DNA of 34,818 nucleotides from Deltaproteobacteria bacterium (GTDB lineage Bacteria; Desulfobacterota; Syntrophorhabdia; Syntrophorhabdales; Syntrophorhabdaceae). The translations under genes were made by a program, and so were the position numbers. Position 1 is the first letter of the stretch, and each line of letters starts with the position of its first letter. Of the stretch, positions 1-34,818 are shown in pieces. Under the pieces are notes generated by a model. The model saw nothing but the letters and a program-made list of their open reading frames with translations, made no database searches and had not been told where the DNA came from. The stretch lies in the NCBI GenBank assembly GCA_029559435.1, contig JAKQBZ010000075.1:1-34818 (forward strand), given 5' to 3'.

Positions 1-1180
1 TGTTCCTCCCGTTGAAATGCTCTGAATTTATCATCGCGCCGTCGCCCTCGTAAGCCCCCGTCATCTCCCGGGGATCAAGGGTCTTTCCTTCCGGCGCTAT
101 GGTGACGATGACCGGCAGGCCGTATTCTTTTGCAAATTCAAAGTCCCTCTGATCGTGAGCCGGCACTGCCATGATGGCTCCCGTCCCGTATTCCATCAGG
201 ACAAAATTCCCGATATATATCGGTATCTTCATTCCATTCAGAGGATTTATAGCGTACCGCCCGGTAAACACGCCTTCTTTTTCGGTGCTGATCTCGCTCC
301 TGAAACTCCGGTCCTGCGCTTTCACTTTTTCAATAAAAGACGATACCGCTTTTTCCTGGGAAGTTCCCTGCGTAAGCTTTAGCGAAAGCGGGTGCTCCGG
401 CGCGAGCACCATGAATGTCACGCCGTAGAGGGTGTCGGGCCGCGTGGTGAAGATCGTCATGTCAGTCCCGTCTTCCAGCTTGAAATCAACCTCTACGCCG
501 TGGCTTTTGCCGATCCAGTTCTTCTGCATGTGAAGGACCTTTTCCGGCCATCCGGGCAGCTTATCGCAATGCTCATAGAGCTCGTCGGCGTATTTCGTGA
601 TGGCGAAAAACCACTGCGTCAGCTCTTTCTGTATCACTGCCTCGCCGCACCTCCAGCACGCCCCTCCTTCAACCTGTTCATTGGCAAGTACGGTCTGGCA
701 TTTTATGCAATAATTGACGGGCGAGCTCTTCCTGTAAACGAGCCCTTTTTCAAACATCTTCAGGAACATCCACTGTTCCCATTTATAATACTCAACGTCG
801 CATGTGGCTATCTCACGGTCCCAGTCATAGCTGAAGCCAAGCCTCTTCAGCTGCTTTCGCATGTAAGCGATATTATCGTAAGTCCATGCGGCAGGATGTA
901 TGCCGCGCTCTATGGCGGCATTTTCGGCGGGCATGCCGAAGGCGTCCCAGCCCATGGGATGAAGCACATTGTAGCCCCTCATCCTTTTATACCGGGCTAT
1001 CACATCGCCTATGGAATAATTTCGCACATGGCCCATGTGGATCTTGCCGGAGGGATAGGGGAACATCTCGAGGAGGTAATATTTCTTCTTCTCTCCGGCT
1101 TCGCCGACCTTATAGGCCTTATTTTTTTCCCAGAGGGCCTGCCACTTTTCTTCTATGACATGCGGTTCGTAGGGCTTCAT
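1..1180 (-). CDS. leuS: Leucyl-tRNA synthetase, N-terminal part (cut by window edge)
   Basis: Class Ia aminoacyl-tRNA synthetase that charges tRNA-Leu in the cytoplasm. About 393 residues are visible from the start; the C-terminal half lies beyond base 1. The HIGH signature appears as HMGH at residues 48-51 inside [17 protein letters not shown] zinc-type insert with CIKC and CWRC pairs follows, then the editing-domain motif TTRPDTL, which is typical of LeuRS. The ATG at 1180-1178 is preceded by AGGAG at a good distance. It is the last visible gene of the minus-strand hslVU-arg run, 33 bases after argG. Family identity is near certain from the motifs; the only limitation is the truncation by the window edge. 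Confidence 0.96.
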
Positions 1181-1213
1181 AACAACTCCTGGCATATAAC
1201 TTCCTGCAATTCA

Positions 1214-2413
1214 TTACCTGTTGAGCATAGCCCTGATCCTGAGCCGCAGGGCGTTAAGCCTTATAAAGCCTCCGGCATCCCGCTGATCATAGACGGCGTC
1301 TTTGTCGAAGGTTGCAAAATCTTTCATGTACAACGAGTTGTCCGATCTTCTTCCTGTTGCGGTGCAATTACCTTTGTATAGCTTCATCTTCACCGTTCCC
1401 GTTACATTTTTCTGGGTTTCGTCGACAAGGGCCTTCAGGACCTTCATCTCCGGCGAGTACCAGAACCCATAATAGATGAGCTCGGCAATCTTCGGGACAA
1501 GGCTGTCGCGCATGTGCATAACTTCCCTGTCCATGGTGATCGACTCCATTGCCCTGTGGGCGGCATGGAGTATCGTACAGCCGGGCGTCTCATACACTCC
1601 CCTCGATTTCATACCAACAAAGCGGTTCTCGACGATATCGAACCTTCCCACGCCGTTCTCTCCTCCTGCCTTATTCAGGAATGCGACGATCTCAAAGGGG
1701 GACATCGGCTTCCCGTCTATTCTTACAGGGTTCCCTTCCTGAAAATCGATCTCAATATAGCACGGCGCATCCGGCGCCTTTTCCGGCGATACGGTTGTCA
1801 GGAACATATCTTCGCTCGGCTCCATCCAGGGATCCTCGAGGATCCCGCCCTCGTAGCTGATGTGCATGAGATTCCTGTCCATGCTGTAAGGCTTCGCCTT
1901 GCTTACAGGCACATCGATGCCGTGCTGCCGGGCATAATCGATAAGCTCTTCCCTTGACGCAAAGCTCCATTCCCTCCAGGGGGCTATTATCCTGATATTT
2001 GGCTCAAAGGCATAGTACGTGAGCTCAAAACGCACCTGGTCGTTTCCTTTTCCGGTCGAACCGTGGGAGACTGCATCGGCATTTTCCATCCTGGCTATCT
2101 CGATCTGTCTTTTTGCGATGAGGGGCCTCGCGATCGATGTCCCCATAAGGTATCCGCCCTCATACACGGCATTGGCCTTTATGGCAAAAAATATAAAGTC
2201 CCTCGCAAACTCCTCCCGCAGGTCCTCGATATACACCTTTGAAGCGCCTGTCTTTATGGCCTTTTCCTCGAGGCCTGCAAGCTCTTCCGCCTGTCCCACA
2301 TCGGCGGCATAGGCGATCACCTCGCAGCCATACTGCTCTTTAAGCCACTTCACTATGACCGATGTGTCAAGGCCGCCGGAATACGCGAGGACAACCTTCT
2401 TTACTGCTCCCAT
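1214..2413 (-). CDS. argG: Argininosuccinate synthase
   Basis: Condenses citrulline and aspartate with ATP to argininosuccinate, the penultimate step of arginine synthesis. The protein is about 399 aa, the usual size. The ATP-pyrophosphatase P-loop AYSGGLDTS lies at residues 10-18, and [12 protein letters not shown], the citrulline/aspartate-binding region, follows around residue 115. Three in-frame starts are clustered (TTG 2419, ATG 2416, ATG 2413). GGAGG at 2425-2421 is 7 bases from the ATG at 2413 and 4 from the one at 2416, so 2413 is preferred. It follows argF after 58 bases and precedes leuS. No argininosuccinate lyase gene (argH) lies in this unit. Confidence 0.96.
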
Positions 2414-2471
2414 CATCAAACCTCCAATTAATGCAGCTCATGGCTGACGGCAAAAACTTTAAAACCATGAA

Positions 2472-3386
2472 CTATGAGCTGTTCTTTATCAGCCACTCCA
2501 GCAGCGCCTTCTGCACGTGGAGCCTGTTTTCCGCCTGCGTGAATATTACATCATTGTATTTTTCAAATATATCTTCCGAGATCTCTTCGCCCCTGTATGC
2601 AGGCAGGCAGTGCATGACAATTGCGTTCCTTTTTGCCGACCTCACCAGCCTTTCATCGACCTTATAGCCGGCGAAAACCTGCCTGCGTTTTTTCTTCTCG
2701 CTTTCCTGGCCCATGCTTACCCAGACGTCGGTGTAGATTACATCCGCGCTTTTCACCGCGTCGTAAGGGTCTGTTACGAGATGAAAACGCTTGTTTGCTG
2801 CGGCCTTCTCCAACAGGTCCTTCGCCGGGCTGTACCCTCTGGGCGTAGCGACGGCAAGGTCCAGCTTGAAAAGGATCGATGCCTCCAGCCAGGAATTTGC
2901 AACGTTGTTCCCGTCGCCGACGTATGCAATTTTAACGTCCCTGAAATTGCCCTTGTACTCTTCGATCGTAAAGAGATCGGCAAGGGTCTGGCAAGGGTGG
3001 CAGTGGTCGGAAAGGCCATTGATAACAGGCACAGCAGACCACTTTGCAAGCTCCTCCACGACGTCCTGCCGGTATGTCCTTATCATGACGGCATCCACGT
3101 ACCTGCCCAGTACGCGGGCGGTATCCCTGACAGGCTCGCCCCTCCCTATCTGGGTCTCCCCGGGGCTTAAGAATACGGCATTGCCGCCAAGCTCGCGCAT
3201 GCCGACCTCGAATGAAAGCCGCGTGCGCGTCGATGCCTTTTCAAAGATCATGGCGAGGGTTTTCCCGGCAAGGGGAAGGCGGGCACGCTTCGCGGCCCTG
3301 TGTCTTTTCAGGTAGTGCGCCCTCTTTAAGAGGTGCTCGCACTCCTTCGCGCTGATATCGAGCAGTTTGGTAAAATCCCTTTTCAA
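2472..3386 (-). CDS. argF: Ornithine carbamoyltransferase
   Basis: Transfers the carbamoyl group of carbamoyl phosphate to ornithine, giving citrulline. The protein is 304 aa, standard for the anabolic enzyme. Motifs in order are the carbamoyl-phosphate loop STRTRLSFE near residue 53, HCHPCQTLADL in the middle and the ornithine loop MHCLPAYRGEE near the C-terminus. The start is TTG, shared with the argD stop in the overlapping string TTGA (3386-3383). An upstream AAGGA lies 7 bases from the TTG, and no better downstream start exists without losing conserved sequence. The 4-base overlap implies translational coupling to argD. Confidence 0.96.
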   Translation of the reverse strand: MKRDFTKLLDISAKECEHLLKRAHYLKRHRAAKRARLPLAGKTLAMIFEKASTRTRLSFEVGMRELGGNAVFLSPGETQIGRGEPVRDTARVLGRYVDAVMIRTYRQDVVEELAKWSAVPVINGLSDHCHPCQTLADLFTIEEYKGNFRDVKIAYVGDGNNVANSWLEASILFKLDLAVATPRGYSPAKDLLEKAAANKRFHLVTDPYDAVKSADVIYTDVWVSMGQESEKKKRRQVFAGYKVDERLVRSAKRNAIVMHCLPAYRGEEISEDIFEKYNDVIFTQAENRLHVQKALLEWLIKNSS

Positions 3387-4576
3387 CTCTTTTTCCTTTC
3401 AAAGATCCTGTTCGCGATGTCGATGAAAATATCAATCTCTTCTTTCTTCACGATCAAGGGGGGCACCAGCCTCAGGACCTTGCCTTTCACGCAATTAACG
3501 ATTATGCCCTCCTTCAAAAATTCTTTGACGAGCTCATCGCCGTCAATGGAGAGCTCAACTCCCCATATCAGGCCCATGCCCCTGACGTCAACAATAAAAG
3601 GGTAGCGCTTTTTGAGCGACAGGAGCCCCTTGCGCAGGTACTTCCCTGTTTCTTCGCAACGCTCGATGATCTTTTCATCGATGAGGGTGTTGAGGGTTGC
3701 CGTTATCGCAGCAGCTCCGATCGGGCTGCCTCCAAAAGTTGACGCATGCGTTCCGGGGACGAATGCCTCCATGACATGTTCCTTTCCGATAATGGCTCCC
3801 ACGGGAAGCCCGCTGCCCAGCGCCTTCGCAAGGCTTATGATGTCGGGCTCTATGTCATAATGTTCATAGGCAAAGAATTTCCCGGTCCTTCCTATCCCCG
3901 TCTGCACTTCGTCAATGATAAGAAGTATGTCCTTGCCTGCCGTTATATCGCGAAGCTTTTTCACGTATTCCTTTTTTGCAGGGTATACGCCGCCTTCAGC
4001 CTGTATAAGCTCGATCATCACAGCGCAGGTCTTTCCGCTTAAGCGCTCTGCCACCAGGTCGATCCTGTTGAAGGGCACGCAGATAAACCCTTCCAGCAAG
4101 GGCGCAAAGCCTTCCTGGAATTTTGGCTGGCCCGTTGCCGATACGGTGGCAAGCGTCCTGCCGTGGAAGGAATTTTCCATAACGATGATCTCGTGGCGCC
4201 CCTCGCCGTATTTCTTCCAGGAATAACGGCGGGCGAGCTTTATGGCAGCTTCGTTTGCCTCGGCGCCGCTGTTGCAGAAAAAGACCTTGTCGCCGAATGA
4301 GTGCTCCACGAGTATCTCCGCAGCCTTGACCTGGGGCTCTGTATAGAAGAGGTTCGATACGTGGAAAAGCTTATTCGCCTGCGCAATGATCCCGTCGCGC
4401 ACGTTCGGGTTGGCATGGCCGAGGCTGCAGACGGCGATGCCCGCAAGAAAATCAAGGTAGCGCCTGCCATCAAGATCCCACAGCCAGCACCCTTCCCCCT
4501 TTGTTACAACGATGGGAAACCTTGTATAGGTGTTCGCGATATACTGTTGGGCCTTTTTAATCAACGTCTCCTGCAT
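3383..4576 (-). CDS. argD: Acetylornithine aminotransferase
   Basis: PLP-dependent class III aminotransferase that converts N-acetylglutamate semialdehyde to N-acetylornithine. The protein is 397 aa. The substrate/PLP region FCNSGAEANEAAIKLAR, the acidic IIDEVQTGIGRTG segment and the Schiff-base lysine in SLAKALGSGLPVGA are all visible. Its ATG overlaps the argB stop by one base (TAATG at 4578-4574) with AGGAG 7 bases upstream. The same enzyme often also serves as N-succinyl-diaminopimelate aminotransferase in lysine synthesis; the sequence alone does not decide this. The surrounding argB, argF and argG genes support the arginine role. Confidence 0.95.
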   Translation of the reverse strand: MQETLIKKAQQYIANTYTRFPIVVTKGEGCWLWDLDGRRYLDFLAGIAVCSLGHANPNVRDGIIAQANKLFHVSNLFYTEPQVKAAEILVEHSFGDKVFFCNSGAEANEAAIKLARRYSWKKYGEGRHEIIVMENSFHGRTLATVSATGQPKFQEGFAPLLEGFICVPFNRIDLVAERLSGKTCAVMIELIQAEGGVYPAKKEYVKKLRDITAGKDILLIIDEVQTGIGRTGKFFAYEHYDIEPDIISLAKALGSGLPVGAIIGKEHVMEAFVPGTHASTFGGSPIGAAAITATLNTLIDEKIIERCEETGKYLRKGLLSLKKRYPFIVDVRGMGLIWGVELSIDGDELVKEFLKEGIIVNCVKGKVLRLVPPLIVKKEEIDIFIDIANRIFERKKS

Positions 4577-5424
4577 TATCGATCTCCTACTATTTCCGTA
4601 CCGACCCCCGCATCGGTGAAAACCTCAAGGAGGATGGCATGCGGGATTCTTCCGTCAAGGATATGGGCCTCCCCGACGCCTCCCCACAACGCGTCGATAC
4701 AGCATTTTACCTTTGGTATCATGCCGCCTGAAACAACCTTTTTGTCGATGAGCTTTTCTATCTCGGCACGCTTTAGCGTGGAGATAAGCTTGCCCTTTCC
4801 GTCAAGAACGCCTTCAACATCGGTAAGAAGGATAAACTTTTTTGCCGAGAGCGCCTTGGCAATGCTCCCGGCGGCGGTGTCGGCGTTGATATTATAGGAA
4901 TTGCCGTCAACCCCGTCAGCGATCGGAGCTATAACGGGTATATACCCGTGGCCGCTAATGTTCTGAATGATCGCCACGTCGACCGTAACGATCTCGCCCA
5001 CCAGCCCTATGTCCTTGCCTTTCACCTTTTTTGCGACAAGGAGCCTTCCGTCCTTGCCTGACAGGCCGATCGCCTTCCCCCCCATGTCGTTGATGTTCTT
5101 CACGATCTCTTTATTTACAAGGCCGGACAGGACCATCTCCACTACTTCGAGGGTCTTGCTATCGGTGACCCTGAGGCCATCAATGAACTTCGTTGGTATC
5201 TCCAGGTCTTTCAGGAGCCTGCCGATCATGGGCCCGCCGCCGTGAACGATGACAGGGTTTATCCCTACATATTTCAGGAGAGAAACGTCCTTCGCAAATT
5301 CCTTCTTCAGCCCTTCCTCCTCCATGGCCGCCCCGCCGTATTTGATCACAAAGGTGGAGCCGGTAAATTTCTTGATATAAGGAAGCGCCTCAAGTAATGT
5401 CTGTACCTTTAGCTTATCGCCCAT
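4576..5424 (-). CDS. argB: Acetylglutamate kinase
   Basis: Phosphorylates N-acetylglutamate, the committed step of arginine synthesis. The protein is 282 aa. Amino-acid-kinase motifs KYGGAAM (about residue 24), VHGGGPMIGRLL (about 60) and the DVEGVLDGKGKL segment are present. Before the first beta strand there is an N-terminal helix (about residues 5-20). In this family that helix is found in hexameric, arginine-inhibited enzymes and is absent from the E. coli type, so feedback inhibition by arginine is likely (inference). ATG at 5424 with AAGGA 8 bases upstream; 26 bases follow hslU. Confidence 0.96.
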   Translation of the reverse strand: MGDKLKVQTLLEALPYIKKFTGSTFVIKYGGAAMEEEGLKKEFAKDVSLLKYVGINPVIVHGGGPMIGRLLKDLEIPTKFIDGLRVTDSKTLEVVEMVLSGLVNKEIVKNINDMGGKAIGLSGKDGRLLVAKKVKGKDIGLVGEIVTVDVAIIQNISGHGYIPVIAPIADGVDGNSYNINADTAAGSIAKALSAKKFILLTDVEGVLDGKGKLISTLKRAEIEKLIDKKVVSGGMIPKVKCCIDALWGGVGEAHILDGRIPHAILLEVFTDAGVGTEIVGDR

Positions 5425-5450
5425 AGTCGAATCCTTCGGATCAGTTTATC

Positions 5451-6782
5451 TTACAGTATATACCTGCTGAGATCTTCTTTCTCCAGAAATTCTCCCAGCT
5501 TTTCCCTCACGTAGCCCTTCGTAATGGTAATAGCTCTTTCCCGCGTATCGGGCGCCGAGAAGGATATGTCCTCAAGGAGCTTTTCCATAACCGTGTACAG
5601 CCTCCTGGCGCCGATATTCTCCGCCATCTCGTTGATCCTCTGTGCGATATCGGTGATCTCCTCGACCGCCTCTTTCTCAAATTCGAGGTCGATCTCTTCC
5701 GTCTTGAGGAGGGCCTTGTACTGCTTGATAAGGGCATTCTCCGGCTCGGTGATGATCCTGTAAAAATCCTCTTTCGTCAGCGCGTCGAGCTCGACCCTGA
5801 TCGGAAACCTTCCCTGCAATTCCGGTATGAGGTCGGAAGGTTTGGACATGTGAAACGCGCCAGCCGCTATGAAAAGGACATGGTCGGTTCTGACCATCCC
5901 GTACTTTGTCGTTACCGTCGTCCCCTCAACGATAGGCAGTATGTCCCTTTGCACGCCTTCTCTCGATACATCAGGCCCATGGCCGTGATCCCGGCTTGCG
6001 ATCTTATCTATCTCGTCGAGGAATATGATGCCCGATTGTTCGACCTTCTCGACGGCGTCCTTGGTAACCCTGTCCATATCGATCAGCTTCTTCGATTCCT
6101 CCTGGACCAGGTGTTCATATGCCTCGCCGACCTTCATCCTTCTTTTCTTCGTCTTTTTCGGAAGCATATTCCCGAAGATGTCCCTCAGCTGCATGTCCAT
6201 CTCTTCCATCCCCGACGCGGAGAATATCTCTATCATAGGGAGCGCCCTGTCGGGCACCTCAAGCTCAACGAGCCTGTCCTTTAGTTGGCCGGCCTTCAAA
6301 CGGCTTCTCATTTTTTCCCGCGAAAGGTCGGCCGCCTCCAGCTCTTCCTGGCCTCCCGGGGCCTTCCTCGCGGGGAGCAGTATGTCGAGGATCCTCTCCT
6401 CGGCTATCTCTGCCGCCTTTTCCATGACAAGCTCCTGCTCTTCTTTTCTCACCATGCTGATGGCAAGCTCCGCAAGGTCCCGTATCATCGATTCAACATC
6501 CCTTCCGACATACCCTACCTCTGTAAATTTTGTCGCCTCTATCTTCAGGAACGGTGCGTTTGCGAGCTTTGCAAGGCGCCTCGCGATCTCTGTCTTTCCG
6601 ACGCCCGTAGGGCCGATCATAATAATGTTCTTCGGCGCTATTTCATCGCGGAGCTCTTTCGGGATCATCTGCCTTCGCCACCGGTTGCGGAGCGCCACAG
6701 CAACGGCCTTCTTCGCCTTGTTCTGGCCTATGATGAACCTGTCAAGCTCCTCCATGATCTGCCTTGGCGTCAACGTCTTCAT
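5451..6782 (-). CDS. hslU: HslU, ATPase subunit of the HslUV protease
   Basis: AAA+ unfoldase of the Clp family that forms a hexamer, unfolds substrates and feeds them into the HslV chamber. The protein is 443 aa. Walker A GPTGVGKT lies at residues 57-64, the pore-loop GYVGRDVES follows, then the intermediate I-domain, Walker [15 protein letters not shown], and the sensor/C-domain ending in LSRYIL. That C-terminal tail docks into HslV in the known complexes. The ATG directly abuts the hslV stop (6783), so the two are translated together. Identification is secure. Confidence 0.97.
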
Positions 6783-7307
6783 TTAAAGCTCCTCAATTAC
6801 GATCCGGTCGTTCGTGTAGATGCATATCTCCGCTGCGATGGACATCGACTCCCTCACAATCTCAGGTGCGGCAAGGTCGGTGTGTTTTATAAGCGCCTTC
6901 GCGGCAGCCTGCGCATATGCCCCGCCGGAGCCGATTGCAGCCACTCCGTCATCAGGCTCAACAACATCTCCTGTTCCTGAAAGGATCAGCGTGTGGTCCC
7001 TGTCGGCCACTATCAGGAGGGCCTCAAGCCGCCTCAAAAATTTGTCCGTCCTCCAGTCTTTCGCAAGTTCAACTGCCGCCCTTGTCAAATTTCCGTTGTA
7101 CTGCTCGAGCTTTTTTTCAAAACGCTCGAAAAGGGTAAACGCATCGGCCGTGGAGCCTGCAAACCCTGCAAGGCATTTGTCCTGATAAAGCCTCCTCACC
7201 TTCTTTGCCGTATGCTTTACTACCGTTGACTGCATCGTAACCTGCCCGTCGCCGCCAATAGCAATCTTCCCTTTATGTCTGACGCATAATATAGTTGTCG
7301 CTTCCAT
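6783..7307 (-). CDS. hslV: HslV, proteolytic subunit of the HslUV protease
   Basis: Threonine protease related to proteasome beta subunits; it forms a double-hexamer chamber capped by HslU. The protein is 174 aa. The conserved N-terminus [21 protein letters not shown] begins at residue 4, so three residues (MEA) would have to be removed to free the catalytic Thr4; most relatives need only Met removal. The [11 protein letters not shown] segment is also typical. ATG at 7307 with AAGAAGG upstream inside the end of the xer gene; only one base separates the two genes. Confidence 0.97.
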
Positions 7308-7308
7308 T

Positions 7309-8196
7309 TTACCTTCTTGGGTGGGATTTATCGTATATCTCCATCAATTTGTCCATGGAGATATGGGTATATTTTTGCGTCGTTGAAAGCTTTGAGTGGC
7401 CAAGCAGCTCCTGAATGCTTCTCAGGTCCGCCCCGCTATCGAGCAGATGGGTAGCAAATGAATGACGTATCCCGTGGAGAGAAAGATTCTTGAAAAGCTG
7501 CGCCTTTAACTGATGCTTTTTCATGATCTTCAACAAACCCCTGTATGACAACCTGCCGCCTCGTATGTTCATAAAAAGCGGCTTGCCCGGCCCGTCCTTG
7601 CCCATCTCTTTTACGGTACCCCTGTATTCTTCAAGGGCGCTCTTCGCCTTTTCGCCAAAGGGTACTATGCGCTCTTTTCCGCCTTTTCCCCTTATCTTTA
7701 TCCACATCCCGTCGAGGTGGAGGTCGTCTATGTCCAGGTTGAGGACCTCCTGAGCCCTCGTGCCCGTTGAATACATAAGCTCGAAGATCGCCCGGTTTCT
7801 GATGTTCAGCCACCCCTCCTTGGGGAGAAAATCGAGGAAGTGGAACATCTCATCGATCGTGTAGAACTTTGGAAGGTTCTTTTCGATCTTCGGGTTTTTT
7901 ATGACCAGCGCGGTATTCTCCTCCGTATAGCCTTTTCGCTTCATGAATTTAAAAAAGACCTTGATGGCCGAAACCTTTCGCGAAAGGGAAGATTTTTTTA
8001 GGTTCTTGTAAATGCTGACGATATAGGCCCTTATGGTGTTGTGGTCGATCGCATCGTAGGAGCTCTTGTCGATAAAGGCTATGAAGTCCTCAATATCGCC
8101 CTTGTATGCCCGTTTCGTGTTGTACGGGGAGCCCTTTTCGCGCTCCAGATATTTATAAAATTCTTTCGCTGCAGATTTTACCGCGTGCTTATCCAT
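7309..8196 (-). CDS. xerC: Tyrosine recombinase XerC/XerD family
   Basis: Site-specific recombinase of the Xer type, which in most bacteria resolves chromosome dimers at dif. The protein is 295 aa with an N-terminal SAM-like core-binding domain (residues 7-95) and a C-terminal catalytic domain. The complete catalytic set is seen: R147 (STGTRAQE), K171 (GKGGKER), H241 and R244 ([11 protein letters not shown]), H267 (LLGHSKL) and Tyr276 (TTQKYTH). Position upstream of hslVU is a familiar arrangement. No mobile-element boundary is visible, so a housekeeping role is more likely than an integrase. Whether it corresponds to XerC or XerD cannot be told. There is no clear ribosome binding site; see the promoter entry. 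Confidence 0.88.
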
Positions 8197-8205
8197 GAGA
8201 TAACT

Positions 8206-8233
8206 ATTTTATAATTTTTTCCCAAATAATCAA
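8206..8233 (-). promoter_or_regulatory. Candidate sigma-70 promoter for the xer-hslVU-arg operon
   Basis: On the minus strand TTGATT (8233-8228) and TAAAAT (8211-8206) are separated by 16 bases. The predicted start of transcription, about 7 bases past the -10 box, falls only 2-4 bases before the xer ATG at 8196. Together with the lack of a Shine-Dalgarno sequence this suggests a leaderless or near-leaderless message. Seen by eye only; strength unknown. Confidence 0.4.
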
Positions 8234-8304
8234 GTAAATTCAAAGAATTCGTGACGCCTTCCCATCGGCCGGCGACAGCATTGCTTTACCTGTGCCCGCT
8301 TTGA

Positions 8305-8342
8305 TCGACACAATTGTCGATGAGAACATGATAACTTCGACA
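8305..8342. promoter_or_regulatory. Candidate activator-binding site for the orphan sigma-54 promoter
   Basis: TCGACA (8305-8310) and TGTCGA (8315-8320) form a perfect inverted repeat around CAAT. A further TCGACA stands at 8337-8342, 32 bases (about three helical turns) after the first. The palindrome is centred about 115 bases upstream of the -24 element, the usual distance for a sigma-54 enhancer, with AT-rich DNA between. It differs from the ATATTGCA-type sites near the NifX island, so a different activator would be expected. Confidence 0.45.
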
Positions 8343-8427
8343 TTTTTTTCCTGATCTATTCTATCGTCTTTGCCACCATAAATATTATTAAACAATGATA
8401 ACGTTCGGTTGCAGATAAGCCACGGTG

Positions 8428-8443
8428 TGGCACGATCTTTGCT
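8428..8443 (+). promoter_or_regulatory. Sigma-54 (-24/-12) promoter without a downstream protein gene
   Basis: TGGCAC-gatct-TTGCT matches the RpoN consensus at every key base: GG at 8429-8430 and GC at 8441-8442 with the required 10 bases between. The predicted start of transcription is near 8454. Downstream there is no open reading frame with a ribosome binding site, only a hairpin and T-run. Confidence 0.75.
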
Positions 8444-8453
8444 ATTACAAATT

Positions 8454-8518
8454 ATATAACAAGGGGCAAGACATTCTTCATCCCCCCACCCTTCCGATCT
8501 TGCCCCTCCCCTTTTTTT
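8454..8518 (+). ncRNA. Predicted sigma-54-dependent small RNA with C-rich loop
   Basis: From the predicted start near 8454 the transcript would run 7-8 nt, then fold AGGGGCAAGA (8462-8471) against TCTTGCCCCT (8498-8507), a perfect 10-bp stem, and end after CCCC in seven T residues (8512-8518). The 26-nt loop is pyrimidine-rich and contains a run of six C residues, then ACCC and CTTCC. C-rich unpaired loops of this kind pair with purine-rich ribosome binding sites in known bacterial small RNAs, so a role as an antisense regulator is possible (inference). No known RNA family is recognised. Confidence 0.5.
8462..8518 (+). terminator. Hairpin plus T-run ending the predicted small RNA
   Basis: Perfect 10-bp stem (8462-8471 with 8498-8507) with a 26-nt loop. 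Four bases separate the stem from a run of seven T. The large loop is atypical for a simple intrinsic terminator. An alternative pairing of AAGGGG (8461-8466) with CCCCTT (8508-8513) would place the stem flush against the T-run. Confidence 0.5.
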
Positions 8519-8583
8519 AAAACAAGCATGAAATCCTAAGCATCAAATCAGAAACGAATCCAAATATTCAAAATTCAAAACGT

Positions 8584-8622
8584 CCCCCCTCTCCCTGGCC
8601 CTCTCCCGCAGGGGGAGAGGGG
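8584..8622. repeat. Dispersed GC-rich hairpin repeat, copy 1
   Basis: CCCTCTCCC (8599-8607) pairs with GGGAGAGGG (8613-8621), preceded by CCCCCCTCTCCCTGG. The same word family recurs at 17883-17912 and 22085-22124, each time between genes. This resembles widespread REP-like palindromes of bacterial chromosomes. Confidence 0.6.
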
Positions 8623-8785
8623 ATGTACCCGGTCTAAACTGTAAAGGATGTCTTAGTTGCACATGTTGCTATGACCCTTTTGGGAGGGAAGAATGTTGCC
8701 CCGAGGCGCGGCATGGGTCATTTTTGAGGATTGTCCCTCCTTCGTCAGGATTGAACCTTGCGATATTAGGATTTCGGATCTCATT

Positions 8786-8825
8786 GCGATATACGAACTA
8801 CGATATACTATATACTATGAGCTAT
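8786..8825. repeat. GATATACGAACTACG-type intergenic repeat, copy 1
   Basis: GCGATATACGAACTACGATA followed by TACTATATACTATGAGC. Related copies lie at 12946-12970 and 20974-21004, and in reverse orientation at 34523-34554. All four are intergenic and close to gene ends or starts. Function unknown. Confidence 0.55.
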
Positions 8826-10142
8826 CTATTTCTTCTTAAACACCAGCCTTATCGGTACGCCGCGGAATCCGTACTTCTGTCTCAGGGAGTTTTCGAGATA
8901 CCTTTTGTAGTGTTCGGGGATGCGCTCCGGGTGGTTTGAAAAGAGGATGAAGGTCGGCGGCAATGCCTTCGGCTGGTTGATATATGATATCCTGAGGCTC
9001 TTGCCCTGCTGATATGGAGGATGAAGCTTTTGCACAATTTCATCCAATGCCCTGTTGAGGTCCTGCGTTTTGATCATTCTCGTCAACTGGCCATATATCG
9101 CTGTATCCGTTTCAATGATCTTCCCGATATTCCTCCCTGTCTTTGCAGAAACAAAAAGGACGGGCGCAAAGGAGACGTGGGGCATGCTCTCCATTATCGC
9201 TGCGCTGTATTCGCCTTGTTTCATTTTTCCTTCAACGAGGTCCCATTTGTTCACAATGATGCAAACGCCCTTTCCTCTTGCGGCGATAAGGTGCGCAATG
9301 CTGCCGTCCTGATGGCTCGCCCCTTCCACGGCATCAATAACGAGATTGACAACCTGCGCCTTCTCAACGCTTCTGATGGCGCTCGAAACGGAGTATTCCT
9401 CTATCTTTTTTGTGACCTTGCTTTTCTTGCGAAGCCCTGCCGTGTCTATAAGGACAATCTCCCTGCCCTTGAAGGCCACCCTGGAATCAATGGCGTCCCT
9501 CGTAGTGCCGGGGACCTCGCTGACGATCATCCTGTCTGATTTGAGGATCCTGTTCGTGATCGACGATTTGCCCGTGTTCGGCCGCCCGATGATGGCAACC
9601 TTGAGGGCCGGGGATAGGCCTTCTCCGCTGCCCGGCGCTTCACCCGCTTCGGCCGCCGATCTGACAATATCCTCGAGAAGATCCTCAACGCCTGTTCCGT
9701 GGAGGGCGCTGATGGGGTAATATTTTTCTATTCCGAGCTCATAGAACTCGAAGGCATTGAACTCCCTCTTCTGCGAATCGATTTTGTTGATAATGTAAAA
9801 AACAGGCTTGCCGTATCTCCGCAAAGCCCTTGCAATATCCTTATCTTCAGGCAGGATCCCTTCCCTTCCGTCGAGAAGGAAAAGTACCATTGAAGATTCA
9901 TCGATAGATTTCTCTATCTGTTGCCCGATGAGCGGGGAGAACCCGTCTTCCCTGGAGGGCTCGAACCCGCCGGTATCAATGAGCACAAACACCCTTCCCC
10001 GGTATTCGAACTCGCCGTAGTTCCTGTCCCTCGTAACACCGGGCGTATCTTCCGTTATTGCCTTCCGGTAGCCGAGCATGCGGTTGAACAATGTTGATTT
10101 GCCGACGTTTGGCCTTCCGACTACGCTGATGACCTGCCTCAT
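8826..10142 (-). CDS. der: Der (EngA), double-domain ribosome-assembly GTPase
   Basis: Essential GTPase of 50S subunit maturation. The protein is 438 aa with two Era-like G domains and a C-terminal KH-like domain. The first G domain starts MRQVISVVGRPNVGKSTLF (P-loop residues 9-16) with DTPGVTRDRNYG and NKID; the second has GRPNTGKSSITNR, DTAGLRKKSK and NKWD. A longer open frame reaches upstream to 10493, but the ATG at 10142 gives the canonical N-terminus, has AGGAAAAGG in front and overlaps the MFS stop by 4 bases (ATGA). It ends the nudix-MFS-der unit. Confidence 0.96.
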   Translation of the reverse strand: MRQVISVVGRPNVGKSTLFNRMLGYRKAITEDTPGVTRDRNYGEFEYRGRVFVLIDTGGFEPSREDGFSPLIGQQIEKSIDESSMVLFLLDGREGILPEDKDIARALRRYGKPVFYIINKIDSQKREFNAFEFYELGIEKYYPISALHGTGVEDLLEDIVRSAAEAGEAPGSGEGLSPALKVAIIGRPNTGKSSITNRILKSDRMIVSEVPGTTRDAIDSRVAFKGREIVLIDTAGLRKKSKVTKKIEEYSVSSAIRSVEKAQVVNLVIDAVEGASHQDGSIAHLIAARGKGVCIIVNKWDLVEGKMKQGEYSAAIMESMPHVSFAPVLFVSAKTGRNIGKIIETDTAIYGQLTRMIKTQDLNRALDEIVQKLHPPYQQGKSLRISYINQPKALPPTFILFSNHPERIPEHYKRYLENSLRQKYGFRGVPIRLVFKKK

Positions 10143-11296
10143 GCCTTTTCCTGATACCGCAATATAAGGCTTAGAACAAAGCCTATAAAGGGCAAGACCA
10201 TGATCGATTCGAGGGCAACGGGGACCCCGAAGTTGTCCGCGATGATCCCGAGCAAGGTCACGCCGACGCCGCCCGTTCCGATGGCGAACCCCACCATCAG
10301 CCCTGAGGCTATCCCGAGCCTTGCCGGCAACAGCTTCTGGGCCATCACAACGGTGACAGCAAATGTAGAGATGAGAAGCATGCCCTGAAGCCCGAGGACA
10401 AAAAAGAGCATGTATCCCTTCACAAAGAACATGAGGGGAAGCGTTGCCGTAGCAAGGAACATTGAGGACCTGAGAAAGCGGCGGTGCCCCCATCTGTCAG
10501 CCAGCGGAGCGCCTATCATGGTTCCTGCGGCACCGCACAAGAGATAGACAAAAACGAGCTTGCCGGCATAAAGGGGGTCGCCTTTCATGTAGTTGATGTA
10601 GTAGAAGGGGATATAGGTCAGAAGGCCCATCTGTGTCCAGGTTCTCATAACGACAATGGCAATGAGCATGGAAAGCGCGGCATAGGTGCCGCTTTCTGCC
10701 TTTGGCGCCGCCTTCTGCCGCCTCGCATGCTCCATTGCGGGAATAGCGATCACATTCCGCTGGTGTATAATAAGGGCCGTCACGATAAGCGACGGGAGGA
10801 CGATAACCGGGAGGGACGAAAAGCCCAGGAACTGTATAATGTAAATGGAGAGGATCGGGCCGAGCGAAAAGCCAAGGTTGCCGCCTACAGAGAATATAGC
10901 CATGCCTGTGACGCTCTTTTCGCCGGTGAAGAAATTCGCCGTCTTATAGCCTTCGGGGTGATAGGAGGCGACGCCAAGCCCGCTTACCGCCACCATGAAC
11001 AAGATGACGGCGTAGCTGTCGGGCATCGAAATAAAGGAAAAACCCAGGCCGGCGCAGAGCAGTCCGATGGGGAGGAGGATCGCCTTCTCTTTCTTATCGG
11101 AATAGAATCCGAAGAGCGGCTGCAAAATAGACGAGGTAAAATTCGACATCATGAGGATCACGCCGGTCATGGTGTATGAGAGGGAAAGTTTTTCTTTGAT
11201 AAAAGGGAGCGTTGCCGGGAGGGCGCCCTGGTAAATATCTACCACGAGGTGTCCCAGGGACAACAGGATGAGCACCTTCAGGTTCAGCTTATTCAT
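10139..11296 (-). CDS. MFS transporter, fosmidomycin-resistance (Fsr)-like
   Basis: Inner-membrane major-facilitator protein of 385 aa with about 12 hydrophobic segments. The N-terminal pattern LGHLVVDIYQGALPATLPF followed by LSLSYTMTG is characteristic of the Fsr-like branch, and the loop FGFYSDKKEK is the MFS motif-A position. Members export small drugs in E. coli, but the natural substrate here cannot be told. The ATG lies inside the nudix gene (8-base overlap) and the stop overlaps der. Co-transcription with an essential GTPase suggests an operon of convenience. Confidence 0.85.
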   Translation of the reverse strand: MNKLNLKVLILLSLGHLVVDIYQGALPATLPFIKEKLSLSYTMTGVILMMSNFTSSILQPLFGFYSDKKEKAILLPIGLLCAGLGFSFISMPDSYAVILFMVAVSGLGVASYHPEGYKTANFFTGEKSVTGMAIFSVGGNLGFSLGPILSIYIIQFLGFSSLPVIVLPSLIVTALIIHQRNVIAIPAMEHARRQKAAPKAESGTYAALSMLIAIVVMRTWTQMGLLTYIPFYYINYMKGDPLYAGKLVFVYLLCGAAGTMIGAPLADRWGHRRFLRSSMFLATATLPLMFFVKGYMLFFVLGLQGMLLISTFAVTVVMAQKLLPARLGIASGLMVGFAIGTGGVGVTLLGIIADNFGVPVALESIMVLPFIGFVLSLILRYQEKA

Positions 11297-11843
11297 TTTC
11301 CACTATTTCTTTGAATTTTACGAGCATCCTGCACGTAGCGCCCCAGATCCTGTCCCCGTTATAACGGAAAGAAGGAACCATTTGCGCCGTTCCTTCGTGT
11401 TCGGCCATCTCCGGGACCGGGTCGTTCTTTTGTAAAAACCCGTACGGCATGTATATGAGATATGCCACCTCTCCCGGGCTCGTTTTAAACGTGTAAGGGT
11501 AGGGTATGATCCCCACGTAAGGCGTTATGACAAAGCCTGTCATTGTATAGACATCGTCCATTTGCCCGATGATCTCCAGGTCGGTATCCTTAACCCCGAT
11601 CTCTTCGCAGCATTCCCTTATTGCTGTTCTTTTCGTGTTGCCGTCCTTTGGCTCATACATGCCTCCCGGGAAGGAGACCTCGCCCTTATGGATCTTTACG
11701 GTGCTGGTTCGCTTCGTGAGGACAAAAAAGATGTCGCCGTCCTTCTCGAACAGGGGGATCACCACCCCTGCCATGATCGTCTCCGCGCATTCTACCTTGC
11801 GTGCCCTATGGGCTCCTATCCGTTCCTTGATACGGGGAAGCAT
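11289..11843 (-). CDS. Nudix hydrolase, probable CoA pyrophosphatase
   Basis: A 184-aa hydrolase of nucleoside-diphosphate-linked compounds. The sequence KGEVSFPGGMYEPKDGNTKR followed by TAIRECCEEIGV contains the nudix box (REXXEEXG) preceded by the FPGG element found in the NudL/CoA-pyrophosphatase (UPF0035) subfamily. Such enzymes cleave CoA or oxidised CoA to 3',5'-ADP and phosphopantetheine. ATG at 11843; no strong ribosome binding site is seen. It heads the minus-strand unit with the MFS transporter and der. Confidence 0.88.
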   Translation of the reverse strand: MLPRIKERIGAHRARKVECAETIMAGVVIPLFEKDGDIFFVLTKRTSTVKIHKGEVSFPGGMYEPKDGNTKRTAIRECCEEIGVKDTDLEIIGQMDDVYTMTGFVITPYVGIIPYPYTFKTSPGEVAYLIYMPYGFLQKNDPVPEMAEHEGTAQMVPSFRYNGDRIWGATCRMLVKFKEIVENE

Positions 11844-11902
11844 GCCCTATTCTAACCACAGGAGGTGTGGGAAATCAATAGCGGCAAACGCATCCGCAAA
11901 GG

Positions 11903-11990
11903 CCGTGAGGCGTCAGGCGTAAGGGGAGAAAACCCGTGAGGCGTGAATCGTAGGTCACAAGGGGCTACATCGCCTTACGCCTAACGGATT
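11903..11990. repeat. GGCGTAAGG / CCTTACGCC word repeats
   Basis: The interval after the nudix start contains GTGAGGCGTCAGGCGTAAGG, CGTGAGGCGTGAATCG and, inverted, CGCCTTACGCCTAACGG. Similar words (CTCACGCCTTACGCCTTACG) recur at 13876-13905. They appear to be degenerate copies of a short GGCGTAA-based repeat. No gene is seen between 11844 and 12030. Confidence 0.45.
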
Positions 11991-12030
11991 TATAGAATTT
12001 GACCTTCTGCCGGGTGTTGATATTTTGACG

Positions 12031-12246
12031 CTAATGCCGGAAATTGACGTCCGCTCGAAAGATTTTGAGCAGCCTTTTCCAGATAAGCATCTTTTCAACA
12101 TCCATCAGCAGATCGGGCGCCTCCAGCGTCTTCAGCTGCCCATATCTGTTGCAGCTCATGGCAAGCAACAGGAGGTCGTCCTTTATGTGCTTTCTCTCCG
12201 GAAGCACATAAAGAATATCCGATCTTTTCTGGTTTCCCTGTCTCAT
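12031..12246 (-). CDS. Small hypothetical protein
   Basis: A possible 71-aa protein, MRQGNQKRSDILYVLPERKH onward, with hydrophobic/charged periodicity and codon choice (many CTG, GAG, AAG) like the neighbouring real genes. It is lysine- and leucine-rich with one cysteine and no recognisable domain. A start at GTG 12291 would give 86 aa but would overlap the Crp/Fnr-type palindrome. Neither start has a clear Shine-Dalgarno. A perfect 12-bp inverted repeat (12181-12213) lies inside it, which could instead mean that the region is an RNA structure. Confidence is therefore modest. Confidence 0.4.
   Translation of the reverse strand: MRQGNQKRSDILYVLPERKHIKDDLLLLAMSCNRYGQLKTLEAPDLLMDVEKMLIWKRLLKIFRADVNFRH
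12181..12213. repeat. Perfect 12-bp inverted repeat
   Basis: CTTTATGTGCTT (12181-12192) and AAGCACATAAAG (12202-12213) are exact reverse complements around a 9-base loop TCTCTCCGG. There is no T-run on either side, so it is not a standard terminator. It overlaps the small minus-strand frame. Confidence 0.7.
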
Positions 12247-12276
12247 ACGTTTTAGGCTGCAAATATCGTGCCCGGC

Positions 12277-12292
12277 TGTGACATATATCACA
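12277..12292. promoter_or_regulatory. Perfect Crp/Fnr-family operator
   Basis: TGTGA-CATATA-TCACA is a perfect palindrome of the CRP/HcpR class. Downstream on the plus strand a TACAAT -10 box (12334-12339) predicts a start near 12346, which puts the operator centre at about -61.5, the classical class I activator position. It also lies about 30 bases upstream of the possible minus-strand gene ending at 12031, so it may serve both. The regulator is not encoded in the window. Confidence 0.65.
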
Positions 12293-12359
12293 AAATTTAT
12301 TTTGCTCTCCGACGACTTTTATGTAACAATGTCTACAATCTTTTTTCAGGAGCACGGAG

Positions 12360-12722
12360 ATGACGGGCAAAAAAGGTTTCACCCCTGACGTAAGGCCAAA
12401 ATTGAGCAATGACATGGCCTCGAGCATAGAGGAGATCTGTAAAGATAAGGGCTGCAGGCCTGACAAGGAATTGATACGGCAGCACGTGGAGCGGGCCATC
12501 GACGAATACGTGGAAGAATGGTACGAAGTCTCGCTCGAGGCGATAGAGCTCCAGGATGGAGATGCGGATTACACGACGGACGAGTTTAACGACGAAGAGC
12601 TTATCCAGGAGGCGCGCTTAAGGGTTATTAAAGACCTCTATGATGAAAGGCCCCAAGGCATGCACCAGCAGATCGCCGAATCAGTAATGCGGGAGATGGA
12701 AAAGCCGGCTCATAGCTCATAG
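12360..12722 (+). CDS. Hypothetical acidic protein
   Basis: A 120-aa soluble protein of unrecognised family. It is strongly acidic in the middle (residues 45-85, with repeated Asp/Glu) and predicted mostly helical, with no signal peptide or membrane segment. Two cysteines lie at about residues 26 and 31 (ICKDKGC). The start is well supported: ATG at 12360 with CAGGAG 7 bases upstream. It stands alone between minus-strand genes, downstream of a perfect Crp/Fnr-type operator, so expression in response to cAMP, redox, NO or CO signals is possible, depending on which regulator binds. Confidence 0.75.
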   Translation: MTGKKGFTPDVRPKLSNDMASSIEEICKDKGCRPDKELIRQHVERAIDEYVEEWYEVSLEAIELQDGDADYTTDEFNDEELIQEARLRVIKDLYDERPQGMHQQIAESVMREMEKPAHSS

Positions 12723-12725
12723 CAA

Positions 12726-12970
12726 GATCAAATCCTAAATCCTCATATCGAAACCCTAAACAAATTCAAATGTTCAAAATTCAAAACGTAAATAGCTTGT
12801 ATTTGTTTGGAACATTTGATATTTGAATTTTGATACTGTTTAGGATTTCGTGCATAGGATTCCGTGCTTATTTTGCCTTTGGCCATGAAGATATTCTTCG
12901 CCGAACACCGAACGCGTCACGCCGAACGTTTTCTTTAGAACCTCTGATATACGATATACTGTCAGCAGAG
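12726..12970. repeat. Long imperfect inverted repeat and repeat words
   Basis: CGAAACCCTAAACAAATTCA and the following AATGTTCAAAATTCAAA (12749-12785) pair imperfectly with the stretch 12806-12850, which ends TTTTGATACTGTTTAGGATTTCG-like. The left arm resembles 8531-8582. At 12946-12970 a GATATACGATATACTGTCAG copy follows. No gene is seen in 12723-12992. Confidence 0.5.
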
Positions 12971-12992
12971 TGGCTTATCCGGAATAGATTTT

Positions 12993-13784
12993 CTAACGGG
13001 TAAATTGTTCGATCGCCTTCATGTACGTATTCAGTCCGTACATCATCAGGTCGTTATGCCCGGCATTGGGGATAAAGAGCGAGAACTTCTCCCGTGCCCC
13101 TGAGAGCTCGTACAGCGCCCGCCCTTCTTCGGCAGGGATGATCTCGTCCCATTCCCCGTGGATGATCAGCGTGGGAATCGTTATTTCTTGTATCTTCAGA
13201 TCGTTGCCGAACCCGACAGGTTCTTCCCGGGCGTCAAACAGGTGAGAGATGCCCAACCGCATAATCTGGTTCCTCGCGCTTGCAAAGCCGCTTTCCACGA
13301 TAAGCCCTTTGAGCTGCCGCTGGTAACGATAGGCGAGCTCGATGGCGGGGGCGCTTCCCAGGGAACGCCCCATTACATAAATGTCCCCGGTGTGGCCCAT
13401 TTCGGATAAGCAGGCAGCGAATCCCTGAAAGACGGGGTGCGCGTCTTTGATCATGCCGCTGCAGGTGGGGCTTCCGCCGCTCATGCCGTAGCCCCGGTAA
13501 TCGGCGACAAATAGGTTGAGCCCCTTCTCGGCGTATACCGGCGCAATATAGTCATAATCGGGGGCCGTTTCTCCGTTGCCGTGGAAATAGAGTATATTCG
13601 GGCCATCCGCCCTGGCGGGATAGAACCGGCAGCCGATGGAGATGCCCTGCGCCACCGCAACAAAGTAGTTTACCGCCTTTGGCCGCTCGCTGTCGCCGAC
13701 CGATTCACGGCGGGGGAAAAAGAGCCGGTAAAAGATCTCCGGGTGGTCATACAGGTCAAGCCCCCTCTCAAAATCTATCGCCAA
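12993..13784 (-). CDS. Alpha/beta hydrolase
   Basis: A 263-aa cytoplasmic serine hydrolase of the alpha/beta fold. The oxyanion segment YFHGNGE is at residues 66-72, the nucleophile elbow GRSLGS gives Ser141, Asp213 lies in HGEWDEIIP and His243 in NAGHND, a complete triad. Substrate is unknown; the closest general class is the BAAT/dienelactone-like or FrsA-like hydrolases. The start is TTG at 13784 with GGAGA 6 bases upstream; an ATG just before it is in another frame. It is preceded by repeat-containing DNA and appears monocistronic. Confidence 0.85.
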   Translation of the reverse strand: MAIDFERGLDLYDHPEIFYRLFFPRRESVGDSERPKAVNYFVAVAQGISIGCRFYPARADGPNILYFHGNGETAPDYDYIAPVYAEKGLNLFVADYRGYGMSGGSPTCSGMIKDAHPVFQGFAACLSEMGHTGDIYVMGRSLGSAPAIELAYRYQRQLKGLIVESGFASARNQIMRLGISHLFDAREEPVGFGNDLKIQEITIPTLIIHGEWDEIIPAEEGRALYELSGAREKFSLFIPNAGHNDLMMYGLNTYMKAIEQFTR

Positions 13785-13933
13785 TATTCATCTCCCTTAT
13801 GGTAATGTGAAAGGTGAAATGTTAAAAGTGGAAAGCATAAAACATTTTACCTCCCACATTTCATCGGGTCCATCCCCTCACGCCTTACGCCTTACGACTT
13901 ACGGGTGTTCTGCCATGAGCTATCAGCCAATAA

Positions 13934-16354
13934 CTATCTCTGCTTTTCCTCCCCATTTTCCTTCTCTTTCTCCTTTTTTTTCTCAAGGGCCTCTGAAATT
14001 TCAGTCAGCCGCTTTTCAACGAGAAAGTTGATCGTGCCTTCGGGGTATGTGCCGTCATCCTGAAGCTCCCCTGCCTTCATGTCCGTTAATATCTCCAGGC
14101 CCTCTTCCATCAGGTCGACGGCGTAGATCTTGAACTTTTCGCTGCGGACAGCCTCTACGACCTCTTCGTTCAGGACAAGGTTCCTGATATTTCGTTTCGG
14201 TATAATGACGCCATGGGTGCCGTCGAGCCCTCTCGCCTTGCACAGCCCGAAGAACCCCTCTATCTTCTGGTTCACGCCCCCGATTGGCTGTACGTCGCCG
14301 TTCTGGTCCATCGACCCCGTTACGGCAAAAGACTGCTTCAATGGGACCCCGGAGATGCTGCTCAGAAGGGCGTAAAGCTCCGCGCAAGTGGCGCTGTCCC
14401 CTTCAACCATCTCGTAAAGCTGTTCAAAGGTGACCGAGGCGGAAAGGCTGATGGGCCTTTTCACCGCATATTTGCTGCCGAGGTAGCTCGTGATGATCAG
14501 TATCGCCTTCTCGTGGATCTTCCCGCTCATCTTCGTTTCGCGTTCGAGGTTTACGACCCCGGCCTTGCCTGCGTATGTCTTGGCGGTGATCCTTGACGGC
14601 TTCCCGAAGCTGTAGTCGCCGAGATCGAAGACCGCCAGCCCGTTCACCTGTCCGACCTTTGCGCCCGAGGTATTGACGATCAGCGTATCCTCGACCATCA
14701 TCTCCTGCAGCCTCTCCTCGATCCTGTTTACCCGGTGTATCTTCTCGTCTACGGCCCTCTGTACATATGACCCTGTAACGACGCCGCTGTTCTCTTTTTT
14801 CGCCCAGTAGTGCGCCTCGCGAACAAGGTCGGCGATAAGGCTGAATTTTGTCGAGAGTTTCTCCTGGTGGTCCGCGAACCGCGACCCGTATTCTACAACC
14901 TTCGCAACGCCTGTCCTGTCAAAGGGCAGGAGCCCTTCTTCTTTCTGGCACTGGGCAACATACGACGCGTATTTCACTATGTTCTCAGGCGTTCTTTCCA
15001 TCCTGCTGTCAAAATCGGCCTTGACCTTAAAAAGCTCCTGCGAATCCTCGTCGTAATTGTGGAGCAGATAATACAGGTAAGGATTGCCGACCAGGATCAC
15101 CTTTGTATTCAAAGGTACCGCTTCCGGTTTTAATCCGGCAGTGCTCACAAGCCTGTACTGCTCGAGCACGTCTTCGATCTTTATCTCTTTATTCTTGAGC
15201 GCCCTTTTCAGCGCCTCGTAGGAGAAAGGGTTCCTCAGAAGCTCCATGGCATCGACGACGAGGTAGCCCCCGTTCGCCCTGTGAAGCGAGCCGGCCTTTA
15301 TCATCGTAAAGTCGGTTGTCGCCATGCCGTATTGAACCTTGTACTCCAGGCGCCCGAAAAGGTTCAGGTACGTCGGGTTGCTTTCATACACTACGGGTGC
15401 GCCTTTCCGTTCCCCGTTGTTGACGATCACATTTACGCTGTACTTGGAGAAGGAAGCCTCTGCCTTGGGCATCTTCAGGAAAGGGATGGGCGAAGGCTGC
15501 TCTTCCGTTGCGCGGAACTCATCAAGGTGGGTCAGTATCTCTTCTTCGACGTTCTTCAGGTGCTGTACAACCTTCTCCTGGTCATGATATTTCTTTTCCA
15601 TTGCGTCGATAAGCGGCCCCACGAGGTCGAGGGCCACAATCCTGTCGAGCCTGGCCAGCATGTCCCGTACGATCTTCTCCGCCTCCCTGAGAACCCGAAC
15701 GACATCGTTGAGCTTCTCCTGGAAGAAGCGTCCCGTCTCCTCCATCTTTTTTCTGGTCTTCTCGTCCAGCGCATCGAACTCTTCTTTTGACAGAAGCTCT
15801 CCATTCTCCTTGATGGGAACTATCAGGATGCCTGTCGGCTGCCGTTTTACTGTAAATTTTCTTTCCTTTGCCTCGGCGTCGAGCCTCGCAAGGTACTCTG
15901 TTTGTTTCTGCTGGAACTCGTCGATGATCTTGCTTTTTTGCGTCTCGTATTCTTTTGATTCAAAGGCCTTGGGTATCTCGATCCGCAATATTTTGATGAG
16001 CTCGTCCATCTCCTTCTGGAAGCCGGCCCCTTTGCCTGGCCCGAAGGATAAAGCGATGGAGGTATCCGGGTCTTTGAAGTTATAGACATAGCACCAGTCC
16101 GGCGGCGCATTTTCCTCGGAGGCCTTGACGTTCAGCTTTGCCGTTACCGTCGTCATCTTGCCGGTGCCGCTCTCTCCTATTGCAAATATGTTGAAGCCGC
16201 TGCTGTCCATATTGAGGCCAAAGTCGAGGGCGCTGAGGGCCTTTTCCTGTCCTATCGTTCTCAGGGCTTCCGTGATCTCGCCGGTGGTCGCGAACGAAAA
16301 GACATCGGGGTCACATCGCCCGTAAAGCTCCTCCGGCTTTAATTTCTGTCGCAC
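13934..16354 (-). CDS. Lon-like ATP-dependent protease (AAA_32 type)
   Basis: An 806-aa protein with an N-terminal ATPase part (P-loop GESGTGKMTT near residues 60-69), a long charged coiled-coil insertion (about 120-290), and a C-terminal Lon protease domain. The catalytic dyad is visible: Ser654 in GDSAT and Lys697 in NQKIEGFF. It ends in a Lys/Glu-rich tail (EKKKEKEKENGEEK). It lacks the LAN domain of classical LonA and so belongs to the family annotated as LonB-like AAA protease. An open frame extends to TTG 16378, but AAGGAGG lies 5 bases before GTG 16354, which is taken as the start. Confidence 0.9.
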   Translation of the reverse strand: MRQKLKPEELYGRCDPDVFSFATTGEITEALRTIGQEKALSALDFGLNMDSSGFNIFAIGESGTGKMTTVTAKLNVKASEENAPPDWCYVYNFKDPDTSIALSFGPGKGAGFQKEMDELIKILRIEIPKAFESKEYETQKSKIIDEFQQKQTEYLARLDAEAKERKFTVKRQPTGILIVPIKENGELLSKEEFDALDEKTRKKMEETGRFFQEKLNDVVRVLREAEKIVRDMLARLDRIVALDLVGPLIDAMEKKYHDQEKVVQHLKNVEEEILTHLDEFRATEEQPSPIPFLKMPKAEASFSKYSVNVIVNNGERKGAPVVYESNPTYLNLFGRLEYKVQYGMATTDFTMIKAGSLHRANGGYLVVDAMELLRNPFSYEALKRALKNKEIKIEDVLEQYRLVSTAGLKPEAVPLNTKVILVGNPYLYYLLHNYDEDSQELFKVKADFDSRMERTPENIVKYASYVAQCQKEEGLLPFDRTGVAKVVEYGSRFADHQEKLSTKFSLIADLVREAHYWAKKENSGVVTGSYVQRAVDEKIHRVNRIEERLQEMMVEDTLIVNTSGAKVGQVNGLAVFDLGDYSFGKPSRITAKTYAGKAGVVNLERETKMSGKIHEKAILIITSYLGSKYAVKRPISLSASVTFEQLYEMVEGDSATCAELYALLSSISGVPLKQSFAVTGSMDQNGDVQPIGGVNQKIEGFFGLCKARGLDGTHGVIIPKRNIRNLVLNEEVVEAVRSEKFKIYAVDLMEEGLEILTDMKAGELQDDGTYPEGTINFLVEKRLTEISEALEKKKEKEKENGEEKQR

Positions 16355-16377
16355 GGGAACCTCCTTCTCAGAAAACA

Positions 16378-16520
16378 ATCACCAATAACCAAATTCCAAT
16401 CACCAAATAATTCCCAATATCCAATGACCTAATAACCAAATGTAAGCCACGGGGCATTCCTGTTTTGGTATTGGGTATTCGGTGATTGGTTATTAATTGG
16501 AGCTTGGTTATTGGTAATTG
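16378..16520. repeat. CCAATAACCAA long inverted repeat
   Basis: The interval between the protease and SDR genes is built of CCAAT/ACCAA words. The left part (16378-16440, ATCACCAATAACCAAATTCC) reappears inverted at 16464-16520 (GGTTATTGGTAATTGGG and related). The two arms would form an imperfect hairpin of some 55 bp around a 23-base centre. No gene or terminator with a T-run is seen. Confidence 0.55.
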
Positions 16521-16541
16521 GGTATTTATTGCCTCTATTCA

Positions 16542-17297
16542 TCATCTCATCCAACTTCCACCGGTAACGCAGATGGTCTGCCCCGTTATATACTCCCCTT
16601 CGTCTGAGACAAGAAAGAGGACCGTGTTGGCAATATCCTCCGGCGTCCCCTTTCTCGGATAAGGTATCTCTTCGTACATCCTCTCTATCTCTTCCTCCGG
16701 GTAGATGTGGGGTATGAACTCATTATAGATAAAGCTCGGCGCTATTGTATTGACGGTAATATGGTGTTCTGCCGCCTCCATCGCCAGGCAGCGGGTAAAG
16801 GCCATCACCCCCGCCTTGGCGGCTGCGTAATGCGCGTGGCCGGCTTTAAGGCCCCGGAATGCAGCCACAGACGTGATGCTCACGATACGGCCTCTTTTCT
16901 GTGCGATCATCGCCGGGAGCACTGCCCTGCAGCAATAGAAGGTGCCGGTAAGCGACGTGTTGATGACAAGCTCCCACGCCTCGTCCGTCATGTCAACAAC
17001 CTGCGAGGGCCTGTTCGTGCCGGCATTGTTGAACAGGATATCGATGCGTCCGAAACGTTCAAGGGTTGCAGCCGCAACACGTTCGACATCTTCCTTCCTT
17101 GTCACGTCGCAGCGCATGCCGAGGGTTTCCGTTCCATATTCCTCATGGATCAGCCGCGCCACGGAAGCAGCCCTTTCCTCGTGGGCGTCGGTAACAACAA
17201 CCCTCGCGCCCTCCCGCGCCATTATCCTCGCCGTTGCCTGCCCAATTCCCGCACCGGCTGCCGCCGTCAATAACGCTACCGCATTTTGCAACTTCAT
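16542..17297 (-). CDS. SDR-family oxidoreductase
   Basis: A 251-aa classical short-chain dehydrogenase. The cofactor loop reads TAAAGAGIG (residues 11-19; TGxxxGIG-like, with Ala replacing the usual first Gly), and Asp37 (VTDAHE) favours NAD(H). NNAG is at 90-93, the catalytic Ser143 is in ITSVA, and Tyr157/Lys161 are in HYAAAK. It resembles 3-oxoacyl-ACP reductase/acetoacetyl-CoA reductase-like enzymes; the substrate is not known. An upstream extension exists, but AGGAGAGAGG sits 7 bases before the ATG at 17297, which starts the canonical fold. Confidence 0.88.
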   Translation of the reverse strand: MKLQNAVALLTAAAGAGIGQATARIMAREGARVVVTDAHEERAASVARLIHEEYGTETLGMRCDVTRKEDVERVAAATLERFGRIDILFNNAGTNRPSQVVDMTDEAWELVINTSLTGTFYCCRAVLPAMIAQKRGRIVSITSVAAFRGLKAGHAHYAAAKAGVMAFTRCLAMEAAEHHITVNTIAPSFIYNEFIPHIYPEEEIERMYEEIPYPRKGTPEDIANTVLFLVSDEGEYITGQTICVTGGSWMR

Positions 17298-17459
17298 GCC
17301 GTGACCTCTCTCCTGAATATCATACAAAATAATTCATAAGCGGCTCAAGTGGAAAGCACACATTTTACAGTATATCCTATATCAATATAACATGTCGGGA
17401 TCGCAAACAAAGCGTTGATCTTTCAATGCAAGGAGGCTGCGGGGCGGCGCTTTATTTGC

Positions 17460-17488
17460 TTGAAAAAAGATCAAATAACTTATATCTT
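17460..17488 (+). promoter_or_regulatory. Candidate sigma-70 promoter for the MoaE-like gene
   Basis: TTGAAA (17460-17465) and TATCTT (17483-17488) are 17 bases apart, in AT-rich DNA 28 bases upstream of the ATG at 17516. TGGAGG provides the ribosome binding site. Confidence 0.4.
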
Positions 17489-17515
17489 AAATTGTAATTT
17501 TACATTGGAGGCTTT

Positions 17516-17869
17516 ATGATCGCTGAATGGATAGAGGAAATAAAAAAGACAGCGGACCCTGAAAAACTGGGGATGATCATCGTTCACAACGGGATCGTCC
17601 GCGGCACCTCGAAGGATGGCAAGACCGTCGGGGCCATGAAGTTATCTTACGATAAAGGGATGCTCGAAGCCTGCGTCAAAGAGCTGACAGGCCGTGAAGG
17701 GATTGCGGATATCAGGGTCTGGATCAACGAGGGCATGCTGAATGTGGGCGATGACATTATGCGCCTTGTTGTCGCGGGGAGGTTCAGGACCGATGTCCTG
17801 CCCGTGCTCCAGGAGCTCCTGTCATTTATAAAAAGCCGCGTCGTGCACGAAGAAGAAATGTACGCATGA
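17516..17869 (+). CDS. MoaE-like (molybdopterin synthase large subunit-like) protein
   Basis: A 117-aa protein that resembles MoaE, the catalytic subunit that adds sulfur to cyclic pyranopterin monophosphate. The strand NGIVRGTSKDGKTVGAMKLS matches the G-x-VR-x(3)-GK-V part, and RVWINEGMLNVGDDIMRLVV matches the following I-H-R-G-x-L-x-V-G-D block. The lysine in FIKSRV corresponds to the first active-site lysine. The second one, in the usual PIWKKE end, is missing because the protein ends VVHEEEMYA. It therefore may be a divergent or non-catalytic MoaE. ATG with TGGAGG upstream; monocistronic. Confidence 0.65.
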   Translation: MIAEWIEEIKKTADPEKLGMIIVHNGIVRGTSKDGKTVGAMKLSYDKGMLEACVKELTGREGIADIRVWINEGMLNVGDDIMRLVVAGRFRTDVLPVLQELLSFIKSRVVHEEEMYA

Positions 17870-17882
17870 ACTCTCCTGCCAT

Positions 17883-17912
17883 GCCCCCTCGCCCTGCCCT
17901 CTTCCGCGATGG
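17883..17912. repeat. Dispersed GC-rich hairpin repeat, copy 2 (degraded)
   Basis: GCCCCCTCGCCCTGCCCTCT followed by TCCGCGATGG matches the left half of the copies at 8584 and 22085; the pairing right arm is lost. Confidence 0.45.
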
Positions 17913-18060
17913 ACTAACAACCTATAAACACACATAGTCTGTTGACCTTTTCGTCTTATATATAGTATTTATTATAGACCATCTGATTCATCCCGGGAAA
18001 CAAAATTGGTCAGGGGATCGTAATGGCAATGTTTTGCAACAGGACCAGGCAGGAGGGCCG

Positions 18061-19479
18061 ATGAAATCTTCACCACCCCAAACGCTCATTGAAGATATGG
18101 AAAGGATAGTGGGCAATAAATACGTATCTGCCCATATTTTCGAGAGGATAAAAAACTCGCTCGATACATTCCCCTACGAGGCAGGAAAGGACGCGCTGCC
18201 ATATGTGGTCGTTATGCCGGGCTCCAGGGAAGAGGTCAGCGAAATAATGCGCTATGCGAACGATTCAAAGGTCCCTGTCTTTATCAGGGGTTCAGGGACA
18301 TCATTTATCGGCGCCGCACGGTACCGTGTCCCCGGCATTGTCCTCAATACCCATAGATTAAGCGCCATTGAGCTCTCAGAGGATTACGGCTATTTCGAGT
18401 GCGGCCCGGGGTGCATCTGCGCCTCCGTCGAAGAGGCGCTGAAAAAACGGGGCTTTTTCCTGCCGGCCGCGCCAGGCAGCCGGCTTATAGCGAGCATGGG
18501 CGGAATAATCTCCAATAATACAAGCGCCCATATTGTGGATACGAGCATCGGGAAGCCCGGCGATTACGTGCTCGGCGTCGAAGCGGTGCTTCCCACGGGA
18601 GAGATCATCGAAACAGGCACAAAAGGCCTTCGCAGGCCGGCTGGAACGGACCTTACCAAGTTTTTCGTGGGAGGGGACGGACTCCTGGGCATCGTCACGA
18701 AGATCAGAATGCGGCTTGTCCCGCAATTCGAGAGGGCGTGCGGTGTTGCCGTATATAAGGGCCTCGAATCTGTAGCGAGAGCCGTCCAGAGGATGTACAT
18801 GGAAAGGCGCCCTGCCCCGTTCTTTATGGAATTTATGGAGGAAAAGGTTGCGCAGATAGGGTACGACCTTAAAGGCTTGCAGCCGCCGGGAGGAGCTGTC
18901 GTCTTATTCGTGACCAATGCAGACTCGAAGGAGGAGGCGGCCCGGAAGGCCGACCAGATCCTGCTCTCATTGGAAGCGGAACATCCCGTTGAGGCGCAAC
19001 GCATTGAAGATGCCGTCCTATGGGAAAAGCTTTGGTCTGCAAGGGAGGTCATCGGGTCCTTCCTTATGCAGCAAAGCGGCAATCAATGGGCTTCCGCCGA
19101 GGTGGTTTCGAATTTAAAAGATCTTCCCGAGTGCCTCAACGAGGCCGCCAATTTTAATAAAGGGCTTCCGGTCCTCAGCCAGTTGACCGGTTATCTCTTC
19201 GGCCATATCGGGGGGTTGACCATGCATCCCGGCGTTATCATACCAAAGGATTGGGACAACGGGAAAAAGAGAAGGGCCATTGATGAAAAGTTCCAAAGGG
19301 AGGAGGAGCTAAATCTAAAATACGGCACATGCGGAGGAGAGTGGGGACAGTTCTCCAAAAGGACCTCTTTCTTCGTGAACCGCTATGGAGAGAAAGGCTA
19401 CGGGCTCGTAAAAAATATGAAAAAGGCGTTCGATCCTAATAATATATTGAACACAGGCGTGTTGGAGGGCTATCAATAA
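18061..19479 (+). CDS. FAD-binding oxidoreductase, GlcD / D-lactate dehydrogenase-like
   Basis: A 472-aa flavoprotein of the VAO/PCMH family that oxidises 2-hydroxy acids. The FAD-binding PCMH domain occupies about residues 45-225: PGSREEVSEIMRYAN, the pyrophosphate loop RGSGTS, then SMGGIISNNTS and GGDGLLGIVTKI. The C-terminal cap (about 230-470) ends FDPNNILNTG, a common closing motif of GlcD relatives. The frame is open from TTG 18034, but AGGAGG just before ATG 18061 fixes the start. The Fe-S gene 46 bases downstream is the likely partner, forming a two-subunit dehydrogenase; the actual hydroxy acid is unknown. Confidence 0.9.
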   Translation: MKSSPPQTLIEDMERIVGNKYVSAHIFERIKNSLDTFPYEAGKDALPYVVVMPGSREEVSEIMRYANDSKVPVFIRGSGTSFIGAARYRVPGIVLNTHRLSAIELSEDYGYFECGPGCICASVEEALKKRGFFLPAAPGSRLIASMGGIISNNTSAHIVDTSIGKPGDYVLGVEAVLPTGEIIETGTKGLRRPAGTDLTKFFVGGDGLLGIVTKIRMRLVPQFERACGVAVYKGLESVARAVQRMYMERRPAPFFMEFMEEKVAQIGYDLKGLQPPGGAVVLFVTNADSKEEAARKADQILLSLEAEHPVEAQRIEDAVLWEKLWSAREVIGSFLMQQSGNQWASAEVVSNLKDLPECLNEAANFNKGLPVLSQLTGYLFGHIGGLTMHPGVIIPKDWDNGKKRRAIDEKFQREEELNLKYGTCGGEWGQFSKRTSFFVNRYGEKGYGLVKNMKKAFDPNNILNTGVLEGYQ

Positions 19480-19525
19480 CGGTTTAGGGACGACACCGGC
19501 GCGGGAAACACGTGGAGGCAAAGAG

Positions 19526-20716
19526 ATGGATGAAAATGAAATAAATGGCGATTCTCACAACAGGGAAACCGTTCTTGACGCCGCGAGCAGGTGCAGGAAC
19601 TGCAATTATTGCTTTACGATCTGCCCTCTTTTCCAGTCTACCAGGGGGTTTATGAGCCAGACGCCGTCCGGCATCCTGCAGTCCATCAAGTACGCAATTA
19701 AATGGGACCTGCTCAAAGGAAAAGAAAAAGAGATCCTTCGCGACCTCGTATATTCCTGCACAACGTGCAACGGCTGCGTTGTCCGGTGCAAGGCAAAGGC
19801 GACGGGGATCCCTGTGCTCGAAGCGATCGAGGCGGGAAGGAAGATCTTGCGGGAGATGATGATCGGCCCGCTGCCGCAACAAAGAAAGCCGCTGAAAGAC
19901 CTTCTTAAAAATGGCAACCCTTACGGCGAAAAACCTGAAAAGAGGTTCGAGTGGCTGGAAGGCCTCAGCGTCAAGCGCCTGCCCCGGGATCAGGCGGATA
20001 TCCTGCTCTATGTTGGGTGCACGCTGTCCTATGACCAGGATCTTCACAGCATTGGAAGAAACCTTCTTGCAGTCTTCGACCGGTTGGATATCGACTACGG
20101 CATATTGGAAAATGAGACCTGCTGCGGAGATCCTGCGCTTCGCATGGGCGACGAGGCGATCTTCCAGGAATTGATGGATGCAAACGTCCGGCTTTTCAAG
20201 GAAGCCGGCGTGAAGAAGATCGTAACCCTGTCACCTCATTGTTTTAATACCTTCTCAAAAGAATATCCTGAGCAAGAAAAGCAATGGTCGGTCCGCCATT
20301 ATGTTGAATTCCTCCTGGACGTCCTGAAGGATAAAAAGGCAGTCTTGACCAAGAAGCTCCCTTACACCGTCGCATACCACGACGCCTGCTATCTCGGCAG
20401 GCACAACCAGATATACGACCCGCCGAGGGAACTCATTGCTATGGTCCCCGGGATCAGGCTGGTCGAAATGAAGATGAAGAAGGATGAGGCCCTGTGCTGC
20501 GGGGGAGGAGGAGGGAGGATGTTCGCTGAGGTCGAGGAAGAGCCGAAGCTGGCCCGTACGCGCATCAACCAGGCAATCGATGAAGGCGCGGACGTCCTTG
20601 CCACTGCGTGCCCCTGGTGCTTTACAATGCTCCTGAACGCGGCAAAAGACCTTCAGGCAACAGACAGGATCAAGGTAATGGATATAACCGGGCTCCTGAA
20701 AGAGTCCATGGCTTAA
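19526..20716 (+). CDS. Fe-S oxidoreductase, GlcF / HdrD-like (two CCG domains)
   Basis: A 396-aa electron-transfer protein. Two [4Fe-4S] ferredoxin motifs, CRNCNYCFTICP (about residues 23-34) and CTTCNGCVVRC (about 77-87), are followed by two cysteine-rich CCG domains. The first runs GCTLSYD...CCGDP...LSPHCF, the second HDACYLGRHN...CCGGGGGRM...ACPWC. This layout is that of GlcF, lactate-oxidase LutA/LldE-type and HdrD proteins. It probably takes electrons from the adjacent flavoprotein. ATG with GGAGGCAAAGAG upstream. No membrane anchor is seen, so the electron acceptor is open. Confidence 0.9.
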   Translation: MDENEINGDSHNRETVLDAASRCRNCNYCFTICPLFQSTRGFMSQTPSGILQSIKYAIKWDLLKGKEKEILRDLVYSCTTCNGCVVRCKAKATGIPVLEAIEAGRKILREMMIGPLPQQRKPLKDLLKNGNPYGEKPEKRFEWLEGLSVKRLPRDQADILLYVGCTLSYDQDLHSIGRNLLAVFDRLDIDYGILENETCCGDPALRMGDEAIFQELMDANVRLFKEAGVKKIVTLSPHCFNTFSKEYPEQEKQWSVRHYVEFLLDVLKDKKAVLTKKLPYTVAYHDACYLGRHNQIYDPPRELIAMVPGIRLVEMKMKKDEALCCGGGGGRMFAEVEEEPKLARTRINQAIDEGADVLATACPWCFTMLLNAAKDLQATDRIKVMDITGLLKESMA

Positions 20717-20754
20717 AGCATGAGACAGGAGGAACGAGACAAACTAAGCAGAAT

Positions 20755-20906
20755 GAGCATCGGCGGCGGGCTTTCCCCACAAACACGCTCATTTCGCTCC
20801 AGCGGCTACATTCGCTCGCGTTCGGCTTCGGAACTTTTGCTGCGCAAAAGACCGAGCTTCCTCGCCTCGCGACGGTTTGCTTGCGGAAAACCCGCCGCCG
20901 ATGCTC
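20755..20906. repeat. 152-bp palindromic element with 22-bp terminal inverted repeats
   Basis: GAGCATCGGCGGCGGGCTTT plus CC (20755-20776) is inverted at 20885-20906 with a single mismatch. At the centre CTTTTGC-TGC-GCAAAAG (20834-20850) forms a perfect hairpin, and the flanks GGCTTCGGA and CCGAGCTTCC extend it imperfectly. The whole could fold into a long cruciform. No transposase gene is present. It may be a non-autonomous (MITE-like) element or a structured RNA; no flanking target duplication was recognised. Confidence 0.6.
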
Positions 20907-20973
20907 AGCTATACGTATCGGGAATAAGCTGTTTTCATGTAATGCCAAAATAAAGAATTATGTTTTTGCTTTT

Positions 20974-21004
20974 CTATATACGATATACGAACTACGATAT
21001 ACTG
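20974..21004. repeat. GATATACGAACTACG-type intergenic repeat, copy 3
   Basis: Reads TATATACGATATACGAACTA then CGATATACTGT. The strongest similarity is to 8786-8825. Confidence 0.55.
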
Positions 21005-21050
21005 TAAGATTATCAATAGAGTGTAAGAACAAAATATCAAGGAGGTAAGT

Positions 21051-22046
21051 ATGGATCAGAGATCGAGGTCAGTAAAAGAAAAAATGGCGGTTGTGGGCAT
21101 CGTTGCCTTGTTTCTTCTCACCGTCGTTGTTTCAGGCGCCGCCCTGGCACAGAAAAAGGCCATTCTTTCAATCGCAGCCGGCGGAACAGGAGGGGTCTGG
21201 TACCCATACAGCGGCGCCATGGCAAGCGTTATATCAAAATATATCCCCGGCGTTGAAGCCACCGCCGAGGTGACCGCCGCTGCAGTGGATAACGCCAAGC
21301 TGCTGGGGGCAAAGAAGGCAGACCTGGCTATCATGCTCGGCGATGTAGGATACGACGCATACACCGGAAAGGGCATATTCAAAGATAAAGTGCCCATGAG
21401 AAACCTCGCGGGGCTTTACGCCTCTATTACCCACGTCGTCACTATTGACGGCAAGGGAATCAATTCAATAAACGATCTAAAAGGGAAAAGGGTCTCAACC
21501 GGTGCGCCCGGGAGCGCAACCGAGGTATTGTCAGGAAGGATCATGGAGGCCTTCGGCATAGATCCTCAAAAAGATATAAAAAGGGACCGCCTTAGCGCCT
21601 CAGAATCAGCCAATGCCCTGAAGGACGGCAAGATCGATGCATACTTCTGGGTGGGCGGGATACCGACCGCCTCTGTCATGGATGTGGCTGCAAGCCCCGG
21701 CATCAAGATCAAGCTTATAAGCCATGGAGAGGCGCTGGAGAAGATGGTAGCCAAATACGGCCCCATATATTTCAAAACGGTCTGCCCAGCAAACACATAT
21801 AAAGGCGTAGACTACGATGTGACGACCGTATCGGCAGGAAACTTCCTGGTCTGCCACGAGAAAATGGACGAAAAGATGGCCTATACTATCGTGAAAACCT
21901 TGTTCGAACACAAAAGCGACCTTGTGGCGATCCATAAAGTCGCCAAGGACCTGACGTTAGAGAGTGCGGTGCTGGGTTCCCCCTTTCCTTTTCACCCGGG
22001 CGCACTAAAATTCTACAAAGAGAAAAAGGTGAAGATGCCGAAGTAA
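21051..22046 (+). CDS. TAXI-type TRAP transporter substrate-binding protein
   Basis: A 331-aa periplasmic binding protein. Residues 1-33 are a Sec signal peptide with a hydrophobic core (VVGIVALFLLTVVVSGAALA) and a probable cut after ALA. The mature N-terminus, SIAAGGTGGVWYPYSGAMASV, carries the TAXI family signature G-G-x-x-G-x-x-Y-x-x-x-x-x-x-A. The ligand region GKRVSTGAPGSATE and the DAYFWVGGIPTASV segment are also typical. No fused TRAP membrane subunit (about 600 aa) is adjacent, so it is an orphan in this window. ATG with AAGGAGG 6 bases upstream. The ligand is probably a carboxylic acid (inference from the family). Confidence 0.9.
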   Translation: MDQRSRSVKEKMAVVGIVALFLLTVVVSGAALAQKKAILSIAAGGTGGVWYPYSGAMASVISKYIPGVEATAEVTAAAVDNAKLLGAKKADLAIMLGDVGYDAYTGKGIFKDKVPMRNLAGLYASITHVVTIDGKGINSINDLKGKRVSTGAPGSATEVLSGRIMEAFGIDPQKDIKRDRLSASESANALKDGKIDAYFWVGGIPTASVMDVAASPGIKIKLISHGEALEKMVAKYGPIYFKTVCPANTYKGVDYDVTTVSAGNFLVCHEKMDEKMAYTIVKTLFEHKSDLVAIHKVAKDLTLESAVLGSPFPFHPGALKFYKEKKVKMPK

Positions 22047-22084
22047 GCTGCAATATATCAAAGGATAGAAAACGGCATGATTAT

Positions 22085-22151
22085 GCCCCCTCACCCTACT
22101 CTCTCCCGCGAGAAGAGAGGGGGCAGCGTTACCCCGCAGCAAGCTGCGGGG
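22085..22151. repeat. Dispersed GC-rich hairpin repeat, copy 3, with a second hairpin
   Basis: GCCCCCTC (22085-22092) pairs with GAGAGGGGGC (22115-22124). Immediately after, CCCCGCAGC-AA-GCTGCGGGG (22132-22151) is a perfect 9-bp hairpin. There is no T-run after it, so it is not a standard terminator. Confidence 0.6.
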
Positions 22152-22182
22152 AATCATCCGGATTGAACAATAGAGGTATGAC

Positions 22183-23541
22183 ATGGACGCTACATCCAGA
22201 ATCCTGCAGCATATAGAGCAAACGCAGTTCCACGACCTCCCTGAAGCCGTTGTGGAAAATACAAAGAGGTTCATCCTTGATTCGATCGGGGTTGCCCTTG
22301 CGGGCCGCAACTCGCCCGGCTGCAGAGAGGTCGTGGACCTCGTCAAGGAATGGGGAGGAAAACCAGAGGCTGTGATAATGTCTTATGGAGGGAAGGTCCC
22401 TGCGCCCTGGGCAGCCATGGCGAACAGCACCATGATGCATGCCCTCGATTTCGACGATACCCTCGATGAGTCGGCCCTTCACGCGCACGTCTCGGTCCTG
22501 CCTGCGGCATTGGCAGCGGCCGAATCGGCAGGCAATGTCTCCGGAGCGGACCTGATCAACGCCGTTGTCCTCGGGGTCGATATCGTCTGCAGGCTGGGCC
22601 TGAGCACCAAGCGCCCCCTTTCATGGATCAGGACGGCCACGTGCGGCACATTTGGCGCTGCCGTGGCGGCAGGAAAGATCATCGGCCTTGACAGGGAAAG
22701 GCTGGCGCACGTATTGGGCATAGCCTACAGCCAGACCGCAGGGAACGCCCAATGCCTGATCGACGGGGGGCTCGTAAAACGCATGCAGCCGGCCTTTTCC
22801 GCAAAGTCGGGCGTGCTGTCGGCGTTTCTTGCGCAAAAGGGCATTACCGGCGCAAGGGGTTTTCTTGAAGGGCAATACGGGTTCTTTAATCTCTACGAGT
22901 CGGGTGATTACGATCGGGAAAGGCTTGCGGAAGGTCTGGGGAAAGAGTATGGAGGGATGAAGTTGAGCATCAAGCCCTATCCGTCCTGCAGGATGACGCA
23001 CGCCTCCATCGATGCCGCCCTGGGGGCAAAAAGCGATTACGATATCGATCCCTCCTCCATCGAAGAGATCGTTGTCCACGTATCGAAAATGGCTCAGGAG
23101 ATGGTAGGACAACCGTTTGCGATCCGGGATAACCCGCAGGTCGACGCGCAGTTCAGCATACCCTATACGGTCGCAACCGCGCTTCTGCGCGGCGATGTAT
23201 TCCTTGACGATTTTGAGGAAAGAACGATCAGGGATGCGCGCGTCGCGGAGCTCGCGAAGAAGGTGCGGGTGGTCGTTGACCCGGCATTGCCGGAGCGCGG
23301 GATGGACAGCGCGAACCTGTTCGTTCATTGCAAAGGCAACATCTACAGCAAGAAGATCGACACGATGAAAGGGAATCCCCGCAACCCCTTGTCTTCGGAC
23401 GAATGCATTGAAAAGTTCCTGAAATGTGTCGGCTACGGCAGGCTTGAGGGCCTGAAGGACAAAACCCCTTCCATTATCGAACGGGTCCTTCACCTTGAGG
23501 CACTCGAAAATATCGGGGGACTGACAGCGCTCCTGGCGTAG
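22183..23541 (+). CDS. MmgE/PrpD family protein
   Basis: A 452-aa member of the family that includes 2-methylcitrate dehydratase PrpD, cis-aconitate decarboxylase and iminodisuccinate epimerase. Typical segments are FILDSIGVALAGR near the start, NSTMMHALDFDDT (the conserved HxxDFDD-type motif), ADLINAVVLGVDIVCRLG, and KPYPSCRMTHASIDAA, with the conserved His/Cys region near residue 265. The family catalyses dehydration, decarboxylation or epimerisation of carboxylic acids. Absence of prpB/prpC nearby argues against the methylcitrate cycle, so the substrate is unknown. Confidence 0.88.
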   Translation: MDATSRILQHIEQTQFHDLPEAVVENTKRFILDSIGVALAGRNSPGCREVVDLVKEWGGKPEAVIMSYGGKVPAPWAAMANSTMMHALDFDDTLDESALHAHVSVLPAALAAAESAGNVSGADLINAVVLGVDIVCRLGLSTKRPLSWIRTATCGTFGAAVAAGKIIGLDRERLAHVLGIAYSQTAGNAQCLIDGGLVKRMQPAFSAKSGVLSAFLAQKGITGARGFLEGQYGFFNLYESGDYDRERLAEGLGKEYGGMKLSIKPYPSCRMTHASIDAALGAKSDYDIDPSSIEEIVVHVSKMAQEMVGQPFAIRDNPQVDAQFSIPYTVATALLRGDVFLDDFEERTIRDARVAELAKKVRVVVDPALPERGMDSANLFVHCKGNIYSKKIDTMKGNPRNPLSSDECIEKFLKCVGYGRLEGLKDKTPSIIERVLHLEALENIGGLTALLA

Positions 23542-23606
23542 CCCGCGCACCCTGCCGGACCTCTCCGCGTCGAAGCAACGCCGACCGTCAAAAAGGAGGT
23601 GCTTCA

Positions 23607-24305
23607 ATGGGATCACAGGATAAGAAAAAGAAGGTAAAGGCCCAATGCGCCAAATGCAGCGTGGAGCTCCGGGAGCGGGCATGCATAAAGCCCGGCGGGA
23701 CAACTTCAACGGGGTGTCCCACTGTGTCTGCCAAAAACCTTCTCAAAAAGGCCGGCGGGGAATACCGGTCGGCGGAGAACCGCGAGTTTGCCCGCCAGGC
23801 ATCGATACAGGAAGGCGAATGTTATGCCGGCAGGGAGCGGCAACCGTACGTCATACACCCCGTAAAGCCCAGGATCCTGGAGATATGCGAGTTCGCACAG
23901 AAAATGGGATACCGGCGCCTCGGGGTCTTCTTCTGCGCCGGCCTTGCCAGGGAGGCCGCCGCGGTCTCAGCTCTTTTTGAAGGAAAGGGCTTCCAGGTCG
24001 TCTCGGTCATGTGCAAGGCAGGCTGCGTGCCGAAAGAAGAGATCGGCCTGAGCGACGATGAAAAGATGTTCAGGGGCGGCCATGAATCAATGTGCAACCC
24101 GATCTTCCAAGCCATGGTGGCCAACGAAGAGGAGGTCGACTTCAACGTCCTCCTCGGCCTTTGCGTTGGCCACGACTCGCTGTTCTTCAAGTATGCAAAG
24201 GCCCCCTCCACGGTCCTGGCGGTGAAGGACCGCGTCACAGGGCACAACCCCCTGGCGGCTCTCTACCTCTTGGACAGTTATTATGCATGGCTGAAGGAAC
24301 AGTAA
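23607..24305 (+). CDS. DUF1847 (putative metal-binding) protein
   Basis: A 232-aa cysteine-rich protein matching the DUF1847 pattern. There is an N-terminal CAKC plus later Cys (QCAKCSVELRERACIK, GCPTV), then FFCAGLAREAAAVSALFEGKG, VVSVMCKAGCVPKEEIG, the segment SMCNPIFQAM, LLGLCVGHDSLFFKYAKAPS and KDRVTGHNPLAALY. At least nine cysteines lie in conserved places, which suggests binding of zinc or an Fe-S cluster. Its biochemical function is not established. ATG with AAGGAGG upstream. It ends 15 bases before the convergent cation-efflux gene, with no clear terminator between. Confidence 0.85.
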   Translation: MGSQDKKKKVKAQCAKCSVELRERACIKPGGTTSTGCPTVSAKNLLKKAGGEYRSAENREFARQASIQEGECYAGRERQPYVIHPVKPRILEICEFAQKMGYRRLGVFFCAGLAREAAAVSALFEGKGFQVVSVMCKAGCVPKEEIGLSDDEKMFRGGHESMCNPIFQAMVANEEEVDFNVLLGLCVGHDSLFFKYAKAPSTVLAVKDRVTGHNPLAALYLLDSYYAWLKEQ

Positions 24306-24320
24306 CATTTCCGCGCCGCT

Positions 24321-25643
24321 TCAGAAAGGCCCGTCGTGCTGCAGCGGCCCTTTTCCCTTTCGCTCGATCTCCGATTCCTCTGCGGGATGAGGCGCAGCGA
24401 TCGGCTCTACCTCTCCCTTACGGTATCGTTCGACGACATCGCGCACCCTTTCGCCTGCTTCGACCCGGTAAATATCGATAAAATTATCCTTCAGCATGTG
24501 GAAGGATATCTCCCCGATCTTGGCGGTAAAGACAAGGTCCAGGTCGTGCCTGATCACGGCCTTGATGACCTTTACCCCTAAGTGTATGCGATCCTTGTCG
24601 CCGAGGAACGCGTTGTAATAAAAATCCTCTATCTCGGCGGCCCCTTCATTACCGATCTGCAAAATGATGAAGTATGGCGCCCTGGCAAAGTGGCCGTAGA
24701 CCTTTGAATCCAGTCCATTTATATCTTTGACCGGGACAATGGCAGAGACGGTATCGTACCGTGCCGGCTCGACATGGACAAAAACAGATTCGATCTGGCT
24801 ATGATCCGCGGCTATGAGGTTTTCGATCCTGTCGGTAACTTCGTGCGCCCTGTACACAGAGACCGATGGGGCGGTGGCAATATCGCATTCCACCATCTTA
24901 AACGGCCCGGATTGGCGTATCTTGACATTCCGCACCTCCTTGACGCCGTCAACGGAAGATATCTTCTCCTCTATCTCTGACTGCAGCTTCGGATCAAGGC
25001 TTGCATCCATGAGGATAAGGACCGGCGTCCATATGTTCTTTATGCCAAGCCTGATAATGAGCAGGGCAATAAATATTACGATCGAACCTTCAATATAGGG
25101 GATCCTTGCGTGGGCTAACAGTATGCCTGCAAGCACGACCAGGGAAGTGCCGATGTCGAGAAACGCCTCTGATGCATTTGCCTGAAGCGCCCCGGAATTG
25201 ATGAAGGCGCCTGTTTTTCTCTCCATCTTTGCCACAAAATAGGAAACAAAGACCGACGCGCCGCTCACCAGGACAGGCAAAACCGGAAACGCCCTGTCAG
25301 GAGCCAGGACAAAGAACTTTTTGTATCCCTCAATAAGGTTTTCAATGCCCGCCCACGTAATTAAGGCTCCTATCACAAGGGTTACAAAGGTCTCGGCTTT
25401 ATAGAGGCCGTAAGGAAACCTCGCGCTCTCCTTCCGCGAGGCAAGCCAGAGGCCGAACCAGGAAGCAAAGATTGCAAGCACGTCGACGCCGCTGTGGAAG
25501 GCATCGGCAATAAGAATCCGGGAGTCAAAGAGATAGCCGATAATAAATTTTGCAACCGCGAGGAGGAGTATGGCAACGGTCGCGGTTATGGCTACCCTTT
25601 GACCCCGTTCAAGCAGTTCAATATGGGGATTCTTTTTTTTCAC
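24321..25643 (-). CDS. Cation diffusion facilitator fused to a NifX-like domain
   Basis: A 440-aa inner-membrane protein. Residues 1-210 form the six-helix cation-efflux domain and 211-292 the cytoplasmic CDF domain (LDPKLQSEIEEKISSVDGV...VFVHVEP). Residues 298-410 form an added NifX/NifB-type dinitrogenase-cofactor domain (LDSKVYGHFARAPYFIILQI). In the transport site helix 2 keeps His50 and Asp54 (ADAFHSGVD), but helix 5 reads E159-AFL-D163 where zinc exporters have HxxxD, which may shift metal choice. GTG start at 25643 with AGGTGA. It is the last gene of the NifX/MinD series, 20 bases after the zinc-ribbon gene. Confidence 0.88.
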   Translation of the reverse strand: MKKKNPHIELLERGQRVAITATVAILLLAVAKFIIGYLFDSRILIADAFHSGVDVLAIFASWFGLWLASRKESARFPYGLYKAETFVTLVIGALITWAGIENLIEGYKKFFVLAPDRAFPVLPVLVSGASVFVSYFVAKMERKTGAFINSGALQANASEAFLDIGTSLVVLAGILLAHARIPYIEGSIVIFIALLIIRLGIKNIWTPVLILMDASLDPKLQSEIEEKISSVDGVKEVRNVKIRQSGPFKMVECDIATAPSVSVYRAHEVTDRIENLIAADHSQIESVFVHVEPARYDTVSAIVPVKDINGLDSKVYGHFARAPYFIILQIGNEGAAEIEDFYYNAFLGDKDRIHLGVKVIKAVIRHDLDLVFTAKIGEISFHMLKDNFIDIYRVEAGERVRDVVERYRKGEVEPIAAPHPAEESEIERKGKGPLQHDGPF

Positions 25644-25663
25644 GGCTCACCTTGCGGCCCTCG

Positions 25664-25891
25664 TTACTCAATATCGAGAAATTGCCGTGCCATAAAAGAA
25701 CCGCACTGCGGACATCTCCTCTGGAAACAGGGAACGCCCGGCTCGTGGGGGACAAGAATTCCGCACCGGGGACATACACAATTGGTCGGTGGCCCGCCAT
25801 GCCCCCACCGTCCCATTCCTCTCCGTTGTCCTCTTCTGCCCGGCCCTGTTGCTTTCCCCGGGCCCCTGCCCTTACCAAAACCGAACGGCAA
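25664..25891 (-). CDS. Small Gly/Arg-rich zinc-ribbon protein
   Basis: A 75-aa protein with a Gly/Arg-rich N-terminal half (GFGKGRGPGKATGPGRRGQR) and a C-terminal four-cysteine knuckle, CPRC at about 40-43 and CPQC at about 60-63, spaced like a zinc ribbon or rubredoxin-like site. TTG start at 25891 with AGGAG 7 bases upstream. It lies between the metallo-beta-lactamase-fold gene (25 bases upstream) and the CDF-NifX gene. Its N-terminal composition resembles the two DUF5320 proteins of the same series. Function unknown; metal delivery or protein contact is a guess. Confidence 0.75.
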   Translation of the reverse strand: MPFGFGKGRGPGKATGPGRRGQRRGMGRWGHGGPPTNCVCPRCGILVPHEPGVPCFQRRCPQCGSFMARQFLDIE

Positions 25892-25916
25892 TTGCTATCT
25901 CCTCTTTATTTCTATG

Positions 25917-26630
25917 CTAAACCTCTATCGTTTTTCCCGCCCTGATATCAATAAAATTTTCCCTGTATGACTCTCTAAAGATTTCTATAGCATCTTCGCC
26001 CGTGCAATGGGATGGCCCTATGTTGTGCACGCCTAATTCCCTTAATGTATTGTTTACCTCCTTGATCTTTATGACAGGCTCATCCAGCAGGTGGAAGCCT
26101 CCCATTACAAGGTAAATGTCTTTTTTAATGTTTTCTTTTACACGTTCCACTATGTTGATTATGCCGGGATGGGCGCAGCCCGTCACTATTGTGAGCCCAT
26201 TATCGGTATCCAGCACCAGCGATTGTTCAACGATATAACCAAAGCCGAGCGGCGTTCCTATCTGGCCTGTTGTGTAAATATTATCGGTTATTCGCGCAAT
26301 AGAATCGCCAATCTCTATACTATTGCACCCAAATAATTTTGCTTTTTCTTTGAACCTCCGGTCAAAGCCTTGGCATATATACAGGTCAAGTCCATGGTTT
26401 TTACGGAGTATCTCCCATAAGCCTCCTGTATGATCAAAGTGTTCATGGGAAATAACAACCGTTTTTATGGCGTTCATTGCTACACCCATGGCGTTCATAT
26501 TGTTCAACAGGGAACCCCACTCCTCGCCGGTGTCAAAAAGGATCCTGTCCTCAATAAGATAGGAAACGCCCCAGCCAAGAAAAAAGGCGTTGCTTATTCT
26601 CTTGTTTTCAAAAAGTATCTTAATCTTCAC
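25917..26630 (-). CDS. Metallo-beta-lactamase-fold hydrolase (COG1237-like)
   Basis: A 237-aa cytoplasmic protein of the metallo-beta-lactamase fold. The metal motif ISHEHFDHTGGL (HxHxDH) is near residue 61, TGCAHPGIINIVE carries the next His ligand near residue 150, and the final His/Cys region is GPSHCTGEDA near residue 207. The family includes proteins annotated as 7,8-dihydropterin-6-methyl-4-(beta-D-ribofuranosyl)-aminobenzene-5'-phosphate synthase, so a pterin-type substrate is conceivable but unproven. Start GTG at 26630 with GGGAG 7 bases upstream. Its place directly behind the two MinD-type ATPases is an arrangement often met in anaerobes. Confidence 0.88.
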   Translation of the reverse strand: MKIKILFENKRISNAFFLGWGVSYLIEDRILFDTGEEWGSLLNNMNAMGVAMNAIKTVVISHEHFDHTGGLWEILRKNHGLDLYICQGFDRRFKEKAKLFGCNSIEIGDSIARITDNIYTTGQIGTPLGFGYIVEQSLVLDTDNGLTIVTGCAHPGIINIVERVKENIKKDIYLVMGGFHLLDEPVIKIKEVNNTLRELGVHNIGPSHCTGEDAIEIFRESYRENFIDIRAGKTIEV

Positions 26631-26651
26631 AGCAATACTCCCGGCACACTG

Positions 26652-27551
26652 CTAAGCCAATCCTTGAAGATGATCGAGAACATTCCTCCACAGCTCCTTT
26701 GTGTCTTCGGCACAACCATCTTTCGTATATTCTACAACTGACAACCCCCTGATCTGGGCCTCGGTCACCGCTTTGTCGTAGCGTATCCGCCCGGCAACAA
26801 CCAGACCATTGTCTGTTACTTGCCTTTCTATCTCATCGGCAATATCACGGTTCAGGTCCCATTTATTGATACAAACCAGTGTCGGAATATTGAAATGTCT
26901 GGTTAAATCCGCAACGCGCTTCAAATCATGCAATCCGCTTACCGTGGGTTCCGTTACTGCCAATACGAGGCTTGTCGCTGTTATGGATGCGATAACCGGA
27001 CATCCGATACCGGGGGAGCCGTCAACGATGATCGTGTTGAGGCCCCGTTGCTCTGCAATCTTTTTTGCTTCCTGCCTCACGGTTGTTACCAGCTTCCCCG
27101 AGCTTTCCTCCGCAATACCCAGCTTCGCGTAGACCATAGGGCCATGACGGGTCTCTGACACATACCATTGGCCATTAACCGCCTCGGCAAATATGATCGC
27201 CTTGTCCGGGCAAAACCACGCACATACTCCACATCCTTCACAGGCCACAGGATCAACACGAAAGGTTTTTTGCAGCCTTTCGTTTCCTTCCCCGTCGAAA
27301 GAAATGGCATCAAAACGGCATAGTTCCTTGCATTTCCCGCAGGCCGTACACAGGTTATGATCTATCCTTGCCCGCTTTCCTCCTGAAAAATTTTCCTGCC
27401 GTATAATCTTTGGCTCAAGTACAAGATAAAGATCTGCTGCGTCGACGTCGCAATCAGCCAGCACGCTGCCGGCGGCCAACGCCGCAAAGGACGCGACAAC
27501 CGAGGTCTTCCCTGTGCCGCCTTTTCCGCTGATAACAGTTAGCTCTTTCAT
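26652..27551 (-). CDS. MinD-type P-loop ATPase with inserted ferredoxin domain (second)
   Basis: A 299-aa protein of the SIMIBI/MinD superfamily (COG1149). The deviant Walker A SGKGGTGKTS lies at residues 8-17. Two [4Fe-4S] motifs, CTACGKCKELC and CEGCGVCAWFCP (about residues 73-115), are inserted in the ATPase fold. Then come the switch IIVDGSPGIGCPV and EPTVSGLHDLKRV, typical of this branch. Relatives such as Mrp/Nbp35 carry and transfer Fe-S clusters in an ATP-dependent way. ATG at 27551 overlaps the stop of the preceding paralogue by 4 bases (ATGA), so both are made together, probably as a heterodimer. Confidence 0.93.
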   Translation of the reverse strand: MKELTVISGKGGTGKTSVVASFAALAAGSVLADCDVDAADLYLVLEPKIIRQENFSGGKRARIDHNLCTACGKCKELCRFDAISFDGEGNERLQKTFRVDPVACEGCGVCAWFCPDKAIIFAEAVNGQWYVSETRHGPMVYAKLGIAEESSGKLVTTVRQEAKKIAEQRGLNTIIVDGSPGIGCPVIASITATSLVLAVTEPTVSGLHDLKRVADLTRHFNIPTLVCINKWDLNRDIADEIERQVTDNGLVVAGRIRYDKAVTEAQIRGLSVVEYTKDGCAEDTKELWRNVLDHLQGLA

Positions 27552-28432
27552 CGGCCTGCCCTCCTCTTTGCCGCACCCTTTCCCGGTGTTATCTTTTTTT
27601 CTATCCTTTCAAGCAACTCAGCAAAGACGTGGCGGTATTCCGGCAGGGCCTTACAGACCAATTCACCACGGGAATAAGCCTCAGCTATCCTGCGATCATC
27701 AGGAATTTCAGCGAGAATATCTATCTGCTCGCTTTGACAGTAATTACGGGTTCTATCATCTCCAACATCCGCACGGTTGATGATCACGCCGAAGGGAAGC
27801 ATCAGGATTCTGACCATCTCCACCGCGAGCTTCAGGTCGTTCAATCCGAAAGGTGTCGGCTCGGTGACCAGAAGCACAAAGTCTGCCCCGCGAATGCTTT
27901 CGATTACCGGACATGAAGTGCCCGGGGGCGCGTCAATAATTAGAAGATCGGTATCTGTCCTGACGGCCTTGACCTTGCGTATCACAGGTGGGGCCATCAC
28001 TTCTCCTACATTCAGGATTCCCTGGGCAAATCGGATCCCGTCGGCGTGCCCCGTTTCCAACTTTCCCGTATCCCGAAACGTTTCAGTAATTGCCCCTACC
28101 GGACAAACCTCCCAGCACCCCCCGCAACCGTGGCACAGTTCAGGGAAGATAAGGGGATTTGTCTTCAGCACAACAATGGCGCTATACTGGCAGATCTCCC
28201 CGCATAAACCGCATCCGGTGCATTTTTCAGGATCAACTTTGGGGATGCTTACGCTTACCGGATAAACTTCCTCGATCTTCGGTTTCAAAAAAAGCGCGCC
28301 ATTCGGTTCTTCTACATCACAATCCATGTAGGTAACACCGTGGCCGTTGTCCGATGATACAACCGCAAGGTTGTTTGCTATTGTAGTTTTGCCGGTACCA
28401 CCTTTCCCGCTGGCAATTGAAATAGTTATCAT
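27548..28432 (-). CDS. MinD-type P-loop ATPase with inserted ferredoxin domain (first)
   Basis: A 294-aa paralogue of the next gene. Deviant Walker A SGKGGTGKTT is at residues 8-17, with ferredoxin motifs CTGCGLCGEIC and CHGCGGCWEVCP at about residues 70-112, then LLIIDAPPGTSCPVIES and VTEPTPFGLNDLKLAVE. The C-terminus is basic (KGAAKRRAGR). In Desulfovibrio, ATPases of this type belong to the orange-protein complex, which carries a Mo-Cu sulfide cluster. ATG at 28432 with GAGGAT upstream; 50 bases separate it from the NifX-like gene in front. Confidence 0.93.
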   Translation of the reverse strand: MITISIASGKGGTGKTTIANNLAVVSSDNGHGVTYMDCDVEEPNGALFLKPKIEEVYPVSVSIPKVDPEKCTGCGLCGEICQYSAIVVLKTNPLIFPELCHGCGGCWEVCPVGAITETFRDTGKLETGHADGIRFAQGILNVGEVMAPPVIRKVKAVRTDTDLLIIDAPPGTSCPVIESIRGADFVLLVTEPTPFGLNDLKLAVEMVRILMLPFGVIINRADVGDDRTRNYCQSEQIDILAEIPDDRRIAEAYSRGELVCKALPEYRHVFAELLERIEKKITPGKGAAKRRAGR

Positions 28433-28482
28433 TGTGACATCCTCACGTAAAATTTCATGTTTCTGATCTCCTCACATTATCG

Positions 28483-29118
28483 TTATTTTCCTTTACCCTT
28501 TTTTTTATTTTCCAGCTCCTGGATCCGCTTATTAATTTCCTGCATCTGTCTTTTCAATGCCTCTATATCATCTTCACCGCTTTCCTGCTGATATTGCGTA
28601 TCTACCGGTTGCTGACCACCAAACCCGGCGCCCATGCCGCGTCCCATGCCCATGCCGCGTCCCATGCCCATGCCGCGTCCCATGCCCATGCCGCGTCCCA
28701 TGCCAGCCCCACCAGCAGGATTCACACCGGGACCAGCCTGTCCTGCAAAGTTTCCGCTCACACCATAGTGGTCAGCCACATTAGGGCCTCCTGTTGCGGT
28801 AAATCTTCCCTCTTGAAACTGTCTGACAGCATCCCTGACATTTCCGGAACAGCCGGTGATAACCGCAATTCCTGCCGCTGAGAGCACCTGGTATGCATTA
28901 GGCCCACAGGCGCCCGTCAATACATGTGTCACCCTTCTTCCTGCAATCATCTGGGCTGACTGGATACCTGCTCCGCCGCCCAGCATAGCATTCGTGTTCT
29001 CAATGGCCTCGAAGCTGAGGTCGTCAGTGTTGACGATCAAAAAATATGAGCATCGACCAAAACGCTGGTCAATTCTTGCCTCAAGGGTAGGACCTTCTGA
29101 TGTAATTGCAATAAGCAT
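28483..29118 (-). CDS. NifX/NifB-like cofactor-binding protein with GMGRGM repeat and coiled coil
   Basis: A 211-aa protein in three parts. Residues 1-115 are a NifX/NifB-type ribonuclease-H-like fold (MLIAITSEGPTLEARIDQRF then GRCSYFLIV; HVLTGACGPNAYQVLSAAGI). Residues 125-175 are low complexity, with four exact repeats of the 6-residue unit GMGRGM (encoded by an 18-bp tandem repeat). Residues 185-211 are a coiled coil (EALKRQMQEINKRIQELENK) with a Lys-rich end. NifX-fold proteins hold FeMo-co precursors or, in orange protein, a Mo-Cu cluster. ATG at 29118 with TAGGAGG upstream. The 90-base leader contains two hairpins. Confidence 0.9.
   Translation of the reverse strand: MLIAITSEGPTLEARIDQRFGRCSYFLIVNTDDLSFEAIENTNAMLGGGAGIQSAQMIAGRRVTHVLTGACGPNAYQVLSAAGIAVITGCSGNVRDAVRQFQEGRFTATGGPNVADHYGVSGNFAGQAGPGVNPAGGAGMGRGMGMGRGMGMGRGMGMGRGMGAGFGGQQPVDTQYQQESGEDDIEALKRQMQEINKRIQELENKKKGKGK
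28631..28702. repeat. 18-bp tandem repeat, four exact copies, inside a coding region
   Basis: The plus-strand unit CCCATGCCGCGTCCCATG occurs four times without change from 28631 to 28702. On the coding strand it gives GMGRGM four times. Exact identity suggests recent slippage expansion, so copy number may vary between strains. Confidence 0.9.
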
Positions 29119-29132
29119 AATTAGCCTCCTAA

Positions 29133-29192
29133 GCTAAATCTTTTTAGCGAACAAAGGGGCACGGTTCGTTTCCTTCCCCGTTGCCCCCCTTG
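29133..29192 (-). promoter_or_regulatory. Two hairpins in the leader of the second NifX-like gene
   Basis: Read on the minus strand, CAAGGGGGGCAACGG (29192-29178) can pair with CCGTGCCCCTTTG (29164-29152) with small bulges. It is followed by GCTAAA-AAGA-TTTAGC (29148-29133), which ends 8 bases before TAGGAGG. There is no T-run, so it is more likely an mRNA-processing or stability element, or an unknown cis-regulatory structure, than a terminator. Confidence 0.4.
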
Positions 29193-29208
29193 TGCTCTTT
29201 TTCGGCAT

Positions 29209-29616
29209 TCAACCTTTTTGAGACGTGGTTTTCGCCGCTTCTCCTTCAAGTTCTTTGAGCTGCATGTGAACATTTTCGAGCATATCTTCCAGATACTCCG
29301 CCTGGCCCTTCAACATATCAATTTCCTGCTGCCTGTTCATGGCAACTGGTGCCGGAGGACCATAAAAACCTCCGTACGCATCAGGATAACCCCAGACCGG
29401 CATGCCTGCAGCCGACCTCTGCCAGCCGGTCATACCGGTTGCGTAGTACCGGTTCCGCCAGCCCCGGCCGCCGCCGCGTCCTCGTCCCCAGCCCCAATAA
29501 CCCCGTCCGGGGATAAGGTTCATAGATCCGGGGGCGCCAAAACCAGCGCAGTACCCTGCTGCCCGTCCTGTCATTGGACCCATTCCCATTGGGCCCGTTC
29601 CGTCTCCACCTGGCAT
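29209..29616 (-). CDS. DUF5320 protein (longer paralogue) with C-terminal coiled coil
   Basis: A 135-aa glycine-rich protein. Its N-terminus, MPGGDGTGPMGMGPMTGRAA then GYCAGF, is the DUF5320 signature. A Gly/Arg/Trp-rich middle follows (GRGYWGWGRGRGGGRG), and residues 98-125 are a coiled coil (QQEIDMLKGQAEYLEDMLEN). Proteins with this signature accompany NifX- and MinD-type genes in anaerobes; biochemical function is unknown. ATG at 29616 with AGGAGG upstream. It is a paralogue of the preceding gene at 29750; the N-terminal 20 residues are almost identical. Confidence 0.85.
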   Translation of the reverse strand: MPGGDGTGPMGMGPMTGRAAGYCAGFGAPGSMNLIPGRGYWGWGRGRGGGRGWRNRYYATGMTGWQRSAAGMPVWGYPDAYGGFYGPPAPVAMNRQQEIDMLKGQAEYLEDMLENVHMQLKELEGEAAKTTSQKG

Positions 29617-29749
29617 AGTGTATACCTCCTTTGTTTAAATAAATTTCTTTTTGTTCAGATAATGCCTATTCTTTTCTATCATTCGTTGCTGTTATCCTCT
29701 CCCGCGTTTCCCAGGATTTTCATCGTTCAGCTACCAACTTCACGTTCTC

Positions 29750-30031
29750 TTACCAGCCGAACCATCGGTTACCACGTCCCCGGCCTCTCCCTAAGCCGCG
29801 TCCTCGCCCCCGGCCAAAACCTGTAAAAAACCACGGTTGCATAAAACCATAGGGAATCCGTTGGCTATACGCAGGGACCGGCGGTGGCATCATGCTGCCC
29901 CGATAGCCCCGGGCAACCCTCCCGGGGAAGAAACCGGCAAAACCAGGAACGTTGTTTCCGACACAGTAGCCTGCTGCGCGCCCTGTCATCGGCCCCATTC
30001 CCATTGGGCCCGTTCCGTCTCCACGTGGCAT
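29750..30031 (-). CDS. DUF5320 protein (short paralogue), Gly/Arg-rich tail
   Basis: A 93-aa protein beginning MPRGDGTGPMGMGPMTGRAA then GYCVGNN, the DUF5320 signature. The end is a Gly/Arg tract (GFGRGRGRGLGRGRGRGNRW) in place of the coiled coil of its paralogue. The frame is open from GTG 30040, but AGGAGG lies 8 bases before the ATG at 30031, and the conserved sequence begins there. The tail has the look of RGG-type segments that bind RNA or other proteins, which is inference only. It follows the first NifX-like gene after about 33 bases. Confidence 0.85.
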   Translation of the reverse strand: MPRGDGTGPMGMGPMTGRAAGYCVGNNVPGFAGFFPGRVARGYRGSMMPPPVPAYSQRIPYGFMQPWFFTGFGRGRGRGLGRGRGRGNRWFGW

Positions 30032-30064
30032 GCTTCTCACCTCCTTTCTGTATATGCTGCCCCA

Positions 30065-30454
30065 TTAAAGGGGACCTTTTCTTCCGCGACGATGCTGGAA
30101 ACGATACCTTTGTCGTCCCCCGAAGCAGCCCGGCATGAAAAAGCTTCTCCCTGTCAATTGGCCCCTCATAAACGCTCCGAGGACATCTTCAAGATTTCCG
30201 CAGGCAAATCCGATGACCCGGATGCCTGCGCTTATCAAAGCTGTCTCAAGGACGTGGGAAACGGCGCCGCAGATCAGCAGTTCAACTCCAATACCTGCCA
30301 TCTCCTTTGCCCTCAGGAAAGGATTTCGATTCTTCAACAGGATATCTTCTCTTCGCAGCTCTCTCCCGTTTTCAATGTAGACCAGACATAGCCTGTCGGA
30401 CACATCAAAGACGGGCGATACGCTGCCTTGCCAGTTTGCTATTGCGATCATCAT
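30065..30454 (-). CDS. NifX-like cofactor-binding protein, first gene of the island
   Basis: A 129-aa single-domain NifX/NifB-type protein: MMIAIANWQGSVSPVFDVSD (the conserved I-A-x-W-x-G-x-V-S-P-V-F-D opening), KEMAGIGVELLICGAVSHVL, AGIRVIGFACGNLEDVL, and a basic tail MPGCFGGRQRYRFQHRRGRK. The fold is that of the orange protein and of FeMo-co carriers. The frame is open far upstream to 30571, but the family begins at the ATGs at 30454/30451. A sigma-54 promoter predicts the transcript to begin at 30456, leaving a 2-base leader and no ribosome binding site. The gene is divergent from the sigma-54 activator gene. Confidence 0.88.
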   Translation of the reverse strand: MMIAIANWQGSVSPVFDVSDRLCLVYIENGRELRREDILLKNRNPFLRAKEMAGIGVELLICGAVSHVLETALISAGIRVIGFACGNLEDVLGAFMRGQLTGRSFFMPGCFGGRQRYRFQHRRGRKGPL

Positions 30455-30466
30455 ATCTTTATTAAT

Positions 30467-30482
30467 TGCAACCTTTATACCA
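30467..30482 (-). promoter_or_regulatory. Sigma-54 promoter of the NifX/MinD operon
   Basis: On the minus strand TGGTAT-AAAGG-TTGCA keeps GG (30481-30480) and GC (30469-30468) exactly 10 bases apart. The predicted start is at 30456. Support comes from the activator gene immediately upstream and from the palindrome 30567-30595, centred about 100 bases upstream of the -24 element. Confidence 0.65.
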
Positions 30483-30566
30483 CAGTGGGCATATAATAAT
30501 ATTACCAATAAATTCAGCATGTTGTAATTTAATAGGTATGGAAGGGTTGATTTATTGATTTCATTA

Positions 30567-30595
30567 TGCAATATTATATCATCGTTAATATTGCA
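30567..30595. promoter_or_regulatory. Palindromic enhancer (UAS) for the sigma-54 activator
   Basis: TGCAATATTA (30567-30576) and TAATATTGCA (30586-30595) are exact 10-base inverted repeats with a 9-base spacer, giving 19-base centre-to-centre geometry. It lies between the divergent NifX and activator genes. The half-site ATATTGCA recurs at 31998-32010 in front of the second sigma-54 promoter. The right arm overlaps the putative -35 box of the activator gene, so autorepression is possible. Confidence 0.6.
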
Positions 30596-30619
30596 TTTAG
30601 CATGATTATGAATTATGAT
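30591..30619 (+). promoter_or_regulatory. Candidate promoter of the activator gene
   Basis: TTGCAT (30591-30596) and TATGAT (30614-30619) are 17 bases apart. The -10 box is good, the -35 box weak. Transcription would begin near 30626, 8 bases before the ATG. Confidence 0.35.
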
Positions 30620-30633
30620 AATAGTAGCTGATT

Positions 30634-31995
30634 ATGAAACGTGCAACCCATGAAAATGATAGAGACGTAATCCTTGATTCAATCAATGAGGGCGTTTTCA
30701 CCATAGGCCGCGATTGGCGTATCACCTCCTTCAATCAGGCCGCGCAACATATTACCGGCGTTTCAAGAGAAGAGGCTATAGGGCGCCTCTGTTCCGAGGT
30801 ATTCCATGCAAATATATGCGAAAATAACTGTGCCCTGAGGCGGACATTTGACACGGGAAAGCCCGTTGTGAACGTTACAGCTTTCATCGTCAACAACAAA
30901 GGGTTCAGGGTTCCCGTCCGCATCTCAACAGCGGTTTTGAAAGATGATAACAATAAAGTGATCGGCGGGGTAGAAACTTTTCAGGACCTAAGCCAGGTGG
31001 AACAGCTCAGGAAAGAGCTGCAAAGCAGCCACACCTTTGAAGACATTGTCGGGAAAAGCCCCGCAATGATGCGCCTCTTCGAGATGCTTCCGCTGATCGC
31101 TGAAAGTAGCAGCACGGCTCTGATCGAAGGCCCGAGCGGCACAGGAAAGGAGCTTTTCGCCAGGGCCATACATAATCTGTCTCCGCGCAGAAAAAAACGT
31201 TTTGTTGCGGTGAACTGCGCCGCCCTGCCGGACACGCTCCTTGAAAGCGAGTTTTTCGGCCATAAGGCCGGGGCGTTCACTGACGCGAGGAGGGACAAGG
31301 TCGGGCGGTTCATGCTTGCGGACGGAGGCACAATATTCCTTGATGAGATAGGTGATATATCCCCGGCCCTCCAGGTGCGTCTGCTTCGCGTGCTCCAGGA
31401 GCGCACGGTGGAGCCGCTCGGCGCCATAGAGCCGGTGAAGGTGGATGTCCGCGTAATTGCCGCCACAAATAAAGACCTGACAAAGCTTGTCGAAGATGGA
31501 AAGTTCCGGGAGGACCTTTACTATCGTATCCGCGTTGTCCATCTCACGCTGCCAGGCTTAAAAGAGCGGCGGGAAGACATTCCGTTGCTGGTCGACCATC
31601 TTCTGGCCAAATTTAATCGGCTTCAAGGAAAGGCTATTACCGGCGTATCCATTGAGGCAATGGCGCAGCTTATGGAATACGACTTTCCCGGCAATGTGCG
31701 GGAGCTTGAGAACATTATCGAACAGGCGTTCGTTTTGTGCCGCGGCGAGATCATAGAGCTGCACCACCTTCCCCCTGAATTGCGCCCGGCCGTAGAATCT
31801 TCGGACGGTAAGGCCGGCCCGATGAGCCTCGAAGCAATGGAAAAAAGTCTTATTGCCGAGACATTGCGCCGCTATGCAGGTAATCGAAAGTCGGCTGCCC
31901 GCGTCCTTGGCATCAACACCAGCACCCTTTATAGAAAGATAAAAGACCTGGAGATCGAAGTGCCTGCAAGCGATGGGCGCGGGTATCGCAGATAG
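30634..31995 (+). CDS. Sigma-54-dependent transcriptional activator (PAS - AAA+ - Fis HTH)
   Basis: A 453-aa enhancer-binding protein. The PAS sensor (about 10-120) has three cysteines in C53-x8-C62-x3-C66 (LCSEVFHANICENNCALRR), a likely metal, Fe-S or redox site. AAA+ domain: VGKSPAMM at 139, Walker A GPSGTGKE 166-173, the sigma-54 contact loop GAFTDA 213-218 (usual form GAFTGA), Walker B GGTIFLDEIG 231-240. A Fis-type helix-turn-helix spans about 410-445 (NRKSAARVLGINTSTLYRKI). No response-regulator domain, so it senses directly. It is divergent from the NifX operon, like the regulator of the Desulfovibrio orange-protein operons. Confidence 0.93.
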   Translation: MKRATHENDRDVILDSINEGVFTIGRDWRITSFNQAAQHITGVSREEAIGRLCSEVFHANICENNCALRRTFDTGKPVVNVTAFIVNNKGFRVPVRISTAVLKDDNNKVIGGVETFQDLSQVEQLRKELQSSHTFEDIVGKSPAMMRLFEMLPLIAESSSTALIEGPSGTGKELFARAIHNLSPRRKKRFVAVNCAALPDTLLESEFFGHKAGAFTDARRDKVGRFMLADGGTIFLDEIGDISPALQVRLLRVLQERTVEPLGAIEPVKVDVRVIAATNKDLTKLVEDGKFREDLYYRIRVVHLTLPGLKERREDIPLLVDHLLAKFNRLQGKAITGVSIEAMAQLMEYDFPGNVRELENIIEQAFVLCRGEIIELHHLPPELRPAVESSDGKAGPMSLEAMEKSLIAETLRRYAGNRKSAARVLGINTSTLYRKIKDLEIEVPASDGRGYRR

Positions 31996-31997
31996 CA

Positions 31998-32010
31998 TTG
32001 CATATTGCAA
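31998..32010. promoter_or_regulatory. Second copy of the activator's palindromic site
   Basis: TTGCA-TAT-TGCAA, embedded in ATTGCATATTGCAAG, contains ATATTGCA as in the site at 30567-30595. It begins 2 bases after the activator stop codon and is centred about 118 bases upstream of the -24 element of the next promoter, typical for an enhancer. Confidence 0.55.
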
Positions 32011-32120
32011 GAATGTTATGGTAGGGAAGATGGGCATATATCCCCGACGCTGCCTTCGAAAGAAAAAAACAGCTATTTAAGTCATGGGGTTATCGCACCT
32101 GCCTTATTACCGGGTAAGGG

Positions 32121-32136
32121 TGGCATGTTAATTGCT
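32121..32136 (+). promoter_or_regulatory. Sigma-54 promoter of the scaffold-moaA operon
   Basis: TGGCAT-GTTAA-TTGCT with GG at 32122-32123 and GC at 32134-32135, exactly 10 bases between. The predicted start is near 32147, giving a 25-base leader that contains GAGGAG. Confidence 0.75.
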
Positions 32137-32171
32137 TAACTACGTTTATAGTAAAATGAGGAGAAGTGATA

Positions 32172-32645
32172 ATGTCGGATAATCTTGACGAATTTTTAAA
32201 AGAGCTGCAGGACAAGATCTTCGACGATACGATCAGGGACTACGGGCAAAAGGCCTTTGACAGGTGGCGCAACCCGTTGCATATGCACCCAATGGAGAAC
32301 CCTGACGGGTATGGCCGCATTACCGGCCCCTGCGGCGATACGATGGAGATATTCCTGAGATTCGAGAAGGGCAAGGTCAGCAAGGCTTCGTTCCAAACGG
32401 ACGGGTGCGGGCCAAGCATCGTTTGCGGCTCTCTGGCAGCCGAGCTCGCCCTTGGAAAACAACCTGATGAGATCAGGAAGATCACGAACGAGACGATACT
32501 TGAGACCATCGGCGGGCTTCCTGAGGAAAGCCGGCACTGCGCCCTGCTTGCAGCGAATACGCTCCGTGAGGCCGTCGATCGCTACACAAAGCAAAAGGCT
32601 ACGGGAAAAGACAACATACAAGGAAACAACCTCCATGGTGGATAA
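32172..32645 (+). CDS. IscU/NifU-type iron-sulfur cluster scaffold
   Basis: A 157-aa scaffold on which Fe-S clusters are built. The three cluster cysteines of the family are present: GPCGDTM (about residue 54), DGCGPSIVCGSLAAE (about 79) and RHCALLAANTLREAV (about 122). It is longer at the N-terminus than housekeeping IscU. A GTG at 32166 is in frame, but AGGAG 8 bases before ATG 32172 makes the latter the likely start. It is driven by a sigma-54 promoter and overlaps moaA, so it appears dedicated to the NifX/MinD/MoaA system rather than general Fe-S supply. No cysteine desulfurase gene is near. Confidence 0.9.
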   Translation: MSDNLDEFLKELQDKIFDDTIRDYGQKAFDRWRNPLHMHPMENPDGYGRITGPCGDTMEIFLRFEKGKVSKASFQTDGCGPSIVCGSLAAELALGKQPDEIRKITNETILETIGGLPEESRHCALLAANTLREAVDRYTKQKATGKDNIQGNNLHGG

Positions 32646-33621
32646 TCATAACAGAACGATCAATTATCTACGCCTCTCCGTTACAGACCGCTGCAATCTC
32701 AGGTGCATCTACTGCATGCCTGACGAAGGCATCGTTTTTACTCCCCACAGCGAAATCCTTACCTATGAGGAGATGATCCATATCGTAAAGCTGAGCGTAA
32801 GTAATGGCATTCGAAAGATACGGTTGACCGGAGGAGAACCTCTGGTAAGAAGGGATATTCTTGGCTTCATCCAGAAGCTCCAGCAGATAGATGAAATAGA
32901 GGAGATCACCCTTACCACCAACGGCGTTCTCCTGAAGGATTTCGCCCGGGGCCTCCGGGAATGCGGCATGCGACGTATCAATATCAGCATGGATACATTG
33001 AGGCGGGATCGGTTTTATCAGATAACCAGGCGTGATTTTTTCGACCGTGTCTGGGAGGGGATAGACGAAGCCGAGTCCCTGGGGTTTGATCCTATCAAGA
33101 TAAACGTCGTCGCCATGAGGGGAGTAAACGATGATGAGATCGTTGACTTTGCAAAACTGACATTCAACAAGCCTTACCATGTACGATTTATTGAGATAAT
33201 GCCCTTCGGCAAAGACAACGGCAATGGCTGGGCAAGGGACAGGTTCATTTCAGTTGGAGAAATTCTCGACCGCATTCGATCACTGGGGGAGGTAAATCCC
33301 GTCGGCTACAGCCTTCTTGGCGGCCCGGCGCAGCGCTACAGGCTTGAGGGAGCAGCAGGGGAGGTTGGGTTCATCGGCGCCCTCAGCAACCATTTCTGCG
33401 CAACATGCAACAGGCTTCGCCTCACCTCATGCGGCCAGTTGCGGGGATGCCTCTTCTCAGACGAGGAGACAGACCTGAAGACCCCTCTCCGGACAGGCGG
33501 GGATGACGACAGCCTGCTCCGCCTCATTGAAACCACTATCCGCAACAAGCCGAAGGAACACGGCATGGGCCTGTGGGAACCCCGCAAATGCGTGCGCCCC
33601 ATGAACAGGATCGGGGGCTAA
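32635..33621 (+). CDS. moaA: GTP 3',8-cyclase MoaA
   Basis: Radical-SAM enzyme that, with MoaC, turns GTP into cyclic pyranopterin monophosphate, the first step of molybdenum cofactor synthesis. The protein is 328 aa. The N-terminal cluster motif is C20-NLR-C24-IY-C27 (TDRCNLRCIYCMPDEG), followed by TGGEPLVRRD (SAM) and the C-terminal cluster motif CATC-x13-C (FCATCNRLRLTSCGQLRGC). It ends in the Gly-Gly tail (RIGG) needed for activity. The frame is open from 32452, but homology begins at ATG 32635, which overlaps the scaffold gene by 11 bases; AAGGA is about 10 bases upstream. Confidence 0.95.
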   Translation: MVDNHNRTINYLRLSVTDRCNLRCIYCMPDEGIVFTPHSEILTYEEMIHIVKLSVSNGIRKIRLTGGEPLVRRDILGFIQKLQQIDEIEEITLTTNGVLLKDFARGLRECGMRRINISMDTLRRDRFYQITRRDFFDRVWEGIDEAESLGFDPIKINVVAMRGVNDDEIVDFAKLTFNKPYHVRFIEIMPFGKDNGNGWARDRFISVGEILDRIRSLGEVNPVGYSLLGGPAQRYRLEGAAGEVGFIGALSNHFCATCNRLRLTSCGQLRGCLFSDEETDLKTPLRTGGDDDSLLRLIETTIRNKPKEHGMGLWEPRKCVRPMNRIGG

Positions 33622-33636
33622 GGCACATCTCCCTTT

Positions 33637-34416
33637 TTAACGTTCTTTCCAGACAGGCTCTCTCTTTTCCATAAAGGCGTTGATCCCCTCTTTGGAATCC
33701 TCTGTTGTGCAAAGGCGCGCAACCGTATCGGTCATGTATTCAAGCGATGCGAAGTACTCCATGTCCGCTGCCATGTAGAATGCCTTCTTTGCCGTCTGTA
33801 CGGCAATGGGGCTCTTGCGGGCAAGGATTGCAGCCCATTCGCGGGCGCTCTGATCAAGCTCGTCCCCCTTTACGACCCGGTTCACAAGCCCTATTTCAAA
33901 TGCCCTCTGCGCTTTGATCATGTCACCGTACAGCAGGAGCTCAAGGGTCCGCTTCCTTCCTACAGAACGCGAGACCGGCACGGCAGGGCCGATACAGTTG
34001 AGGCCCACGTTTATCGCCGTCAGTCCGAACGTTGCATCCTCTGACGCGATCGCCAGGTCCGCCGCTGCCGTCAGGCCCGTTCCGATCGCAGCCGCCACGC
34101 CCTGGACCTGTGCGATGACAGGCTTGCTGATCTGTCCTATCGTAATAAGGGCCTTTCCCATGTGTCCTATCCAGTCGCGATATTCAAGGGCCGTCTTTCC
34201 GGGGAATTCGCTTACGTCAATACCCACGCAAAAGGCCTTTCCTGCGCCCTTCAGGAGGATGACCCTCACGTTCCTGTCCCTGTCGAACTCCCAAAGCGCG
34301 CTGTCGAGCTCGCTCGCCATAGGGGTGTTGAAGGCGTTCCACTGCTTCGGCCGGTTCAATAGTATCTCACCGACATGATCGCCGCCGATCATTGTAATAA
34401 TATGTTCGTATCCCAT
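33637..34416 (-). CDS. Enoyl-CoA hydratase/isomerase (crotonase) family protein
   Basis: A 259-aa crotonase-fold protein acting on acyl-CoA thioesters. The oxyanion-hole segments GAGKAFCVGIDVSEF (about 57-71) and GVAAAIGTGLTAAADLA (about 106-122) are clear. By alignment from memory the two catalytic glutamates of rat enoyl-CoA hydratase (Glu144, Glu164) fall on Gly114 and Ala134 here, so ordinary hydration is unlikely; an isomerase, hydrolase or other crotonase activity fits better. ATG at 34416 with AAGGAG upstream. It is convergent with moaA (15-base gap) and appears to stand alone. Confidence 0.87.
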   Translation of the reverse strand: MGYEHIITMIGGDHVGEILLNRPKQWNAFNTPMASELDSALWEFDRDRNVRVILLKGAGKAFCVGIDVSEFPGKTALEYRDWIGHMGKALITIGQISKPVIAQVQGVAAAIGTGLTAAADLAIASEDATFGLTAINVGLNCIGPAVPVSRSVGRKRTLELLLYGDMIKAQRAFEIGLVNRVVKGDELDQSAREWAAILARKSPIAVQTAKKAFYMAADMEYFASLEYMTDTVARLCTTEDSKEGINAFMEKREPVWKER

Positions 34417-34732
34417 ATCACGCTCCTTTTATCCTTCATGCATCCTTGCCCTCTCAACCTGCTTTCAGTCTATATCAAATTGCATGTGCTGTTGTCAAAG
34501 CGTATTCTTAAAACCCGGCCACTGACAGCATATAGTAGTTCGCATATCGCATAGAGATATTGTGAAAAAACCGTCCGCTATGACACGTTCCGAGGACATG
34601 GGAAGGTAAATAAAAGTTCATGATAAAATTGAATGATTCGCTAATTTATCATTGCTAATTTCAATTTGACATATAGGAAATATCTATGTTTTTTTACAAT
34701 GGACTTTTTAGAAACTTATAGAAGGAGATCTT
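34417..34732. other. Divergent intergenic region
   Basis: 316 bases between the crotonase gene and the YedE-like gene. A reverse-oriented copy of the GATATACGAACTACG-type repeat sits at 34523-34554. Further right GCTAATTT occurs twice (about 34638-34660) inside an imperfect AAATTGA/TCAATTT inverted repeat, and TTGACA follows near 34666. No clear -10 box at 17 bases was found. No gene is seen. Confidence 0.5.
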
Positions 34733-34818
34733 ATGCCTAAATATGTACAATTTTTTTCGACACGCTGGGGGATCATCGGGGTGGGGGCCTTTATAGGGGT
34801 CTTTGCCCAGCTTTTGCA
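34733..34818 (+). CDS. YedE/YeeE-like membrane protein, N-terminus only
   Basis: Only 28 residues are visible before the window ends: MPKYVQFFSTRWGIIGVGAF then IGVFAQLL. The FFSxxWGII-x-G-x-x-IG opening followed by a hydrophobic helix recalls the YedE family of membrane proteins (selenium- or sulfur-related transporters). The ATG has AAGGAG at a proper distance. The family call rests on a very short stretch and should be taken as tentative. Confidence 0.5.
   Translation, partial: MPKYVQFFSTRWGIIGVGAFIGVFAQLL

Follow-up and report, generated by a model that had tools for sequence, protein, structure and literature searches.

A candidate sigma-54-controlled small RNA linked to a ZraSR-like regulon in Syntrophorhabdaceae

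A predicted small RNA gene between xerC and der

Positions 8305 to 8518 of the analyzed window, a stretch of 34,818 nucleotides comprising contig C170 of genome G000 (genus g1, here called the own genus), are best read as encoding a small regulatory RNA that belongs to a ZraSR-like regulon, a reading to which we assign a probability of about 0.7. The product would be an activator-driven hairpin of about 65 nt with a C-rich loop, probably pairing independently of Hfq and derived from the 3' end of an mRNA. The locus is real and most likely encodes a functional sRNA, an RNA of known kind but new family. The data consisted of DNA sequences, mostly from metagenome bins, and the open-access literature yielded no sRNA described from either a ZraSR-type system or Syntrophorhabdaceae. 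Coordinates of the features are collected in Table 1.

Table 1. Predicted sRNA locus and neighboring genes, in window coordinates
Feature	Position	Strand	Basis or remark
Enhancer palindrome TCGACA-N4-TGTCGA, predicted site of a ZraR-like sigma-54 response regulator	8305..8320	+	Exact match; conserved in relatives; heads zraPSR-like operons
Third half-site TCGACA, then TTTTTTTCC to 8351	8337..8342	+	Conserved ~15-17 bp after the palindrome at sRNA loci and Spy/Zra-like operons
Sigma-54 promoter TGGCACGATCTTTGCT (-24/-12)	8428..8443	+	12/12 specified positions; RpoN gene in genome
Predicted small RNA, ~65 nt, no ORF	8454..8518	+	Start inferred from -12 element, end from T-run; fold z = -3.95
Hairpin 5' arm AGGGGCAAGA	8462..8471	+	100% inverted repeat; invariant in 6 genomes
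C-rich loop, conserved core TTCATCC..CCC.ACCCYTCC	8472..8497	+	Own-genus alignment; g5 counterpart TTACCCCTTCCT
Hairpin 3' arm TCTTGCCCCT	8498..8507	+	Inverted repeat; own-genus alignment
T-run, termination in the window	8512..8518	+	Not conserved in G005, G001, G003 and several g5 genomes
xerC-like recombinase, divergent neighbor, marker of orthologous locus	7309..8196	-	xerC in 42/46 genomes; synteny with sRNA locus
der GTPase, downstream, opposite strand; start approximate	8826..10140	-	

The promoter has no mismatch to TGGCACGNNNNTTGCW and is the sole perfect sigma-54 match in the window, where four matches with one mismatch or fewer occur versus 0.28 expected from shuffles. No gene separates xerC from der, both of which are encoded on the minus strand, and the promoter runs against the coding sense of its neighbors. 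With C8442 taken as the -12 position, transcription would start at 8454, and the stretch from there to 8518 contains no ATG. The 10-bp arms of the inverted repeat lie 26 nt apart, and the hairpin folds at -15.7 kcal/mol, a value reached by none of 200 shuffles; it is followed by CCCC and then by TTTTTTT.

These elements bear out the preliminary description of this DNA, which had proposed a consensus RpoN promoter in a gene-free region and directed against the flanking genes, a perfect 10-bp stem with a 26-nt C-rich loop and a T-run (8462 to 8518), and a TCGACA-N4-TGTCGA palindrome at enhancer distance. The third half-site with its adjoining TTTTTTTCC, which is conserved together with the palindrome, is an addition to that list. 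The promoter had also been termed an orphan, which it is not, as the enhancer and its spacing are held in common with the operon of a ZraR-like regulator in the same genomes.

Conservation and selection

The preliminary description had staked its claim of an undescribed sigma-54-driven small RNA on conservation of promoter and stem in close relatives, and both are kept there, along with the enhancer, which supports that claim. A DNA search of 60 relatives recovered the region in G004 (93%), G005 (82%), and G001 (72%); in G006 it was split into two pieces, and in G003 the hairpin part was recovered. Promoter and hairpin align throughout the own genus, with invariant pairing arms and loop core. 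The covariance search that had been suggested for the stem with its C-rich loop found all six own-genus genomes at 70 to 81 bits, the rest of the class scoring 28 bits or less. Hairpins of genus g5 at the orthologous place were among the best non-self matches of this g1 model, weakly (E values of 0.03 to 0.7), and weak matches in the R1 search also fell outside g1, g5, and g11.

Using xerC as a landmark, sRNA orthologues were identified in 6/6 own-genus and 9/9 g5 genomes that have the locus. Enhancer, sigma-54 promoter, and C-loop hairpin are all kept in 15 of the 15 g1 and g5 genomes with a xerC region, a count that excludes four assemblies of these genera (G002, G034, G060, and G061) containing neither the locus nor xerC. 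In the nine g5 genomes the locus is again divergent from xerC, and enhancer and promoter are followed after 108 to 250 nt by a double hairpin, the last loop of which does not vary among the nine. Genus g11 offers one locus with enhancer, promoter, ORF, and C-loop hairpin (G016) and one with degraded enhancer and promoter (G024). In the other family genera that could be checked the locus was absent beside xerC, the upstream region being covered only in part in some of them.

Pooled pairwise identity within g5 was 0.918 for the hairpin, 0.804 for the 18-bp promoter segment, and 0.697 for the enhancer, compared with 0.509 at fourfold sites of xerC, 0.477 in the spacer, 0.424 for the 60 downstream nucleotides, and 0.38 between promoter and hairpin. 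In the own genus the values were 0.83 for the hairpin, 0.874 for the promoter, and 0.803 for the enhancer, with 0.712 at xerC fourfold sites, 0.545 in the spacer, and 0.506 downstream. Because hairpin identity exceeds that of both fourfold sites and flanks, these comparisons indicate that selection is holding the hairpin, loop included. Covariation is slight because the stems hardly vary: the g5 transcript folds, and in five genomes two of its pairs differ on both sides; the helix before the terminal hairpin has one compensated pair, but the covariation test of the double hairpin was not significant.

A plain intrinsic terminator would keep its stem and T-run and leave its loop free. Here the loop is conserved and the T-run is not, and the differences in T-runs among genomes argue against a bare terminator. 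The same contrast bears on the idea that the locus is a functionless scar in which the promoter and terminator of a lost small gene are now joined. The good T-runs of G000 and G004 would suit a scar, as would a partly decayed ORF between promoter and hairpin in G003, G006, G021, and G016. We nevertheless consider a scar unlikely, since the g5 loop does not vary at all although fourfold sites stand at 51%, the T-run lacks the conservation that the loop has, and the promoter is intact in every ORF-less genome of both genera. Conservation of the loop could also reflect its complement, as alignments of both genera show four minus-strand G-tracts (GGGG-A-GGGG...GGG-T-GGGGGG) that might form a quadruplex or a protein-binding site, such as one near der or xerC. 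Such a DNA or opposite-strand element is very improbable, as it leaves unexplained both the conserved pairing arms and a conserved sigma-54 promoter and enhancer that point into it.

A shared enhancer suggests membership in a Zra-like regulon

The palindrome, TCGACACAATTGTCGA in the window, is expected there by chance only 0.03 times with up to one mismatch, and no genome has more than one match to the strict three-part enhancer, with none in a reversed control. Operons headed by the palindrome in other genera have a usual order of a Spy-like gene, sometimes a lipoprotein gene, a second Spy/ZraP-like gene, a histidine kinase, and a sigma-54 response regulator. Domain matches confirm this order: the first gene product belongs to the Metal_resist/LTXXQ (Spy/ZraP) group, and the regulator is an NtrC-type response regulator with a Fis helix-turn-helix; orthologues of it are present in 40 of the 46 class genomes. 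In g1 and g5, palindrome and promoter are about 122 to 125 bp apart at sRNA loci versus 121 to 124 bp at Spy-kinase-regulator operons. Genome G000 has its own copy, in which CCGACA-N4-TGTCGA...TTCGACA...TGGCACACATATTGCT (L204) precedes a Spy-like ORF; its regulator gene, at the end of contig C126, is 98% identical to that of G004 over residues 1 to 212, where the contig stops.

Since the enhancer recurs at the same distance before zraPSR-like operons, including that of G000, the RNA probably belongs to a Zra-like envelope-stress regulon. The shared sites suggest that the regulator binds the enhancer, and the operon layout points to the signal that it would answer; the assignment of the regulator thus draws on comparative evidence. 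ZraPSR is an envelope-stress system in Escherichia coli (PMC10848872). The name ZraSR-like is used here for the operon layout, as the regulator scores 431 bits against the NCBIfam ZraR model (cut-off of 760) and 470 bits against AtoC, also below that model's own cut-off.

Bins of Desulfobacterales and of other deltaproteobacteria (L173, L176, L179, L180, and L183) also have a three-part TCGACA enhancer with a sigma-54-like promoter before Spy-like ORFs, so the regulator site is conserved far beyond the family. Separately, two own-genus genomes have a second palindrome before a conserved ORF (MKKGKNTAEILDDDYELDNIELSDGRSQERTLILKAAPPSLKAQLMAHGAIEIRCTYCNRIKPLAG...) in L084 and L126 (G005:C29 and G003:C35), which may be one more regulon member.

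Small ORFs in relatives and the origin of the RNA

The distance from promoter to hairpin is 19 nt in G000, G004, G005, and G001 versus 455 nt in G003 and 324 nt in G006. A small ORF lies between promoter and hairpin in G003 (L006), G006 (L005), G021 (L092), and G016 (L221), which together span three genera; G021 is the only g5 genome that retains it. Two frames overlap in this stretch. A signal-peptide frame (112 amino acids in G003) was considered as the lost ORF and rejected, as it is broken in G006 and G016 and the substitution pattern favors the other frame. That frame, RRxxWDVLxQSQLxxLxQQSLWLxxLCLxRQ, of about 60 to 100 amino acids, is open in all four genomes and has an excess of third-position substitutions in six of six pairs (138/257 in sum, versus 82/255 and 86/257). 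It had no Pfam match and belongs to no known family.

In these relatives the promoter would drive an ORF transcript that ends in the same hairpin, so the compact module of the window probably arose by loss of the ORF. Twelve of the 15 g1 and g5 genomes lack the ORF and keep promoter and hairpin. The hairpin follows an ORF in three genera and is found by itself in most genomes of two of them, which suggests that the 3' end of an mRNA has become an independent sRNA. By position it lies at a predicted mRNA 3' end in the four ORF carriers and not in the window or 11 other genomes. A single loss within the own genus found no support in two gene trees of moderate branch support; these separate the carriers G003 and G006, so that ORF presence does not follow one clade and either repeated loss or allelic exchange is required. 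Recombination is possible, the ORF-less leaders being co-linear.

The third-position excess in an ORF of four genomes and three genera also fits an RNA whose main role is to end and stabilize the mRNA of a small protein, or one that has a dual function, with ORF-less forms retaining only the stabilizer. This we regard as quite unlikely, as the 12 ORF-less genomes would be preserving promoter and hairpin with nothing left to stabilize. In the preferred reading, of a small regulatory RNA, the hairpin would once have ended a small-protein mRNA under the same promoter, and the ORF would have decayed or been deleted in most members of the two genera while promoter and hairpin were retained. The fullest version of this proposal, to which we give even odds, is a new Syntrophorhabdaceae RNA family that acts independently of Hfq and gives the envelope-stress response of a ZraSR-like sigma-54 system a non-coding arm. 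It would have been born when the ORF for a small protein was lost repeatedly from in front of a functional hairpin at the 3' end, so that the promoter of the mRNA came to drive the hairpin as an sRNA in its own right. Open, decayed, and missing ORFs would then mark intermediate steps on the way from the 3' end of an mRNA to an autonomous sRNA, a path rarely seen stepwise.

Proposed mechanism and targets

Upon activation of the kinase, the sigma-54 response regulator would bind the palindrome and half-site (8305 to 8342) and open the promoter at 8428, and RNA polymerase would produce a transcript consisting of little more than a stable hairpin whose C-rich loop is exposed. In the most tentative step of the scheme, this loop probably base-pairs, independently of Hfq, with target mRNAs at purine-rich leaders or translation starts and lowers their translation. 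A PF17209 search detected no Hfq in six genomes, while the same search detected it in control genomes.

Pairing of the loop with GGAGG-type leaders, as proposed in the preliminary description, is plausible by precedent, and a small duplex test lent no support to its specificity. Against 26 start regions of the window the loop had a mean duplex energy of -11.8, compared with -12.1 for shuffled loops of the same composition, and 137 of 200 shuffles were as good. A search of G000 for targets matching the full complement of the loop found none; near-complementary sites on contigs C92 and C279 were set aside because their strand or position does not suit an mRNA leader.

Relation to known small RNAs

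Several sigma-54-dependent sRNAs with promoters of their own are known, mostly from Gammaproteobacteria, including Qrr, GlmY, CrcZ, and NrsZ. The window RNA resembles them in having a -24/-12 promoter with an upstream activator site before a transcript without a protein-coding ORF, a layout found ORF-less in three other own-genus genomes as well, but differs in activator and structure. Searching the whole window against Rfam gave no match at the gathering score, and loose thresholds returned chance-level matches only.

Among sRNAs that arise from mRNA ends, CpxQ derives from the 3' untranslated region of cpxP (PMC9438474, PMC4817254). It shares with the window RNA a tie, probable in the latter, to an envelope-stress two-component system with a leading Spy/CpxP-type target gene, and with the forms in ORF-carrying relatives a hairpin at an mRNA 3' end. 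The window RNA differs in its sigma-54 promoter and ZraR-like activator, in mostly lacking an ORF, in a lost ORF that is not Spy-like, and in the dependence on Hfq that is typical of CpxQ, as none was found. The locus would provide a Zra-like regulon with a non-coding arm comparable to that of CpxQ in the Cpx system, in bacteria that have no detectable Hfq. FlmE (CJnc230) of Campylobacter jejuni is likewise an RpoN-dependent sRNA from an mRNA end, but is processed from the flgE mRNA, itself RpoN dependent, and belongs to the flagellar regulon (PMC11187230); no sequence relation to it was seen.

Loops of comparable composition are known from RepG of Helicobacter pylori, in which the C/U-rich loop of the terminator hairpin pairs with a G-repeat target (PMC8295292); unlike the window RNA, RepG has a known target and is not known to be under sigma-54 control. 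Anti-Shine-Dalgarno loops silence translation starts in the alpha-r14 RNA NfeR1 (PMC10746234), and CcsR1-4 come from mRNA 3' ends behind a small-protein ORF (PMC8625941). The window RNA shares such a loop with these alpha-r14 or cuckoo RNAs, and its probable former position with CcsR, but has another promoter and a single hairpin of this kind (loop CAUUCUUCAUCCCCCCACCCUUCCGA) rather than three or more, and the CCUCCUCCC motif that those RNAs carry in several hairpin loops is absent from it.

Other elements of the window

A palindromic repeat, CCCCTCTCCC...GGGAGAGGGG, occupies positions 8579 to 8625, directly after the sRNA, and similar repeats are present in G005 (L003). Positions 12258 to 12273 of the minus strand hold a one-mismatch match to the sigma-54 promoter, GGGCACGATATTTGCA. 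A further sigma-54-like site, TGGCATGTTAATTGCT (32121 to 32136), precedes an ORF at 32166 and is adjoined by a gene for a PAS-type sigma-54 activator (30634 to 31995); the cluster also encodes iron-sulfur carrier-like ATPases and NifX-like proteins.
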